A program made the translations under genes and the position numbers. Shown one piece after another: positions 1 to 64,000 of a DNA stretch of 64,000 bases; position 1 is the stretch's first letter; each line of letters begins with the position of its first letter. The stretch comes from Hylemonella sp. (GTDB lineage: Bacteria > Pseudomonadota > Gammaproteobacteria > Burkholderiales > Burkholderiaceae_C). The stretch covers positions 868,001-932,000 of the forward strand of contig NZ_JAPZSV010000003.1 in assembly GCF_027532185.1 (NCBI RefSeq), written 5' to 3'. The notes under the pieces were generated by a model that was not told the DNA's origin, did not search any database, and saw only the letters and a program-made list of their open reading frames with translations.

Positions 1-249
1 CAGGTCTTCGAGTTCGGCAAAGAGATTGGACTCGGGACCGAAGTGACTGAAATGCTGGTCGCCGGCACGCTCGGCCTCGGCAGCGCGGCGCTCCATCTCG
101 GCGCGGTCGTAGCGGTGGAAGCTGTCGCCTTCGACGATAGCCGCCTTCACGCCCTCACGGCGAAAGATGTTGGCAAAGGTCCGCGTGACGGTGGACGTGC
201 CCGCGCCTGACGAGCCGGTGATGGCGATGATGGGATGACGTTCAGACAC
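1..249 (-). CDS. prkB: Phosphoribulokinase, C-terminus beyond window edge
   Basis: Phosphorylates ribulose 5-phosphate with ATP to ribulose 1,5-bisphosphate, the CO2 acceptor of the Calvin cycle; cytoplasmic. Only the first 83 codons are present. They begin MSERHPIIAITGSSGAG, with a P-loop at residues 12-20 and an EGDSFHRYDR segment typical of proteobacterial PrkB. The start is a GTG at 247-249; no nearby ATG fits the family N-terminus. It lies downstream of cbbY on the same strand, so it is probably in the cbb operon that continues beyond the left edge. Divergent cbbR genes to the right fit CbbR control. The family assignment is firm; only the start codon is inferred. Confidence 0.9.
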   Translation of the reverse strand, partial: MSERHPIIAITGSSGAGTSTVTRTFANIFRREGVKAAIVEGDSFHRYDRAEMERRAAEAERAGDQHFSHFGPESNLFAELEDL

Positions 250-288
250 GGGACTCGCCGGTATAACAGGATCTGGCTAGTGCCAGGC

Positions 289-510
289 TCAGGGACGGAA
301 GAGGCCGCGCGGGGCGAAGAGGGAGCGGACCGGCGGCTCACCGGGCGCGGGCTCGACCTCAGGCAACAAGGAGGCCGGTCCGGCAAAGAGCCCGCCCTCG
401 CTGTCGCTGAAATCAGCGACAGCAGGTTCGGCAGTGGGCGCAACCAGCGCCTGCGTCGCGGGCTGTGCAGGCGCAAGATCTTTGGGAGCGTCGGGCCGCG
501 TGCGCTGCAT
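289..510 (-). CDS. Small Pro/Ala-rich hypothetical protein in the cbb operon
   Basis: A 73-residue ORF fills the gap between cbbY and phosphoribulokinase. Its ATG lies 8 bases after the cbbY stop, and it ends 39 bases before prkB. The protein is rich in Pro, Ala and Glu, with a C-terminal SLFAPRGLFRP, and has no domain or membrane segment that I recognise. No good Shine-Dalgarno precedes the ATG. It could be a small real gene translated by coupling to cbbY, or just spacer in a GC-rich region where open frames arise easily. Its placement inside the operon is the main reason to list it. Confidence 0.35.
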   Translation of the reverse strand: MQRTRPDAPKDLAPAQPATQALVAPTAEPAVADFSDSEGGLFAGPASLLPEVEPAPGEPPVRSLFAPRGLFRP

Positions 511-518
511 GGCTGCCG

Positions 519-1274
519 TCAGACCTCCACGGCCAGCAGGCGCTCACCACTCCAGTGGGCCTGATGCCAGTCGCGCAGATCCGCCAGATGCGTGCTGCCG
601 AGATCAGGCAGCACCTGCAGGGCGCGGCTGAAATCGTGGGCGCGGGTGTAGCGCGTGGGCGTGATCACCGTGGCCAGACCGGCCAGGGTGGCGGCCTTGA
701 GGCCATTGCCCGAGTCCTCGAAGGCCAGGCACTCGCCGGGGTCGAGCTGCATGAGCTGCAGGATCTGCTGATAGACCATGGGGTGCGGCTTCTTGAGCGG
801 CGCGCTAGAGCCGTCACCGATGGCGGCGAAGGAATGACGCCAGGCTGGGCCCATGGCACGGCGCAGCAGCGCGGCGATGTTGACCGGCGAGGTGGTGGTG
901 GCGATAGCCAGTTGCAGACCGGCCGCTGCAGCCTCGTCGAACAGCGCCAGCACACCGGGGCGCAGGCCGACGGCGCCGTCCTGGATGGCGGACTCGTAGT
1001 ACGCGGTCTTGAGCTCGTGGATGCGCGCAATGGTGTGCTGCATGGCCTGGGCGTCGATGGCCCGCACCTCGGGGTTCATCTGCTGCCAGTAGTGCTGCAG
1101 GCGATCGCGGCCACCTGAGATGTCGAGCAGTTCGGTGTACAGCGCCTCGTCCCAGTGCCAGCCCAGACCGAGTTCTGCAAACGCGTGGTTGAAGGCCTCG
1201 CGGTGCAGGTCCTCGGTGTCGGCCAGGGTGCCGTCGACGTCGAAGATCAGGGCTTGCAGGGTGGGATGGTTCAT
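519..1274 (-). CDS. cbbY: CbbY-type HAD phosphatase
   Basis: HAD-superfamily phosphatase of the CbbY group, 251 residues, usual full length. CbbY proteins dephosphorylate xylulose 1,5-bisphosphate, a misfire product that inhibits Rubisco. The nucleophile motif FDVDGTLADTE puts Asp12 and Asp14 in the catalytic positions. The CbbY signature DISGGRDR follows, then LKKPHP (motif III lysine) and AFEDSGNG (motif IV acidic pair). It lies upstream of the small ORF and prkB on the same strand and is divergent from two cbbR genes, so the Calvin-cycle context supports CbbY over generic beta-phosphoglucomutase. Confidence 0.9.
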   Translation of the reverse strand: MNHPTLQALIFDVDGTLADTEDLHREAFNHAFAELGLGWHWDEALYTELLDISGGRDRLQHYWQQMNPEVRAIDAQAMQHTIARIHELKTAYYESAIQDGAVGLRPGVLALFDEAAAAGLQLAIATTTSPVNIAALLRRAMGPAWRHSFAAIGDGSSAPLKKPHPMVYQQILQLMQLDPGECLAFEDSGNGLKAATLAGLATVITPTRYTRAHDFSRALQVLPDLGSTHLADLRDWHQAHWSGERLLAVEV

Positions 1275-1391
1275 GGTCTGCCTCGTAGGTAGGTATAGGG
1301 TAGGCGGCCTGGTGGGCCGTTGCTCACTATAAAAAGGCAGTGAACTAAGGTAAATTCAATATTTATTACATAATACTTCAGCTAAACCTTA
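1275..1391. promoter_or_regulatory. Divergent cbbY/cbbR control region
   Basis: The 117-base gap between the two divergent starts is strikingly AT-rich near the regulator. It holds a perfect inverted repeat TATTA-CA-TAATA at 1364-1375, about 17 bases upstream of the cbbR ATG. LysR-type CbbR proteins bind T-N11-A type dyads between their own gene and the cbb operon, so this is the likely CbbR site. The assignment of the dyad as an operator is inferred from position and symmetry only. Confidence 0.5.
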
Positions 1392-2342
1392 ATGAAAAAC
1401 GCCACCTTCCGCCAGCTACGGGTGTTCAGCGAGGTGGCACGCCTGCTCAGTTTCAGCAAAGCCGCCCAGCAGCTGCACCTGAGCCCGCCCGCCGTGACCA
1501 TGCAGGTCAAGGAACTGGAAGGCCATGTGGGCATGCCGCTGTTCGAGCGCAAGGGCCGCCAGATCGCGCTGACCACCGCGGGCGAGTACATGCTGGTCTA
1601 CGCCCGGCGCATCCTGTCCACGCTCAAGGACGCGGAAGACGCCGCCGCCCGGCTGCAGAAACTGGAGGTCGGCACGCTGACCATCGGCATGGTCAGCACG
1701 GCCGAGTACTTTCTGCCACGCCTGCTGGCCGGCTTTCAGGCCGAGCACCCGGGCATCGACATCCGGCTCATCGTCGGCAACCGCGACCAGCTCGTGCGCA
1801 TGCTGCAGGCCAACGACGTGGACATCGCCATCATGGGCCGCCCACCGCGGGAGATGGCCACGCGCGCCGAGCCCTTTGCCGCCCACCCGCATGTCTTCGT
1901 GGCGCCGCCGGGCCACCCCCTGCTGGGGCGCGGGCACCCGCCGCTGCAGACCCTGCAGGGCTACAAGCTCATCCTGCGCGAGGAAGGCTCGGGCACACGC
2001 GCCGCGCTGGACCATTTCTTCCGCGAACAGAACTTCGAACACCCCAACACCATGGAGATGTCGAGCAACGAGACCATCAAGCAGTCCGTCATGGCCGGCA
2101 TGGGCCTGGGCTTTCTCTCGCTGCACACCATCGGCCTGGAGCTGGACAACCGCCTCCTGGCCGTACTGGAGATCGAGGGCGGCCCCGTGGTGCGCGCCTG
2201 GAACGTGGTGCACACCCTGTCCAAGCTGCTCTCGCCCGCGGCGGAGGCCCTGCGTTACTACATCCTGGAACGCGGCGAGCAGTTCCTGGCTGATCAGTTC
2301 GGGCGCCATATCTCGCTGGATATGCTCGATCTGCCCCGCTAG
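1392..2342 (+). CDS. cbbR: LysR-family transcriptional regulator, CbbR type (first copy)
   Basis: 316-residue LysR-type regulator that in this family activates Calvin-cycle operons in response to metabolites. The N-terminal winged helix-turn-helix (about residues 1-60, FRQLRVFSEVARLLSFSKAA) is followed by a periplasmic-binding-protein-like effector domain. The segments REEGSGTRAALDHFF and SSNETIKQSVMAGMGLGFL are hallmarks of the CbbR subgroup. It is divergent from cbbY and is followed 59 bases later by a second, paralogous cbbR-type gene. The ATG at 1392 matches the usual N-terminus of the family. Confidence 0.9.
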   Translation: MKNATFRQLRVFSEVARLLSFSKAAQQLHLSPPAVTMQVKELEGHVGMPLFERKGRQIALTTAGEYMLVYARRILSTLKDAEDAAARLQKLEVGTLTIGMVSTAEYFLPRLLAGFQAEHPGIDIRLIVGNRDQLVRMLQANDVDIAIMGRPPREMATRAEPFAAHPHVFVAPPGHPLLGRGHPPLQTLQGYKLILREEGSGTRAALDHFFREQNFEHPNTMEMSSNETIKQSVMAGMGLGFLSLHTIGLELDNRLLAVLEIEGGPVVRAWNVVHTLSKLLSPAAEALRYYILERGEQFLADQFGRHISLDMLDLPR

Positions 2343-2401
2343 ACCCCTCATTCATCAGACCATAGAATGCCGCCAGAGACAAACATCAGGAAAATCTGAT
2401 C

Positions 2402-3313
2402 GTGAGAAATTACACCCTCAAGCAGCTGCAGACCTTCATCGAAGTGGCCCGTGAAAAATCCGTGTCACGGGCAGCCGAACGGCTCTTCGTCACCCAGCCC
2501 GCCGTGTCCATGCAGATCCGCCAGTTGGAAGAGGCTTTTGGACTGGCGCTGATCGAACCCGTGGGCCGCAACATCCAGCTCACCAATGCCGGGCATGAGT
2601 TCCTGACCCACGCTATCGCCGCGCTGGGCAAGCTCAAGGACCTTGAAGCCAGCATGGCCGAGCACGTGGGCGCCAAGAAGGGCCGCATCGAGCTGGGCAT
2701 CGTGAGCACGGCCAAGTACTTCGTGCCCATGCTGCTGGTGCGTTTCAACAAGCTCATGCCGGGCATCGACATCGCGCTGCGCATCGACAACCGCGACAAC
2801 ATCCTTGGCATGCTCCAGCGCAACGAACTCGATCTGGTGATCATGGGCCGGGCGCCCGCCAACATCGACTGCGAGGCCACGCCCTTCGCCAGCAACCCGC
2901 TGGGCATCGTGGCGCCGCCCGAGCACCCACTGGTGCGGCGCAAGCGCATGGCCTTCGACATCGTCAAGGACCACCCCTTCGTCGTGCGCGAGCATGGTTC
3001 GGGCACGCGCGCTGCCATGGAGCGCCTGTTCGAGCAGTACGAGATCCCGATCAAGATCGCCATGGAAATGCCCAGCAATGAGACCATCAAGCAGGCCGTC
3101 ATGGCCGGCATGGGCCTGTCCTTCCTCTCCATGCGCACCGTGCGCCACGAGCTGGCAGCCGGCCACCTGGCCTTGCTGGACATCAGCGGCATGCCCATCG
3201 TGGGCAAGTGGTACGTGACCCACCTGAGCCAGAAGAAGCTCTCGCCCGCGGCCCAGTCCTTCAAGAAGTTCCTGGTCGAGCAGGCCGAGCCGTTGATCGA
3301 CTCCTGGGCCTGA
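2402..3313 (+). CDS. cbbR: LysR-family transcriptional regulator, CbbR type (second copy)
   Basis: A second CbbR-type regulator of 303 residues, clearly paralogous to the gene before it. The helix-turn-helix is NYTLKQLQTFIEVAREKSVS and the effector-domain signatures are REHGSGTRAAMERLF and PSNETIKQAVMAGMGL. The start is taken as GTG at 2402 because MRNYTLKQLQ matches LysR N-termini and no ATG lies at that point. Tandem CbbR paralogues may answer to different effectors or control different cbb operons. Which of the two controls the adjacent operon cannot be told from sequence. Confidence 0.88.
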   Translation: MRNYTLKQLQTFIEVAREKSVSRAAERLFVTQPAVSMQIRQLEEAFGLALIEPVGRNIQLTNAGHEFLTHAIAALGKLKDLEASMAEHVGAKKGRIELGIVSTAKYFVPMLLVRFNKLMPGIDIALRIDNRDNILGMLQRNELDLVIMGRAPANIDCEATPFASNPLGIVAPPEHPLVRRKRMAFDIVKDHPFVVREHGSGTRAAMERLFEQYEIPIKIAMEMPSNETIKQAVMAGMGLSFLSMRTVRHELAAGHLALLDISGMPIVGKWYVTHLSQKKLSPAAQSFKKFLVEQAEPLIDSWA

Positions 3314-3381
3314 GGCTCGTCACCCCGAATCCAAGGGCTGGCCCTGATACGGCCGCGCGCGGCAAACGCTAATATGGCCGC

Positions 3382-3939
3382 ATGAATCCGCAACGCAGAC
3401 AGCTGCTCGCCGGTGCCGCTCTCGCAGCCGGTGGCCTGACGCCGGCCTGGGGCCAGACCCTGAACCTGACGCCCGCCCCCTCCTCGGCCACCGCCGAACG
3501 CCAGGCCGGCCCGCTACCCGAGGTGGGCAGTGCGCTCGCCTTGCCCGAGGTGCCGCTGCTGGACGGCTCGGTGTTCCGCCCGGCCCAGGCCGAGGGCCGC
3601 GTACTCGTCGTCTACTGGTGGGCCAGCACCTGCCCCTTCTGCGCGTTGCAGAGCCCCGAGATGCAGAAGCTCTGGGATGCAGAGCGGCGCAAGCCGCAGG
3701 GCCTGCAGTTCCTCAGCCTCTCGATCGACCGCAAGCCTGAGGACGCGCTGGCCTACCTGCAGAAGAAGGGCTACACCTTCCCCGCCGGCTTCGTGACGCC
3801 GCAGATCCACCGCGCGCTCCCCAAGCCCAAGGGCCTGCCCATCACCTTGGTACGCGGGCGCGACGGACGCGTGCTGCAGGCCGAAAAGGGCCAGCTCTTC
3901 CCCGAGGACGTCGAACTGCTGGGCCGCTGGGCCGCCTGA
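3382..3939 (+). CDS. TlpA/redoxin-family periplasmic thioredoxin-like protein
   Basis: 185-residue exported protein. It begins MNPQRRQLLAGAALAAGGL, with an arginine pair and hydrophobic core fitting a Tat- or Sec-type signal. The mature part is a thioredoxin-fold redoxin domain with the active-site motif WWASTCPFC (CxxC), then SLSIDRKPEDALAYLQKKGY and a cis-Pro-region LPITLV. Such TlpA/ResA-like proteins reduce periplasmic disulfides, for example during cytochrome c maturation, or act as peroxiredoxins. The partner is not evident from its neighbours: cbbR upstream and a 5'-nucleotidase 32 bases downstream on the same strand. Confidence 0.8.
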   Translation: MNPQRRQLLAGAALAAGGLTPAWGQTLNLTPAPSSATAERQAGPLPEVGSALALPEVPLLDGSVFRPAQAEGRVLVVYWWASTCPFCALQSPEMQKLWDAERRKPQGLQFLSLSIDRKPEDALAYLQKKGYTFPAGFVTPQIHRALPKPKGLPITLVRGRDGRVLQAEKGQLFPEDVELLGRWAA

Positions 3940-3971
3940 ACTTCAAGCACGAAACCTCAAAGAAAGACCCC

Positions 3972-4880
3972 ATGGGCGCAACACTGGACGGCAAGCTGGT
4001 CGTCGCGATTTCCTCGCGGGCCCTGTTCGATTTCGAGGAGGAAAACCAGGTCTTCGAGCACGGCCACGGCCCGCACAAGGACCGCGCCTACATGAAGCTG
4101 CAGCTGGAGAAGCTGGATGTACCGGCCAAGCCCGGCGTGGCCTTCTCCATGGTCAAGAAACTGCTGGCCTTCAACGACGAACGCGCGCAGCGGGTGGAGG
4201 TGGTCATCCTCTCGCGCAACGACCCGGTCTCGGGCATGCGGGTATTCCGCTCGGCCCAGCATTACGGCCTGCCGATTGAGCGCGGCAGCTTCACGCGCGG
4301 GCAGTCGCCCTGGCGCTACCTCAAGCCCCTGCACGCCAACCTCTTTCTCTCGGCCAACCCCGAGGACGTACGCGCGGCACTGGCCCAGGGTTTCCCGGCC
4401 GCCACCGTGGCCACGCACTCGGCACGCGCCCGGGACAACCACCCCAACGAAGTACGCATCGCCTTCGACGGTGACGCCGTGCTCTTCGGCGACGAGGCCG
4501 AGCGTGTGTTCCAGGCCTCGGGCCTGCCCGCCTTCCAGCAGCACGAGCGCGACAAGGCGCATCAACCGCTACCCGACGGCCCCTTCAAGCCCCTGCTCGC
4601 CGCCCTGCACCGCCTGCAGCAGGAAGGCACACCGACCATGCGCATCCGCACCGCACTCGTGACGGCGCGCAGCGCACCCGCGCACGAGCGTGCCATCCGC
4701 ACGCTGATGGACTGGAACATCGAGGTCGACGAAGCCATGTTCCTCGGTGGCCTGCCCAAGGGCGAATTCCTGCGCGAATTCGAACCCGACTTCTTCTTCG
4801 ACGACCAGACCGGCCACATCGAATCGGCCGCGCAGCACGTGCCCGCGGGGCATGTGGCCAGCGGCATCGCGAATCACTGA
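3972..4880 (+). CDS. Cytosolic 5'-nucleotidase I-like protein
   Basis: 302-residue protein of the 5'-nucleotidase (NT5C1-like) family, expected to hydrolyse nucleoside 5'-monophosphates. Typical features are the N-terminal VVAISSRALFDFEEENQVFE, an ILSRNDPVSGMRVFRS block, FTRGQSPWRYLKPLHANLFL, VRIAFDGDAVLFGDEAE and, near the end, FFDDQTGHIESA. In this family the usual HAD nucleophile region is altered to SSRALFDFE. It follows the TlpA-like gene by 32 bases and precedes an ABC transporter by 28 bases, so co-transcription is plausible, though I know of no functional link between them. Confidence 0.85.
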   Translation: MGATLDGKLVVAISSRALFDFEEENQVFEHGHGPHKDRAYMKLQLEKLDVPAKPGVAFSMVKKLLAFNDERAQRVEVVILSRNDPVSGMRVFRSAQHYGLPIERGSFTRGQSPWRYLKPLHANLFLSANPEDVRAALAQGFPAATVATHSARARDNHPNEVRIAFDGDAVLFGDEAERVFQASGLPAFQQHERDKAHQPLPDGPFKPLLAALHRLQQEGTPTMRIRTALVTARSAPAHERAIRTLMDWNIEVDEAMFLGGLPKGEFLREFEPDFFFDDQTGHIESAAQHVPAGHVASGIANH

Positions 4881-4908
4881 CCCAGACTTCTCTCCGGGAG
4901 ACCTCCCC

Positions 4909-6669
4909 ATGTCCCTGCTCCGCAAAGCGGTCGAGTTCAAGGCCTTTCTCGGGCGCGCCTGGGCGCTGGCGCTGCCCTACTTCCAGTCGGAAGAAAAGTG
5001 GAAGGCGCGCCTCCTGCTGGCCTCCATCATTGCGCTCAACCTGGCCTTCGTCTACACGCTGGTGCTGTTCAACGAATGGAACCGCTACTTCTACGACGCG
5101 CTGCAGGAGAAGAACTACCCGGTCTTCATCGACCAGCTGATCCGCTACACGGTGCTGGCCTTCATCTACATCATCATCGCGGTCTACCGCTTCTACCTGA
5201 CCCAGCACCTGGAGATGGGCTGGCGCGCCTGGATGACGCGGCACTACCTGCAGCGCTGGCTGGACCACCAGGTCTATTACCACCTGGAGCTCACGCGCTA
5301 CGCCGCGCTCGGGCCGGACCAGTCGCCCGACAACCCGGACCAGCGCATGCAGGAAGACCTCAAGCTCTTCACCACCGCCACCGTGGGCCTGAGCATGGGC
5401 CTGCTCAATGCCATCGTGACGCTGGCGAGCTTCGTCGGCATCCTCTGGGCGCTCAGTGGCGAATTCACCTTCACGTGGAGTGGCGAGGAATTTGCCATCC
5501 CCGGCTTCATGCTCTGGGTGGCCATTCTCTACTGCGCCGTTGGCACCATCCTGACCCACTATGTGGGCCGCCGCCTGATCCCGCTGAACTACGAGCAGCA
5601 GCGCCGTGAAGCCGACTTCCGCCACAACCTGATCCGCGTGCGCGAGTACAGCGAAGCCATCGCGCTGGATCGCGGCGAGGCAGTGGAGTACCAGCAGCTC
5701 AACCTGCGCTTTGGTCATGTGCTGAGCAATTACGTCAAGCTCATCGACGCGCAGAAGCGCCTGACCATGTTCACCGCCTCCTTCAGCCAGGCCTCGACCG
5801 TGTTCCCCTTCATCGTGGCGGCGCCGCGCTTCTTCAGCGGTGCCATCCAGCTCGGTACCATGATGCAGATTGCCTCGGCCTTCAACCGCGTGCAGGACTC
5901 TTTGTCCTGGTTCATCGACAACTACGACGCGCTGGCCGCCTGGCGCGCCACCACCGACCGCCTCACGCATTTCGAGTCCGCCATCCGCAAGGCACAGCAA
6001 GGCGCACCGCTGCAGCACGACGAAGCCACCGCCGGCCTGCAGGCCAACGATCTGAATCTGGACCTGCCCACAGGGAGCCGCCTGCTGGCCCACACCGCCT
6101 TGCAGGTGCAAGCGGGTGACAGCATCCTGCTCAGTGGCCCCTCGGGCAGTGGCAAGTCCACGCTGTTCCGGGCGCTTGCCGGCATCTGGCCGCTGGCCTC
6201 GGGCCGCGTGGCCCTGCCGGCTTCCAGCATGTTCATCCCGCAGCGTCCCTATTTCCCCAATGCGCCGCTGCGTGACGCCCTGGCCTACCCCGAACCGGCG
6301 TCGAAGTACGACGACGAGACCTTGCAACAGGCGCTACGCGATGCCTTGCTGCCGCAGCTCGTCGACCAGCTGGACGTGACCGATGCCTGGAGCCAGAAGC
6401 TCTCCGGTGGGGAACAGCAGCGCCTGGCGCTGGCGCGCGCCTTCCTCAAGAAGCCAGCCTGGATCTTTGCCGACGAGGCCACCAGTGCGCTCGACGAAGA
6501 GGCCGAAAGAACGCTTTACACCCGGCTGCTCGCCATGGTGAAGGCCGGCAACGGGGCGATCATTTCCATCGCGCACCGCCACACGGTGGCGGCCTTCCAC
6601 AGCCGGCGCTGGACGCTCGAGAGGCACAGCGACGAGACCGTGGCGCGCTTCGAGCTGAAGCAGGCCTGA
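4909..6669 (+). CDS. ABC transporter, fused SbmA/BacA-like permease and ATPase (YddA type)
   Basis: 586-residue half-size ABC transporter. The N-terminal half has several hydrophobic helices and the ABC_membrane_2 (SbmA/BacA- and peroxisomal-like) signature WRAWMTRHYLQRWLDHQVYY, with PDQRMQEDLKLFT as the EAA-like region. The C-terminal ATPase has Walker A GPSGSGKST, signature LSGGEQQR and Walker B WIFADEATSALDE. The ATG at 4909 is chosen because the protein then starts MSLLRKAVEFKAFLGRAW; an open frame extends upstream but lies inside the nucleotidase gene. Relatives are linked to peptide or vitamin B12-like uptake, so the substrate here is unknown. It functions as an inner-membrane dimer. 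Confidence 0.85.
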   Translation: MSLLRKAVEFKAFLGRAWALALPYFQSEEKWKARLLLASIIALNLAFVYTLVLFNEWNRYFYDALQEKNYPVFIDQLIRYTVLAFIYIIIAVYRFYLTQHLEMGWRAWMTRHYLQRWLDHQVYYHLELTRYAALGPDQSPDNPDQRMQEDLKLFTTATVGLSMGLLNAIVTLASFVGILWALSGEFTFTWSGEEFAIPGFMLWVAILYCAVGTILTHYVGRRLIPLNYEQQRREADFRHNLIRVREYSEAIALDRGEAVEYQQLNLRFGHVLSNYVKLIDAQKRLTMFTASFSQASTVFPFIVAAPRFFSGAIQLGTMMQIASAFNRVQDSLSWFIDNYDALAAWRATTDRLTHFESAIRKAQQGAPLQHDEATAGLQANDLNLDLPTGSRLLAHTALQVQAGDSILLSGPSGSGKSTLFRALAGIWPLASGRVALPASSMFIPQRPYFPNAPLRDALAYPEPASKYDDETLQQALRDALLPQLVDQLDVTDAWSQKLSGGEQQRLALARAFLKKPAWIFADEATSALDEEAERTLYTRLLAMVKAGNGAIISIAHRHTVAAFHSRRWTLERHSDETVARFELKQA

Positions 6670-6671
6670 AC

Positions 6672-7379
6672 TCAGGCCGACGGCGCAGCGCGGTAGCGCT
6701 CCCAGCCACGCGCGCGCAGCTCGCAGGCCGGGCAGTTGCCGCAACCGTAGCCCCAGGCGTGGCGGTGGGCGCGGTCGCCCAGGTAGCAGGTGTGGGTGTG
6801 CTCGACGATCAGGTCCACTAGAGCTTGGCCGCCCAGACGCTCGGCCAGGCGCCAGGTCTCGGCCTTGTCGATCCACATCAGCGGTGTCTCGATCAGGAAG
6901 CGCTTGTCCATGCCCAGCGAGAGCGCGAGCTGCATGGCCTTCATGGTGTCGTCACGGCAGTCGGGGTAGCCTGAGAAATCGGTTTCACAGACGCCGGTCA
7001 CGATGACTTGCAGGTCCCGCCGGTAGGCCACGGCCGCGGCTAGGGTCATGAAAAGCAGGTTGCGCCCGGGTACAAAGGTGTTGGGCAGGCCGCTGGCTTC
7101 CATCTTGAAGCTCATGTCACGCGTGAGCGAGGTCTCGCTCACCGCGCCCAGCACGGCCAGGTCCAGCACATGGTCCTGCCCCAGCCTGGGCGCCCACTGC
7201 GGAAACTGGCGACGGATCTCGTCCAGCACCTTGAGGCGGGCTTCCAGCTCCACGTGGTGGCGCTGGCGGTAATCGAAGGCGATGGTTTCGACGCGCTCGT
7301 AGGCTTGGAGCGCGTGGGCCAGGCAGGTGGTGGAATCCTGCCCGCCGGAGAACAGGACGAGGGCGGTCGTGTGATGCAT
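6672..7379 (-). CDS. queC: 7-cyano-7-deazaguanine synthase
   Basis: Converts 7-carboxy-7-deazaguanine to preQ0 with ATP and ammonia in queuosine biosynthesis. The 235-residue protein has the PP-loop [12 protein letters not shown] at its N-terminus, a [14 protein letters not shown] segment and a C-terminal zinc-binding set: HTCY followed by CGNCPAC. Full family length. It is convergent with the upstream ABC transporter, with only 2 bases between the stop codons. Queuosine genes queE/queD are not in the window. Confidence 0.95.
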
Positions 7380-7406
7380 GCCCCGATTATCCCGGGGCCG
7401 AAGCGC

Positions 7407-7919
7407 TTACTCCGGCTTCTCGGTCTTGCGGATCTGCGTGGGCGAGTAGGTCAGCACTTCCTTGGCCACGACGCCGGAGCTGGCCATTGGGTCGACCTGG
7501 CGGTTGATGGCCTGGCTCTGTGCCTGGATCTGCTGGCTGACCGCGGGGTTCTTCGCCGCATTGTTCTGCAGCCAGACCTCCACCACGCGCGCGCTCGCGC
7601 TCCAGACCGCCGTCATGTGGTCCATGAGCATCTTGGACAGCGGCTCCTTGGGCGGCTCCTCCTGCTTGGGCGCAGCCTCCTGGCGCTGGGTCCAGTCCTG
7701 CTCGCCCGGCTGGCTGCCCCGCGAGGGATCGGCCTTGGCTGCGGCCTCCTGGGCCTGAGCCTGTACCACGGGGTTGATGTCGTTCACCACCCCCGCCGTT
7801 TCAGGCGCTGGTGTCGGCGGGTTCACGGGCGCCACCGGGATCACCCGAGCGGCGGCGGGCGCAACTACCTCCGTGCCGGCTGGCCGGGCGGCGATGCGGT
7901 CGATGTTAGGCAGTTGCAT
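7407..7919 (-). CDS. Hypothetical protein, Pro/Ala-rich N-terminal half
   Basis: 170 residues from the ATG at 7917-7919 (MQLPNIDRIAARPAGTEVV). The frame is open further upstream, but that extension has foreign-looking AT-rich composition, so the shorter start is preferred. The first 110 residues are low-complexity Pro/Ala/Gln/Glu. The rest forms a short conserved-looking region, LSKMLMDHMTAVWSASARVV, ending SPTQIRKTEKPE. No signal peptide or membrane span. I do not recognise a family. It lies 27 bases downstream of nothing on its strand except intergenic sequence and precedes queC by 27 bases, so it may be transcribed with queC. Confidence 0.6.
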   Translation of the reverse strand: MQLPNIDRIAARPAGTEVVAPAAARVIPVAPVNPPTPAPETAGVVNDINPVVQAQAQEAAAKADPSRGSQPGEQDWTQRQEAAPKQEEPPKEPLSKMLMDHMTAVWSASARVVEVWLQNNAAKNPAVSQQIQAQSQAINRQVDPMASSGVVAKEVLTYSPTQIRKTEKPE

Positions 7920-8081
7920 GATGGGCTTGGGCCCCGCCCGCGAGCGGAAGGCTTTTATCCTGTTACGTACGTTTGTTAACGGCAGATAAGCGGGAGGGTT
8001 TAGGCCTATTTTTGAGCTTTTATCCACGGCCCCAACGAAAACATCATGAGTATGTCGCCGCAACCACAAAATAACGACATT

Positions 8082-8114
8082 CAAAAGAAAAGCCCCTGCC
8101 TTGCGGGCAGGGGC
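8082..8114 (-). terminator. Intrinsic terminator for the gene at 8137-8487
   Basis: Read on the minus strand, a 9-bp perfect stem (GCCCCTGCC/GGCAGGGGC, arms 8092-8100 and 8106-8114, loop TTGCG on the plus strand) is followed by TTTTCTTTT. It starts 23 bases after the stop of the upstream unknown gene. Confidence 0.85.
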
Positions 8115-8136
8115 CATGGCATGCGGTCTACCGCGC

Positions 8137-8487
8137 TCAGCGTTGCAGGCGACTGGGCCGGGAGTTCAGGCTCTTGGGCAGCAGGCCGTCGAACATGGCC
8201 GAAATTTCGTCGATGGTTTCGTGGGCGGCCTGCTCGCCCAAGCGGACCGAGAGTGCCATGAGCAGTTCAGGCCGCAGAAACCAGAGCGCGGGCACATTGG
8301 AGGCCATCAGGATGCGGCGCTCCACATGGGGAAAACGCTCGAGACAGTCCTCGTCCAGGCATTTGAGCATGGCCTGGCGGATGTCATCGATCTGGTAGGT
8401 GGCCTCGCCGGAGGCCGAGTCGCGCAGAGGATTGAGCATCTCCTGCATGGTGGAGAGAAAACGTGTCGCAGCGCTCAGCATCATCAT
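8137..8487 (-). CDS. Hypothetical protein of about 116 residues
   Basis: Encodes MMMLSAATRFLSTMQEMLNP and a largely helical, acidic protein ending LLPKSLNSRPSRLQR. Three consecutive ATG codons (8479-8487) give possible starts, and a TTG further upstream would add eight residues. No family recognised and no signal peptide. The gene has its own strong terminator, and a region upstream (8531-8579) with several short palindromes, so it looks like an independently controlled monocistron. Codon use agrees with neighbouring real genes. Confidence 0.6.
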   Translation of the reverse strand: MMMLSAATRFLSTMQEMLNPLRDSASGEATYQIDDIRQAMLKCLDEDCLERFPHVERRILMASNVPALWFLRPELLMALSVRLGEQAAHETIDEISAMFDGLLPKSLNSRPSRLQR

Positions 8488-8530
8488 TTTTGTAGGAACC
8501 GGATAACCCAACGAGCCCGCATCATAGGTT

Positions 8531-8579
8531 TGTGGCTACGTAGTTCCCACAGGGGAAAGTCCTAGCTGGGGTTAACCCC
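8531..8579. promoter_or_regulatory. Cluster of short palindromes upstream of the gene at 8137-8487
   Basis: Within about 50 bases there is TGTGG...CCACA (8531-8551) enclosing the palindrome CTACGTAG (8536-8543), then TTCCC/GGGAA, and a perfect 12-bp palindrome GGGGTTAACCCC (8568-8579). They lie between the start of the unknown gene and the 3' end of the monooxygenase gene on the same strand. Such dyads often bind dimeric regulators. No regulator is identified. Confidence 0.35.
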
Positions 8580-8601
8580 GAAGGGTCAGGGCGGCCTGCG
8601 C

Positions 8602-9900
8602 TCAGTCTGGCCGCACCCGCGCGCCGGGCGCGATGATGGAAGGCGCCGCATTGAGCGACTCGATCGCAAAGCCCGCGGCCTGCTTGTAGCGCGCCATGAA
8701 CTCGTCGCGCTCGGCCTTGGGAATCACCGCGTCGATGTCGTCGAAGACGCCACCGCAACGCTCGTCCACCAGCCCCAGGATGCCAAAGGGGCCTGAGCCG
8801 CGGTTGCGCAGCACCAGGGCCGAGATGTCCTTGCACAGCTTCTGGTCGTAGGCCTGCAGGGCCGCAGGCGTGACGCCGTGCTGGACCATGGCCGCGCCGA
8901 GCACGCGCGTGTCGACGATGCCCTGGCTCGCGCCGCTGGAGCCCACGGGGTACATCACATGCGCAGCGTCGCCGATCAGCGCCACCCGGCCGTCCACCCA
9001 GGTGGGCACCGGGTCGCGGTCGATCATGGGGTATTCGAAGATCTCAGATGCGCCGCGCAGCATGGCGGGCACGTCGAGCCAGTCGTAGTTCCAGCCCTCG
9101 AAGTGGTGGATGAACTCTTCGAGCTTCACGCGCCGGTTCCAGTCGCCCTGCCGCCAGCCCCCTGCGTTGTCGACCGTGATCTCGGCGATCCAGTTGATGG
9201 TGGCCAGGCCGGTGACCGGATCGGGCGGCGAGATCGGGTAGAGCACCACGCGATGCCGCAGCGAGCCCACGCCCACGAAGGATGCCCCGGTGCGGATGGC
9301 CTTGCCCGGCGTGGTGCCGCGCCACATGATGGCGCCGCCCCACTGAATGGGCGGCTGGTCCGGGTGCATCTGCGCGCGGATGGCGGAGTGCAGGCCATCG
9401 GCCGCGATCAGGAGTCGGCCGGGGACTTCCAACCGTTGCCCCTGCTGCGTCTCGACGAAAGCGGTGACGCCCTGCGCCTCGTTGCGGTAACACGTGACGC
9501 GACAGCCGGTCTGCACAGCCTCGGGGCCCAGGCGACGCTGCACCTCGCGCAGCAGCAGCATCTGCAGCTGGCCGCGGTGCACCGAGTACTGCGGCCATTT
9601 GTAGCCCGCCAGCAGACCCCGCGGCTCGGAATAGACATCGTTGCCGTTGCGCCCCACCAGCGCCCACTCGCGCGCCTGGATGCCAATGGTGTCGAGCTGC
9701 TCCGCACCGATGCCCAGCTCGTAGAGTTCTCGCACGGCATTGGGCTGCAGATTGATGCCCACGCCCAGGGGCTGCAGATCAGGCACGACCTCAAAGACGC
9801 GGCAGGGTACGCCGATCTGGTGCAGCGTGAGTGCCATGGCCATGCCGGCGATACCGCCGCCGGCGATGAGGACGGGTTGGGAGGTTGCGGTGGAGTTCAT
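8602..9900 (-). CDS. FAD-dependent aromatic-ring monooxygenase-like oxidoreductase
   Basis: 432-residue class A flavoprotein monooxygenase. The N-terminal Rossmann motif is VLIAGGGIAGMAMAL, with acceptor residues in RVFEVVPDLQPLGVGINLQP. The middle DG motif is AADGLHSAIRAQ and the FAD-ribityl GD motif is LIGDAAHVMYPVGSSGASQG. Relatives include PhzS-like and salicylate-hydroxylase-like enzymes, which use NAD(P)H and O2 to hydroxylate a ring substrate; the substrate here is unknown. The start is ATG at 9898-9900 (MNSTATSQPVLIAGGG). No linked catabolic genes, so it stands alone. Confidence 0.85.
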   Translation of the reverse strand: MNSTATSQPVLIAGGGIAGMAMALTLHQIGVPCRVFEVVPDLQPLGVGINLQPNAVRELYELGIGAEQLDTIGIQAREWALVGRNGNDVYSEPRGLLAGYKWPQYSVHRGQLQMLLLREVQRRLGPEAVQTGCRVTCYRNEAQGVTAFVETQQGQRLEVPGRLLIAADGLHSAIRAQMHPDQPPIQWGGAIMWRGTTPGKAIRTGASFVGVGSLRHRVVLYPISPPDPVTGLATINWIAEITVDNAGGWRQGDWNRRVKLEEFIHHFEGWNYDWLDVPAMLRGASEIFEYPMIDRDPVPTWVDGRVALIGDAAHVMYPVGSSGASQGIVDTRVLGAAMVQHGVTPAALQAYDQKLCKDISALVLRNRGSGPFGILGLVDERCGGVFDDIDAVIPKAERDEFMARYKQAAGFAIESLNAAPSIIAPGARVRPD

Positions 9901-9933
9901 CTTGTGACGGTCAGATTGTTCGTAAGGGCTTGT

Positions 9934-10015
9934 GCCGCCGCATAACTTCGCTGCGCGAAGTGAGCGGCGTCCAAGCCACGCCATCTCGCGCCCTCCGGGC
10001 CGGCGCGATGCGCCG
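9934..10015. other. Structured intergenic segment between the monooxygenase and glmS
   Basis: The 129-base gap upstream of the monooxygenase and downstream of glmS holds nested hairpins. CTTCG/CGAAG (9946-9950 and 9956-9960) sits inside GCCGC/GCGGC (9934-9938 and 9964-9968), and a separate CGGCGC/GCGCCG stem lies at 10001-10015. None has a following T-tract on the minus strand, so termination of glmS would not be classically intrinsic. Function unassigned. Confidence 0.35.
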
Positions 10016-10029
10016 AAAGGGCGTGACGG

Positions 10030-11880
<1,851 letters not shown>

Positions 11881-12015
11881 AGGTGTTCACTCCAAGACGA
11901 GATGCCGCGATGGTAGAAGGCTTGTTGAAAAATATCTGATTGATTTTCTTTAAAAAACAAACTTTAATTTCACGACAATACTGATACATGGAAATATTTC
12001 AGAAATCGACAAAAT
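11881..12015. promoter_or_regulatory. AT-rich divergent promoter region, glmS / Lrp-type regulator
   Basis: This 135-base gap between divergent starts is markedly AT-rich. It carries a perfect palindrome GAAATATTTC at 11991-12000, just upstream of the regulator ATG, flanked by CTGA...TCAG. Lrp/AsnC proteins commonly bind AT-rich dyads near their own promoters, so autoregulation (and possible control of glmS) is plausible but not shown. Confidence 0.5.
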
Positions 12016-12513
12016 ATGGAATCCATCGCCATAGATCAGACCGATCTGCTGCTGCTCGACGCCCTGCAGCAGGACGCCAGCCTGAGCAACCAGGCCTTGG
12101 CGGCGCGCGCCCACATCTCGCCGCCCACCTGCCTGCGCCGCGTCAAGCGCTTGGTGGACAGCGGGCTGGTGGAAAAGCAGGTCGCCATCCTCGGGGTGGA
12201 CAAGCTCACGCCCCTGCTGGGCCACGGGCTCACGGCCATTGTCGAGATCACGCTGGAGCGCCAGGGCGAAGAGGCGCAGGCGGCCTTCGAACAGCGCGTC
12301 GCCGCCGACGCAGCCGTGCAGCAGTGCTACCGCGTCTCGCCGGGGCCGGACTTCGTGCTCATCGTCCATGCGCGCGACATGCCGGACTATCTGGCGCTGG
12401 CGCAGCGCCTGTTCACGGCCGACGCCAATGTGCGCAACGTCAAGAGCTACTTCAGCGTCAAGCGCAGCAAGTTCGGCACGCGCGTGCCGCTGCCGGCAAG
12501 GCTGCCCGGCTGA
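12016..12513 (+). CDS. Lrp/AsnC-family transcriptional regulator
   Basis: 165-residue feast/famine regulator. Residues 1-60 form the winged helix-turn-helix (DLLLLDALQQDASLSNQALA, then HISPPTCLRRVKRL), and the C-terminal RAM ligand-binding domain includes VQQCYRVSPGPDFVLIVHA and VRNVKSYFSVKRSKF. Such proteins usually respond to amino acids. It is divergent from glmS, with an AT-rich dyad in between. Its stop codon abuts the stop of the convergent kinase gene, the two sharing the sequence TGATCA. Confidence 0.9.
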   Translation: MESIAIDQTDLLLLDALQQDASLSNQALAARAHISPPTCLRRVKRLVDSGLVEKQVAILGVDKLTPLLGHGLTAIVEITLERQGEEAQAAFEQRVAADAAVQQCYRVSPGPDFVLIVHARDMPDYLALAQRLFTADANVRNVKSYFSVKRSKFGTRVPLPARLPG

Positions 12514-13272
12514 TCAGACGGCGCGCAGCAGCGTGAAGCTCACCCGGCAGCCGGCCTCGGGCGCGCCCTCGGCGCGGATGCTGCCGCCGTGGCGCTCGAC
12601 GATCTTGCGCGCCAGCGCCAGCCCCAGACCCAGGCCCTCGAACTGGCTCGCGCCGTGCAGGCGCTGAAACACATGGAATAGCTTGTGCTGGCGAACCGGG
12701 TCGAAGCCCACGCCGTTGTCGGCCACGGTGTAGGTCACCCAGCCCTCGGGCACCCGCTCGGCACGGATGGCGATTTCTGCGGACGCGCGGCCACGCGTGA
12801 ACTTGATCGCGTTCGACAGCAGGTGCACGAAGAGCTGGCGCAGCAGCGCCGCGTCGCCAAAAAGGACGGGCAAGCCGTCCTGGATCTGCCAGACGATGGA
12901 CCGCCCCGCACAGGCTTCCGTCAGCTGGGCCTGTGCCTCGGCAATCAGTGCCGCGGCATCGATCTCCTGCACCTGCAGCTCGGTGCGGTCAAGCTGACTC
13001 CAGGCCATGAGCCCGTCGATCTGCTGACCGAGGGTACGTGAAGCGCCCTGGATGGTGTCGAGATAGCCCGCGGCCTCGCCCGGCAGCACCGGTCCCATCT
13101 CCTCGCGCAGCAAGGAGGCATAGGACAGGATGTGGCGCAGGCTGGCGCGCAGGTCGTGCGAGACCGCGTAGGCGAAGTCACCCAGCGCCCCACGCGCCGC
13201 GTAGAGCTCGGCGCGCAGCCGTTCGATCTCCTGATCGGGAAGGGGCTGGTCTGGAAGCAGGTCGTTGCTCAT
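12514..13272 (-). CDS. Soluble sensor histidine kinase without a recognisable input domain
   Basis: 252 residues. A short N-terminal helix leads into the H-box FAYAVSHDLRASLRHILSYA (DHp domain), followed by an HATPase domain with N-box LLSNAIKF, G1 VADNGVGFD, F-box LFHVFQRLHG and G2 GLGLGLALARKIVERHGG. The H-box form resembles kinases of the phytochrome type, but no PAS, GAF or membrane segment is present, so sensing must involve a partner. It starts 7 bases after the glmU stop on the same strand, suggesting co-transcription. No response regulator adjoins it. Confidence 0.87.
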   Translation of the reverse strand: MSNDLLPDQPLPDQEIERLRAELYAARGALGDFAYAVSHDLRASLRHILSYASLLREEMGPVLPGEAAGYLDTIQGASRTLGQQIDGLMAWSQLDRTELQVQEIDAAALIAEAQAQLTEACAGRSIVWQIQDGLPVLFGDAALLRQLFVHLLSNAIKFTRGRASAEIAIRAERVPEGWVTYTVADNGVGFDPVRQHKLFHVFQRLHGASQFEGLGLGLALARKIVERHGGSIRAEGAPEAGCRVSFTLLRAV

Positions 13273-13279
13273 GCCGTGC

Positions 13280-14692
13280 TTACTTCTTGTTCTTCTGCGG
13301 CCGCTGCCAGTTGCCCAGGCTGACCTGCTTGGCGCGCGCCACGGTCAATGTACCCGGCGCCGTGTCCTTGGTGATGGTGGAACCGCCGCCCACGGTACCG
13401 CCAGCACCGATGGTCACAGGTGCGACCAGCACACAGTTGCTGCCGATGTGCACGTCGTCGCCAATCACCGTGGTGTGCTTGTTGGCGCCGTCGTAGTTGG
13501 CCGTAATGCTGCCCGCGCCGTAGTTCACGCGCGCACCCACCTGCGAATCGCCGATATAGGCCAGGTGATTCGCCTTGGCCCCCTGGGCCAGGGTGGCGGC
13601 CTTGATCTCGACGAAATTGCCGATGTGCACCTCCTCGCCGAGCTTGGCGCCCGGGCGCAGACGGGCATAGGGGCCGATCAGCGCGCCAGCGCCGACCTCG
13701 ATGCGGTCCTTGGCACTGACCCCACCCTCGATGTGCGTGTGGGGATGCACGACCACCCCGGGGCCGATGGTGGCGTTGCTGATGCTGCAGTGCGCGCCGA
13801 TGCACACCCCTTCGCCCAGCTCCACACGTCCGGCGAAGACGCAGTTGATATCGATCTCCACATCCTGGCCGCAGCGCAGCTCACCGCGCACATCGAAGCG
13901 CGCCGGATCGGCCAGGCGCACGCCCTGTTCCATCAGGCTGCGCGCCGCCCGCTGCTGATAGGCACGCTCCAGCTCCGCCAGCTGCACCGGGCTGTTGACG
14001 CCGGCCACCTGCAGCGCATCAGCGATCTTGTGGCCCACCACGGGCACGCCCTGCGCCACCGCGAACTTCACCACATCGGTCAGGTAGTACTCGCCCTGGG
14101 CATTCTTGTTGTCCAGCCGCCCCAGCCAGGGCTTGAGCAGGCGCGCGGGCACGGCCATGATGCCGCTGTAGACCTCGCGAATCTGGCGCTGGGCTTCGGA
14201 GGCGTCTTTGTGCTCCACGATGGCCTGTACCGCGCCCGAGCCATCGCGCACGATGCGCCCATAACCTGTGGGGTCGGAGAACTCGATGGTCAGCAGCGCC
14301 AGCTTGTCGCCGCCACAGGCTGCAATCAGCGCGCCCAGGGTCTCGGCCTGGGTCAGCGGCACGTCGCCCGAAAGCACCACCACGGTGCCGTCATCGGGCA
14401 GCGCCGGCACGGCCTGCTGAACCGCGTGGCCTGTGCCCAGCTGGGGCTCCTGGCGCACGAACTGCAGCATGCCACCGCCCGGGTGCACCACACCGGCCTC
14501 GACCTCGGCCGCACCGTGGCCCGTGATGACCACCACGCGCCGCGCATTCAACCCCACGGCAGTGTCCACCACATGCTGCAACAAAGCGCGTCCGGCCAGA
14601 CGGTGCAATACTTTGGGCAGACGGCTTTTCATGCGGGTGCCTTTGCCCGCGGCCATGATGACCACATCCACTGCCTGTCCGTTCTGCTTCAT
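13280..14692 (-). CDS. glmU: Bifunctional N-acetylglucosamine-1-phosphate uridyltransferase / glucosamine-1-phosphate acetyltransferase
   Basis: Makes UDP-GlcNAc from GlcN-1-P, acetyl-CoA and UTP. The N-terminal pyrophosphorylase domain has VIMAAGKGTRMKSRLPKVLH, and the C-terminal half is a left-handed beta-helix of hexapeptide repeats (for example IEVGAGALIGPYARLRPGA, then YGAGSITANYDGANKH). With the ATG at 14690-14692 the protein is 470 residues, slightly longer than usual. The frame is open upstream but homology to the family starts at MKQNGQAVDVVIMAAG. A divergent lipoprotein gene begins only 13 bases away, so the promoter must lie inside that gene. Confidence 0.97.
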   Translation of the reverse strand: MKQNGQAVDVVIMAAGKGTRMKSRLPKVLHRLAGRALLQHVVDTAVGLNARRVVVITGHGAAEVEAGVVHPGGGMLQFVRQEPQLGTGHAVQQAVPALPDDGTVVVLSGDVPLTQAETLGALIAACGGDKLALLTIEFSDPTGYGRIVRDGSGAVQAIVEHKDASEAQRQIREVYSGIMAVPARLLKPWLGRLDNKNAQGEYYLTDVVKFAVAQGVPVVGHKIADALQVAGVNSPVQLAELERAYQQRAARSLMEQGVRLADPARFDVRGELRCGQDVEIDINCVFAGRVELGEGVCIGAHCSISNATIGPGVVVHPHTHIEGGVSAKDRIEVGAGALIGPYARLRPGAKLGEEVHIGNFVEIKAATLAQGAKANHLAYIGDSQVGARVNYGAGSITANYDGANKHTTVIGDDVHIGSNCVLVAPVTIGAGGTVGGGSTITKDTAPGTLTVARAKQVSLGNWQRPQKNKK

Positions 14693-14705
14693 GCGCCTTC
14701 CTGTG

Positions 14706-15572
14706 ATGACAACCTTGCCCCGCATTATCGGTGCGCCGCTGCTGGTTCTGTTGCTCCTTTTGGGGGGCTGCAGCGCCATGCAGACCGGCTACAACAATGC
14801 GCCTTCGCTGCTCTACTGGTGGTTGGACGGCTACATCGACTTCAACGCGGGACAGGCCGACCCCGTGCGTGACAGCCTGGTCTCGCTGCAGGCCTGGCAC
14901 CGCCGCGAGGAGCTGCCGGCCTACGCCACCCTGCTGCAACGCCTGCAGCAGGACGCCAGCCAGGACGTCACGCCAGCACAGGCCTGCAACCAACTGGACC
15001 AGGCGCGTAGCCATCTGCAACGTCTGGGCACACAGACCGCCATGTCCATGGCCCCGCTGATCCCCACGCTGCAGCCGGAGCAGTTGCGCCACCTGGCGCG
15101 CCAACTCGAGAAGCACGACCAGAAATGGCGTGAGGAATGGCTGGACGGCACACCCGATGAGCTACTGCAGCGCCGCCTCAAGCGCACCGTGGACCGTTAC
15201 GAGGATCTCTACGGGCGCCTCAGCGAGGCCCAGCGCCAGTACCTGCGCCAGCGGCTGACCGAGGTGGGCTACGACGCCCGCGTCGTCTGGGCCGAGCGCC
15301 TGCGTCGCCAGCGCGACCTGCTGCGCGTACTACAGGAGCACCGCAACGGCGAGCGGCCGGCCCATGTGGAAGCTGAGCTGATGGCTTGGGTGCGGCGCAG
15401 CTTCGAGCCGCCCGATCTCACGACGCGGGCCTACCTGAAAGGGCTTGTGGAGCAGGGTTGCCAGACCCTGGCCGGGCTGCACAACGGTACCAGCCCGGAA
15501 CAGCGCCGCCGCCTGGCGAGCAAGCTGCAGGGCTATGAGAGCGATCTGCGCGCGTTGATCGCCTCGCGCTGA
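14706..15572 (+). CDS. Lipoprotein, DUF6279-like
   Basis: 288 residues beginning MTTLPRIIGAPLLVLLLLLG and a lipobox ending at Cys22 (LGGC), so it should be lipidated and membrane anchored in the periplasm. The mature part is helical and charged, starting with YNNAPSLLYWWLDGYIDF, the motif I associate with the DUF6279 lipoprotein family. Function unknown. An in-frame ATG at 14691 is a second possible start but overlaps the glmU start codon on the other strand. Confidence 0.8.
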   Translation: MTTLPRIIGAPLLVLLLLLGGCSAMQTGYNNAPSLLYWWLDGYIDFNAGQADPVRDSLVSLQAWHRREELPAYATLLQRLQQDASQDVTPAQACNQLDQARSHLQRLGTQTAMSMAPLIPTLQPEQLRHLARQLEKHDQKWREEWLDGTPDELLQRRLKRTVDRYEDLYGRLSEAQRQYLRQRLTEVGYDARVVWAERLRRQRDLLRVLQEHRNGERPAHVEAELMAWVRRSFEPPDLTTRAYLKGLVEQGCQTLAGLHNGTSPEQRRRLASKLQGYESDLRALIASR

Positions 15573-15637
15573 GGTCTGGCTCGACGGGCCGGGGTCTGCC
15601 AGAATGGCCGCACCCCACCTGCACCGGAGGCCCCTCC

Positions 15638-16228
15638 ATGCTGACCCGTTACGCTCCCCTCGCCCTGCTCGGCGGCCTGCTGCTGGCCGGCGCTGCCCAG
15701 GCCAACAATGCGCTCTCCGATCTGCGACTCTTCAAGTCCAGCCCCTTGGGCCAGGGCCTGTGGCGCATGGAACTGGTCTCCAGCGACGACCCGCAAATGG
15801 CCCGCGGTGCGGCCGCCATGGGCCAGACGGCGCTGTGCATGGACGTGGCACGGCGCATGACCCAGGGCTCGCCCGCCGAGAACCCGCAGTGCACGCCCAA
15901 GGTGCTGCGCAACACCGACACCCAAGCCGAGGTCGAGGTCAGCTGCAAGGACGGCGGCCATTCGCGCATGCTGATGACTCGCGAGAACGACAGGAGCTAC
16001 CTCATGGACACCACGGTCAGCAAGGATGGCAAGGCGCGCAACTTCAAGGTCCGCTACACCCACGCGGGCGCCTGCAAGGGTGACAGCATGATGCAGTTCG
16101 ACAAGAACAGCCCCATGTGCCAGCAGATGGACCCGGCCCGCATGCAGGCCGCCTGCGCCCGTCTGCCCGAGGCCTCGCGCGCCCAGTGCGAGCAGCAGAT
16201 GAAGGGCATGGCCGCAGCCTGCCAGTGA
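15638..16228 (+). CDS. DUF3617 family periplasmic protein
   Basis: 196 residues with a clear signal peptide (MLTRYAPLALLGGLLLAGAAQA). The mature domain has the pattern of DUF3617: GLWRMELVSSD, CMDVARRM, NPQCTPKVLRN, VEVSCKDGG, then a cysteine-containing tail rich in Met and Gln. Function of the family is unknown; the even set of cysteines suggests disulfides in the periplasm. It follows the lipoprotein gene by 65 bases. Confidence 0.78.
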   Translation: MLTRYAPLALLGGLLLAGAAQANNALSDLRLFKSSPLGQGLWRMELVSSDDPQMARGAAAMGQTALCMDVARRMTQGSPAENPQCTPKVLRNTDTQAEVEVSCKDGGHSRMLMTRENDRSYLMDTTVSKDGKARNFKVRYTHAGACKGDSMMQFDKNSPMCQQMDPARMQAACARLPEASRAQCEQQMKGMAAACQ

Positions 16229-16232
16229 GGAC

Positions 16233-17222
16233 TCAACCCTGCAAAGCGGCCCACATGGCCTGGTCGCGCTCGGCGGTCCAGATGCGCGGATGCTTGATGC
16301 CGCTGGCCTCGTCGTAGGCACGCGTGACATCGAAGGGCAGGCAGTGCTCGTAGATGAAGACGTGGCCGAAGATCGGGTCCATGGCCTTGCGGGTGTGCGC
16401 CATGGCCGCCTTGAGGTCCATGCCCTGGGCCACGGCCTCCTGTGCGGCGCGGTACAGCGTCTGCACCCAGCGTTTCGTGTAGTCCAGTGATTTGTGCACG
16501 TTGTCGCGGCCCCGCATGGCCTCGCCCCGGCCGGGCACCAGATACTCGGCGTTGAGAGCGCGCAGGGCCTCGAGCGTGGCCGGCCACTCGGCCAGCTGGG
16601 CGTCGCCGGTGTAGACGCCGGCCTCGTACTCGACGAGATCGCCCGAATACAGCACCCTCTCCTCCTCGACCCAGGCGATGGTGTCACCGCGCGTGTGGCC
16701 CGGGCCCGGGCTCCAGATCTGCACCACCACGCCGCCCAGGTTGATCGACAGCTTGCCCGGCACCTCGCCCTTCACGGGGTCGCCGCCGCCGATCACCATG
16801 GTGGGCCAGGTCAGGCCGGGCACGGTCTCGGCGTTGCGGAACAGGCGGGGGAAACGCTCCATCTCGCTCTTCATGTCCTGCGCACCGCGCTCGCGGATGA
16901 GCTCCAGCGTGCCCTGGCTGGCGATGATCTCGGTTGCGCCCTCGGCCGCATAGGCATAGGCGCCGAGCACGCGCACCGCGTGGTAATGCGTGAGCAGCAC
17001 GTACTTGATGGGCAAGTCGCTCACGGTACGGATCTTGGCGATCAGGTCCCGGGCCATGGCCGGCGTGGCCGTGGCGTCGCTGACGAGGATGTAACGGTCG
17101 CCGATGATCACGCCCGAATTCGGGTCACCTTCGGTGGTGTAGGCCCAGCAGTGTTCGCTCAGGCGCTCGAAGGTGGTCTTCTTGTCCGTCAGGTCGGCTT
17201 GCGAGGCGAAGGCTTTGCCCAT
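16233..17222 (-). CDS. Metallo-beta-lactamase-fold hydrolase with altered metal motif
   Basis: 329 residues from ATG at 17220-17222 (MGKAFASQADLTDKKTTFER). The MBL fold is clear: GVIIGDRYILVSDATATP, LTHYHAVRVLGAYAY, SPGPGHTRGDTIAWV, ERVLYSGDLVEYEAG and YLVPGRGEA. However, the canonical HxHxDH is replaced: His79 and His81 are kept, but the Asp and His positions are Val83 and Arg84, so the second metal site should be lost or rebuilt. I recall similar proteins in other Betaproteobacteria, so the change may be a subfamily trait. No signal peptide. The frame is open upstream, but that part lies inside the cyclo-ligase gene. Confidence 0.82.
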   Translation of the reverse strand: MGKAFASQADLTDKKTTFERLSEHCWAYTTEGDPNSGVIIGDRYILVSDATATPAMARDLIAKIRTVSDLPIKYVLLTHYHAVRVLGAYAYAAEGATEIIASQGTLELIRERGAQDMKSEMERFPRLFRNAETVPGLTWPTMVIGGGDPVKGEVPGKLSINLGGVVVQIWSPGPGHTRGDTIAWVEEERVLYSGDLVEYEAGVYTGDAQLAEWPATLEALRALNAEYLVPGRGEAMRGRDNVHKSLDYTKRWVQTLYRAAQEAVAQGMDLKAAMAHTRKAMDPIFGHVFIYEHCLPFDVTRAYDEASGIKHPRIWTAERDQAMWAALQG

Positions 17223-17298
17223 GGTGGCTCCTAGGTAATGGCGCCACGATTTTACGTAAGCGTAATCTCTTACGTTTAGCGCAAACCGTTCAGCAGCC

Positions 17299-17910
17299 TC
17301 AGCCCATACCCGGCACGGGCCACACCACGCCGTTGTCGTTGAGGATGGCGTCCAGCGGTACGTCGTGCGGCTCCGGTTCGAAATCGTCGAGGTAGCCCAC
17401 GGTGTAGCCCAGCCCCACGGTGTGGGGTTTGGGCTGCAGGGTCGCCAGAGTGCGGTCGTAGAACCCGCCGCCATAGCCCAGGCGGTAACCCCCAGGCCCG
17501 TAGCCCACGCAGGGCACAAACAGAAGGGTGGGCACGATGACCTCGGTGTCCTTGGGCTTGGGGATCCCGTAGGCGTCCTCTTCCATCGGGCAACCCGGGT
17601 ACCAGGCGTGGAAGGTCAGGGTCTTGTGCACCTTGTCGATCACGGGCAGGCCGATGCGGCGTGGCTGCGGGTTGTCGAGCAGTTCACCGTCCTCTTTCCA
17701 GCGGTGCAGGGCCGGCAGGGGGTCGAATTCACCCTTGATCGGCCAATACGCACCGATCACCAGATCATGGCGCCCCACGAGCCAGATGCGCATCACCTGT
17801 TGCAAAAGTGCCGCGCGCTGTAGGCGATCGGGCAGGTTCAGGCGTTGCGTAATGAGTCGCTGGCGCAGGTTTTTCTTCTCTTGTGCCCTTTTTTCCGCTG
17901 GAGTGTCCAT
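17299..17910 (-). CDS. 5-formyltetrahydrofolate cyclo-ligase
   Basis: 203 residues. Converts 5-formyl-THF to 5,10-methenyl-THF with ATP. Family motifs are KKNLRQRLITQR at the N-terminus, GAYWPIKGEFDP, and the nucleotide-binding GYGPGGYRLGYGGGFYDRTL near the C-terminus. Start is ATG at 17908-17910 (MDTPAEKRAQEKKN). It is divergent from the lytic transglycosylase gene, with only 9 bases between start codons, so both promoters overlap coding sequence. Confidence 0.93.
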   Translation of the reverse strand: MDTPAEKRAQEKKNLRQRLITQRLNLPDRLQRAALLQQVMRIWLVGRHDLVIGAYWPIKGEFDPLPALHRWKEDGELLDNPQPRRIGLPVIDKVHKTLTFHAWYPGCPMEEDAYGIPKPKDTEVIVPTLLFVPCVGYGPGGYRLGYGGGFYDRTLATLQPKPHTVGLGYTVGYLDDFEPEPHDVPLDAILNDNGVVWPVPGMG

Positions 17911-17919
17911 AATTTCGAC

Positions 17920-19920
17920 ATGCGTTTTCAAGTCATTCTGACATCCTTCGCCCTCGGTCTGGTTTTGGGCTTGCCCGCAGGTGCTGCACCGGCCAAGTCC
18001 AAGGCGCGCGTCCAGCCCAACCAGGACGCGCTGATTACCGACATGGCCGAGGCCTACAAAAAGCCCGACACCCGGCGCCTGAGTGCTCTGCTGCCCCAGG
18101 TCCAGGGCCATGTGCTCGAACCCTGGGCGGCCTACTGGGAGCTCAGCGCCCGTCTCGAAGAGGCCAAGACAGCCGAGATCGAAGCCTTCCTCACGCGCTA
18201 CGCCGGCACCTACCAGGAAGACCGCCTGCGCAACGACTGGCTGTTGCTGCTGGGCAAGCGTCGCGATTGGGGCCGTTTCCAGGCTGAATATGCGAAGTTC
18301 CGCATGCAGGACGACCCCGAGGTGCGCTGTCATGCCCTGCATGCGGCCTACGTCACCCAGGGTGAAGACGTGGCCGCCCAGGTGCAGGAGCTCTGGCTGG
18401 CCCAGCGCGAGCCCGACGAGGGCTGCGCTGCCGCGGCCGAGCGCCTGCTGCGCGACGAGCGGCTCGATCCCATGGTGGCCTGGCACCGCGCCCGCCTGGG
18501 CTTTGAGTTCGACAAGCCGCGCATCGCCCAGCAGGCCGTGGGCCTGCTCAGCCCCGACTGGGCCAACGGCCTCAACACCCTCTACGCCAACCCCAAGCGC
18601 TACCTGGACGAAAAGCTCACGGCCTTCCGCCCCAAGACGCGCGAATGGGTCACACTGGCCATGATCCGCCTGGCCTCCGGCGACCCCGAGGCCGCGGCCG
18701 AAGAGGTCAACAAGCTGCGTTGGCGCGCCCAGCTCACCCAGGAAGAGCGTAGCTGGGTCTGGGGCGTGATCGGCAAGCGTGCCGCGCGCATGCTCTCCGA
18801 CAAGGCGCTGGGCTATTACGCCCAAGGTGACGAGCGCTTCATGCACGGCGACCACCTGGTCTGGAAGGTGCGCGCTGCGCTGCGCGCCAACGACTGGCAG
18901 CAGGTGCACGACAGCATCGCTGCGCTGAGCGAAAGCCAGCTGCGCGACCCGACCTGGATCTACTGGCGCGCCCGCGCCCTGCTGGCCCTGCAGGCACCCA
19001 ACGCCGAGCTGCGCTCGCGCACCCTGCTGCAGTCCATCGCCTCGCCGCGCGGTTTCTACGAGCAGCTGGCCATGGAAGAGCTGGGCCAGCGTATCGTGCC
19101 ACCCGCCGCGCCGGCCCCGCTCACCGAGGAGGAGCTGCAGGCCGCACGTGACAACGCCGGCCTCAAGCGCGCCTTGGCTGCCATCCAGATCGGCCTGCGC
19201 ACGGAGGGCGTGCGCGAGTGGAACTACAGCACCAATCTGCATCAGCGCGGCGGCATGAGCGACCGCGAGCTGCTGGCCGCCGCCGCCATCGCCTGCGAAC
19301 AGCAGGTCTGGGACCGCTGCATCAACGCCAGCGAACGCACCCGCAGCGTGATGGACTATGCGCAGCGCTTCCCCACCCCCTACAAGCAGGAGGTCGAGCG
19401 CCGCGCCGAACTCACCGGCCTGGAGCCGGCCTTCGTCTATGGCCTGATCCGCCAGGAAAGCCGCTTCATCCTTGAAGCCAAATCAGGCGTGGGTGCGGCC
19501 GGCCTGATGCAGGTCATGCCCGCCACGGCGCGCTGGACCGCAAGGCGCATCGGCATGGCCAATTTCAAGCCCAAGCAGATCACCGAACGCGACACCAACA
19601 TCGCCATCGGCACCGGTTACCTCAAGCTTGTGATGGACGCTTTCGACGGCTCCATGCCCCTGGCCGCGGCCGCCTACAACGCCGGCCCCAGCCGCTCCAA
19701 GGCCTGGCGCGGCCAGACCGGCGACCCGGTGCTCGAAGCCGCGGTCTGGGCCGAAAACATCCCCTTCGGCGAAACGCGTGACTACGTCAAGAAGGTGCTG
19801 GCCAACACCGTCAACTACGCCGCCGTGCTGACGGGCGAACCCCAGTCGCTCAAGGCCCGCCTGGGTTTCGTCGGTCCCCTGGGCGTGGACAAGCCCGAAC
19901 CCGCTGAAGAATTGCCATGA
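17920..19920 (+). CDS. Soluble lytic murein transglycosylase (Slt70-like)
   Basis: 666 residues with an N-terminal signal peptide (MRFQVILTSFALGLVLGLPA). A long alpha-helical superhelix precedes the C-terminal SLT domain. The catalytic Glu513 lies in YGLIRQESRF; SGVGAAGLMQVMPATARWTA and PLAAAAYNAGPSR are the other lysozyme-like motifs. It cleaves peptidoglycan glycan strands to 1,6-anhydromuropeptides in the periplasm. The stop overlaps the ATG of the next gene (ATGA), so the two are translationally coupled. Confidence 0.95.
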   Translation: MRFQVILTSFALGLVLGLPAGAAPAKSKARVQPNQDALITDMAEAYKKPDTRRLSALLPQVQGHVLEPWAAYWELSARLEEAKTAEIEAFLTRYAGTYQEDRLRNDWLLLLGKRRDWGRFQAEYAKFRMQDDPEVRCHALHAAYVTQGEDVAAQVQELWLAQREPDEGCAAAAERLLRDERLDPMVAWHRARLGFEFDKPRIAQQAVGLLSPDWANGLNTLYANPKRYLDEKLTAFRPKTREWVTLAMIRLASGDPEAAAEEVNKLRWRAQLTQEERSWVWGVIGKRAARMLSDKALGYYAQGDERFMHGDHLVWKVRAALRANDWQQVHDSIAALSESQLRDPTWIYWRARALLALQAPNAELRSRTLLQSIASPRGFYEQLAMEELGQRIVPPAAPAPLTEEELQAARDNAGLKRALAAIQIGLRTEGVREWNYSTNLHQRGGMSDRELLAAAAIACEQQVWDRCINASERTRSVMDYAQRFPTPYKQEVERRAELTGLEPAFVYGLIRQESRFILEAKSGVGAAGLMQVMPATARWTARRIGMANFKPKQITERDTNIAIGTGYLKLVMDAFDGSMPLAAAAYNAGPSRSKAWRGQTGDPVLEAAVWAENIPFGETRDYVKKVLANTVNYAAVLTGEPQSLKARLGFVGPLGVDKPEPAEELP

Positions 19921-20873
19921 AACGCGTCCTGGTGCTCGGCGGCACCGGCTTTGTGGGCCGCCATGTCTGCGAACACCTCGCCCGCCTCGGCTGGGCCGTG
20001 ACCGTGCCCACACGCCGCGCCAAGAACGCGAGCGCGGTCCAGCACCTGCCGGGCCTCACGGTGCTCGAAGCCGACGTGCACGACGAAAGCGCGCTGCGCC
20101 GCCTGCTGGTCGGGCATGACGCCGTGGTCCACCTCGTGGCCATCCTGCACGGCCGTGAGGCCGACTTCCAGCGCACCCATGTCGAACTGCCCGAGAAGCT
20201 TGCCCGCGCCTGCCTGAGCACAGGCGTGCCGCGGCTCGTGCACATCAGCGCCCTGGGCGCCGATGCCAGCGCTACCGAAACCGCCCCCTCGCGCTACCTG
20301 CGCAGCAAGAGCCGCGGTGAGGCCGCACTCCAGGCGGCAGCCCGCCAGGGCCTGCAGCTCACCGTGCTGCGCCCCAGCGTGATCTTCGGCGCCGACGACC
20401 GCTTCCTCAACCTCTTCGCCCGCTTGCAACGCATCTTCCCCGTCATGCCGCTGGCGGGTTCGAGCGCGCGCTTCCAGCCGGTCTGGGTGGAGGATGTGGC
20501 TGCAGCCGTCGCCCACTGCCTGCAGGACCGCAGCAGCATCGGCCAGACCTACGAACTCTGCGGCCCCACCGTGATGACGCTGCGCGAACTCGTGCAGCTC
20601 GCCGGCCGTGCCGCCGGCGTGCCGCGCCCCGTGCTGCCCCTGCCCGAGGCCGTGGGTCGGTTGCAGGCCCTGTGCATGGAACTCGCCCCGGGCGAGCCAC
20701 TGATGAGCCGCGACAACCTTGACTCGATGAAGGCCGACAACGTGGCCACGGGCCGCCTGCCTGGCCTGGATGCGCTGGGCATCACGGCCAGCGGCCCGGC
20801 CGCCGTGGCGCCGGGCTATCTGGGCACGGGGGATCGCCTGCTCACGCTGCGCGAGCGCTACCGGCGCCGTTGA
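19917..20873 (+). CDS. Complex I NDUFA9-subunit-family NAD(P)-binding protein
   Basis: 318-residue atypical short-chain dehydrogenase/epimerase-like protein. The Rossmann motif is VLVLGGTGFVGRHVCEHLAR, then HDAVVHLVAILHG, HISALGADA, YLRSKSRGEA and VLRPSVIFGADDRFLN. This pattern is typical of bacterial NDUFA9-like proteins, which bind NAD(P) and may act on ubiquinone- or membrane-related sugars. Start overlaps the stop of the transglycosylase by 4 bases. Substrate unknown. Confidence 0.87.
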   Translation: MKRVLVLGGTGFVGRHVCEHLARLGWAVTVPTRRAKNASAVQHLPGLTVLEADVHDESALRRLLVGHDAVVHLVAILHGREADFQRTHVELPEKLARACLSTGVPRLVHISALGADASATETAPSRYLRSKSRGEAALQAAARQGLQLTVLRPSVIFGADDRFLNLFARLQRIFPVMPLAGSSARFQPVWVEDVAAAVAHCLQDRSSIGQTYELCGPTVMTLRELVQLAGRAAGVPRPVLPLPEAVGRLQALCMELAPGEPLMSRDNLDSMKADNVATGRLPGLDALGITASGPAAVAPGYLGTGDRLLTLRERYRRR

Positions 20874-20875
20874 CC

Positions 20876-21295
20876 TCACTCGTCGGGCCAGTGCCGCACA
20901 GCGGACAGGCGGCGCCAGCCCGTGAACTCCAGCTCGGTCAGCAGCAGCACGGCCAGGGCCTGGACCACCAGAAAGACCTGCCCCAGCAGCGTGAGCGGCA
21001 CGGCGAGCCAGAGCCAGGCGCTGCCCAGCACCCAAGCCACATTGCCCCCGATCACGAGCCAGACCAGGGCCGCCGGCGGTCGCGCGCTGCGGGCGGCCAG
21101 CAGCATCAAGGCCGCGAACGGAAACAGCGCCAGACCACAGGCCAGCAGCAGCTGTGCCGGCAGGCCCAGCAGCGCCGCCAGGGGCTCGGCGAAGGCCACC
21201 AGGGGCAGGCCCATGGCGATGCCGCTGGCCGCATCGGCGCGCAGGGTCAGGTGCAGCAGACGCGGCGAGGACAGCACATTGGACAGGGTGGACAT
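20876..21295 (-). CDS. Small integral membrane protein
   Basis: 139 residues from ATG at 21293-21295 (MSTLSNVLSSPRLLHLTLRA). About four hydrophobic helices follow: around GLPLVAFAEPLAALLGLPAQ, LALFPFAALMLLAA, ALVWLVIGGNVAWVLG and LTLLGQVFLVVQALAVLLL. The protein ends in a short polar tail (RRLSAVRHWPDE). No function recognised. It is divergent from an XRE/MmyB regulator 131 bases away, which makes it a candidate target of that regulator. Confidence 0.75.
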   Translation of the reverse strand: MSTLSNVLSSPRLLHLTLRADAASGIAMGLPLVAFAEPLAALLGLPAQLLLACGLALFPFAALMLLAARSARPPAALVWLVIGGNVAWVLGSAWLWLAVPLTLLGQVFLVVQALAVLLLTELEFTGWRRLSAVRHWPDE

Positions 21296-21426
21296 GGTCA
21301 GACTCCTATGCAGTTGAAGGTGGCGCCAGTGTCGGCCGCGACCTGCATGGCGTCGATTACCTCCGAGGTCATGGCCGCTGTGCGCACAATGGCGCATGCT
21401 GTGCACCCCGCCTTGACGGAAACCTC

Positions 21427-22248
21427 ATGACCACACTGCAAGCCCATCCCGCCACCGCCACCGGTATTGGCGACCTGATTCGCGAAGCCCGCCAGCAGCG
21501 CCGCCTGAGCCAGATGGATCTGGCGCTGGACGTGGGCATCTCGCCGCGCCACCTGAGCTTTGTCGAGACCGGACGCTCCAGACCGGGCGCGGAGGTGCTG
21601 CTGGCCATCGCCCAGCGCCTGGCGCTGCCACTGCGTACGCGCAACACCTGGCTGCTCGCGGCCGGCTACGCGCCGCGCTACACGGAGCAGCCCCTGGCCT
21701 CGAGCCAGATGGCGCAGATCCATGCCGCGCTGGACAAGCTGCTGCACGCGCACGACCCCTACCCCGGCATCGTGCTCGACGGCCACTGGAACGTGGTGCG
21801 CGCCAACGCCGCAGCGCAGCGCCTTGTCGCCCTGTTGCCTGCGGCGCTGCGCGAGCCCCAGCTCAATATGTTTCGCGCCAGCCTGCACCCGGAAGGCTTT
21901 GCGGCGCTGACGCAGAATTTCCCCGAATGGGGCAACTACCTGCTGCAGGCTCTGACCAAGCAGGTACAGGACACACGCGACCCCAACATGGCCGCTCTGC
22001 TGCAGGAGGTGCGGCAGTACCCCAATGTGGCCGCGCTGCAGGCCGCAGCACCGGCACCCGAAACCGCACCCAGCCTGCTCATCCCCTGCGTGCTGGTGCT
22101 CGGCGGGCAACGCTTTTCACTCTTCACCACCCTGACCTCCTTCGGCACGCCGCGCGACATCACGCTGGCCGAACTCAGCATCGAGCTCTTCTACCCCTCG
22201 GACCCGGAAACAGATACGCTATTGCACCAACTCGCCACGACCCAGTGA
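21427..22248 (+). CDS. XRE-family regulator with MmyB-like ligand-binding domain
   Basis: 273 residues. The N-terminal XRE helix-turn-helix is IREARQQRRLSQMDLALDVG followed by ISPRHLSFVETGRSRPGAEV; the C-terminal MmyB-like PAS-type domain begins YPGIVLDGHWNVVRANAAAQ and includes SFGTPRDITLAELSIELFYP, near-invariant in the family. MmyB-type regulators often control adjacent oxidoreductase or membrane genes. It is divergent from a membrane protein and is followed after 6 bases by a glutathione S-transferase gene, a likely operon partner. Confidence 0.9.
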   Translation: MTTLQAHPATATGIGDLIREARQQRRLSQMDLALDVGISPRHLSFVETGRSRPGAEVLLAIAQRLALPLRTRNTWLLAAGYAPRYTEQPLASSQMAQIHAALDKLLHAHDPYPGIVLDGHWNVVRANAAAQRLVALLPAALREPQLNMFRASLHPEGFAALTQNFPEWGNYLLQALTKQVQDTRDPNMAALLQEVRQYPNVAALQAAAPAPETAPSLLIPCVLVLGGQRFSLFTTLTSFGTPRDITLAELSIELFYPSDPETDTLLHQLATTQ

Positions 22249-22254
22249 GGCCCC

Positions 22255-22938
22255 ATGCTCAAGCTCTACATCGGCAACAAGAACTACTCATCCTGGTCCA
22301 TGCGGCCCTGGGTGCTGCTGCGCCAGGCCGGCATCCCGTTTGAGGAAGTGATGGTGCGCTTCGACTCCTTCGAGGCCAACTCGCAGTTCAAGCAGACTAT
22401 CAGCGGTCTCAACCCCGCGGGCAAGGTGCCGGTGCTGACAGACGGCGAGCTGGTCATCTGGGACACGCTGGCGATTGCCGAGTATGTGGCCGAGCGTTTT
22501 CCCGAGAGGCAGCTCTGGCCCGCAGACCCTGCGGCGCGCGCACGGGCCCGTAGCGTCTGCGCCGAGATGCACGCGGGCTTTGGCGCGCTGCGTCAGCACT
22601 GCACGCAGAACATCGAAGCCTCGCTGCCCGAAGTCGGCGCCCTGATCTGGCGCGACCAGCCCGCCGTGCGCGCCGACGTGGCGCGTCTGGTCGCCATGTG
22701 GAGCGAGCTGCTGGCCCGGCACGGTGGGCCCATGCTGTTCGGCCCCTTCACCATCGCCGACGCCTACTTCGCGCCGGTCTGCATGCGCTTCAAGACCTAC
22801 CACCTGCCCGTGCCGCCGGTGATCGCGGCCTATGTGGAACGCGTGGCCGCACTGCCCGGCGTGGCCGCCTGGGTCAGCGATGCACTGGCCGAGCAGGATT
22901 TCTGCGCCTTCGAAGAACCCTATCGCCTCAAGCGCTAG
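22255..22938 (+). CDS. Glutathione S-transferase family protein
   Basis: 227 residues. The N-terminal thioredoxin-like domain has LYIGNKNYSSWSMRPWVLLR (Ser-rich catalytic loop) and the GSH-binding GKVPVLTDGELVIWDTLAIA, followed by the helical C-terminal domain with FGPFTIADAYFAPVCMRF. It conjugates or transfers glutathione in the cytoplasm; the substrate is unknown. It lies 6 bases after the MmyB-type regulator and is convergent with an unknown exported protein. Confidence 0.9.
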   Translation: MLKLYIGNKNYSSWSMRPWVLLRQAGIPFEEVMVRFDSFEANSQFKQTISGLNPAGKVPVLTDGELVIWDTLAIAEYVAERFPERQLWPADPAARARARSVCAEMHAGFGALRQHCTQNIEASLPEVGALIWRDQPAVRADVARLVAMWSELLARHGGPMLFGPFTIADAYFAPVCMRFKTYHLPVPPVIAAYVERVAALPGVAAWVSDALAEQDFCAFEEPYRLKR

Positions 22939-22949
22939 CCGAGCGAAGC

Positions 22950-23534
22950 TCAGGACTCCTCACCCACGCGTATTGAATACACCCGGCCGTTGACAAACTG
23001 GATCGAGAACTTGAACGGCGCATAGTCCCACATCACGCCCTTGATCTGCGGCATCGGCTGCAGTGCAAACCGAGGGCCCAGCAGCTTGCGCACCTTGTCC
23101 TCGGGGTCGGTCAGTCCGATGGCAGAGAACGAGGCCCCAGGAACATTGATAGCGCCTGTCAGTTGTATGGCGACCACTCTGCCGCGCGCCTCGGACTTAT
23201 CCAGGACCCAGTATGCGACCCGCTCGCCATCGGGTCCGTGCAGAAAGTACACATGCGTCGTGACACCATTCTGTCCAGGGATGACTCGTGAAGGCGGCCC
23301 CATTCGGGCAGCCGTCTTGGCCCAGTCGTCACCAACCGCGATTGTCCCGATCCTGTTGCACGCGTTGGAATTGAACTCGGATTGATCTGACTTACATACC
23401 AGCGAGTTGCCGATGAAGCGGTAGGCATTCATCGGGGTCTCCATGAGTTGGCGCTGGGACTCGCTCAAGCTGGACTGCTGTGCCTGTGCGCCGAGACACA
23501 CCAGCGCGGCAAAGACGACACTCTTGTGCTTCAT
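22950..23534 (-). CDS. Exported hypothetical protein with two BamE-like lobes (tentative)
   Basis: 194 residues with a signal peptide (MKHKSVVFAALVCLGAQAQQ). The mature region seems to hold two related units. One runs from VGDDWAKTAARMGPPSRVIP through a strand-rich part; the second is GLTDPEDKVRKLLGPRFALQ, followed by WDYAPFKFSIQFVNGRVYSI. Both have the G-x-n-V-x-x-x-L/M-G-P pattern plus beta hairpin seen in SmpA/OmlA (BamE)-like folds. That similarity is my inference from pattern only. Base composition is less GC-rich than the flanking genes. It is convergent with the GST gene and divergent from cca. Confidence 0.65.
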   Translation of the reverse strand: MKHKSVVFAALVCLGAQAQQSSLSESQRQLMETPMNAYRFIGNSLVCKSDQSEFNSNACNRIGTIAVGDDWAKTAARMGPPSRVIPGQNGVTTHVYFLHGPDGERVAYWVLDKSEARGRVVAIQLTGAINVPGASFSAIGLTDPEDKVRKLLGPRFALQPMPQIKGVMWDYAPFKFSIQFVNGRVYSIRVGEES

Positions 23535-23632
23535 GATGTGGATTGTTCTCCCGTGAACGGCCCTGGCGATTGAACCGCAGGGACGACGCTATCACAAGGG
23601 ACGACGCCACGCCCTTGGGTAAACTGCCACCC

Positions 23633-24898
23633 ATGCAGATCTACATGGTGGGCGGCGCGGTGCGCGACGCCCTGCTCGGCCTGCCGGTCCAGGACCACGA
23701 CTGGGTCGTGGTGGGCACCACCCCGGAAGAGATGGTGGCGCAGGGCTATGTGCCCGTGGGCAAGGACTTCCCGGTCTTCCTGCACCCGCAGAGCAAGGAA
23801 GAGCACGCGCTCGCTCGCACCGAGCGCAAGACCGCGCGTGGCTACAAGGGCTTCGCCATCCACACCTCGCCCGACGTGACGCTGGAAGAAGACCTGGCCC
23901 GGCGCGACCTCACCATCAACGCCATCGCCGTGCCGCGCGAGCATTGCCGGCCTGACGGTTCCTTCGACGCTGCGCAGCTCGTCGACCCCTGGCAGGGCCG
24001 GCGCGACATCGAACAACGGATCTTCCGCCACGTCACGCCGGCCTTCCGCGAAGACCCGGTGCGCATCCTGCGCGTGGCACGTCTCTCGGCGCGCTTCACC
24101 GACTTCACGGTCGCGCCCGAGACCATGAGCCTCATGCGCCACATGGTCGAGGACGGCGAGGTGGACCACCTGGTGGCCGAGCGCGTCTGGCAGGAGCTGA
24201 GCCGCGGCCTCATGGAAGCAAAACCCTCGCGCATGTTCGACGTGCTGCGTGCCTGCGGCGCCCTCAAGCGCCTGCTGCCCGAAGTCGACCGCCTTTGGGG
24301 CGTGCCGCAACCCGAAGCGCACCACCCCGAGATCGACACCGGCGTGCACCTGATGATGGTGCTGGACATGGCCGCGCAGCTGCAGGCCCCACTGACCGTG
24401 CGCTACGCCTGCCTGGGCCACGACCTGGGCAAGGGCACGACACCAGCCGACGTGCTGCCGCGCCACATCGGCCACGAGGAGCGCAGTGTGCGCCTGCTGC
24501 GCGGCTTTTCCGAGCGCCTACGCGTGCCCGTCGACTGCCGCGAGCTGGCCGAGGTGGTGGCACGCGAGCACGGCAACATCCATCGCAGCGCCACCCTGGG
24601 GCCAGCCGCCCTGCTGCGCCTGCTGGAGCGCTGCGACGCCATCCGCAAGCCGCAGCGTTTCGCCGAGGTGCTGCTGGCCTGTGAATGCGATGCCCGCGGC
24701 CGCCTGGGCCTGGACCAGCAGCCCTATCCCCAGGCGGCGCGTCTGCAAGGCGTGCTGGACGCGGTGCTGGCCCAGCCCACCCACGAGATTGCCGAACGCG
24801 CCCTGGCCCAGGGCCACAGCGGGAAGCAGGTCGGGGCGCTGATCCATGCCGCGCGCGTGCAGGCCTTGGCCCGTCATCTGGGCATGGACGCCGAATAG
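23633..24898 (+). CDS. cca: Multifunctional CCA tRNA nucleotidyltransferase
   Basis: 421 residues. Adds or repairs the 3'-CCA of tRNAs with CTP and ATP. The N-terminal class II polymerase head has MQIYMVGGAVRDALLGLP and the acidic catalytic DHDWVVVG; RRDLTINAIAV and EDPVRILRVARLSARF follow. The C-terminal HD phosphohydrolase domain (CLGHDLGKGTTP) marks the multifunctional gammaproteobacterial/betaproteobacterial form with phosphatase and phosphodiesterase activity. Start at 23633 fits the family; the frame is open upstream but without homology. Confidence 0.96.
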   Translation: MQIYMVGGAVRDALLGLPVQDHDWVVVGTTPEEMVAQGYVPVGKDFPVFLHPQSKEEHALARTERKTARGYKGFAIHTSPDVTLEEDLARRDLTINAIAVPREHCRPDGSFDAAQLVDPWQGRRDIEQRIFRHVTPAFREDPVRILRVARLSARFTDFTVAPETMSLMRHMVEDGEVDHLVAERVWQELSRGLMEAKPSRMFDVLRACGALKRLLPEVDRLWGVPQPEAHHPEIDTGVHLMMVLDMAAQLQAPLTVRYACLGHDLGKGTTPADVLPRHIGHEERSVRLLRGFSERLRVPVDCRELAEVVAREHGNIHRSATLGPAALLRLLERCDAIRKPQRFAEVLLACECDARGRLGLDQQPYPQAARLQGVLDAVLAQPTHEIAERALAQGHSGKQVGALIHAARVQALARHLGMDAE

Positions 24899-24916
24899 CC
24901 GAGCAAGCCGCTCGGC
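24898..24916 (+). terminator. Hairpin just after cca, without T-tract
   Basis: A 7-bp perfect stem GCCGAGC/GCTCGGC with a 5-base loop begins at the last base of the cca stop codon. No T-run follows, so it may be a weak terminator or an mRNA-end stabiliser. Confidence 0.35.
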
Positions 24917-24964
24917 TGCTGGCCCGCGCCGGCAGAAGTGGCGGCGCAGGCGCATCATGGCTGC

Positions 24965-25372
24965 ATGTCCGCACCACCCCGCAATGTTTTCAACCCACCC
25001 TTGGCCGAAGGCGTACGGCGTTTCGGCTTTCGCAAGTGGTACGAGCGCGAGCTGCTCTCCAGCCACGCCCATCTGCTGCTGACCATCCTGTGCTCCATCG
25101 CGCTGGTCGGCATGCTGGAAGTCTTCAAGGGCGGGTCACTGGAGGAAAAGCTGCTGGACGTGCTGATGTTCATCGCCAGCGGGGCCATCGGCTTGTGGTC
25201 GCTGCGGCGTTACCTCTACCTGCTGATGCACGCCGAGGAAGTGGCGAACCAGGCCAACTGCCCCGCCTGCGGCACCTACGCGCGCTTCGAGGTGATGGCT
25301 GAGGATCGGCGCAGCGGTGAGATTGTGGTGCGCTGCCGCGCCTGCCGGCAGGAATGGACCATCGAGGCCTAG
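24965..25372 (+). CDS. Membrane protein with C-terminal zinc ribbon
   Basis: 135 residues from ATG at 24965 (MSAPPRNVFNPPLAEGVRRF). Two hydrophobic segments (LLLTILCSIALVGMLEVF and VLMFIASGAIGLWSL) are followed by a soluble tail with a four-cysteine zinc-ribbon pattern, CPACGTYARFEV and CRACRQEW. Function unknown; the arrangement suggests a membrane-anchored domain binding zinc in the cytoplasm. It overlaps the convergent trxC gene by 3-4 bases (shared CTAG). Confidence 0.7.
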   Translation: MSAPPRNVFNPPLAEGVRRFGFRKWYERELLSSHAHLLLTILCSIALVGMLEVFKGGSLEEKLLDVLMFIASGAIGLWSLRRYLYLLMHAEEVANQANCPACGTYARFEVMAEDRRSGEIVVRCRACRQEWTIEA

Positions 25373-25809
25373 GACAGACGCGAACGCACCCAGGCCGCGA
25401 TCTGCGCCGGGTTCGTCATGGCGCCAGGCTGGCGCGCCACCTCACGCCCGCCCACAAAGAGCGCCAGCGTCGGGATGCTGCGGATATTGAAGCGCGCCGC
25501 GAGCTGCTGCTCATCCTCGGTGTTGACCTTGGCCAGGCGCACCTGGGGCTCCAGCTGCGCTGCCGCCTGCTCGAAGGCCGGTGCCATCATGCGGCAGGGT
25601 CCGCACCAGGGCGCCCAGAAGTCCACCAGCACGGGCAGCTCGCTGCGGGCGATGTGGCGTTCAAAAGAGGCCGCATCCAGCGCCACCGGATGGCCAGTGA
25701 ACAGGGGCTCGTGGCAGCTGCCGCAATCGGGCGCCTTGCCCATATCCTCGGTACGGACCCGGTTGGTGGTGTGGCAGTGCGGACAGACGATGTGACGCGT
25801 TTCGCTCAT
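25369..25809 (-). CDS. trxC: Thioredoxin 2 with N-terminal zinc ribbon
   Basis: 146 residues. Cytoplasmic protein-disulfide reductase induced by oxidative stress in other proteobacteria. The N-terminal zinc finger is CPHCHTTNR plus CGSCHEPL, and the thioredoxin domain has FWAPWCGPCRMMAP (active site WCGPC) and the cis-Pro motif RSIPTLALF. Full length. Its last codons overlap the convergent membrane-protein gene. Confidence 0.95.
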   Translation of the reverse strand: MSETRHIVCPHCHTTNRVRTEDMGKAPDCGSCHEPLFTGHPVALDAASFERHIARSELPVLVDFWAPWCGPCRMMAPAFEQAAAQLEPQVRLAKVNTEDEQQLAARFNIRSIPTLALFVGGREVARQPGAMTNPAQIAAWVRSRLS

Positions 25810-25877
25810 GGCATAGACCTTTCCCTGCCCAGATAGGGGTAGGGGGTATCGAATTCAAGCCCCGCGCAGGCGGAGTC

Positions 25878-26072
25878 CTAGAGGAAGCGCGCAATGCCCG
25901 CGGCCACCAGGCTCAGGAGGATGGTGGTGGTGAAAGGCAGATTGAAGTCGCGACCGAACAGCCGGAAGTTCAGGTCGCCCGGCAGGCGGCCGAAGCCGAT
26001 GCGCTTGAACCAGGGCGTGACGGCATTGATCAGCAGCAGGATGATGAAGATGGCGAGCAGCCAGCGGAACAT
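25878..26072 (-). CDS. DUF2905 family small membrane protein
   Basis: 64 residues, MFRWLLAIFIILLLINAVTP then WFKRIGFGRLPGDLNF, and a second hydrophobic segment at the C-terminus. The GFGRLPGDL segment between two membrane helices is the DUF2905 signature. Function unknown. It starts 18 bases after the stop of the upstream methyltransferase gene on the same strand, so it is likely co-transcribed with it. Confidence 0.88.
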   Translation of the reverse strand: MFRWLLAIFIILLLINAVTPWFKRIGFGRLPGDLNFRLFGRDFNLPFTTTILLSLVAAGIARFL

Positions 26073-26090
26073 GAGTGGCCTTGGAAAACG

Positions 26091-27194
26091 TCAGAGAGTG
26101 TGCGTGCGGTCACCCGCGACGAAACCGAGCGCCGCCCAGGGCTCGCCTGCGGCCAGGCCGATGACCTTGAAGAGCTCGCCCATCTCGTGCTCCATGAGCA
26201 GCTTGTGGGCCTGGGCGCGCGCGGGCAGCTCCGCACTTTCCATGAGACCGGCCAGACCGCAGTTGAGCAGGAAGCGGCCCTGCGAGGTGTAGCCCAGCAC
26301 CTGCATGCCAGACTCCTGCGCGGCCAACGCGATGCCGGTGAAGTTCACATGCGCCGTGATGTCCTTCAGGCCCACGTCCGTGAGCGGATCGGAGTCGGAC
26401 TGGTGAGCGCGGTGGCACATGACCGTGCCCATGTGGCGCTGAGGGTGGTAGTACTCGGCCTCGGGGAAGCCGTAGTCGATGAAGAAAGCCGCGCCACGGC
26501 GCAGCCGCTCGGCCAGGGTACGCACAAAGGCCTCGGCCTGAAAATGGATCTCGCAGAGGTAGTCGTGCTGTCCCTCCACGTCCACGGTCGGACGCAGCTT
26601 CGTCGGCCGGTCGGCCCAGACAAAGCGCTCGCTACCGTCGGGTGCCAGGGCCACGCCGCGCTCGTGCCAGACACCCCCGACGCGGGCCAACAGCTGCACG
26701 GGCATGGCGTCGAGCACCTCGTTGCCCACCACCACGCCCTGCATGCGCGTGGGCAGCTCGGCTGCCCACTGCACGCGCTCACCATACTTCTGCAGCGTCT
26801 GCTGCTGGCGCGCGCGCAGCGCACCCGAAACGTCGACGATGGTGTAGCGGCGCACACGCGGGCCCAGCATCTCCAGCAGTTGCAGCGCGAGCGCGCCTGA
26901 TCCGGCGCCGAACTCCCAGATCTCGTCGGTCTGCGTGCGCTCCAGCGCCTCACCCACCTGGGCCGCGAGCGCGCGGCCGAACAGCGGCGAGAGCTCGGGT
27001 GCGGTCACGAAATCGCTCCCGGAACCGGGCATGAGACCGAGCTTGCGCAGGTCGTTGGCGTAATAACCCAGGCCCGGCGTGTACAGCGCGCGGTGCATGA
27101 AATCGTCGAACGGCAGCCAGCCCCCGGCCGCCTGGATGGCCTGCGCCATGCGGGTGGAAAGGGGGGTCGTTAAACTCTGGGCTGTACTGCTCAC
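26091..27194 (-). CDS. SAM-dependent methyltransferase, MidA/NDUFAF7 family
   Basis: 367 residues. The family methylates arginine in a complex I subunit in mitochondria; the bacterial role is unclear. Motifs: FMHRALYTPGLGYYAN near the N-terminus, GSDFVTAPELSPLFGRALA, SAM-binding EFGAGSGALALQLLE, GNEVLDAMPVQLL and FFIDYGFPEAEYYHPQR. The start is taken as GTG at 27192-27194, preceded by AGGGG and only 10 bases from the divergent folM-like start. The ATG at 27152 would cut only the first 14 residues, so it remains possible. Confidence 0.88.
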   Translation of the reverse strand: MSSTAQSLTTPLSTRMAQAIQAAGGWLPFDDFMHRALYTPGLGYYANDLRKLGLMPGSGSDFVTAPELSPLFGRALAAQVGEALERTQTDEIWEFGAGSGALALQLLEMLGPRVRRYTIVDVSGALRARQQQTLQKYGERVQWAAELPTRMQGVVVGNEVLDAMPVQLLARVGGVWHERGVALAPDGSERFVWADRPTKLRPTVDVEGQHDYLCEIHFQAEAFVRTLAERLRRGAAFFIDYGFPEAEYYHPQRHMGTVMCHRAHQSDSDPLTDVGLKDITAHVNFTGIALAAQESGMQVLGYTSQGRFLLNCGLAGLMESAELPARAQAHKLLMEHEMGELFKVIGLAAGEPWAALGFVAGDRTHTL

Positions 27195-27204
27195 CCCCTG
27201 AATT

Positions 27205-27966
27205 ATGTCCCTCCCTGCACGCACGGTCCTGGTCACCGGCTCAGCCAAGCGCCTGGGCCGAGAGATTGCGCTCGCGCTCGCGCAAGCCGGCTGGCAGATC
27301 GCCGTGCATTACCGCGGCTCACAGGATGAAGCCATGCAGACCGTGGCCGACTGCGAGCAGCTGGGCGTGAGCGCCGCGCCCTTCGACGCCGACCTGGCCG
27401 ACGAAGCGGCAGTGCGCGAGCTGCTGCCGCGCGTGATCGCCCATTTCGGCGAGGTGGACGCCGTGGTCAACAGCGCCGCGCTCTTCGAACACGACAGTGC
27501 GGCCAGCTTCAGCTACGCCGTACTGCAGAAACACCTGCTGGCCAACACGGCTGCGCCCATCGTGCTGGCCCAGGCCCTGCACGCCCATGTGCAGGAACGC
27601 GCGGGTGACGGCGTGGTGGTCAACCTGCTGGATCAGAAACTCTGGAACCAGAACCCGGACTTCCTGAGCTACACACTCTCCAAGGCTGCGCTCGAAGCCG
27701 CCAACACCATGCTCGCCCTGGCCCTGGCGCCCGATGTGCGCGTGGTGGGCGTGGCGCCCGGCCTCACGCTGACCAGCGACTACCTCACGCCTGAGAAGTT
27801 CGAGGCCCTGCACAAGCTCTCGCCGCTGGGCCGTTCGTCCACGGCCGAGGACGTGGCCGGCGCCGTGAAGTTCGCACTGGAAAACCGTGCCATCACCGGC
27901 ACCACCCTGCTGGTCGACGGCGGCCAGCACCTGCAGCGCTTCACGCGCGATTTTTCGATGATGTGA
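27205..27966 (+). CDS. Short-chain dehydrogenase, pteridine reductase (FolM-like)
   Basis: 253 residues. The Rossmann motif is VLVTGSAKRLGREIALALAQ, followed by VNSAALFEHDSA and the active site SYTLSKAALEAANTM (Tyr-x-x-x-Lys), with LLDQKLWNQNPDFLS, a segment typical of FolM/pteridine reductases. FolM reduces dihydromonapterin or dihydrofolate to tetrahydro forms using NADPH. A FolB-like gene follows after 26 bases, which supports a pterin role. Confidence 0.85.
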   Translation: MSLPARTVLVTGSAKRLGREIALALAQAGWQIAVHYRGSQDEAMQTVADCEQLGVSAAPFDADLADEAAVRELLPRVIAHFGEVDAVVNSAALFEHDSAASFSYAVLQKHLLANTAAPIVLAQALHAHVQERAGDGVVVNLLDQKLWNQNPDFLSYTLSKAALEAANTMLALALAPDVRVVGVAPGLTLTSDYLTPEKFEALHKLSPLGRSSTAEDVAGAVKFALENRAITGTTLLVDGGQHLQRFTRDFSMM

Positions 27967-27992
27967 GGCCGGGGCCACCCGCAGACACGCGC

Positions 27993-28364
27993 ATGACCAA
28001 ATCCATCGGCACCCAGATCCTCACGCTCACCGGTTTGCGCTTCGATGCCAACCTGGGCATCCTGGACCACGAGAAGCGTGCGCCCCAGCCCATCCAGGTC
28101 GACGCCGAGCTCAATCTCGGGCCGCAGCCGCTGCAGCCGCACGACGATGACATCAACCACGTGCTGGACTACCGCAAGGTGCGCCAGATCATCATCGACG
28201 AATGCCGCTCCGAGCACCTGAACCTGCTGGAAAGCATGATCGGCAAGCTGGCCAACCGGCTGTTGCAGCTGCCCGGGGTCATCGGCGTGCGCGTCAAGAT
28301 CGTTAAGCTGGAAATCTTCGATGACTGCGAAGTCGCCATCCGGGCCGAAACCGGCCAGTGGTGA
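27993..28364 (+). CDS. Dihydroneopterin aldolase/epimerase family protein (FolB-like)
   Basis: 123 residues from ATG at 27993 (MTKSIGTQILTLTGLRFDAN). The fold signature is LDHEKRAPQPIQVDAELNL, with DDDINHVLDYRKVRQII and a conserved Glu in HLNLLESMIGKLANRLL. It would cleave or epimerise 7,8-dihydroneopterin in folate or monapterin synthesis. An upstream ATG at 27963 that overlaps the folM stop is possible but adds residues not typical of the family. Confidence 0.85.
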   Translation: MTKSIGTQILTLTGLRFDANLGILDHEKRAPQPIQVDAELNLGPQPLQPHDDDINHVLDYRKVRQIIIDECRSEHLNLLESMIGKLANRLLQLPGVIGVRVKIVKLEIFDDCEVAIRAETGQW

Positions 28365-28424
28365 CCGACGGAACCAAACCCGTGCCTCAGGGCTCTGACC
28401 CCCACTGATTGAATCGAGTACACC

Positions 28425-29348
28425 ATGAGTGCCGTCTGGATAGACCACGAACCCGCCGTCAGCAATGACAAGGCCCTGAAGATCGAGCGCGAGACGCACA
28501 AGCTCGAAAAGCGCCTGTGCCGCAACGTCGGCCAGGCCATCATCGACTACAACATGATTGAAGAGGGCGATCGCGTCATGGTCTGCATGTCCGGCGGCAA
28601 GGACAGCTACGGCATGCTCGACATCCTCATGAAGCTCAAGGCCCGTGCGCCCATCGATTTCACGCTGGTGGCCGTCAACCTGGACCAGAAACAGCCGGGC
28701 TTTCCCGACCACATCCTGCCTGAGTACTTGGGCAAGCTGGGCATCGAGTTCCACATCGAGACGCAGGATACCTATTCCATCGTCAAGAAGAACATCCCTG
28801 AGGGCAAGACCATGTGCAGCCTGTGCAGCCGGCTGCGCCGCGGGATCCTCTACCGGGTGGCGCGCGAACTCAAGTGCAACAAGCTCGCCCTGGGCCACCA
28901 CCGCGACGACATGCTGCAGACCTTCTTCCTCAACATGTTCTTCGGCGGCAAGCTCAAGGGCATGCCGCCCAAGCTCACCAGCGACAACGGCGAGTTCATC
29001 GTGATCCGCCCCATGGCCTATGTGGTCGAGAAGGACCTGATCCGCTGGGCCGAGCACCGCCAGTTCCCCATCATCCCCTGCACGCTCTGCGGCAGCCAGG
29101 AGAACCTGCAGCGCAAGCAGATCGGCAACATGCTGCGCGAATGGGATAAGAAGTACCCGGGGCGGCTCGAAACCATGTTCACCGCACTGCAGAACGTCGC
29201 GCCCTCGCACCTGATGGACGCCGAGCTGCACGATTTCAAGAACCTCAAGGCCACGGGCGTGCCCGACGCCAACGGCGATCTGGCCTTTGATGAAGAGGAG
29301 CTGCCCGCCACGCCCGCCCTGCCCGGCGTGCAGGTGGTGCAACTCTGA
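28425..29348 (+). CDS. ttcA: tRNA 2-thiocytidine(32) synthetase
   Basis: 307 residues. Thiolates C32 of some tRNAs with ATP and an iron-sulfur cluster. The PP-loop is [14 protein letters not shown]; the cluster-binding cysteines are in [11 protein letters not shown] and the distal [14 protein letters not shown], with [20 protein letters not shown] between them. Length and order are standard. It follows the folB-like gene by 60 bases. Confidence 0.96.
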
Positions 29349-29359
29349 AAGGCCCACCC

Positions 29360-29956
29360 ATGATGCGTCTGCTCGCCCTGCTCACCGCCGCCTTGCTGCT
29401 GGGCGGCTGTTCCAGCATGCGCCTGGTCGAATCCCAGGTGCGCACCAGCACGCCACCAGAGGCAGCGCCCATCGAAGCCGGTGCGCGCTACCGCTTCGAG
29501 CGCCTGCCCTCGCAGACCGACGCGGTGGAGAACGACTCCATCGACGCCATCGCAGAAGCAGAGTTGCAGGAAGTCGGTCTGGTGCGCGACGAGAAGGCCG
29601 CGCGCTACAGCGTGCAGATCACCACCCGTATGGAATCCTTCTACGTGGACGACTGGGGCCGCCCCTACTCGGGCCGCACCTCCATCTTCATCGGTAGCGG
29701 TGGCGGCTTCTACGGCTCGGGCACCATGATCGGCATGGGCATGCGCTTCCCGCCGCCCAGCCAGTACCGGCACGAGGTCACGCTGCTGATCCGCGACCTG
29801 CAGAGCAACCAGGTGGTCTACGAGACCCGTGCCACGCACGAAGGCCCGTGGAACGACCGCTACAACCTGCTGCGCGCCACGCTGGCCGCCGCACTCAAGG
29901 ACTTCCCCACACCGCCGGCCGGGCCACGCCGCGTCAAGGTCGAGATCCCGCGCTGA
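29360..29956 (+). CDS. DUF4136-like lipoprotein
   Basis: 198 residues, MMRLLALLTAALLLGGCSSM, with the lipobox at Cys17 (LGGC). The mature domain has GARYRFERLP, EAELQEVGLVRDEKAARYSV and a glycine-rich stretch FIGSGGGFYGSGTMIGMGM, with HEVTLLIRDLQSNQVVYETR near the end, the general pattern of DUF4136. Likely periplasmic, lipid-anchored; function unknown. It starts 11 bases after ttcA, so probably the same transcript. Confidence 0.8.
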   Translation: MMRLLALLTAALLLGGCSSMRLVESQVRTSTPPEAAPIEAGARYRFERLPSQTDAVENDSIDAIAEAELQEVGLVRDEKAARYSVQITTRMESFYVDDWGRPYSGRTSIFIGSGGGFYGSGTMIGMGMRFPPPSQYRHEVTLLIRDLQSNQVVYETRATHEGPWNDRYNLLRATLAAALKDFPTPPAGPRRVKVEIPR

Positions 29957-29958
29957 GG

Positions 29959-30618
29959 ATGCCGCCCGAGATGGAGCACACGACCCGCATCCTCGCCATC
30001 CGCCATGGCGAAACCGCGTGGAACGTGGACACACGCATCCAGGGCCATCTGGACATCCCGCTCAACGACACCGGCCGCTGGCAGGCCCAACGCCTGGCGC
30101 GTGCGCTCGCGACGCGTGACGCCATCCACGCCGTCTACAGCAGCGATCTGCAGCGCGCGCACGAGACCGCGCAGGCCATCGCCGCGGCCACCGGCGCGCC
30201 ACTGCGCACGCACACGGGTCTGCGCGAGCGCGGCTTCGGCATCTTCGAAGGCCGCACCTACGCCGAGATCGAGCAGACCTGGCCCGCGGAATCCGAGCAC
30301 TGGCGCCGTCGCACGCCAGACTGGTGCCCGCCCCAGGGCGGCGAATCGCTGATCGAGGTGCGCGCACGCATCCTGCAGACCCTGCAGGAACTCGCCGCGC
30401 CGCACGCGGGCCAGCAGATCGTGCTGGTCGCCCATGGCGGCGTCATGGACCAGCTCTACCGCCTGGCCACGGGCCAGGACCTGCAGGCCCCGCGCACCTG
30501 GCAGCTCGGTAACACCGCCGTCAACCGCCTGCTCTGGACGCCTGAAGGCCTGTCCCTGGTGGGCTGGGCCGACACCTCCCACCTCGAAGACGATGCCCTC
30601 GATGAATTCAGCACCTGA
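29959..30618 (+). CDS. Histidine phosphatase family protein (GpmB-like)
   Basis: 219 residues. The catalytic motif is ILAIRHGETAWNVDTRIQGH (RHG), with a second histidine in LVAHGGVMDQLYRL. The fold matches cofactor-independent phosphatases of the phosphoglycerate mutase superfamily, acting on a small phosphorylated substrate that cannot be named. ATG at 29959 is used; an in-frame ATG at 29971 is equally possible. It overlaps the next gene by 17 bases, implying translational coupling. Confidence 0.88.
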   Translation: MPPEMEHTTRILAIRHGETAWNVDTRIQGHLDIPLNDTGRWQAQRLARALATRDAIHAVYSSDLQRAHETAQAIAAATGAPLRTHTGLRERGFGIFEGRTYAEIEQTWPAESEHWRRRTPDWCPPQGGESLIEVRARILQTLQELAAPHAGQQIVLVAHGGVMDQLYRLATGQDLQAPRTWQLGNTAVNRLLWTPEGLSLVGWADTSHLEDDALDEFST

Positions 30619-31762
30619 GTCCGCTCCCGCCCGCCTGCAGACCCTGATCGGTCAGGGCGTGGCCGCCATCGATACGCCCGCCCTGGTGGTGGACCTCGAT
30701 GCCATGGAGCGCAACCTGCAGCGCATGGCCGACTACGCCAAGGCGCACGGTATGAAGCTGCGACCGCACGCCAAGATGCACAAGAGCGCCACCCTGGGCC
30801 AGCGCCAGATGCAGGCCGGTGCCGTGGGTCTGTGCGTGCAGAAGACCTCGGAGGCCGAGGCTCTGGCTGCGGCCGGCGTGCATGACCTCTACATCAGCAA
30901 CGAGGTCATCGCCCCAGCCAAGTTGGCCCGCGTGGCGACGCTGGCCCGCCAGCTCGCCGCCCAGGGCGGCCGCCTGGCCATCGCCGTGGACAGCCTGCCG
31001 GGCATCGAGCACCTGGCCCAGACCCTGGGCCGTGGAGAGAACCTGATCGACGTCTACATCGAACTCGACGTCGGCCAGAAGCGCTGCGGCGTCGCCACCC
31101 CGGCGGATGTCGTGCCGCTGGCCCAGGCTATCGCCCGCCACCCGGCCCTGCGCCTGGCCGGCCTGCAGGCCTACAACGGCCGCGCCCAGCACCTGCGCAC
31201 CGTGGCCGAGCGCCACGCTGCGCTGGCCGAGGTCGTTCGCCTGGTGCAGGAGACGCGCCGCCTGGTCGAGGCGGTGGGCTTGAAGCTGCCCCTCGTCACG
31301 GGCGCCGGCAGCGGCACCTTCGGTTTAGAGGCCACCAGCGGCGTCTTCGGCGAGCTGCAGGCCGGCTCCTACCTTTTCATGGACGGCGACTACGCGCGCA
31401 ACGAGGCCGATCCCGCGCAACCGGTCTTCGAACACGCGCTCTTCGTCAAGACCCAGGTCATGAGCGCCAGCGCTGGCCACGTGGTCGTCGACGCCGGCCA
31501 CAAGAGCCACGCCATCGACTCCGGCCTGCCGCGCGTGCATGGCGAAGCGCTGGAGGCCACCGGTTGCAGCGACGAGCACACCACGCTGCGCGCCACGGGT
31601 GGCGCACCGCTGCCGGCACTGGGAAGCACGCTCTGGCTCATCCCGGGCCACTGCGACCCCACGGTCAATCTGCACGACTGGATGATCGGTGTGCGGGGCG
31701 GCTTGCAGGCGGGCACGGTGGAAGAGCTGATCCGAGTCGATACGCGCGGCTGCCTGGACTGA
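30602..31762 (+). CDS. D-threonine aldolase-like PLP enzyme (fold type III)
   Basis: 386 residues. The alanine-racemase-like barrel opens with DTPALVVDLDAMERNLQRMA and the PLP-lysine segment KLRPHAKMHKS. GAGSGTFGLEATS and the C-terminal metal site PGHCDPTVNLHDW are typical of D-threonine/D-3-hydroxyaspartate aldolases and DSD1 D-serine dehydratases. It cleaves beta-hydroxy-D-amino acids, or may dehydrate D-serine; the sequence does not decide which. Start overlaps the phosphatase gene by 17 bases. Confidence 0.88.
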   Translation: MNSAPESAPARLQTLIGQGVAAIDTPALVVDLDAMERNLQRMADYAKAHGMKLRPHAKMHKSATLGQRQMQAGAVGLCVQKTSEAEALAAAGVHDLYISNEVIAPAKLARVATLARQLAAQGGRLAIAVDSLPGIEHLAQTLGRGENLIDVYIELDVGQKRCGVATPADVVPLAQAIARHPALRLAGLQAYNGRAQHLRTVAERHAALAEVVRLVQETRRLVEAVGLKLPLVTGAGSGTFGLEATSGVFGELQAGSYLFMDGDYARNEADPAQPVFEHALFVKTQVMSASAGHVVVDAGHKSHAIDSGLPRVHGEALEATGCSDEHTTLRATGGAPLPALGSTLWLIPGHCDPTVNLHDWMIGVRGGLQAGTVEELIRVDTRGCLD

Positions 31763-31866
31763 TCGTACCGGACCAGCCACCACATCTCAGACGGCTGGAC
31801 TCGCAACTTGAATCACAGGCGTGAGCATCAGCTGCGCCAGGGGAGACAGCGTCGTCTGCTCAACGA

Positions 31867-32424
31867 CTAGTTTCTATCGTCATCGAAACCACATGACACA
31901 CCTTGTGTAGGAATCTCGATAAATCGCAGCCCTTTGTAGTCAATTCGCCATGCCTTCTTGAGTGAATGGACATAGCCACCGTGCAGTGGCTTCTTTCGAT
32001 CTCTCCATTTACCAATTGCGATGATCTCTGCATCAGGATACTTTGATGACCTGCACTCAGTGTCACCCGTGTTGAAGTAATCCCAACCTTGCGGAAGTTG
32101 AATATGGATCATTTCTGAAGGGGTCGCCAGTTTCGCCCTCCCCGAGACATCGTTTCCAAGTATCTCGGTGATGACCAAAACACAATCGAAAGACTTCGCT
32201 TTGCTAAAGGGTCGGCAGACAGAAAAGGCCGAGGCGACCGGCTTTCTTTTGACATCAAGACCAATTCCGCTTTCAACTGTGTAGCCCCTACCGCTTAGCT
32301 CATCGTATTTACCAAGATAGGTTTCGATCAAGAGCTGCGGCGAACTTGCAAGTGCGCTCGATGCCACAAGCGCACTTACCAAGAACAGCGTCAGGAACTT
32401 CCATACCGCCTCATCTTGTCGCAT
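31867..32424 (-). CDS. Exported hypothetical protein, AT-richer than its surroundings
   Basis: 185 residues; MRQDEAVWKFLTLFLVSALV and a following Ala/Ser stretch form a signal peptide with cleavage near SALASS. The mature part contains four cysteines (CRPFSKAKSFDC, TECRSSK, GVSCGF) and no family that I recognise. Its codon use and base composition differ visibly from the strongly GC-rich flanking genes, and it stands alone between two opposite-strand genes, so recent transfer is plausible. I saw no flanking repeats or mobile genes. Confidence 0.65.
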   Translation of the reverse strand: MRQDEAVWKFLTLFLVSALVASSALASSPQLLIETYLGKYDELSGRGYTVESGIGLDVKRKPVASAFSVCRPFSKAKSFDCVLVITEILGNDVSGRAKLATPSEMIHIQLPQGWDYFNTGDTECRSSKYPDAEIIAIGKWRDRKKPLHGGYVHSLKKAWRIDYKGLRFIEIPTQGVSCGFDDDRN

Positions 32425-32580
32425 CTCATATCTCCCTGTCGTAAATTTGATACTCGCCAGTTACGTAAGATAGCTCAAGAACTTCGTTGCGTCGCCAGTC
32501 TGCACTCGCCTTGGCAACAGGAACCCTCTCAGGGTAGACACTCAGTGGCTCCAAAGCCACGAGCCTTTAGCATCGGCGCC
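32425..32580. other. Intergenic region upstream of the ether-lipid fusion gene
   Basis: 156 bases between divergent genes, AT-richer at the left. A hairpin GTGGCT-CCAA-AGCCAC (32545-32560) lies 20 bases before the ATG of the fusion gene. No clear promoter motif or ribosome binding site stands out; the start at 32581 rests on protein similarity. Confidence 0.3.
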
Positions 32581-34362
32581 ATGAACGCCAGCCAGATCAT
32601 CGTCCTCGCCACACCGGTCTTCCTGCTGCTGATCGCGGCCGAGTTCGCCTGGGGGGTCGCGAAGAAGCGCAACACCTACCGTTTCAACGACGCCGTCAAT
32701 AGCATCGGTCTGGGCATGCTGAGCCAGATCAGCGCCGTGCTCACCCGCACGCTGCGGGTCGGCATCTACACCGCGGTCTACAGCCATGTGGCCTTGTGGC
32801 AGAACGACGCCTTCTGGCAGAGCTGGTATGGCTGGGTGCTGGCCCTGGTGTTCTACGACTTCTGCTACTACTGGCTGCACCGCGCTGGCCACGAGGTGGC
32901 GGTATTCTGGGCCGCGCACGTGGTGCACCACCAGAGCCAGGACTACAACCTCAGCACCGCGCTGCGCCAGACCTCGAGCGGCGCGCTGCTGGGCTGGCTC
33001 TTCTACCTGCCCATGGCCCTGGCCGGTGTGCCACCGCTGGTCTTCGGCATCGTCGCGCTGATCGACCTGCTCTACCAGTTCTGGGTCCACACCGAGCAGG
33101 TGGGCAAGCTGGGCTGGTTCGACCGCTGGTTTTGCAGCCCGTCCAACCATCGCGTGCACCACGCCGTGAACGACCGTTATCTGGACCGCAACTACGGCGG
33201 CGTGCTCATCGTCTGGGACCGGCTCTTCGGCAGCTTCAAGGAAGAGGACGAGAAGTGCGTCTACGGCACGCGCAGCCCGCTCAACAGCTGGGACCCGCTC
33301 TGGGCCAATGCCGAGGTCTACTGGGGTCTGCTGCACGACAGCTGGCACGCGCGTAGCTGGGCCGACAAGCTGCGCGTCTGGTTCAAGCCCCCGGGCTGGC
33401 GGCCGGCCGATGTGGCGGCGCGTTTTCCCAAGCCGGCCTTCGACCTCACGCGCGTGCAACGCTACGACCCGCCCGCCAGCCGCGGCGTGCAGGCCTTCGG
33501 TGCGCTGCAGTTCGTCCTGATGCTCGCGGGCTCGGTGCTCTTCCTCTGGTTTTCGGAAGACCTGCCGCCGGCCCAGGCCGTGGTCTGGCTGCTGGCGCTG
33601 GCCACGGGCCTGTGGTGCACGGGGGCCGTGCTGCAGGGGCGGCTCTCGCTGACCGAGGTGCTGCTGATCGAGGCCGCAGCGCTGTCCACGGCCTGTGCCA
33701 CCACGGGCTACGTCGAGTTGCACCGCGTGTTCAAACCGTTGGCGATGGTCACAGCTATCGTTTTGGTAGCGCGCAGCCTGTCTTTCAAGACGGCCCTGCC
33801 TTTGCAGCTGGCCCTGATCGGCTCGCTGGCGGGTGACGTCTTCCTCATGCTGCCGGGCTATTTCATCCCCGGCCTGGTGAGCTTTCTCTGCGCCCACCTG
33901 GCCTATATCGCGGTCTTCAAGAAGGACCTGGGCTGGTTTCCGAACCGGCGCGCGCTGGCGCTCACGCTGGGCTTCGGCCTCGTGATGTACGGCGTGCTCT
34001 GGGTCGGCGGCCTGCCGGTGGCCTTGCGCGGGCCCGTGGCAGCCTATGTGACGGTGATTGCCCTCATGGCCGCGCAGGCCATGGGCCGCGCCGCGGTGCT
34101 GCGCAGCAAGGGATCGGTCTGGGTGGCCGTGGGCGCGGGCTTCTTCATGCTCAGCGACACGCTGCTCGCGCTCAACAAGTTCGTGTCACCGCTGCCGCTG
34201 TCACAGCTGTGGGTGCTGTCCACCTATTACCTCGCGCAGGTGCTGATCGTGCGCGGCCTGCTGGCTGATGCCGGCCGGTCGCCTGCCGCTCAGTCGTCGC
34301 TGACGTCGACCAGCTTCTCCGACTTGGCGAACACCCAGGCGATGGCGAAGCCTGCCGAGTAG
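32581..34362 (+). CDS. Fused alkylglycerol-monooxygenase-like hydroxylase and lysoplasmalogenase (YhhN/TMEM86)
   Basis: 593-residue polytopic membrane protein with two fused enzymes. Residues about 1-300 are a fatty-acid-hydroxylase domain with the di-iron histidine set: H100-x3-H104, H113-x2-HH117, HTE in FWVHTEQVG and H190-x2-HH194. The segments YNLSTALRQTSSG, SNHRVHHAVNDRYLDRNYGG and GVLIVWDRLFGSFKEE resemble animal AGMO (TMEM195) closely. Residues about 320-560 are a hydrophobic YhhN/TMEM86 domain (GSLAGDVFLMLPGYFIPGL, FMLSDTLLALNKF), the family that hydrolyses lysoplasmalogen vinyl-ether bonds. Both activities attack ether lipids, which makes one pathway likely. The last 28 residues run antisense into the mipA-like gene. 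Confidence 0.9.
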   Translation: MNASQIIVLATPVFLLLIAAEFAWGVAKKRNTYRFNDAVNSIGLGMLSQISAVLTRTLRVGIYTAVYSHVALWQNDAFWQSWYGWVLALVFYDFCYYWLHRAGHEVAVFWAAHVVHHQSQDYNLSTALRQTSSGALLGWLFYLPMALAGVPPLVFGIVALIDLLYQFWVHTEQVGKLGWFDRWFCSPSNHRVHHAVNDRYLDRNYGGVLIVWDRLFGSFKEEDEKCVYGTRSPLNSWDPLWANAEVYWGLLHDSWHARSWADKLRVWFKPPGWRPADVAARFPKPAFDLTRVQRYDPPASRGVQAFGALQFVLMLAGSVLFLWFSEDLPPAQAVVWLLALATGLWCTGAVLQGRLSLTEVLLIEAAALSTACATTGYVELHRVFKPLAMVTAIVLVARSLSFKTALPLQLALIGSLAGDVFLMLPGYFIPGLVSFLCAHLAYIAVFKKDLGWFPNRRALALTLGFGLVMYGVLWVGGLPVALRGPVAAYVTVIALMAAQAMGRAAVLRSKGSVWVAVGAGFFMLSDTLLALNKFVSPLPLSQLWVLSTYYLAQVLIVRGLLADAGRSPAAQSSLTSTSFSDLANTQAMAKPAE

Positions 34363-35114
34363 TTCTCGCGCTTCTGCACCAGCGGGCTGTCGGCAAACAC
34401 GGCGCTGCGCAGGTCGTCGTATTTGGCGAAGAAGCCCATCCAGACATCACCGCGCCGCCGGCTCATGCCGATGGTGAACTGCCGGCCCGAGGCGCCGCCC
34501 GTGGCGCTGTAGGCCGGGCGCGTGGCCGTGGCGTACTGCGGCGCCACGTCGTAGAAATAGGCGTGATAACCGCGATCACCACGCAGCCAGCCCAGCTGCA
34601 GGCCCAGGTCCCAACCGCCGGGCACCCAGTTACGGAGGTCCAGATTGAGCAGCGGGTGGTGGACCCAGCCCACGTGATCGAAACGGCCGAAGTTCACGGC
34701 ATAGACGGCGCGCACGGGCAGGCGCAGGTCCAGATTGGTGTGCTTGCGTTCGTCGTAATAGAGGTGCACCTGCAGCTCGGGACCGAGCTCCAGCGTGGGG
34801 TCCAGGTCGGGCATGCCCTGGCGTGCACTGCTGTCCTTGCTCTTCACGGGCACCGAACCGTTGACGCTGATGTCCAGCTCCACCCGCTCGTGGCGGAACA
34901 GCAAACCGCGCACGCGCTCACGCTCGACCTGCAGGAACTTGCCGCGGTACTGCACATAGGGCGTGGGCAGCACATAGGTGCGCCGCTCATCGGCGCCGCG
35001 GTAGATGGGGAAATCCACTGCGCCCACGCCCATGCCCAGCTCCCATTCAGGCTTAAGTTCAGCCTGCGCGCTCAGTGCGAGACCGACCAGCAGCCCCAGA
35101 GAAAACCTTTTCAT
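34290..35114 (-). CDS. MipA/OmpV family outer-membrane protein
   Basis: 274 residues with a signal peptide (MKRFSLGLLVGLALSAQAEL). The mature part is a beta-barrel of the MipA/OmpV family: VDFPIYRGADERRTYVLPTP, VYAVNFGRFDHVGWVHHP and a C-terminal barrel strand. It is the last gene of a four-gene operon after an ABC ATPase (ATGA overlap), where a TolC-type channel would be expected, so it may be the outer-membrane part of the exporter. Its 3' end overlaps the convergent fusion gene by 73 bases. Confidence 0.87.
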   Translation of the reverse strand: MKRFSLGLLVGLALSAQAELKPEWELGMGVGAVDFPIYRGADERRTYVLPTPYVQYRGKFLQVERERVRGLLFRHERVELDISVNGSVPVKSKDSSARQGMPDLDPTLELGPELQVHLYYDERKHTNLDLRLPVRAVYAVNFGRFDHVGWVHHPLLNLDLRNWVPGGWDLGLQLGWLRGDRGYHAYFYDVAPQYATATRPAYSATGGASGRQFTIGMSRRRGDVWMGFFAKYDDLRSAVFADSPLVQKRENYSAGFAIAWVFAKSEKLVDVSDD

Positions 35115-35818
35115 CGCTCCACTCTTTCATCACGGGCGATACGCCCATCCACCAGTTCCACAATCCGGTCACAGCGCGCGGCCAAGCGCGGGTCGTGGGT
35201 GACCACGACAAACGAGGTCCCGCGCTCCACATGGACGCGGCGCAGCAGCGCGAAGACCTCGTCGGAGGAAGCCGTATCCAGGTTGCCCGTCGGCTCGTCG
35301 GCCAGCACCAGCGCAGGACTCATGACCAGGGCGCGCGCGATCGCCACACGCTGCTGCATGCCACCGGACAGCTCGGCCGGGCGTTTGTCGAAGGCGCGCG
35401 CCAGGCCCACGGCGGCCAACAGCTCGCGGGCGTGCTGTTCGTGGCGCGCGGCGACCCGGCCTTCGGCCATGAGCACGGGCAGGGTCACGTTCTCCAGCGC
35501 GCTGAACGCTGGCAGCAGGTGATGGAACTGGAACACAAAACCCAGGGTGCTGCGCCGGCGCAGCGTGAGCCCGCTGTCGTCCAGTGCCTGGACTTCCTCC
35601 CCCTGGAGCACGTAGCGGCCGCTGGTCATGCGCTCGAGCAAGCCGACGATATTGAGCAGCGTGCTCTTGCCCGAGCCCGAGGGCCCGATCAGCGCCATGA
35701 AGTCACCACGCGCGACCCTCAGGTCCAGGCCGTGCAAGACCTCGGTCTCATTGGGCTGGCCGATGTTGTAGCTCTTGCGTACGCCGTCGAGCTCGATGAG
35801 CGTGTCGCTGGCGCTCAT
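35111..35818 (-). CDS. ABC transporter ATP-binding protein, LolD/MacB type
   Basis: 235 residues. Walker A GPSGSGKSTLL, signature LSGGMQQRVAIARAL, Walker B ALVLADEPTGNLD and the LolD/MacB family features (NIVGLLERMTSGRY, H-loop VVVTHDPRLA) are all present. It pairs with the FtsX-type permease gene that overlaps its start by 4 bases (ATGA), and with a MacA-like adaptor. The group resembles a mechanotransmission-type efflux or lipoprotein-handling machine; the substrate is unknown. Confidence 0.92.
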   Translation of the reverse strand: MSASDTLIELDGVRKSYNIGQPNETEVLHGLDLRVARGDFMALIGPSGSGKSTLLNIVGLLERMTSGRYVLQGEEVQALDDSGLTLRRRSTLGFVFQFHHLLPAFSALENVTLPVLMAEGRVAARHEQHARELLAAVGLARAFDKRPAELSGGMQQRVAIARALVMSPALVLADEPTGNLDTASSDEVFALLRRVHVERGTSFVVVTHDPRLAARCDRIVELVDGRIARDERVER

Positions 35819-37050
35819 AGACGTATGGCCTGCGCCGGATCCATCGCGGCGGCACGGCGTGCTGGCGCAATGGCGGCCAGCACGCCGCAGACGGTGGCGA
35901 TGACCGCCACCCGCAGGGCCGTGCCCATAGGCAACGTGATGAAAAAGAGGGGCAGCCCATCGGAGCCACGCACGAAGTGCGTGAAAAGCCAGATCAGCCC
36001 CACGGCCAGCAGGACGCCCAGTGCAGAACCGACGGCGCCCACCACCGCCCCCTGCACCAGGAAGATCCGCAGCACCTGGCCACGCGTGGCACCCATGGCG
36101 CGAAGGATGCCGATCTCACGGCGTTTCTGCACCACCGACACCACCAGCACGCTGGCAATGCCCAGGACCACCACCACCATCACCACGCCGCGGATCAGCG
36201 CCGTGCTGACGGACTGCGCATTGAGTGCCGAAACGAGCTGGGCGTTGTTCTCCTGCCAGCTCTCCACCTGGTAGGGGTAGCGTTCGCGCAGCTCGCGTGC
36301 GAGTTCGCTGGCGGTCCACACGTCTTTCAGCGTCATGTCCAGCACCGTGGCGCCGCCGGGCAGACCCAGCAGGCTCTGCGCCGCACGCAGGGGCACGATG
36401 ACGGTGCGGCGATTCAGGTCGCGCACCCCCAGGTCCACGAGGGCTGTCACGCGCACCGCGTCGCTGACGTTGCGTCCACCGACCGTGGTCTGCAGCGTCA
36501 GGCGGTCACCCACGCGTACCCCCAGGTCGGCTGCCAGGTCACGACCCAGGATGGCCTCACCCGGGTCCAGCCGCGCCGTCCCGCTGACCACCTTGCCCCG
36601 CAGGCCGACGATGCGGTCGTAGCGGTCGAGCTCCACACCCATGAGGGCGATGGCCTGCGCTGCCTCGCCGCGCAGCGCCAGACCGGACCCCGAGACCATG
36701 GGCGAGACCGCGGCAATCGCATCCATCTGCTCCAGCAGCGGGAGCAGGGCCTGCCAGTTGGCCACCGAGCGCAGGCGCTGCACGCGCGGCTGGGTCTCGG
36801 TCAGGGCCAGGCTCCCGTCGCCAGCACGCGCCGGGGTCACCATGTCATCGGGAGCACGCAACGTGATGTGCGCCTGCGCACCCAGGGTCTTGGTCAGGGT
36901 GCTGCCCTGAAGACCTGAGATGAGTGCGGAGATGTAGGCCACCACCGCCACGCCAGCTGCGACACCGACGATGATGAGCAGGGTCTGCATACGACCCTCA
37001 CGCAGGAAACGCAGCGCGACGCGCAGTTCGAAGCCGAGCCAGGGCACCAT
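35815..37050 (-). CDS. ABC transporter permease, FtsX/MacB-like
   Basis: 411 residues. One N-terminal helix (TLLIIVGVAAGVAVVAYISA), a large periplasmic MacB-like domain, then three helices near the C-terminus (RGVVMVVVVLGIASVLVVSV, LVQGAVVGAVGSALGVLLAV, RVAVIATVCGVLAAIAPARR) form the FtsX topology. The RREIGILRAMGATRGQVLRI motif is the coupling helix. It lies between the adaptor and ATPase genes with short spacing or overlap, so the three form one complex. Confidence 0.9.
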   Translation of the reverse strand: MVPWLGFELRVALRFLREGRMQTLLIIVGVAAGVAVVAYISALISGLQGSTLTKTLGAQAHITLRAPDDMVTPARAGDGSLALTETQPRVQRLRSVANWQALLPLLEQMDAIAAVSPMVSGSGLALRGEAAQAIALMGVELDRYDRIVGLRGKVVSGTARLDPGEAILGRDLAADLGVRVGDRLTLQTTVGGRNVSDAVRVTALVDLGVRDLNRRTVIVPLRAAQSLLGLPGGATVLDMTLKDVWTASELARELRERYPYQVESWQENNAQLVSALNAQSVSTALIRGVVMVVVVLGIASVLVVSVVQKRREIGILRAMGATRGQVLRIFLVQGAVVGAVGSALGVLLAVGLIWLFTHFVRGSDGLPLFFITLPMGTALRVAVIATVCGVLAAIAPARRAAAMDPAQAIRL

Positions 37051-37062
37051 GCCTCGCCCGCC

Positions 37063-38226
37063 TCACCGCCCCATGGCGTTGGTCAGGGCTGAGCCGGCAC
37101 TGCCGCTCGCCTCGTCGCGCGGCGCGGCGCGCAGGGTCGGCTGCCAGGGCACCACCAGCACGGTGACCCGCTGGCCAATCTTGAACGCGGAGCCAATCAG
37201 CACCGCGTCCCCGATGCGCAGGCCGTCCAGCACCTCGGCCGCTGCCAGCGTGTGCAGCCCGAGGCGCAGCGTGCGCTCCTGCACCACGCCATCCACGGCC
37301 ACCAGCACCCGCGCCGTGTCCCCCGTGGGCTGACGCAGCACCGCCAGCGGCAGGGCGAGGGCTTGCTCGCGCCGGGCGGTCTCGACCTCGACCGAGAGGG
37401 TCATGTCCTCGCGCAGGAAGGCCGGAGCTTCCTGCAGCAGGCCGAGCTTCACCTCGACAGCGCCGCGCTGGGCATCCACCAGCGGCGCGATGCTCTGCAC
37501 CCGCGCAGCAAACCGCTCGCCGGCAAAAGCATCGGCCACCACCGTCGCCGTCTGCCCGACTTGCAGCTGGTCGAGAAAACGTTCATCGACCTGGGCCACC
37601 AGCTGTGTGGGACCTGCCAGGGCGAGGTTGAGCAGGGCCTTGCCCGGCTGGACGATCTGGCCGGGCTCGACCATGCGCGCCAGCACCCGGGCATCGGCAG
37701 GCGCCTCGATGCGCGTCTGTTCCAGCCGCGCATGTGCCGCCGTGACGGCTGCACGCGCTGCGCCCTGCTGGGCCAGGGCCACGTCAAGCGCGCGCTTCGC
37801 TTCGTCAAGCTGCGCGACGCTGTAAAAATTCTGTCGGACCAGCTGCTCGGCCCGGGCCAGGGTGGCGCGCGCGGCCTGCAGCGTGGCGTCCGCCTGGCGC
37901 TCGGCTGCCACAGCCTGGGCTTCGGCGGCCCGGAGCTCTTCGGTCTCCAGACGGACCAACACCTCCCCACGCCTGACCTGTGCACCTTCGCGCACCTGCA
38001 CCTGGGCCACCCTTCCGGTCACAGTGCTGCCGATCTCCACCCGCGAGAGCGTGGCCACGCGGGCCGAGAACTGCAGCGTGCGCAGCAGGGGACCGGACTG
38101 CACCAGCAAGGCCTCGGCCCGCGGCGCGCGCCAAGCCATGACGGCCATCCACGCCAAGGCCAGTAACAGCACGAGGGCCAATGCGATCCAGCGGGTCCGA
38201 CCGGAGAGTGTCAGATGCTGGAGCAT
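37063..38226 (-). CDS. Periplasmic adaptor (HlyD/MacA-like) of ABC exporter
   Basis: 387 residues. One N-terminal membrane anchor (RWIALALVLLLALAWMAVMA), then a lipoyl/barrel-sandwich hybrid split by a coiled-coil hairpin (TLQAARATLARAEQLVRQNF through ARLEQTRIEAPADA) and a beta-barrel domain. It links an inner-membrane ABC permease to an outer-membrane partner. The gene starts the four-gene operon and lies 1 base after the ruvB stop, so read-through from ruvB is likely. Confidence 0.9.
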   Translation of the reverse strand: MLQHLTLSGRTRWIALALVLLLALAWMAVMAWRAPRAEALLVQSGPLLRTLQFSARVATLSRVEIGSTVTGRVAQVQVREGAQVRRGEVLVRLETEELRAAEAQAVAAERQADATLQAARATLARAEQLVRQNFYSVAQLDEAKRALDVALAQQGAARAAVTAAHARLEQTRIEAPADARVLARMVEPGQIVQPGKALLNLALAGPTQLVAQVDERFLDQLQVGQTATVVADAFAGERFAARVQSIAPLVDAQRGAVEVKLGLLQEAPAFLREDMTLSVEVETARREQALALPLAVLRQPTGDTARVLVAVDGVVQERTLRLGLHTLAAAEVLDGLRIGDAVLIGSAFKIGQRVTVLVVPWQPTLRAAPRDEASGSAGSALTNAMGR

Positions 38227-38227
38227 G

Positions 38228-39286
<1,059 letters not shown>

Positions 39287-39367
39287 GGCGGGCTGGGTAT
39301 GCAGGGGGAATCGGTGTCTTTTCCGACTATAGCCGACCTCAAGTGATAGCCTCTTTCTGCCGATAGC

Positions 39368-40510
39368 ATGAAAACGAAGTCCCGCACCCTGCCCATGACA
39401 ACCAGCCCCCGCCTCCCACTGCCCACGGCCCGCCTGGCCCTGCTGGCCCTGCTGCTAGCCGGTGGCGTGGCCACCGTGCGCGCGGCAGACCCGGCCCCAG
39501 CAACACCGGCGCCCACGCCGGAACCGGCCGCTGCGCCCGCGCCCGCGACGCCCCCCGCACGCGTGGAGGGCACGCGCATCGACATCGAGTCCCAGCTGCG
39601 CGACGCCATGAACAGCGGCGACCCGACCAAGAAGAAGCTCAACCTGCTGATCGACCGCAAGAGCGCCGCCGGTGGCCTGTCCCCGGGCTCGCCGCCGCCA
39701 CTGAACCCCGTGGACCATCTGCAGCGCGAACCGGGCCTCGTGATCCGCCAGCAGCGCAGCGCACCGGCGCCCGCACCCAAACCGGCGGCCCCAGTCTACA
39801 AGAACATTCCCTGGAGTTATGAAGGCGAAGGCGGCCCGGGCCGCTGGGCCCAGCTCAAGCCCGAGTTCTCCACCTGCGCCAGCGGACAACGCCAGTCGCC
39901 CATCGCCATCGACGATGCCGATACGCTCAAGGGCCCGGCTGAGGCCATCGCCTTCAACTACGCGCCAAGCTCGGGCACGGTGGTGAACAACGGCCACACC
40001 ATCGAGGTCCAGCTCAGCGGCGAGAACAGCCTCACGGTGCGTGGGCAGACCTACCGCCTGCAGCAGTTCCACTTCCACCACCCGGCGGAAGAGCGCATCA
40101 ACAGCCGCGTCTACCCCATGGTGGCGCACTTCGTGCACCGCAGCGATGCGGGACAGCTCGCCGTGCTGGCCGTGCTGCTGGAGGAGGGCCCGCCCAACCC
40201 GCTGATCCAGAAGGTCTGGACGCACATGCCGCTGGACGTGAAAGACCATGTGCCGCTGCCCGCGGACCTGATCCACGTGGGCGAGATCCTGCCGCGCGAC
40301 CAGCGCTATTACCAGTACATGGGCTCACTGACCACGCCGCCCTGCACCGAGGGTGTGCTCTGGCTCATCCTCAAGCAGCCGGCGAGCATCAGCGCCGAGC
40401 AGCTGCGCCTCTTCGGCCAGCTCTACCCGAACAACGCGCGCCCGGTGCAGTCACTCAACGGCCGGCCCGTACGTGACGCGCTGCTCATCGCCCCGGGCGG
40501 GCGGCCCTGA
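39368..40510 (+). CDS. Periplasmic alpha-carbonic anhydrase with Pro/Ala-rich N-terminal region
   Basis: 380 residues. Hydrates CO2 to bicarbonate. After a signal peptide comes a stretch of Pro/Ala-rich sequence and a polar region, then the alpha-CA domain from about residue 147 ([15 protein letters not shown]). The zinc histidines are His235 and His237 in [10 protein letters not shown] and His254 in [26 protein letters not shown] is the family C-terminal motif. The long N-terminal region is unusual for a bacterial enzyme. ATG at 39368 or 39398 are both possible. Bicarbonate supply would fit an autotroph. Confidence 0.9.
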
Positions 40511-40513
40511 GGT

Positions 40514-40894
40514 TCAGCCCCAGAGACGCCAGGCCCACCACAGGCCGAGGGCGGCCAGCGCCAGCCAGATCGCCACGATCACGGCCCCCGCCACGCGGCT
40601 CACGCGCTTGCCTCGCTCCAGGGCGCGGGAGCGGCACTCGACCAGCACGGCTGGCGGCACCAGGCGGATGGCAAGCCAGATGCCCAGGGGGATCAGCACC
40701 AGGTCATCAAGCAGGCCCAGCACGGGGATGAAATCCGGGATCAGGTCGATGGGGCTGAACGCGTAAGCCACGATGCCGGCCACCAGCAGCTTGGCGTACC
40801 AGGGCGTGCCGGGGTGACGCGCCGCGAGGTAGAGCACATGGGTTTCGGCCTTGAGCGCGCGGGCGCGCTGCCGCAGCCCCTGCAGCCAGGCCAT
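40514..40894 (-). CDS. YkvA/DUF1232 membrane protein
   Basis: 126 residues from ATG at 40892-40894. The DUF1232 signature FSPIDLIPDFIPVLGLLDDL is intact, followed by hydrophobic segments at LVLIPLGIWLAIRLVPPAVL and GAVIVAIWLALAALGLWW. Function unknown. It starts 2 bases after ruvA on the same strand and is convergent with the carbonic anhydrase (3 bases apart). Confidence 0.85.
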   Translation of the reverse strand: MAWLQGLRQRARALKAETHVLYLAARHPGTPWYAKLLVAGIVAYAFSPIDLIPDFIPVLGLLDDLVLIPLGIWLAIRLVPPAVLVECRSRALERGKRVSRVAGAVIVAIWLALAALGLWWAWRLWG

Positions 40895-40896
40895 CC

Positions 40897-41472
40897 TTAT
40901 TTGGCCAGCGCCTTGAGCGCGAGCTTGATGCCCTCGCTCACGCCCACATCCTTGGGCAGGGTCTTGAGTGTGAGGGCCGCTTCCTTGTCGCTGTAGCCCA
41001 GGGCCAGCAGCGCCTGCAGGATGTCGGCCTGCGCGTCGCTGCCGGGGTGCGCGTGGGGCGTACCCATGTCCGCACCCAGCTTGCCTTTGAGTTCGAGCAG
41101 CAGACGTTCGGCCGTCTTCTTGCCGATGCCTGGCACCTTGACCAGGCGCCCGGCCTCCTGCTGCGTCACGGCCTGGGCCAGCTCCCCTACGCTCATGCCC
41201 GAGAGCACAGCCAGCGCGGTGCGCGGACCCACACCCGAGATCTTGATCAGCTCCCGAAAACCCTCGCGCTCGGCCGCGGTGCCAAAGCCGTAAAGCAGCT
41301 GCGCGTCTTCGCGCACCACGAAGTGCGTGAGCAGCGTGACCTTCTCGCCCAGATTGGGCAGGTTGTAGAAGGTGCTCATGGAGACTTGCACTTCGTAACC
41401 CACGCCGTTGCAATCCACCAGGACCTGGGGCGGGTTCTTTTCGAGGAGGAGGCCGGAGAGTCTGCCGATCAT
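40897..41472 (-). CDS. ruvA: Holliday junction binding protein RuvA
   Basis: 191 residues. Binds four-way junctions and loads RuvB. N-terminal OB-fold ([20 protein letters not shown]), helix-hairpin-helix motifs ([19 protein letters not shown] and [19 protein letters not shown]) and the C-terminal RuvB-binding domain [15 protein letters not shown]. Divergent from the phoH gene 52 bases away, and separated from ruvB by the YkvA and carbonic-anhydrase genes. Confidence 0.98.
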
Positions 41473-41524
41473 GGTGTTCCTGGTGAAGTGCCTATCATTG
41501 GGGGATCTTTCAAGGAATTATCAG

Positions 41525-42478
41525 TTGATTCTGCGCCACCTCTTCTCCCCGCCCAACAACACCCGCCTCGCCCACCTCTGTGGCCCGGCCGACGAACACC
41601 TGCGCATCATCGAGACCGCGCTCAACGTCAAGATCGCGCATCGCCATGAGCAGTTCAAGGTGGACGGCGCCAAGAAACAGGCTCAGCGCGCCATGGAAGT
41701 GCTGCAGGCGCTGTACGAAATCGCCCAGCGCCCTGTCGAGGAAGCCCATGTGCAGCTCATGCTGGCCGGCGACAGCAGCATGCCGCTGGAAGAAGGCGCC
41801 GACGGCAGCACCGTGCTGCAGACGCGCCGCCACGAGCTACGCGCGCGCACGCCCAACCAGGCGCTTTACCTGGAAAGCATCGCCAGCCACGACATCACCA
41901 TGGGCATCGGCCCGGCCGGCACGGGTAAGACCTACCTGGCCGTGGCGGCCGCCGTGGACGCGCTGGAACGCAGCACCGTGCAGCGCATCGTGCTCACGCG
42001 CCCGGCCGTGGAAGCCGGCGAGCGCCTGGGCTTCCTGCCCGGCGACCTGACGCAAAAGGTGGACCCCTATCTGCGCCCGCTCTACGACGCGCTCTACGAC
42101 CTCATGGGTTTCGAGAAGGTCACCAAGGCCTTCGAGCGCAATGCCCTAGAGATCGCGCCCCTGGCCTTCATGCGCGGGCGCACGCTGAACAACGCCTTCG
42201 TCATTCTCGACGAGGCGCAGAACACCACGCCCGAGCAGATGAAGATGTTCCTCACACGCATCGGCTTCGGCTCGCGTGCCGTGGTCACGGGCGACGTGAG
42301 CCAGATCGACCTGCCCAAGACCCAACTGAGCGGCCTGATCGACGCCGAACGTGTGCTCAAACGCGTCAAGGGCATCGCCATCTGCCGCTTCACGAGCGCC
42401 GACGTGGTGCGCCACCCTCTGGTGGCGCGCATCGTCGATGCCTATGACAAGCAGCGCAAGCCGGGAGAGTCGGCATGA
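41525..42478 (+). CDS. PhoH-like ATPase (YbeZ type)
   Basis: 317 residues. A nucleic-acid-linked P-loop ATPase, usually paired with YbeY in ribosome or RNA metabolism. Walker A is GIGPAGTGKTYLAVAAA, Walker B AFVILDEAQNTTPEQMKMF. The start is taken as TTG at 41525 because AAGGAATT at 41511-41518 gives a well-spaced ribosome binding site and the protein then begins MILRHLFSPPNN as in relatives; an in-frame ATG upstream lies inside the ruvA start region. The stop overlaps the ybeY start by 4 bases. Confidence 0.95.
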   Translation: MILRHLFSPPNNTRLAHLCGPADEHLRIIETALNVKIAHRHEQFKVDGAKKQAQRAMEVLQALYEIAQRPVEEAHVQLMLAGDSSMPLEEGADGSTVLQTRRHELRARTPNQALYLESIASHDITMGIGPAGTGKTYLAVAAAVDALERSTVQRIVLTRPAVEAGERLGFLPGDLTQKVDPYLRPLYDALYDLMGFEKVTKAFERNALEIAPLAFMRGRTLNNAFVILDEAQNTTPEQMKMFLTRIGFGSRAVVTGDVSQIDLPKTQLSGLIDAERVLKRVKGIAICRFTSADVVRHPLVARIVDAYDKQRKPGESA

Positions 42479-42930
42479 GCGGGCTGCCCGAGCTTGACCT
42501 GTCGCTGCAGTTCGGCGCTGCCGTGCCCGAAGCCCACAAGAAACTGCTCAGCAAGGCCCGTGTCACCCGCTGGATGCGCATGGCGCTCTTGCGCCCCGCC
42601 GAGATCACCGTGCGCATCGTCGGCACGGCCGAAGGCCGCACGCTGAACCGCGAGTACCGCCACAAGGACAACGCTACCAATGTGCTGACCTTCGACTACA
42701 TGCAGGAACCCGTGGTCAGCGCCGACCTGGTGCTCTGCGCGCCGGTGGTGGCCAAGGAAGCGAAGGAACAGGGCAAGACCCTTGAAGAACATTACGCCCA
42801 CCTGCTGGTGCACGGCACCCTGCACGCCCAGGGCTACGAGCACGAGACGAACGAGGTCGATGCGCTGGAGATGGAAGCGCTGGAGGTCCTGCTGATGGAG
42901 GGGATGGGGTACGGGAATCCGTACGAGTAA
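42475..42930 (+). CDS. ybeY: rRNA maturation endoribonuclease YbeY
   Basis: 151 residues. Single-strand RNase involved in 16S rRNA 3' processing and quality control. The zinc motif HxxxHxxxxxH is HLLVHGTLHAQGYEH. RTLNREYRHKDNATNVLTF is the second family block. Its start codon overlaps the phoH stop (ATGA), so the pair is translationally coupled, as in many proteobacteria. Confidence 0.96.
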   Translation: MSGLPELDLSLQFGAAVPEAHKKLLSKARVTRWMRMALLRPAEITVRIVGTAEGRTLNREYRHKDNATNVLTFDYMQEPVVSADLVLCAPVVAKEAKEQGKTLEEHYAHLLVHGTLHAQGYEHETNEVDALEMEALEVLLMEGMGYGNPYE

Positions 42931-42946
42931 GGTGCGCTATTTTTGA

Positions 42947-43525
42947 TCACCGATCTTGGTTCGAGTCCAAAATATCCAGCAACTGTTTAAATGCTCGCAC
43001 TGCCCGGTTGTGATTAGCAACTGTGTAATCGGTAGAGAGCCATTCGGTCTCATCGAGTTGAAACAGGTGCATCTTGTTTCGAATACCCCATAACCAGTTC
43101 AGGTCGGTCGCTAGCTCGGACGAGATTATTGAGTGCTCTCTCATGTGATCAATCCTCTTGCTGTAGCTCCCACCACATCTACCGCGAAGCAAAACTTTAG
43201 TAATGCTTTCAACGATGCTACCGAGCAAGAATAATTGCAGCTTGATGATCATCTCTTTGGCTGTACCCGATAAGTCGGTTCTTGCTAGCAGCCAATGCTG
43301 CACGTCTGACAGCATCATGGTGTATGCAATGTTGCTTCGCAAGTTCCGATCGTCGACGAAACCCAATCGATCTCTAGCCTGTGCTGCCGTACGCAAGTAG
43401 CCTCTTGGAAAGCGTACTTTTGCAGGCTTAGTGAAGTCTCGCCCCACATACTCTTGTATTTCTTGGAGTAATGCCCCGGCTGTGATCACTGCGTTCGCGA
43501 GCTGCTCATCGTTTGTAATCGCCAT
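42947..43525 (-). CDS. Hypothetical helical protein, AT-richer than neighbours
   Basis: 192 residues, MAITNDEQLANAVITAGALL, ending LLDILDSNQDR. Mostly helical with no signal peptide. A segment LWGIRNKMHLFQLDETEW carries an RNxxH pattern that superficially resembles HEPN-type ribonuclease motifs, though the spacing (R-x3-H) does not match the classical Rx4-6H. Codon use and GC content stand apart from ybeY and dtd on either side. It is an orphan, convergent with ybeY. A transferred gene of unknown function; a toxin or phage-defence role is only a guess. Confidence 0.65.
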   Translation of the reverse strand: MAITNDEQLANAVITAGALLQEIQEYVGRDFTKPAKVRFPRGYLRTAAQARDRLGFVDDRNLRSNIAYTMMLSDVQHWLLARTDLSGTAKEMIIKLQLFLLGSIVESITKVLLRGRCGGSYSKRIDHMREHSIISSELATDLNWLWGIRNKMHLFQLDETEWLSTDYTVANHNRAVRAFKQLLDILDSNQDR

Positions 43526-43552
43526 GTCATTCCTCTCCAGATCCGCTACTAA

Positions 43553-44002
43553 TCAGCTGCTGGGCAAGAGTCGCATCGGTATCGTCACCGGCCCATCATT
43601 GACCAGATGCACCTGCATGTCGGCTGCAAACTGCCCCGTCTGCACCACGGGATGTGAGGTCCGGGCTTTTTCAACAAAGTACTCATAAAGTCGACGCCCC
43701 TCGTCCGGCGGCGCGGCGTTGGTGAAGCTGGGCCGGTTGCCGCCCGTGGTGTCAGCCGCCAGGGTGAACTGGCTCACGATGAGCAGGCCGCCGCCCACGT
43801 CCTGCACGCTGCGGTTCATCTTGCCGGCTTCGTCGGCAAAGATGCGCAGCTTGAGGATCTTGGCGAGCAGCTTGTCGCCCGTGGCTTCGGTGTCGCCGCG
43901 TTCGGCGCAGACCAGAACCAGCAGGCCGGCGCCGATGGCGCCGACGACTTCGCCCGCGATTTCGACGCGGGCTTCCTTCACACGTTGCAATAGAGCGAGC
44001 AT
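43553..44002 (-). CDS. dtd: D-aminoacyl-tRNA deacylase
   Basis: 149 residues. Hydrolyses D-aminoacyl-tRNA (and Gly-tRNAAla), a chirality proofreader. Family motifs: [20 protein letters not shown], the catalytic [17 protein letters not shown] (SQFTL) and [23 protein letters not shown] (GxPxT-like cross-subunit region). Full length. Located between an AT-richer orphan and a sulfur cluster on the same strand. Confidence 0.97.
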
Positions 44003-44032
44003 GCGGCGTTTATACCGCGTGGCTCTGGTGGT

Positions 44033-44482
44033 TCAGCGCAGCTTGGCGCGCGCCTGCTCCAGGCGCTGGTCCAGGTAGGCGCCGTAGAAATCGGGCAAGG
44101 AGCCGCCGACCAGGCGCTCGGCCAGCTCCTCGCCCTTGGGGCCGAGGAAGAGCACGGTGGGCGCGACGGTGATGCGGCGCGCGCGCACGAACTCGTCGTG
44201 CACGATGTTGCTGCCATCCACGTCCTTGAGCTGGCGGCGGCCGCGCATGTCGACCTGCACCACGGGCAGGCCTTGCTGCTGGTGCAGGGGCGCGAGGTAG
44301 TGGTCGCGCACGATATGGCAGTAGGCGCAGCCGTCGAGGCTGACCATCACGACCAGGGGCTGGTGGCGTGCGAGGGCAACGTCCAGCTCGCGCCGCAGGT
44401 CCAGCGCACGCGGCAGCGTGGCCGCACGGCCCATCAGCGGCAGGGTGGCGGCCAGCAACAGGGTGCGACGCGCGATCGTCAT
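44033..44482 (-). CDS. Exported thioredoxin-like protein of the sulfur cluster
   Basis: 149 residues. MTIARRTLLLAATLPLMGRA is an arginine-pair signal, probably Tat or Sec. The mature thioredoxin fold has VSLDGCAYCHIVRDHYLAPL (CxxC) and the cis-Pro motif TVAPTVLFL. It resembles SoxW-like periplasmic thioredoxins that keep sulfur-oxidation proteins reduced. Its start overlaps the stop of the SoxH-like MBL gene (ATGA), and both lie divergent from the transporter gene, so they belong to the sulfur cluster. Confidence 0.8.
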   Translation of the reverse strand: MTIARRTLLLAATLPLMGRAATLPRALDLRRELDVALARHQPLVVMVSLDGCAYCHIVRDHYLAPLHQQQGLPVVQVDMRGRRQLKDVDGSNIVHDEFVRARRITVAPTVLFLGPKGEELAERLVGGSLPDFYGAYLDQRLEQARAKLR

Positions 44483-45438
44483 TTGCCGGCTTCCTGCTCC
44501 ATGAGCAGATAGGTGTTGTAGGCGTTCATGCGGTTGGCGACGCGGAACAGGGGCAGGTGCTCGAAGGCGCTCCAGTCGGTAGCCTGGTAGGCCTCGTCGA
44601 AGGGCTCGAGGTTGGCGGCGGCCTGGCCCATGCTCTTGCGCAGGTAGACCAGGTAATCGCGCGTGAGCTGCATGTCCTGGCGCGCCTGCTGCGAGAGCGG
44701 GCCGTGGCCGGGCACGACGACGGTGGCGTCGAAGGACAGCAGGCGATCAAGCGCGACGATCCAGTGCCGGCTGTCGGCCTGGCCCACATAGGGGATGCGG
44801 CTGCGGAACACCAGGTCACCGGCAAACAGCACCTTCTCCGAGGGCAGATAGACCACGAGGTCTTCGGGCGTGTGCGCGGGGCCGACGGCGCGGATCTCGA
44901 AGCGCACACCGCCCACGGTCAGGTCGCGGTCGCCAGCCAGCCACTCATCAGCCTGGATCAGGCGCGTGTCCTCGTCGATCCAGGGCGCAAGCTCGGTGCG
45001 CGAGGCCTGCAGGCGCAGCTGCGCGGTGTCTGAGTTCAGGTAGAGCCGCGCAGCCTGGTGCGCGAGCACGCGCACGCCGCGCGCGCGGAAGGTCTGCAGA
45101 CCGTAGATGTGGTCGGCGTGGTAGTGCGTGACGATGAGGTGGGTCACGGGCAAGGGCGTGAGGCGCGCGATCTGCGCCAGCAGGCGCTCGGCCAGCGCGG
45201 GCGAGCCCAGCGCGTCGATCACCACCACACCCGCGGGCGTGATCACGAAGCCGGCGTTGGAGATGAAGTTCTGGTTGGCCGGCGAGCCCAAGGCCGAGAC
45301 ACCCTCGACGTACCAGGCGCTGGGCGCGACCTGCTGCGCCACCATGGGCGGCTCGCTGCCCGCGTGAACGACGCCGCAACACAGAGCCAGCGCAGCGCAG
45401 GCGCGGCGGGCAAGGGATGGCAGGTGCAAGGTGTTCAT
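44479..45438 (-). CDS. Exported metallo-beta-lactamase-fold hydrolase (SoxH-like)
   Basis: 319 residues from ATG at 45436-45438 (MNTLHLPSLARRACAALALC), with a signal peptide ending near VVHAG. The canonical metal motif is intact (LIVTHYHADHIYGL), with AVGPAHTPEDLVVYL, VLFAGDLVFRSRIP and VVVPGHGPLSQQ. The order of blocks resembles SoxH and quinoprotein-relay-type zinc hydrolases found in sulfur-oxidation clusters. Its substrate is unknown; a sulfur-bearing thioester or glutathione persulfide is possible. It is translationally coupled to the thioredoxin-like gene. Confidence 0.85.
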   Translation of the reverse strand: MNTLHLPSLARRACAALALCCGVVHAGSEPPMVAQQVAPSAWYVEGVSALGSPANQNFISNAGFVITPAGVVVIDALGSPALAERLLAQIARLTPLPVTHLIVTHYHADHIYGLQTFRARGVRVLAHQAARLYLNSDTAQLRLQASRTELAPWIDEDTRLIQADEWLAGDRDLTVGGVRFEIRAVGPAHTPEDLVVYLPSEKVLFAGDLVFRSRIPYVGQADSRHWIVALDRLLSFDATVVVPGHGPLSQQARQDMQLTRDYLVYLRKSMGQAAANLEPFDEAYQATDWSAFEHLPLFRVANRMNAYNTYLLMEQEAGK

Positions 45439-45482
45439 CAAGGACGGGCCTGTTTGAGCCAGATCAAGCCGGCCAGACGGCA

Positions 45483-45514
45483 TTAACTTAGTATATAAGC
45501 AAATAGTAAATTAA
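45483..45514. promoter_or_regulatory. AT-rich imperfect dyad in the divergent sulfur-cluster promoter
   Basis: Arms TTAACTTAGT (45483-45492) and AGTAAATTAA (45505-45514) are inverted with 8 of 10 matching positions. The dyad sits 5 bases upstream of the YeeE ATG, in the 81-base gap to the divergent MBL gene. An ArsR-family repressor is encoded in the cluster, and such repressors bind AT-rich dyads over promoters, so this is its likely operator. Confidence 0.5.
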
Positions 45515-45519
45515 CAGCC

Positions 45520-46623
45520 ATGGACCTCGCCTCCCTCATCGAGCGCTACGGCAGCGGCCACTTGCTGGCCGTGGCCGGGCTGGGCATCGGCCTGCTGTTC
45601 GGCTTCTTGGCGCAACGCTCGCGCTTCTGCCTGCGCGCGGCCACGCTGGAGTTCTGGCACCGGCAGTTCGGCGAGAAGCTCGCGGTCTGGCTGCTGGCGT
45701 TTTCGAGTGCGGTGGTAGCGGTGCAGGCCCTGATTCTGCTGCACGCGCTGGACGTGAGCACGGCGCGCCAACTCGCCACGCGCGGCAGCCTCTCGGGCGC
45801 CATCATCGGCGGTCTGCTCTTCGGCGCCGGCATGGTGATGACGCGCGGCTGCGCGAGCCGCCTGCTCGTGCTCTCGGCCAACGGCAATCTGCGCGCCCTG
45901 CTCTCGGGCCTGATCTTCGCGGTCACGGCCCAGGCCGCCCTCGGCGGCGTACTGGCCCCACTGCGGCATGCCATCAGCGGCTGGTGGACGGTCGAAGGCG
46001 GCACGGCGCGTGACCTGCTGGCGCTCACGCACCTGGGCCACGCCGGTGGGCTGGCCGTGGGACTGGTCTGGTTCGCCGCGGCCTTGTACTTTGCGCTGCG
46101 CAGCGACCGCAGCCTCTGGAAATGGGTGGGTGGCATGGGCACGGGCCTGGCCGTGGCCGCAGGCTGGTGGGCGACACACCTGATCGGCTCGCAGAGCTTC
46201 GACACGGTACAGGTGCAGGGCTTGACCTTCAGCGGCCCCTCGGCCGAGTGGCTGATGCGCGTGCTGGCCTCGCCCACGCCACCCCTAGGCTTCGACTTCG
46301 GGCTGCTGCCCGGCGTGTTCGCGGGCTCGCTGCTGGGCGCCCTGCTGGGTCGCGACTTCAAGCTTGAAGGTTTCAAGGACGGCTACAGCATGCGCCGCTA
46401 CATCGCGGGCGCCATGCTCATGGGTTTTGGCTCCATGCTGGCCGGTGGCTGCGCCGTGGGTGCGGGCATGACGGGCGGTGCGATCTTCGCGCTCACGGCC
46501 TGGCTGGCGCTGCTGGGCATGTGGGCCGGTGCGGGCCTGACGGACCGTCTGCTCGATGCCGATGCACAGCCTGCGCCTGCACAGCGCGTGGCACAGACCG
46601 CGGCCACCATGCAGGCCCCGTGA
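45520..46623 (+). CDS. YeeE/YedE family sulfur-compound transporter (TsuA-like)
   Basis: 367-residue polytopic inner-membrane protein. The family imports thiosulfate or other sulfur species via conserved cysteines. Those cysteines are visible in QRSRFCLRAATLEFW, MVMTRGCASRLLVLSANG and GSMLAGGCAVGAGMTGGAIF. Its place between SoxH-like and fccAB genes supports a role in moving or storing reduced sulfur. Which sulfur species is carried cannot be told. Confidence 0.88.
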   Translation: MDLASLIERYGSGHLLAVAGLGIGLLFGFLAQRSRFCLRAATLEFWHRQFGEKLAVWLLAFSSAVVAVQALILLHALDVSTARQLATRGSLSGAIIGGLLFGAGMVMTRGCASRLLVLSANGNLRALLSGLIFAVTAQAALGGVLAPLRHAISGWWTVEGGTARDLLALTHLGHAGGLAVGLVWFAAALYFALRSDRSLWKWVGGMGTGLAVAAGWWATHLIGSQSFDTVQVQGLTFSGPSAEWLMRVLASPTPPLGFDFGLLPGVFAGSLLGALLGRDFKLEGFKDGYSMRRYIAGAMLMGFGSMLAGGCAVGAGMTGGAIFALTAWLALLGMWAGAGLTDRLLDADAQPAPAQRVAQTAATMQAP

Positions 46624-46737
46624 ACGTCTGCGCCGCTGAGGCGCTAACATCGTGCGGGTAAACACCGGCGACAGGAAATCAGTCGATCTCTATATTCGTC
46701 TCTGGTGATATTTATGCAACCTCGCAGGAGACTTCCG

Positions 46738-47055
46738 ATGCGCCTCAAAACTTCACTCGCCGCGCTGCTGCTCGGCGGCCTGGCTGCCACCCCTGTCCTG
46801 GCCCAAGATGCCGCCCGCCTGCACCAGCGTGCCCTGGCCGCCACCTGTGCCAACTGCCACGGCACCGACGGTCGCACGGTGCCGGGCTCGGCCGTGCCCT
46901 CGCTGGCCGGCATGCCTAAGGACTACATGATCCAGCAGATGAAGGCCTTCCAGAACGGCACGCGTCCCGCCACCGTGATGCACCAGCTGGCCAAGGGCCT
47001 GACGGACGAGCAGATCGAGTCCACCGCCGCCTATTTCTCCACCCTCAAGCGCTGA
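46738..47055 (+). CDS. fccA: Monoheme cytochrome c subunit of flavocytochrome c sulfide dehydrogenase
   Basis: 105 residues with signal peptide MRLKTSLAALLLGGLAATPV...AQ. A single heme site CANCH has Cys37, Cys40 and His41, then the class I pattern GTDGRTVPGSAVPSLAGMPK. Positioned 13 bases before the FccB flavoprotein gene, it is its electron acceptor, passing electrons to the respiratory chain. ATG at 46738 follows AGGAG at 46727-46731; the upstream in-frame ATG would add residues without signal character. Confidence 0.88.
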   Translation: MRLKTSLAALLLGGLAATPVLAQDAARLHQRALAATCANCHGTDGRTVPGSAVPSLAGMPKDYMIQQMKAFQNGTRPATVMHQLAKGLTDEQIESTAAYFSTLKR

Positions 47056-47068
47056 AGGAGACCTGACC

Positions 47069-48352
47069 ATGAAACGCCGCAATTTTGTCCAGGCCTCGCT
47101 CGCGCTCGGCTCGCTCTCTTCCCTCTCGCTCGTGGGCTGCGCCACCACGGCACCGATTCCCGCCAAGGCCAAGGTCGTCGTGATCGGCGGCGGCTACGGC
47201 GGCGCCACGGCCGCCAAGTACGTGCGCATGCTCTCCAACTACCAGATCGACGTGGTGCTGGTCGAGCCCAACGACAACTTCATCTCCTGCCCGATCTCCA
47301 ACCTCGTGATCGGCGGCAGCAAGACCATGGGCGACATCACCACGCCCTATGACAAGCTGCGCAGCAACCATGGCGTGATCCATGCGCGCGACATGGCCAG
47401 CCGGATCGACGCGACCAAGAAGACCGTCACGCTGGCCGGTGGCGCCACCATCGCCTACGACAAGCTCATCCTCTCGCCCGGCGTGGACATGATGTGGAAC
47501 AGCATCGAGGGGCTAAAGGAGGCCAGTGCCGCGGGCCAGATCCTGCAGGCCTGGAAGGCCGGCGCCGAGACCGTGGCGCTGCGCAAGCAGCTCGAGGCCA
47601 TGCCCGACGGCGGTGTCTACGCCATCGCCGTGCCGCTGGCGCCCTACCGCTGCCCGCCCGGCCCCTACGAGCGCGCCAGCCAGGTGGCCAGCTACTTCAA
47701 GAAGGCCAAGCCCAAGTCCAAGGTGCTGATCCTCGACGCCAACCCGGACGTGACCTCCAAGGGCCCGCTGTTCAAGAAGTTCTGGGCCGAGAACTACGCC
47801 GGCATACTGGAGTTCCGCGGCAACCACAAGGCCATCGCCGTCGACGCGCGCACGAAGACCGTGAAGTTCGAGACCGCCGACGACGTGAAGGCCGATGTGC
47901 TCAACGTGCTGCCGAACATGAGCGCGGGCACCATCGCCATGCAGACCGGCCTGGCCAATGCCAACGCACGCTGGTGCAATGTGGACTACCAGACCTTCGA
48001 GTCAACGGCGGCCAAGGACATCCACGTGATCGGCGACTCGGTGCTCGCCGCGCCGTTGATGCCCAAGTCTGGTCACATGGCCAACTCGCACGGCAAGGTG
48101 GCCGCCGCGGCCGTGGTGGCCCAGCTCTCGGGCCTGCCGGTCAACCCGCAACCGCTGCTGACCAACACCTGCTACAGCTTTGTCAACGACAAGCTCGTGG
48201 TGCACGTCGCCTCGGTCCACCAGTACGTGGCCGCCGAGAAGACCTACAAGACCGTGCCCGGCTCGGGCGGCGTCTCGACGGCGCCGAACGAGCTCGAAGG
48301 CGTGTACGCCATGAACTGGGCGCAGAACATCTGGGCCGACTCGCTGCTCTGA
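47069..48352 (+). CDS. fccB: Flavoprotein subunit of flavocytochrome c sulfide dehydrogenase
   Basis: 427 residues. Oxidises sulfide in the periplasm to sulfur or polysulfide. N-terminus MKRRNFVQASLALGSLSSLS has a twin-arginine pair; LVGC at 21-24 also matches a lipobox, so a Tat-exported lipoprotein is possible. FAD fingerprint KVVVIGGGYGGATAAKYV, redox-active cysteines in FISCPISNLVIGG and PYRCPPGPYERAS, and the FCSD C-terminal domain (NTCYSFVNDKLVVHVASV) are all present. Directly follows fccA. Confidence 0.92.
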   Translation: MKRRNFVQASLALGSLSSLSLVGCATTAPIPAKAKVVVIGGGYGGATAAKYVRMLSNYQIDVVLVEPNDNFISCPISNLVIGGSKTMGDITTPYDKLRSNHGVIHARDMASRIDATKKTVTLAGGATIAYDKLILSPGVDMMWNSIEGLKEASAAGQILQAWKAGAETVALRKQLEAMPDGGVYAIAVPLAPYRCPPGPYERASQVASYFKKAKPKSKVLILDANPDVTSKGPLFKKFWAENYAGILEFRGNHKAIAVDARTKTVKFETADDVKADVLNVLPNMSAGTIAMQTGLANANARWCNVDYQTFESTAAKDIHVIGDSVLAAPLMPKSGHMANSHGKVAAAAVVAQLSGLPVNPQPLLTNTCYSFVNDKLVVHVASVHQYVAAEKTYKTVPGSGGVSTAPNELEGVYAMNWAQNIWADSLL

Positions 48353-48359
48353 CCCCGCT

Positions 48360-48381
48360 GGGCCGGCGCATGCGCCGGCCC
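48360..48381 (+). terminator. Perfect 22-bp palindrome between fccB and dsrE-like gene
   Basis: GGGCCGGCGCA/TGCGCCGGCCC is a perfect inverted repeat that begins 7 bases after the fccB stop, followed by a T/C-rich tract (TTCCTCTTTCTTTC). It resembles an intrinsic terminator or attenuator, so the downstream gene may be expressed at lower level than fccAB. Confidence 0.65.
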
Positions 48382-48408
48382 TTCCTCTTTCTTTCCGGAA
48401 CACCCCGC

Positions 48409-48840
48409 ATGTACAAGATCCTGGCCACCCTGGCCCTCACCCTCTTCTCGCTGCTGAGCCCCCCCGTGCACGCACAGGCCACGCCGCAGGTCAAGGCGGT
48501 CTACCACGTCAACACCGACGTCAACACGGTGGCGGCCATCCTCAACAACATCCGCAACCACCTCAATGCGGCCCCCAAAGACAAGATCGTGGTGGTCACG
48601 CACGGCCCCGGCATCAACTTCCTGCTGCAGGACGCCAAGGACAGCCAAGGCCGCGAATTCAGCGGCGCCGTCTCGGACCTCAGCAACAAGGGCGTGGAGT
48701 TCCGCGTCTGCAACAACACGCTGACGGTGCGCAACATCAGCGCCGACAAGCTGCTGATGGAAGCCAAGATCGTGCCCTCGGGCGTGGCCGAGGTGGCCCG
48801 TCTGCAGGCCCAGGAGGGGTTCGTCTACCTCAAGCCCTGA
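48409..48840 (+). CDS. Exported DsrE/DsrF-like protein
   Basis: 143 residues with signal peptide (MYKILATLALTLFSLLSPPV...HAQA). The mature DsrE-like fold has VKAVYHVNTDVNTVAAILNN, KIVVVTHGPGINFLLQDAKD and a conserved cysteine in VEFRVCNNTLTVRN. Such proteins carry sulfur on cysteine. It lies after fccAB and a strong hairpin, and is likely part of the sulfide-oxidation transcript, handling sulfur atoms released in the periplasm. Confidence 0.85.
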   Translation: MYKILATLALTLFSLLSPPVHAQATPQVKAVYHVNTDVNTVAAILNNIRNHLNAAPKDKIVVVTHGPGINFLLQDAKDSQGREFSGAVSDLSNKGVEFRVCNNTLTVRNISADKLLMEAKIVPSGVAEVARLQAQEGFVYLKP

Positions 48841-48862
48841 GCGCATACGCCGCGCCATGCAC

Positions 48863-48891
48863 AAGGGGCCTCGCGAGGCCCCTTTGCTTTT
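48863..48891 (+). terminator. Intrinsic terminator of the fcc operon
   Basis: A perfect 22-bp palindrome AAGGGGCCTCG/CGAGGCCCCTT (48863-48884) is followed by TTTGCTTTT, 23 bases after the dsrE-like stop. It lies between that gene and the convergent regulator gene and may serve both. Confidence 0.88.
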
Positions 48892-48910
48892 GCGCTGTGC
48901 GGCCGGCGTT

Positions 48911-49291
48911 TCAGGCGGCGCGGTGCGAGATGGCGGCGCTGTCTTGCACGGGCTGGTAATTGGCGTCGGTGGCGATCTGGGTGCACACGGCACGGCAGAG
49001 CGCAGCCACACGGTCGTCGACGATGCGGTAATAGATCTGCACGCCTTCGCGGCGTTTGCCCAGCACGCCGGCCTGATACAGCGTGGTGAGATGCTGCGAC
49101 ATATTGGGCTGGGTGGTGTCGATCTTGCTCAGCAGGTAGCTGACGTTGCGCTCGCCATCGCAGAGATGGCTGATGATCTTCAGACGCATGGGTGCCGACA
49201 TGACGCGAAACACTTCCGCTGCCAGCTCGAACACCTGGTCCGGCTCGGTGACAGCCGGGGCCGGGGTCGTCTGCATGGAACGTTTGCTCAT
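48911..49291 (-). CDS. ArsR-family repressor of the sulfur cluster (BigR/SqrR-like)
   Basis: 126 residues. Winged helix: FRVMSAPMRLKIISHLCDGE, TTQPNMSQHLTTLYQAGVLG (recognition helix) and KRREGVQIYYRIVDDRV. Three cysteines stand out: Cys44 (LCDGE), Cys99 and Cys103 (LCRAVC). Cys44 plus a C-terminal cysteine is the arrangement used by SqrR/BigR persulfide sensors, which form a tetrasulfide bridge and release DNA; the classical metal-binding CxC in the recognition helix is absent. It is convergent with the fcc operon and most likely controls it. Sensor role is inferred. Confidence 0.87.
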   Translation of the reverse strand: MSKRSMQTTPAPAVTEPDQVFELAAEVFRVMSAPMRLKIISHLCDGERNVSYLLSKIDTTQPNMSQHLTTLYQAGVLGKRREGVQIYYRIVDDRVAALCRAVCTQIATDANYQPVQDSAAISHRAA

Positions 49292-49345
49292 GGCAGGGCC
49301 TTTATATCAGTACATGCGCATTCTACATAGAGGCTAGCCTGATGC

Positions 49346-50971
49346 TCAGCTGCCTTTGCTGCGCAAGGTGCGGCTGAGCAACAGCACAGGGATCAAACCC
49401 ACCAGCACCAGCGCCAGCGCGGGCAGCGCGGCCTCGCCCAGGCGTTCGTCACGTGCCAGCTGGTAGGCGACCACCGCCAGGGTGTCGCTGTCGAAGGGAC
49501 GCAGCACCAGGGTGGCGGGCAGCTCCTTCATCACGTCCACGAAGACCAGCAACGTGGCCGCCATGACCGGGCGGCGCAGCAGTGGCCAGTGCACACGGCT
49601 CAGCACCCCCCAGCCGCCGCTGCCCAGCAGGCGCGCGCTGTCGTCCAGATTGACCGGAATGCGCGCGTAGCCGCTCTGCACCGACTGCAGGGCCACGGCC
49701 ACGAAACGCACCAGGTAGGCCCAGACCAGGCCCAGCGAGGTGGCCGTGACCCAGTAGGCCGGCCCGGCCTGGGGCCAGCGCGCCTGCACCCAGCCCACGG
49801 GCAGCAGCAGGCCCACGACCACAACCGCGCCCGGCACGGCGTAGCCCAGACTGGCGAGCCAGACCACGGCGCGCGTGAGCGCATCAGGCAGGCGGCGCAA
49901 GGCATAGGCCAGCAGCAGGGCCAGGGCCACGGCCAACCCAGCAGCCAGCAGGCCCAGGCGCACGCTGTTGCCGGCCCAGCCCCAGAAGCGTTCCCAGGGC
50001 AGCCCGGCCGATTCACCGACGAGTGGGCGCAGCATGAAGAGCACGGGCGCGACGAAGCCCATGAGGATGGGCAAGGCACACACAGCCCAGGCCGCAAGCC
50101 GCTGCCGCCCCTGCAGTCGCACGGGCTGAGCTTCGGCGCCGGCCGCACGGCCCAGGCGCGCGCTGACAAAACGCAGACGGGCGCGCGAGCGATGCTCCAG
50201 CCACAACAGCAGGGCGACAAAACCCAGCAGCAGCGTGGCCAGCTGGGCGGCGGCGATGCGGTTGTCCATGGCCAGCCAGGCCTTGTAGATGCCCGCGGTG
50301 AAGGTCTGGATGCCGAAGTAGCTGGCCACACCGAAATCGGCCAGGGTCTCCATGAGCGCCAGGGCCACGCCCGCGGCCACGGCCGGGCGCGCCAGCGGCA
50401 GCGCCACCTCGCGGATGCGGCGTGCCAGCGGCGCGCCCAGCAGGCGGGCCGCTTCCATCAGGTGCGCGGCCCGTTCGGCCAGCGCAGCGCGCGTGAGCAG
50501 GTAGACGTAGGGGTAGAGCGTGAAGGTCATGACCCAGGCGGCACCGCCCGTGTTGCGCACTTCGGGAAAGACGCGTCCTTCCCAACCGGCGCTCGCACGC
50601 AGCCAGGTCTGCAGCGGACCGCTGTATTGCAGGAAGTCGGTGTAGGCATAGGCCACCACATAGGCTGGCATGGCCAGCGGCAGCAGCAGCGCCCATTCAA
50701 AGTAGCGCCGGCCCGGGAAATCGAACAGGGTCACGGCCGCGGCCGTGGACAGGCCCACGACCGTCACCCCCACGGTTACCAGCAGGCAAAGCCAGAGGGT
50801 GGTGCCCAGATAGTCCGGCAGCACGGTGGCCCCCATCTCGCGCAGGATGGCCAGCGCTTCGGCGCCAGCCGGGCCACCCGGCCACCAGGCGCCCAGCAGG
50901 GCCAGCACCGGCAGCATCAGGGCCACGGTGAAGATCAGCAGCAGGAAATGGCGGAAGCGGGTCGGGGGCAT
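49346..50971 (-). CDS. ABC transporter permease, Fe(III) type (FbpB/SfuB-like)
   Basis: 541 residues with about twelve membrane helices in two BPD_transp halves, as in fused FbpB-type permeases. The cytoplasmic EAA-like loops include HLMEAARLLGAPLARRIREV and NLDDSARLLGSGGWGVLSRV. Start is ATG at 50969-50971. The ATPase gene is divergent 65 bases away. No substrate-binding protein gene is in the window, so the iron assignment rests on family resemblance. Confidence 0.88.
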   Translation of the reverse strand: MPPTRFRHFLLLIFTVALMLPVLALLGAWWPGGPAGAEALAILREMGATVLPDYLGTTLWLCLLVTVGVTVVGLSTAAAVTLFDFPGRRYFEWALLLPLAMPAYVVAYAYTDFLQYSGPLQTWLRASAGWEGRVFPEVRNTGGAAWVMTFTLYPYVYLLTRAALAERAAHLMEAARLLGAPLARRIREVALPLARPAVAAGVALALMETLADFGVASYFGIQTFTAGIYKAWLAMDNRIAAAQLATLLLGFVALLLWLEHRSRARLRFVSARLGRAAGAEAQPVRLQGRQRLAAWAVCALPILMGFVAPVLFMLRPLVGESAGLPWERFWGWAGNSVRLGLLAAGLAVALALLLAYALRRLPDALTRAVVWLASLGYAVPGAVVVVGLLLPVGWVQARWPQAGPAYWVTATSLGLVWAYLVRFVAVALQSVQSGYARIPVNLDDSARLLGSGGWGVLSRVHWPLLRRPVMAATLLVFVDVMKELPATLVLRPFDSDTLAVVAYQLARDERLGEAALPALALVLVGLIPVLLLSRTLRSKGS

Positions 50972-50996
50972 GAACGGACCGGGGACGGAATGAGAA

Positions 50997-51012
50997 TTGT
51001 AAGTACCTACAA
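50997..51012. promoter_or_regulatory. Near-perfect dyad in the divergent ABC-transporter promoter
   Basis: TTGTAAGTACCTACAA is a 16-base palindrome with one mismatched pair, centred in the 64-base gap between permease and ATPase starts. Its place suits an operator controlling both genes. It is not a good match to the classical Fur box, though the preceding GAGAATTG is Fur-like in tone. Confidence 0.45.
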
Positions 51013-51035
51013 TATGGACGCTCCGATACCCGTCC

Positions 51036-52100
51036 ATGTACCTCGAAGTCCGCCAACTCCAAGTCCGCTACCCCGGCGCCGCCCAGGCCGCCGTGGCCGA
51101 TGTCTCCCTGGGCCTGCGCGCGGGCGACATCGGCGTGCTGATCGGCCCCTCGGGCTGCGGCAAGACCACGCTGCTGCGTGCCGTGGCCGGGCTGGAGCCT
51201 GTGAGCAGCGGCGAGATCCGGCTCGCGGGCCAGGTGGTCGGCAGTGCTGACACGCAGACGCCGCCCGAGGCACGCCGCATCGGCATGGTGTTCCAGGACT
51301 ACGCGCTGTTTCCGCACCTGGACGTGGGCCGCAACGTGGGCTTCGGCATCCACCAGTTGCCGCGCGCCGAGCGCGAGGCCCGCGTGCGCGAGGTGCTGGC
51401 CCTGGTCGGCTTGCAAGGCAGCGAGGCGCGCTACCCGCATGAACTCTCGGGTGGGCAGCAGCAGCGTGTGGCGCTGGCGCGCGCACTGGCGCCGCGCCCG
51501 CAGTTGCTGCTGCTCGATGAACCCTTTTCCAACCTCGATGTGGAGCTGCGCGAGCGCCTGGCGCACGAGGTGCGCAACATCCTCAAGGCCGCGCAGGCCA
51601 CGGCGCTCTTCGTCACGCACGACCAGCTGGAAGCCTTTGCCATCGGCGACACCATCGGCGTCATGCACGAAGGCCGGCTGCACCAGTGGGACGAGGCCTA
51701 CACGCTCTACCACCGCCCGGCCACACGCTTCGTGGCCGACTTCATCGGCCACGGTGTGTTCGCGCCCGCTACGCTGAAGGAACGCGAGGGCCAGCTCGTG
51801 GTGCAGACGCCGCTGGGCGAGCTCCGCGACATGGCCGAGTGCCCGCTGCCCACGGCCTTCTGCAACGGCGAGTGCGACGTGCTGCTGCGCGCCGACGACA
51901 TCGTGCACGACGATAACGCCCCCGTGAAGGCCGAGATCATCCGCAAGGCCTTCCGCGGCTCGGAGTTTCTCTACACCCTGCGCCTGGCCGGCGGCCAGAC
52001 CGTGCTGGCCCATGTGCCCAGCCACCACGATCACAAACTCGGCGAATGGATCGGCATCCGGCCCGAGGTCGACCACGTGGTGACCTTCGAGCGTCGCTGA
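51036..52100 (+). CDS. ABC transporter ATP-binding protein, Fe(III) type (FbpC-like)
   Basis: 354 residues. Walker A GPSGCGKTTLLRAVAG, Q-loop MVFQDYALFPHLDVG, signature ELSGGQQQRVALARAL, Walker B LLLLDEPFSNLD and H-loop LFVTHDQLEAFAIGD, followed by a C-terminal TOBE-like domain (about residues 240-354). The pattern with a divergent fused permease fits ferric-ion or similar solute import. A convergent acyltransferase gene begins 16 bases after the stop. Confidence 0.92.
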   Translation: MYLEVRQLQVRYPGAAQAAVADVSLGLRAGDIGVLIGPSGCGKTTLLRAVAGLEPVSSGEIRLAGQVVGSADTQTPPEARRIGMVFQDYALFPHLDVGRNVGFGIHQLPRAEREARVREVLALVGLQGSEARYPHELSGGQQQRVALARALAPRPQLLLLDEPFSNLDVELRERLAHEVRNILKAAQATALFVTHDQLEAFAIGDTIGVMHEGRLHQWDEAYTLYHRPATRFVADFIGHGVFAPATLKEREGQLVVQTPLGELRDMAECPLPTAFCNGECDVLLRADDIVHDDNAPVKAEIIRKAFRGSEFLYTLRLAGGQTVLAHVPSHHDHKLGEWIGIRPEVDHVVTFERR

Positions 52101-52116
52101 GCGCCGCCGCCTGCCC

Positions 52117-52869
52117 TCAGCGGCGCAGGCGGATCACATCCTCGCGCAGACTCTGCGCCCAGGCGCGGCGCTCGCGGCCCTGCGCGTCCTGCGGCGTGCC
52201 GAAGACGATGCGCACCGTGATGCCGCGCGCGCGCACCGTGCGCCAGACGGAACCGAGCAGGGTGTCATCCCCCACATAGCAGGGTGCGAGGCTGCGCTCG
52301 CCGCGCGCATCGAGGAACTGCAGGGCCACGGGTTGCACCGGTGCGCCGGCCGTGATGGCGGCCTGCAGCAGGTTGGCGTGGAAAGGGAGCAGGTCCACGC
52401 CGTCGCTGGTGGTGCCTTCGGGGAAGACGGCCAGCACATCGCCCGCACGCAGGCTGTCGGCCATGTGGTGCACCACGCGCATGGCGTCGCGGCGCGACTC
52501 GCGCTGGATGAAGAGCGTGCCCACACCCGTGGCCAGCGCGCCGATCAACGGCCAGCGCGCCACGTCGGCCTTGGAGACGAAGCGGCAGAAGCGTGCGGCA
52601 TGCAGCGAGGTGATGTCCAGCCAGGAGATGTGGTTGGCCACCAGCAGCAGCGGGCCGGGCAGCGTGGCCTCACCCTCGACCTGCAACCGGATGCCCAGGT
52701 GCGCGAGCATGCCGCGCGACCAGACCTGCACGCGCAGCGCACGCTGTTCGGCATTCAGGCGCGGAAAGCGCAGCAGGATGGTCAGCAGGCCCGCGACGAT
52801 GTGCGCAAGCGCACGCGCAAGGCGCCACGCGGCCCGAAGACGAGAAACCTCAGTCCTGCTGGTACGCAA
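52117..52869 (-). CDS. PlsC-type lysophospholipid acyltransferase
   Basis: About 250 residues. Acylates lysophosphatidate-like substrates at the membrane. Catalytic NHxxxxD motif is NHISWLDI, and FPEGTTSDG is the second conserved block, with the N-terminal hydrophobic segment ALAHIVAGLLTILLRF. No ATG lies near the homologous N-terminus (RLRAAWRLARALAHIVAG), so the start must be TTG at 52869 or GTG at 52878, both inside the end of the preceding pyrC' gene. Translational coupling to pyrC' is likely. The start is uncertain. Confidence 0.87.
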   Translation of the reverse strand: MRTSRTEVSRLRAAWRLARALAHIVAGLLTILLRFPRLNAEQRALRVQVWSRGMLAHLGIRLQVEGEATLPGPLLLVANHISWLDITSLHAARFCRFVSKADVARWPLIGALATGVGTLFIQRESRRDAMRVVHHMADSLRAGDVLAVFPEGTTSDGVDLLPFHANLLQAAITAGAPVQPVALQFLDARGERSLAPCYVGDDTLLGSVWRTVRARGITVRIVFGTPQDAQGRERRAWAQSLREDVIRLRR

Positions 52870-54145
52870 TCTGCCCACCCACGATGGTGCAGCGCACGCG
52901 CGCGGGCAGCTCGTAGCCGGCAAAAGGCGTGTGCTTGCCCTGGCTGCGCAGCGTTTCGGGTTGCACGGTCCAGTCGGACTGCGGGTCGAAGACGCAGACA
53001 TCGGCCACACCGCCCACGACGAGCTGGCCGGCACTGGCCTGCAAGGTGCCCAATGCACTGCCGAGCACGCGTGCGGGTTCACTCGTGAGCACGCCCAGCG
53101 CGCGCGTGAGGCCCACGCCGCTTTCCTGGCCCCACTTGAGCGCCAGGCTCAGCAGCAGCTCCACACCGGTGGCACCGGGTTCGGCCTCGGCGAAGGGCAG
53201 CATCTTGGCGTCTTCGTCCACGGGCGTGTGGTCCGAGACCAGGGCGTCGATGGTGCCGTCGGCCAGGGCTTCGCGCAGGGCCTCGCGGTCGGCCTGCTGG
53301 CGCAGCGGCGGGTTGAGGCGCATGCGGCTGTCGAAGTAGCCGATGTCGTTGTCGGTCAGGTGCAGGGAGTTGATGCTCACGTCACAGGTCACGGGCAAGC
53401 CTTCGTCCTTGGCCGCCCGGACCAACGCCACGCCAGCTGCGCTGCTGAGGCGGCACAGGTGTACGCGCGCGCCAGTGGCCCGCATCAGATCGAAGAGGGT
53501 GTGCAAGGCGATGGTCTCGGCCGCCACGGGCACGCCCGAGAGGCCCAGGCGGGTGGCCAGCGCACCGCTGGCCGCCACGCCCTGGCCCAGGTAGTGGTCG
53601 TTGGGGCGCAGCCAGACGGTGTAGCCGTAGGTGCTGGCGTACTGCAGGGCGCGCTGCAGCACCTGGGTGTTGACCAGGGGCACGTCGGCCTGGCCGAAGG
53701 CGACACAGCCCGATTCGGTGAGTTCGGCCATCTCGGTCAGGATCTCGCCCTGCAGGCCGCGCGTGAGCGCGCCCACCGGGAAGACACGCGCCTGGTGCAG
53801 CTTCTCGGCACGGTACTTGAGCATTTCCACCAGACCCGGCTCGTCGAGCACGGGGTCGGTGTCGGGCGGGCAGGCCAGGCTGGTCACACCGCCGGCCACG
53901 GCCGCGGCCATCTCGGACTCGAGCATGCCCTCATGCTCGTGACCGGGCTCGCGCAAGCGCAGGGCCAGGTCCACCAGGCCCGGAGCGACGATGCAGCCCG
54001 CCGCCTCGACCGTGCGGTTGGGCGCGAAGTCGGCCGGCAGTTTGCCGATGGCCACGATGCGGCCAGCGGCGATGGCCACGTCGGCGATCTCGTCGCGGTT
54101 GCTGGCGGGGTCGATGACGCGGCCGCCCTTGATCAACAATTTCAT
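52850..54145 (-). CDS. Dihydroorotase-like protein lacking the catalytic His-x-His (PyrC'/PyrX type)
   Basis: 431 residues of the dihydroorotase amidohydrolase family. The usual DxHxHxRxPG metal motif reads DLALRLREPG: Ala61 and Arg63 replace the two histidines, and the SDHAPH-like site is SDHTPVDEDAK. Such forms are the inactive partners (PyrC', PyrX) that assemble with aspartate transcarbamoylase in Pseudomonas-type complexes. The gene overlaps nothing but follows pyrB after 1 base, in the order pyrB-pyrC'. A catalytic pyrC should be encoded elsewhere. Confidence 0.9.
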   Translation of the reverse strand: MKLLIKGGRVIDPASNRDEIADVAIAAGRIVAIGKLPADFAPNRTVEAAGCIVAPGLVDLALRLREPGHEHEGMLESEMAAAVAGGVTSLACPPDTDPVLDEPGLVEMLKYRAEKLHQARVFPVGALTRGLQGEILTEMAELTESGCVAFGQADVPLVNTQVLQRALQYASTYGYTVWLRPNDHYLGQGVAASGALATRLGLSGVPVAAETIALHTLFDLMRATGARVHLCRLSSAAGVALVRAAKDEGLPVTCDVSINSLHLTDNDIGYFDSRMRLNPPLRQQADREALREALADGTIDALVSDHTPVDEDAKMLPFAEAEPGATGVELLLSLALKWGQESGVGLTRALGVLTSEPARVLGSALGTLQASAGQLVVGGVADVCVFDPQSDWTVQPETLRSQGKHTPFAGYELPARVRCTIVGGQIAYQQD

Positions 54146-54146
54146 C

Positions 54147-55109
54147 TTATGCCTCGTTCCCTGCGACGATGCTCATCACCGCCATACGCACCGCAATGCC
54201 GAAAGTGACCTGCGGCAGGATGACACTCTGCTTGCCATCGACCACGGCCGAATCGATCTCGACGCCGCGGTTGATCGGCCCCGGATGCATGACGATGGCG
54301 TCGGGTTTGGCGAGCTGCAGCTTCTCGGGCGTGAGGCCGAAGCTCTTGAAGAACTCCTGGCTCGAGGGCAGCAACGCGCCGCTCATGCGTTCGTTCTGCA
54401 GGCGCAGCATGATGATCACGTCGGCGCCCTTGATACCCTCTTCCAGCGTGTGACAGACGCGCACGCCCATGGGTGCCAGATTGGCGGGCACCAGGGTCTT
54501 GGGGCCGACGGCCCGCACCTCGGCGCAACCCAGGGTGGTCAGGGCATGGATGTCGGAGCGCGCCACGCGCGAATGCAGGATGTCGCCAACGATGGCCACC
54601 GTGAGGTTGCTGAAATCCTTCTTGTAGTGCCGGATGGTGTACATGTCCAGCAGGCCCTGGGTCGGATGTGCGTGGCGCCCGTCGCCAGCGTTGATCACAT
54701 GCACGTGCGGCGCCACGTGCTGGGCGATCAGGTAGGGCGCGCCCGACTCGCTGTGGCGCACCACGAAGAGGTCGGCCGCCATGGCGCTGAGGTTGGCGAT
54801 GGTATCGAGCAGCGACTCGCCCTTGGAAGCCGAGGAGCGCGCGATGTCGAGGTTGATAACGTCGGCGCTCAGGCGCGTGGCCGCGATCTCGAAGGTGGTG
54901 CGCGTGCGCGTGGAGTTCTCGAAGAAGAGGTTGAACACGCTCTTGCCGCGCAGCAGCGGCACCTTCTTGACCTCGCGGTCGCTGACGCTGACGAAGTTGG
55001 CCGCGGTGTCCAGGATGTGCGTGAGGATGTCACGCGGCAGTCCTTCGGTAGACAGCAGGTGGATGAGCTCGCCGTGCTTGTTGAGCTGGGGATTGCGTTT
55101 GTAGAGCAT
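54147..55109 (-). CDS. pyrB: Aspartate carbamoyltransferase catalytic chain
   Basis: 320 residues. Condenses carbamoyl phosphate and aspartate in pyrimidine synthesis. Carbamoyl-phosphate motif [18 protein letters not shown], then [12 protein letters not shown] and the aspartate loop [14 protein letters not shown]. It sits between pyrR and pyrC', the arrangement used by PyrB-PyrC' dodecameric enzymes. Regulation by the adjacent PyrR is likely. Confidence 0.97.
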
Positions 55110-55132
55110 GTTGGTGCCTTGTGTTCTCTCGC

Positions 55133-55630
55133 TCAGGCGGCTTCGACCCGGAAGTGGAAGCGGTCGTCGGCGTCGCGCGCCAGTTCCAGCAGCTGATTGG
55201 GCGGCAGCGCCACACGGGCCGCCGCGTAGTCGGCCTGCACGGGTAGCTCGCGCCCGCCGCGGTCCACGAGCACAGCCAGCTGCACGCTGGCCGGGCGACC
55301 GTAGTCGAACAGCTCGTTGAGCACGGCGCGGATGGTGCGACCCGTGTAGAGCACGTCATCCAGCACAAGGATGCGCGCGCCGTTGACGTCGAAAGGTAGC
55401 ACGGTCTGGCCACTGCTGGACAGGCCACGCTGGGCAAAGTCGTCGCGGTGCATGGCCGAAGACAGCGTGCCGTAGTCACCGGGCAGCTTGAGTTCACGCT
55501 GCAGGCGTTCGGCAAGCCAGGCCCCGCCCGAAGTCACGCCGACCAGACGGGTCTCGGGCGCGCACAGGCCACGCACGCCACGCAGCAGGTCGGCGTAGAG
55601 AGCTTCCGCATCCAGTGCCAGGGTGCTCAT
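55133..55630 (-). CDS. pyrR: PyrR-type bifunctional pyrimidine regulator / uracil phosphoribosyltransferase
   Basis: 165 residues. The PRPP-binding motif is [20 protein letters not shown], with the N-terminal [14 protein letters not shown] and a C-terminal [15 protein letters not shown]. PyrR proteins have uracil phosphoribosyltransferase activity and in some bacteria bind pyr mRNA. Here it is upstream of pyrB by 23 bases and overlaps ruvX by 4 bases (ATGA). Whether it attenuates pyr expression is not shown. Confidence 0.88.
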
Positions 55631-56046
55631 ACCAGGTTCCTCAAAAATTGTTCCAGGATGACGCAGGCCGCGCCCGCGTCCGCGTCTGCTGCACCATCGG
55701 CCAGGGCTTCGGTGGTGCTGTAGCGCTCGTCCACCTCGTAGACCGGCAGGCCGAAGCGCCCGCGCAGCTGGCGCGCGAATTTCTGCGCCCGCGCCGTATT
55801 CTCGTGCGCCGCGCCGTCCGGGTGGAAGGGAACACCGACCACCAGGGCGTCGGGCTGCCATTCCTTGAGCAAGGCGGCGACCTTGTCGAAGCGCGCATCG
55901 CCCTCGGCACGGATCGTGGGGCGCGGCTGGGCCTGGCGCAGCATCCGGTTGCCCACGGCCACACCGGTGCGCTTGAGGCCGAAATCCAGAGCGAGAAAGG
56001 TTTGATGAGAGAGAGGCACGGCAGTCATGGTTGCTGCCGTGCTCAT
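55627..56046 (-). CDS. ruvX: Holliday junction resolvase-like / pre-16S rRNA nuclease (YqgF)
   Basis: 139 residues from ATG at 56044-56046 (MSTAATMTAVPLSHQTFLAL). RNase H-fold: LALDFGLKRTGVAVGNRML (first Asp), VVGVPFHPDGAAHE and EVDERYSTTEAL, with the final acidic DADAGAACVILEQFL. It processes pre-16S rRNA in other bacteria. Start overlaps pyrR, and a structured repeat lies upstream toward yqgE. Confidence 0.93.
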   Translation of the reverse strand: MSTAATMTAVPLSHQTFLALDFGLKRTGVAVGNRMLRQAQPRPTIRAEGDARFDKVAALLKEWQPDALVVGVPFHPDGAAHENTARAQKFARQLRGRFGLPVYEVDERYSTTEALADGAADADAGAACVILEQFLRNLV

Positions 56047-56248
56047 GCCAACACCATCTCCGCGCGATGAAAGAAAGCCGCGGAACGCCGTGGAGCCGGC
56101 TCTGCCGGGCCACTGGCGTTGCCCCCTGCGATGGGCTGAGGTCTGCGGCTCCAAGCCTGCCTGCACAGGCTTGGACAGGCCGAAGAGCCTGCGCCTCTGG
56201 CGCAAGCACCTGGCATGGAGCGCAGCGCAGCCTGGGGGTGTTCCATTG
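56047..56248. repeat. Highly structured intergenic element, Comamonadaceae-type dispersed repeat (tentative)
   Basis: The 202 bases between yqgE and ruvX contain at least three perfect hairpins: CCGGC/GCCGG (56096-56108), CCAAGCCTG/CAGGCTTGG (56151-56159 and 56166-56174) and TGCGCC/GGCGCA (56190-56204). On the minus strand the element begins near GGAACACCCCCAGGCTGCGC and ends near GGCCCGGCAGAGCCGG, a pattern I recall from intergenic repeats of this family. No second copy was seen in this window, so the repeat call rests on memory of related genomes. Confidence 0.45.
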
Positions 56249-56863
56249 CTATGCGTGACCTGCCTCAGGGGAGAGCATCCAGGCCTGCAGGCCCAGCAGG
56301 GACAGGGCCTTGTCGTAGCGCTGCGCCACGGGCGTCTCGAAGATCACGGCCGGGTCGGCGTGGACGATGAGCCAGCTGTTCTCACCGATCTCGGATTCGA
56401 GCTGGCCCTGGGCCCAGGCCGAGTAGCCCAGGGAGACCAGCACACGGGCCGGACCGGCACCGGTGGACAGGGCCTCGAGCACGTCGCGCGAGGTGGTCAT
56501 CTCCAGGCCGCCGGGGATCATCATGGTCGAGGCGTAGACGGGTTCGGGCTTGTCCTCCCCCTCGGCCGGGGCCGGCATATTGAGCAGCGCCTCGTGCAGC
56601 ACGAAGCCGCGTTCGGTCTGCACCGGACCGCCATGAAAGACCGGGATGTCCTTGAGGTCGGCGCGGCCCAGCGGCAGCTCGACCTTGTCGAACAGGTTCT
56701 GCAGCTTGATGTCCGTGGGCTTGTTGATCATGAGCCCGAGCGCACCGCGCTCGCTGTGCTCGCAGAGGTAGACCACGCTTTTGGCAAAAGTCTCGTCCGC
56801 CAGTCCGGGCATGGCGATCAGAAAATGATTCGTCAGGTTGATCGGTGCAGAATCATCGGCCAT
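56249..56863 (-). CDS. yqgE: UPF0301 family protein YqgE/AlgH
   Basis: 204 residues. Small protein of unclear function (linked to alginate and transcription control in pseudomonads). Family blocks: NHFLIAMPGLADETFAKSVV, GALGLMINKPTDIKLQNLF, VFHGGPVQTERGFVLHE and ALGYSAWAQGQLESEI-like VSLGYSAWAQGQLESEIGEN. First gene of the yqgE-ruvX-pyr group, divergent from the photolyase gene 21 bases away. Confidence 0.93.
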   Translation of the reverse strand: MADDSAPINLTNHFLIAMPGLADETFAKSVVYLCEHSERGALGLMINKPTDIKLQNLFDKVELPLGRADLKDIPVFHGGPVQTERGFVLHEALLNMPAPAEGEDKPEPVYASTMMIPGGLEMTTSRDVLEALSTGAGPARVLVSLGYSAWAQGQLESEIGENSWLIVHADPAVIFETPVAQRYDKALSLLGLQAWMLSPEAGHA

Positions 56864-56884
56864 ACGTTGATTTTAACGGCCCCC

Positions 56885-58366
56885 ATGGAAAAACCCTTCG
56901 AATCGGGTCTGGTCTGGTTCCGCCGCGACCTGCGGGTGGACGACCACCCCACCCTGCAGCTGGCGCTGCGGCAATGCCGCCGCGTGTACTGCGCCTTTGT
57001 CTTCGACACCGAAATCCTCGATCCCCTGCCACGCGTGGACCGGCGCGTGGAATTCATCCGCGCCAGCCTCGTGGAGCTGGACCAGACCCTGCGCACCCTG
57101 GCCGGCAACGATCAGGCGGGCCTGATCGTGCGGCATGGCCGCGCGGGGGAGGAAGTGCCCGCACTCGCGCAAGAGCTGGGTGTGCAAGCCGTCTTTGCGG
57201 CCCATGATTACGAACCCCGGGCCCAGGCCCGTGACGCACGCGTGCGCGGGGCACTGGCCAGCGCCGGCATCGCACTGCAGACCTGCAAGGACCATGTGGT
57301 CTTCGAAGGCCGTGAAGTCCTGACGGGGGGCGGCACGCCCTATACGGTGTTCACGCCTTACAAGCGCGCCTGGCTGGCGCGGCTACAGGCGCACCCGGTG
57401 ACGCCCCAGGCCACCGTGGCAGCTCCAGGCGCGCTGGCAGCACGCCCCCAACCGTTGCGCCAGCCCGTGCCCACGCTGGGCGATATCGGCTTCGAACCGA
57501 GCAATCTGGCCCAGCTGCGCATCCCCACGGGTGCCAGCGGCGGCCAAGCGCTGCTGGATGACTTCCTGAACCGCATCGACCAGTACCACGAATCGCGCGA
57601 TTTCCCCGCGCTCAAGGGGCCAAGCTACCTCAGCGTGCACCTGCGCTTCGGCACGGTTTCGATCCGCCGTCTCGTGGCCTTGGCCCAGCAGCGTAGTGCC
57701 GCCGGCAGCCCCGGGGCCGCGACCTGGCTCAGTGAACTGATCTGGCGCGAGTTCTACGTCCAGATCCTGGCCAATTTCCCGCATGTGGACGGGCATGCCT
57801 TCCGTCCCGCCTATGACGCCATCCGCTGGGAACAGGGCGCGCATGCCGAGGCCCTGTTTGCCGCCTGGTGCGAGGGCCGCACCGGCTACCCCATCGTGGA
57901 CGCGGCCATGCAGCAGCTCAACCAGAGTGGCTATATGCACAACCGCCTGCGCATGGTCGCGGGCAGCTTTCTGGTCAAGGACCTCGGCATCGACTGGCGC
58001 TGGGGCGAGCGCTACTTTGCTGAACAGCTCAACGATTTCGACCTGTCGTCCAACAACGGCGGCTGGCAGTGGGTCGCGTCCAGCGGCTGCGACGCCCAGC
58101 CCTGGTTCCGCATCTTCAACCCCGTGAGCCAGAGCAAGAAGTTCGACCCTCAGGGCCGTTTCATCCGCCGCTACCTGCCCCAGCTGGGCGCCCTGCCCGA
58201 CGCGGCGCTGCATGCCCCCTGGCTGGCCAACCCCGTGGAGCTGGCCGCGGCTGGCGTGACCCTGGGCAGCGGCTACCCGCAGCCGCTGGTGGCACATGAC
58301 GAGGCGCGCGAACGCACGCTGTCGCGCTACGCGGTGGTGAAGAAACCGGGAGAGAAGCCGGAGTGA
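56885..58366 (+). CDS. phr: Deoxyribodipyrimidine photolyase
   Basis: 493 residues. Repairs UV-induced cyclobutane pyrimidine dimers with blue light and FADH-. N-terminal antenna domain: LVWFRRDLRVDDHPTLQLAL. C-terminal FAD domain: LSELIWREFYVQILANFPHV, GRTGYPIVDAAMQQLNQSGY, MHNRLRMVAGSFLVKDL, then NNGGWQWVASSGCDAQPWFR and FNPVSQSKKFDPQGRFIRRY. All FAD and DNA-binding blocks are present. Start is ATG at 56885; a longer open frame upstream is not homologous. Divergent from yqgE. Confidence 0.96.
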   Translation: MEKPFESGLVWFRRDLRVDDHPTLQLALRQCRRVYCAFVFDTEILDPLPRVDRRVEFIRASLVELDQTLRTLAGNDQAGLIVRHGRAGEEVPALAQELGVQAVFAAHDYEPRAQARDARVRGALASAGIALQTCKDHVVFEGREVLTGGGTPYTVFTPYKRAWLARLQAHPVTPQATVAAPGALAARPQPLRQPVPTLGDIGFEPSNLAQLRIPTGASGGQALLDDFLNRIDQYHESRDFPALKGPSYLSVHLRFGTVSIRRLVALAQQRSAAGSPGAATWLSELIWREFYVQILANFPHVDGHAFRPAYDAIRWEQGAHAEALFAAWCEGRTGYPIVDAAMQQLNQSGYMHNRLRMVAGSFLVKDLGIDWRWGERYFAEQLNDFDLSSNNGGWQWVASSGCDAQPWFRIFNPVSQSKKFDPQGRFIRRYLPQLGALPDAALHAPWLANPVELAAAGVTLGSGYPQPLVAHDEARERTLSRYAVVKKPGEKPE

Positions 58367-58367
58367 C

Positions 58368-58389
58368 CCGCGCGGCTGACGCCGCGCGG
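58368..58389. terminator. Hairpin shared by convergent phr and chpA
   Basis: CCGCGCGGC-TGAC-GCCGCGCGG is a 9-bp perfect stem 2 bases after the photolyase stop and 9 bases beyond the chpA stop. No T-tract follows on either strand, so it may act as a weak bidirectional terminator. Confidence 0.5.
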
Positions 58390-58397
58390 CTTCGGGA

Positions 58398-61300
58398 TCA
58401 AGCCGGAACGTCCTGCGTGCAGTAGTGCTTGACCAGGGCCAGCAGCTCGTCTTCCGAGTAGGGCTTGCCCAGGTAGTGGTTCACGCCCAGCTGCTGCGCA
58501 TGCTCGCGATGCTTCTCGGCGATGCGCGAGGTGATCATGATGATGGGCAGGTCCTTGAGCTTGGCGTCGGCGCGGATGTTGCGCGCCAGATCGAAACCGT
58601 CCATGCGCGGCATCTCGATGTCCGACAGCACCACGGCCGGGCGTTCCTGCGCCAGCTGCTCCAGCGCCTGCAGACCATCGGCGGCCAGGGCCACACGGTA
58701 GCCTTCACGACGCAGCAGGCGCTGCGTGACGCGACGCACGGTGATGGAATCGTCGACCACCAGCACCAGGGGCAGCTCGCCGCCGCCGCTGGGCGCCTGG
58801 GACTGCTCGGCCTCGGTCTTGCGGGCCTGCGGCACGGCCACTGCGGGCGCCACCGCCTCGCCGCTGCCTTGCTGCAGTTCGTAGGCCTTTTCGCCGTACA
58901 CGGTGGCCAGGGCCACAGGGTTGTAGATCAGCACCACGGCACCCGAGGCCAGCACCGACATGCCGGCAAGGCCGGGCAGACGCGAGAGCTGGGGCCCGAG
59001 GTTCTTCACCACGACTTCCTGGTTGCCCAGAACTTCGTCGACGTGGATGGCCACACGCTGACCGGCACTGCGCAGCACGACCACAGGCTGGGTCTTGCCG
59101 GCCTGCTCATAGCTGCGCGCCGAAGCCTGCAGCAAGGCGCCGGACCAGAAGAAGGGCACCAGCTCGCCGCCGTAGTCGATCTGGCCCTGCTGATAGGCCA
59201 GGTCCAGCTCGTTGCGGCTGAGGCGACGCACGATCTCGACCAGGTTGGCCGGCACGCCCACGCTGAGCTCGCCCATGCGCAGCATGATCACCTGCGTCAC
59301 CGCGGTGGTCAGCGGCAGCACGAGCTTGAAGCTGGTGCCGGCGCCGGCCGTGGTGGCGGTCTCGATGCGGCCACCCAGGGCCTGGACTTCGGAACGCACC
59401 ACGTCCATGCCGATACCGCGGCCCGCGAGTTCGGTCACGCTCGACGCGGTGGAGAAGCCCGGCATGAAGATCATGTTGGCGGCGTCGGCATCGCTCAGCG
59501 GCTGGCCCGGGGCCACCAGGCCATTGGCCACGGCCTTCTCGCGGATGCGCGGCAGGTTCAGGCCGGCGCCGTCGTCCGTGAAGGTCACGGACACGTCATT
59601 GCCTTCCTGGTGCAGGCTGATGGTGATGGTGCCTGCGGCGGGCTTACCCGCGGCTTCGCGCTGCTGAGGTGCTTCGATGCCGTGGGCCACCGAGTTGCGC
59701 AGCATGTGCTCGAACGCCGGCGCCATGCGGTCCAGCACACCGCGGTCGATTTCCATCGTACCGCCGGTGATGTCGAGCTTGACCTGCTTGCCGGCCTCCT
59801 TGGACGCCTGGCGCACCACACCGTAGAGGCGCTCGGAGATGCCTTCGAATTCCATCATGCGCGTACGCAGCAGGTCGCGCTGCAGTTCGCGCGTCTGGCG
59901 GCCCTGGGCGATCAGGTCGTCTTCCGTGCCGCTGATGGTCTGCTGCAGGTTGCGCTGCACGGTGGCCACGTCGTTGACCGACTCGGCCATCATGCGCGTG
60001 AGTTCCTGCACGCGCGTGAAACGGTCGAACTCCAGCGGGTCGAAGCCCTGGGCCGTGTCCTTGGCCTGAGCCAGGCGCGACTGCATCTGCGACTCGGCCT
60101 GCAGCTCCACGTCGCGCAGATGGGTGCGCAGGCGATCCAGGTTGGCCGTGAGTTCGCTCAATGAACCGTTCAGCTGTCCCAGACGCTGGTCCAGACGGCT
60201 GCGGGTGATCATGACCTCGCCGGCCTGGTTGACCAGACGGTCGAGCAGGTTGGAACGCACGCGCACGGTCTGACCCGAGCTCGCGCGTTGCGCTGCCGGT
60301 GTGGCGGGCCGGGCGGCGGGCGCAGGCACGGCGGCGGGCCGAGCCACAGGCAGCGGGGCGGGCGCAGGTGCGGCGGCCTTGGGCGCCTGCGGCGCTGCAG
60401 CGGTGGGGACCGGTGCGACGGGCGCAGCCGCAGGGACCGGCGCCGGTGCCGGTGCCGCTGCGACGGGTTCGGGCGCAGGCCCGTGGCAGAGTTCGTCAAA
60501 GACTTCCTGCAGACGGTCGTAACGCCCCAGCATGGGTTCGATCTGGGCCGACTGCACGAATTCGCTGCCCATCTGCTCGATGGCCGACTCCATGCGGTGG
60601 GCCATTTCGCCCAGGCGCATGGCGCCCGCAAGACGGGCGCTGCCCTTGAGGGTGTGCAGCACGCGCAGCACGTCCAGGCGTGCGCCGCTGTCGTCGGGTT
60701 TGCTTGACCACTGACGCAGGGCCGAGGCCAGTTGCGGCATGAGTTCGGCCGCCTCTTCCTCGAAGATGGGGAAGAGGTCAGGATCGATCACGTCGACCGC
60801 ATCGATGTCCTCGTCACTGTCATCGGCCACGATCTGGACCGCGCCGCGCAGGGCGGCGGGTGGTGCAACGGGGGCAATGGGCGCCGGCTTGGGCATCGGT
60901 GCGATCTGCTGGACCGGCGGCAGCGGCGCAGCCGGTACCGGGGCCGGTGCAGCGGCCGGCGCTGCCGTGAAGTCGAAATCGAGATCACCGAGATCCAGGT
61001 CCGTGCTTTCGGTCACGGTGATGTCAGCCGCCGCACGGCGGTCCATTGCATCGAGCGGACCGAACTCGGTGCCGACGATGGCCTGCAGCGCCTCGACCAG
61101 GCCGGGTTCCGGACTCTTGAGGAAGCCGGCCGCGAACTGATGGAGCAGGTGGCGGATGTTGTCAGCGGCCGCCACAAAGGTCTGGGCATGCTCGGGCTGG
61201 CCCTGGCCGTGCAGCTGCACATGCTGCATGGCCTGCTCCAGCGCGCGGGCAATTTCGGACAGGGCCTTGAAGCCCACCGTGGCCGAGCTGCCGCCCAGCG

Positions 61301-64000
61301 AATGGGCCAGCGCGATCGCGCTGTCGGGCACAGGGTTATGCAGCTCCAGCGACCACTCGTTGAGTTCGGTCAGCAGGCGGCGCGACCATTCGTCGGCCTC
61401 GTTGAGGAAGACGTTGTAGAGCGGGATGCCGATGCGCAGGGTACCGATGACCTTGACCTGCTCCTCGGCCGGAGCGGGCGGCTGGACCGGCGTGGGCAGA
61501 TCGAACTCGAAACCCTCGATGGCCGCAGGCTTGGTGTCGGGGCCCTTGCCACGCACGGAGTCCTCGAAGGCGCCGGTCGCGGTGTCGGCCCAGTTGTTCT
61601 GCAGTTCGGGCAGTTCCAGCGCAGGCTCGGAAGGTGCCGGTGCCGGCGAGGCGGCCGGGGCCAGGTCGAAAGAGAGCTCGACCGCCGCGGGCGCAGCAGG
61701 TTCGGGTTCGGGCGACAGCCAGTCCAGGTTGAGCTCGGTGGCGGGAGCGGGTGCCGCGGGTGCCACCGGCGCGGCCGGCGGCACCTGGGCCAGGCTGCCG
61801 AAATCGATGCCGCTGACATCTCCAAGTGCGAGCGCAGGGTCCACCGCCGGCGCCTGGGCGGGGGTGCCCACCGGCGCATCGGCCAGCTGGAAGTCGAACA
61901 TCTGGGTCGACGCGAAATCAGGAACGGCCGGCGCCTCCGGAGCAGGCGCAACCGCCGGTGCAGGCGTGGTCGGCAGGGCCAGCGTGGGCGTGGGCGAGGT
62001 GTCGGGCAAGGGAATGAGCTTGCCCTCCAGGCGCATGGCATCGGCCGACTGGCGGAAGGCCGCAGCGCTGCGCCCGGCGTCCTTGCCGGCGGCAATGTCT
62101 TCCACCCACAGGCCCAGGCCCTGCAACGCCGTGTTGGACAGCTGCAGCAGCTCCGGCCGGGCGGGCAGCTGCTCGGCCAGCCAGCTGTTCATCATCTGCT
62201 CCATGGCCCATGCGGCTTCACCGAACTCGTTGAAGCTCACCATGCGCGAGCTGCCCTTGAGGGTGTGGAAGGCACGGCGCAGCGTGGTCTGCTGCGACAG
62301 GTCGGCCGGGTCTTCGAGCAGGGCCGAGACGGCGTCCAGACCGTTGCGCACCACTTCACGTGCCTCTTCGAGGAAGATGTCGCGCAACTCGGCGCCGTCG
62401 TCCTCACCCACGTCCGCCGCGGCAGGCGCAGCAGCAGCAGCGGGCCGCGCCGGCGCCGGCGCCGGTGCGGGCGCGGCGGCAGCCGGCGCTGGCGTGATCA
62501 CCGGCAGGGGGAGAGGCTCGGGCGCCACGGCGGCGGCCTCACGCTCCCGGCCCATCAGCGGCTTGAACTCACCGGCTTCCTCGTCATAGACGAACAGCTT
62601 CTTGGCCAGCGCACGCTGGTAACTCAGCATGTCGATCAGGAAACCCAGGGCGCCCAGGCTGTTGCCGAACTTCTCGAACACGCCCGAACGCGCGGCGTCC
62701 TCGGCGATGGTGTCGACCAGGAACTTCTCGACCGTGTCACGCATGCGCACGGTCGCCAGCGAGGCCTGATCCAGGCCCAGCACGGAGAACACACCACGCA
62801 TCTGCGCGAGCTGGTTGGGCACGTCGTTGAGCGGTGCCTTGTCCTTGGGGTTGCGGAAGAAGGTGTCGAGCGATTTCTCGATTTCGGTCAGGCCGGTGCG
62901 CAGCTCCTCAACCACACTGCCCATGGTCTGGCGATCGCTGACGCGACGGTAGAGCTCCTCCATCCAGGGCTCCAGCGGCTCGGGCTGCCCCCCCGAGATC
63001 ACATGGTCCAGCCGGCGGGCCAGACGGTCGCTGCGCTCGCGCATATTGGCGGTCTCGGTCGGATCCATGTCCTCGTAAGCCGCATCCAGATACAGGATGG
63101 AGGTGGCCACTTCCATGGCCACCGGTGTGGTGGGCGGCTCGCCCGAGCGCACCGTGCTGTCCACGGCCTTGAGCAGGCCACGCGCCAGTTCCTTGTTCTC
63201 GGGGTGCAGCTTGAGCAGGGATTCACCGACCTGGGTGAACTGTTCGGACACGACCTTGAGACGGTTGGTGTCCCCGCCGGACAGGGCCGACCAGGTTTCG
63301 GTGGCGGTGGCGATGCGCTTGCGCGCCTGCACCAGCACGGCCGGATCAAAACGGCCGTACTGGGGCGTCTCGTAATTGACGGCGCGCGACTCGGCCAGGC
63401 CATAAGCCTGGCGCACTGCCGCCAGCACCGGGGCCGCCGAGGCGTCCGCGGGCACGGCCTGGGCACAGAAGAACAGCAGGTCCTGGGCCAGCCGGTCCGA
63501 CACCCCGGCCGAGCCTTTGGACAGGCTGGTGTATTGCATGAGCACGCGCGAGGCAGCGCGCTTCACATACACATCCGGCGGACAGAGCTTGAGCGCCAGC
63601 GCCTCGAAGTAGGCCGCGGCGATCTTCCAGAAAGCGCGTTCTTCCAGCGTCTGCTGACCGGCCGCGAGGCCGAGGCAGACGTCGCGCAGGGATTTGGCCG
63701 AGGACACGCTACCGCTCTTGACCACCTTGAGCACCGCGGTGTCCAGCTGCGTGCGCACCGCTGGCTCGTAGCGCAGGGGCTCGGCTGAGGGCGCGTCGAC
63801 ATCGATCCAGCGCCAGGCATGGGGCCAGAGTTCGGCCGGGTGGATGCGCTCTTCGCCCACGAGCTCAAGCACATCGCGGTACTGAGGGAAGAGGGCCACG
63901 GGCGAGCCCGACTTGCCGCGGAGCACCCCTTCAAGGTATTCCACCAGCGCGAAGCCGGCACGCTCTACCTTGGTGGCAGCTTCTTCGCTGCAGGATTCGG
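58398..64000 (-). CDS. ChpA/PilL-type hybrid histidine kinase, N-terminus beyond window edge
   Basis: At least 1866 residues, still open at the window end. This is the central CheA-like kinase of the type IV pilus (Pil-Chp) system controlling twitching and surface response. Counting from the codon at 63944: Hpt domain near residue 559 (AFHTLKGSSRMV), a second near 881 with altered LAHSLGGSSATVG, a third near 1097 (VLHTLKGSARLAG), Pro/Ala linkers, CheA dimer and HATPase domain from about 1300 (RNSVAHGIEAPQQR, GRGIGMDVVRSEVQ), CheW at about 1550-1675 and a C-terminal receiver (VVDDSITVRRVTQRLL, phospho-acceptor Asp near 1775 in SDIEMPRMDG). The rest of the pil-chp genes should follow beyond the edge. 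Confidence 0.93.
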   Translation of the reverse strand, partial: ESCSEEAATKVERAGFALVEYLEGVLRGKSGSPVALFPQYRDVLELVGEERIHPAELWPHAWRWIDVDAPSAEPLRYEPAVRTQLDTAVLKVVKSGSVSSAKSLRDVCLGLAAGQQTLEERAFWKIAAAYFEALALKLCPPDVYVKRAASRVLMQYTSLSKGSAGVSDRLAQDLLFFCAQAVPADASAAPVLAAVRQAYGLAESRAVNYETPQYGRFDPAVLVQARKRIATATETWSALSGGDTNRLKVVSEQFTQVGESLLKLHPENKELARGLLKAVDSTVRSGEPPTTPVAMEVATSILYLDAAYEDMDPTETANMRERSDRLARRLDHVISGGQPEPLEPWMEELYRRVSDRQTMGSVVEELRTGLTEIEKSLDTFFRNPKDKAPLNDVPNQLAQMRGVFSVLGLDQASLATVRMRDTVEKFLVDTIAEDAARSGVFEKFGNSLGALGFLIDMLSYQRALAKKLFVYDEEAGEFKPLMGREREAAAVAPEPLPLPVITPAPAAAAPAPAPAPARPAAAAAPAAADVGEDDGAELRDIFLEEAREVVRNGLDAVSALLEDPADLSQQTTLRRAFHTLKGSSRMVSFNEFGEAAWAMEQMMNSWLAEQLPARPELLQLSNTALQGLGLWVEDIAAGKDAGRSAAAFRQSADAMRLEGKLIPLPDTSPTPTLALPTTPAPAVAPAPEAPAVPDFASTQMFDFQLADAPVGTPAQAPAVDPALALGDVSGIDFGSLAQVPPAAPVAPAAPAPATELNLDWLSPEPEPAAPAAVELSFDLAPAASPAPAPSEPALELPELQNNWADTATGAFEDSVRGKGPDTKPAAIEGFEFDLPTPVQPPAPAEEQVKVIGTLRIGIPLYNVFLNEADEWSRRLLTELNEWSLELHNPVPDSAIALAHSLGGSSATVGFKALSEIARALEQAMQHVQLHGQGQPEHAQTFVAAADNIRHLLHQFAAGFLKSPEPGLVEALQAIVGTEFGPLDAMDRRAAADITVTESTDLDLGDLDFDFTAAPAAAPAPVPAAPLPPVQQIAPMPKPAPIAPVAPPAALRGAVQIVADDSDEDIDAVDVIDPDLFPIFEEEAAELMPQLASALRQWSSKPDDSGARLDVLRVLHTLKGSARLAGAMRLGEMAHRMESAIEQMGSEFVQSAQIEPMLGRYDRLQEVFDELCHGPAPEPVAAAPAPAPVPAAAPVAPVPTAAAPQAPKAAAPAPAPLPVARPAAVPAPAARPATPAAQRASSGQTVRVRSNLLDRLVNQAGEVMITRSRLDQRLGQLNGSLSELTANLDRLRTHLRDVELQAESQMQSRLAQAKDTAQGFDPLEFDRFTRVQELTRMMAESVNDVATVQRNLQQTISGTEDDLIAQGRQTRELQRDLLRTRMMEFEGISERLYGVVRQASKEAGKQVKLDITGGTMEIDRGVLDRMAPAFEHMLRNSVAHGIEAPQQREAAGKPAAGTITISLHQEGNDVSVTFTDDGAGLNLPRIREKAVANGLVAPGQPLSDADAANMIFMPGFSTASSVTELAGRGIGMDVVRSEVQALGGRIETATTAGAGTSFKLVLPLTTAVTQVIMLRMGELSVGVPANLVEIVRRLSRNELDLAYQQGQIDYGGELVPFFWSGALLQASARSYEQAGKTQPVVVLRSAGQRVAIHVDEVLGNQEVVVKNLGPQLSRLPGLAGMSVLASGAVVLIYNPVALATVYGEKAYELQQGSGEAVAPAVAVPQARKTEAEQSQAPSGGGELPLVLVVDDSITVRRVTQRLLRREGYRVALAADGLQALEQLAQERPAVVLSDIEMPRMDGFDLARNIRADAKLKDLPIIMITSRIAEKHREHAQQLGVNHYLGKPYSEDELLALVKHYCTQDVPA

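Follow-up and report, generated by a model that had tools for sequence, protein, structure and literature searches.

We put at about three in four the probability that the compact gene module at positions 44,033-49,291 of the window (the whole stretch of Hylemonella DNA analysed here, 64,000 nucleotides) forms, within one regulon, the half for sulfide oxidation and signalling, the other half being a soxCDYZAXB cluster 45.6 kb upstream, and that this regulon is run by the ArsR-family regulator of the module. The two blocks are probably tied together by a DNA site shared between the fccA and soxC promoters and by an unusual ArsR protein. The original prediction had taken the module for a self-contained unit of sulfide detoxification or lithotrophy, in which a YeeE transporter might salvage the sulfur made by FccAB; that reading is corrected here to a split regulon, and the correction comes with a predicted operator that is cheap to test.

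All seven genes that had been predicted in this interval are present, as judged from Pfam and NCBIfam models and from structure matches (Table 1). The earlier labels hold as to the seven identities, with the qualification that the thioredoxin-like protein scores below its Pfam cut-off, and that the hydrolase, whose top NCBIfam matches are the two SoxH-related (SoxH and quinoprotein-relay) models, scores below the cut-offs of both (TIGR04559, 181 vs 280 bits; TIGR04558, 161 vs 300 bits). Here and below, close relatives are among the aligned rows, loci, promoters and ArsR places that were counted, and some of the genomes probably duplicate named loci (G012 and L022, for instance); counts of rows, loci and places are therefore not independent. 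The two CxxC cysteines of the thioredoxin-like protein are kept in 42/42 aligned rows, the window included, and residues H120, H122, D124 and H125 of the hydrolase in 30/30. Leader peptides in the module were all judged by eye, and suggest that the thioredoxin-like protein is probably periplasmic and the hydrolase probably exported. The transporter has the Sulf_transp domain and the three conserved cysteines of the YeeE/YedE family (C37 and C111 in 41 of 43 aligned rows, the other two having gaps, and C311 in all 43); its top score against the TsuA models of NCBIfam is 82.9 bits, with a cut-off of 400.

Table 1. Genes of the module and operator-like sites in the window
Feature	Position	Strand	Evidence
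Thioredoxin-like protein, C52-x-x-C55	44033..44482	-	PF13098, 23.5 bits vs cut-off 27
Metallo-beta-lactamase-fold hydrolase, SoxH-related	44479..45483	-	PF00753, 103.7 bits
Diverged operator-like site, 36-bp hydrolase/yeeE intergenic region	45493..45513	-	3 mismatches; PWM 15.9 bits
YeeE/YedE-family (SoxT/TsuA-like) sulfur transporter, Sulf_transp	45520..46623	+	PF04143, 176.8 bits
Operator-like site TATATTCGTCTCTGGTGATAT, upstream of fccA	46691..46711	+	PWM trained on relatives, 35.2 bits
fccA, monohaem cytochrome c, CANCH haem motif	46738..47055	+	PF00034, 35.3 bits
fccB, flavocytochrome c sulfide dehydrogenase flavoprotein	47069..48352	+	PF21706, PF09242
DsrE/DsrF-like protein, single Cys101	48409..48840	+	PF02635, 44.7 bits
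ArsR-family regulator, Cys44/Cys99/Cys103	48911..49291	-	HTH_5, 33.6 bits

The features expected of a flavocytochrome c sulfide dehydrogenase (FCSD) are all found: the FCSD central and flavin-binding domains, the FAD-binding cysteine, the redox cysteine pair and a partner cytochrome with a CxxCH motif. FccB matches Allochromatium FCSD (1fcd) with 330 bits (E 2e-97), and its C74, C195 and C368, each kept in 80/80 aligned rows with the window included, align with cysteines of 1fcd that we take to be the FAD-binding and redox cysteines. FccA has a leader peptide, and its haem cysteine pair is kept in 77/77 rows. FccB carries a Tat-like leader with a lipobox-like Cys24; since this cysteine is conserved (74/80 rows) and lies inside a strict lipobox in many rows (45/80), FccB may be a lipoprotein. 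The closest solved protein to the DsrE-like product, which is encoded by the one DsrE-family gene among the seven, is MTH1491 (1l1s, E 6.7e-15); Cys101 is kept in 43/43 rows, and a signal peptide is seen in the window's protein and a leader in the aligned rows as well. These domains and conserved catalytic residues back the predicted sulfide oxidation with an adjoining transporter and ArsR regulator.

It had also been stated that soxXYZABCD genes are missing. This is true of the window, in which tblastn with the seven Sox proteins of the same genome gave no match at E values up to 1e-3, but not of the genome: a 20-kb stretch of the same contig immediately before the window carries, on its minus strand, soxB, X, A, Z, Y, D and C (C11:859,574-866,447). 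They looked absent because the cluster sits just past the edge of the window, which starts at C11:868,001. The 45.6 kb given above separate the 5' end of soxC from the module's first gene. SoxB, X, A, Z, Y and C exceed their NCBIfam cut-offs, and SoxD was named from its position and two CxxCH motifs only; with these seven subunits the complete Kelly-Friedrich set SoxAXBYZCD is encoded. The genome has one SoxB above the cut-off (C11:859604-861298). A full sox cluster elsewhere was what the original prediction itself had named as speaking against its claim, and the cluster just outside the window rules out a stand-alone fcc module. Further, FccB is the only strong match of the FCSD/SQR type that we found in the genome, next to one partial match of 43.5 bits on contig C8; SQR was searched for with a single model, of type III, whose cut-off FccB itself does not reach. 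On these results sulfide oxidation would be periplasmic, with the product finished by Sox. YeeE as a bulk importer for cytoplasmic oxidation was rejected on a search for DsrA, which gave no match above the cut-off in the genome (one match of 48 bits).

The linkage between the two blocks is also seen in relatives. A genome scan with FccB gave 516 related places, of which the best 80, going by record titles mainly from Comamonadaceae (Curvibacter, Polaromonas, Limnohabitans, Rhodoferax), were kept. The module has often stayed whole in these best 80 of 516, and in some loci (L023 and L026) it directly adjoins soxCDYZAXB; soxA, B, C or Y lies within the flank (up to 8 kb) in 16/80, and soxC or soxB in 11 of the 44 loci that bear the ArsR gene. 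In the 54 of these loci with enough flank, YeeE was present in 30/32 with ArsR vs 1/22 without, an association that is confounded by phylogeny.

Co-occurrence was assessed in 150 genomes of the family, each at least 90% complete, with thresholds of at least 101 bits for ArsR orthologues and at least 406 bits for fccB; SoxB was present in 85/150. Since 22 of the 96 genomes with fccB have no SoxB above the cut-off (74 do), FccAB itself can occur in the absence of Sox. However, fccB with a neighbouring ArsR gene does not occur without Sox in this sample: SoxB is present in 25/25 genomes in which the two lie within 6 kb of each other, vs 85/150 overall, and in 21 of these 25 SoxB is encoded on the same contig as the fccB-ArsR pair, at a distance of 1.3-55 kb. 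ArsR orthologues were found in 72/150 genomes, and SoxB in 68 of those 72. The self-contained unit of the original prediction can call on the compactness of the module, on its own regulator and transporter and on the 22 fccB genomes without detected SoxB, but we consider it very unlikely, given the sox cluster in the same genome, the sox genes beside the module in several relatives, the 25 of 25, the way YeeE follows ArsR across the surveyed loci and the promoter site common to fccA and soxC that is described below.

The pattern TATATT-N9-TGATAT was first noticed by eye in the sequences upstream of fccA in the window and of soxC in the same genome, and then tested; because the pattern was derived from these two promoters, their exact matches are by construction. 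An enumeration of exact palindromes over promoters gave no shared operator. Allowing up to one mismatch, the pattern occurs at three places in the 3.3-Mb genome, all of them exact, and the reversed pattern at none. Two of the places are those upstream of soxC and fccA; the third, at a LysR-type gene (C13:96785, family judged by eye), was set aside as probably unrelated. A scan of 14 module-bearing genomes gave 30 matches, partly position-checked, vs 5 for the reversed pattern, with none in G001 and G110. In the upstream regions of relatives the site, at up to one mismatch, is found at fccA in 17/43 and at soxC in 4/11 (shuffle means, 0.02 and 0.01), and in 0/43 and 0/36 upstream of the module's own arsR and yeeE genes. 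We then scored 98 kb with a position weight matrix (PWM) built from sites of relatives, chosen with the same pattern, leaving out the window, L003 and L004. The fccA site ranked first (35.2 bits) and the soxC site second (31.8 bits), while ten Markov sequences peaked at 16.3 bits; the C13 stretch, which was included on account of its match, gave 24.8 bits. The diverged site between the hydrolase and yeeE genes is not significant alone, its score being within the null range (null maximum, 16.3 bits).

The shared site could belong to another regulator, for instance one of the CsoR family beside soxC, with ArsR controlling only the fcc module or itself. Indeed, a PF02583 (CsoR-family) regulator and a small cytochrome gene adjoin soxC at the sox core, a CsoR-type regulator is described as controlling sox in Thermus (PMC10318464), and L050, whose flank lacks an ArsR gene, has a site with two mismatches at soxC. 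Against this, at up to two mismatches, the fccA site is found in 21 of the 29 loci whose ArsR gene is placed as in the window, vs 3 of the 31 in which no ArsR was detected (L007, L019 and L030, L019 being cut just after fccB). The site is also present in the arsR-soxC intergenic region of L023 (one mismatch) and L026 (two mismatches), and one-mismatch sites lie 39-47 bp upstream of the sox-linked ArsR genes of G002, G023 and G137. The correspondence has gaps: the site is missing at fccA, at up to two mismatches, in 14 Limnohabitans-type loci with ArsR, and upstream of soxC in L016, L017, L058 and L082, in a survey of soxC upstream regions that leaves out L035 (contig edge). On this evidence control by another regulator appears unlikely, and we favour ArsR as the protein that recognises both promoters.

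The closest solved proteins to this ArsR are members of the ArsR family, SqrR and BigR among them, and the HTH_5 domain, the structure matches and an AlphaFold2 model (mean pLDDT 73.5) agree on a winged-helix fold; its score against the BigR model of NCBIfam is 66.9 bits, with a cut-off of 155. The alignment places Ser41 and Ala107 at the canonical sensor-cysteine positions, which rules out the canonical persulfide dithiol. Of the 81 orthologue places one is the window's own, and the other 80 were compared: none of the 80 has a cysteine at both equivalents of SqrR 41 and 107, two have one at 41, and 77 have C44, C99 and C103 together (three do not). A different regulator, with the canonical cysteine pair, is found in L034 and L039, two loci of the FccB scan. 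In the model C44 ends helix 33-44, and C99 and C103 lie in helix 93-110. With the SqrR sensor cysteines numbered 41 and 107, as we assume, the cysteines here are displaced by +3 and -4 residues, each roughly a helical turn, so a sulfur bridge moved relative to that of SqrR is possible. The cysteine set of this clade is a candidate for a new sulfur-sensor geometry; the characterised ArsR proteins that sense sulfane sulfur have one common cysteine pair (PMC12423496).

The three cysteines might instead bind As(III), Zn or Cu(I), which would make the protein a sensor of metals or metalloids; known As(III)-sensing ArsR proteins do use three cysteines, in varied places (PMC11868830). We regard this as quite unlikely, since 60 of the 81 ArsR places have fccB no more than 12 kb away or soxB no more than 15 kb away, the ArsR-bearing genomes nearly all have SoxB (the 68 of 72 above), and none of the seven genes of the module is a metal-resistance gene as judged by domains. 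What appears to be new is a clade of ArsR proteins linked to sox and fcc that differs in its cysteine set and has a predicted operator; the enzymes are ordinary. An open-access literature search, judged by titles and the beginnings of abstracts, found nothing on this clade or this operator.

These observations can be joined in a model for which we infer the binding of ArsR, the sensing of sulfur, the transfer of sulfur and the direction of transport by YeeE. In the periplasm, FccAB would convert sulfide into polysulfide or sulfur and hand the electrons on to cytochrome c. The DsrE-like protein, a plausible sulfur carrier, would probably take sulfane sulfur between FccAB and SoxYZ, and Sox with SoxCD would oxidise it to sulfate. 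YeeE and the thioredoxin would most likely import small amounts of sulfane sulfur, to serve in the cytoplasm as a signal. As a repressor, ArsR would sit on TATATT-N9-TGATAT at fccA and soxC, and would be released when sulfur modifies the Cys44/Cys99/Cys103 set. Signal import is probably a better account of YeeE and the thioredoxin than salvage of sulfur, because YeeE keeps its three cysteines, adjoins the thioredoxin gene and tracks ArsR, and because SoxT1B of Hyphomicrobium offers a precedent: Li et al. (PMC11582611) assign this YeeE-like protein a signalling role for SoxR, and assume the same role for SoxT in Alphaproteobacteria with complete Sox systems.

Only tentatively do we extend this to a Burkholderiaceae-wide clade of Sox/Fcc regulators, with sensing by a relocated Cys44 together with Cys99 and Cys103, one AT-rich operator and a signal importer made of YeeE and thioredoxin. 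If this were true, the conserved cysteine triad of the sox-linked clade would be a second solution to the sensing of sulfane sulfur, and sulfur regulons that escape the two-cysteine rule would become predictable.

Compared with known systems, FccAB shares with the FccAB/SoxEF proteins of Allochromatium (1fcd) the FccB domains, the FAD-binding cysteine and redox cysteine pair, and a partner c-type cytochrome. It differs in the Tat-like leader and conserved Cys24 of FccB, and in the single haem motif of FccA, the Allochromatium cytochrome subunit presumably having two. The DsrE-like protein belongs to the same family as the DsrE-family sulfur carriers and has their one invariant cysteine, but it has a leader peptide and stands as a single gene in the module. 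The SoxT1B-SoxS-SoxR system of Hyphomicrobium denitrificans (PMC11582611, PMC10451225) likewise combines, as described there, a YeeE-family transporter, a thioredoxin-type protein and an ArsR regulator tied to sox; here the two sensor cysteines are absent from the ArsR, the set also includes fccAB and the DsrE-like gene, and no TusA is among the seven. In the Comamonadaceae relative Rhodoferax sediminis, sox genes occur with a gene for a sulfide-dehydrogenase flavoprotein (soxF), while ArsR, YeeE and thioredoxin go without mention in the main text of that report (PMC7074706). Finally, the persulfide sensors SqrR, BigR, SoxR and sHdrR (PMC12423496) share with the regulator of the module, as they are described there, the ArsR fold, sulfur genes as neighbours and cysteines in two helices, the one around residue 44 and the C-terminal one; the difference is that the cysteines here are residues 44, 99 and 103, and not the equivalents of 41 and 107.

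The leader of FccB, the flavoprotein subunit encoded in the module of seven genes at window 44033-49291, was compared across 80 aligned FccB rows, the window's own included. Its Tat-like KRR motif recurs, under a loose pattern, in 72 of the 80 aligned rows and Cys24 in 74, with a strict lipobox around this cysteine in 45. From its sequence, FccB is possibly membrane-anchored. The neighbouring ABC permease/ATPase pair, by its look a putative iron-type transporter, stays next to the module in many relatives.

Features in and around the module (C4, C11 and C13, contigs of the genome containing the window; L-numbers, retrieved stretches of that genome)
Feature	Position	Remarks
192-aa ORF	window 42947-43525	flanked by ybeY and dtd; low-GC patch
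FccB N-terminal leader	window 47069-47140	Tat-like KRR motif, Cys24
ABC transporter permease and ATPase genes	window 49346-52100	directly beyond module
Second full-length YeeE-family match	C4:26655-27641 (L085)	29% identical
Two half-length YeeE-family matches	C11:561188-562077 (L087, L088)	side by side
CsoR/PF02583-family regulator gene and small cytochrome c-like gene	C11:866962-867276 (L084:18962-19276)	adjoin soxC; outside window
Third exact TATATT-N9-TGATAT copy	C13:96785-96805 (L169:6785-6805)	at LysR-type regulator gene

The 192-aa ORF, where GC is 49% against 65-70% in the surroundings, had no match in Pfam, NCBIfam or PADLOC and none among the 80 related loci surveyed, and looks like an insertion. 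As for the other YeeE-family matches, an internal stop was read in one of the two half-length ones.

The third copy of the operator-like pattern common to the fccA and soxC promoters lies at a gene assigned to the LysR type by eye, and is probably unrelated. The CsoR-family protein encoded beside soxC contains two cysteines and may be a second sulfur-responsive regulator of sox.
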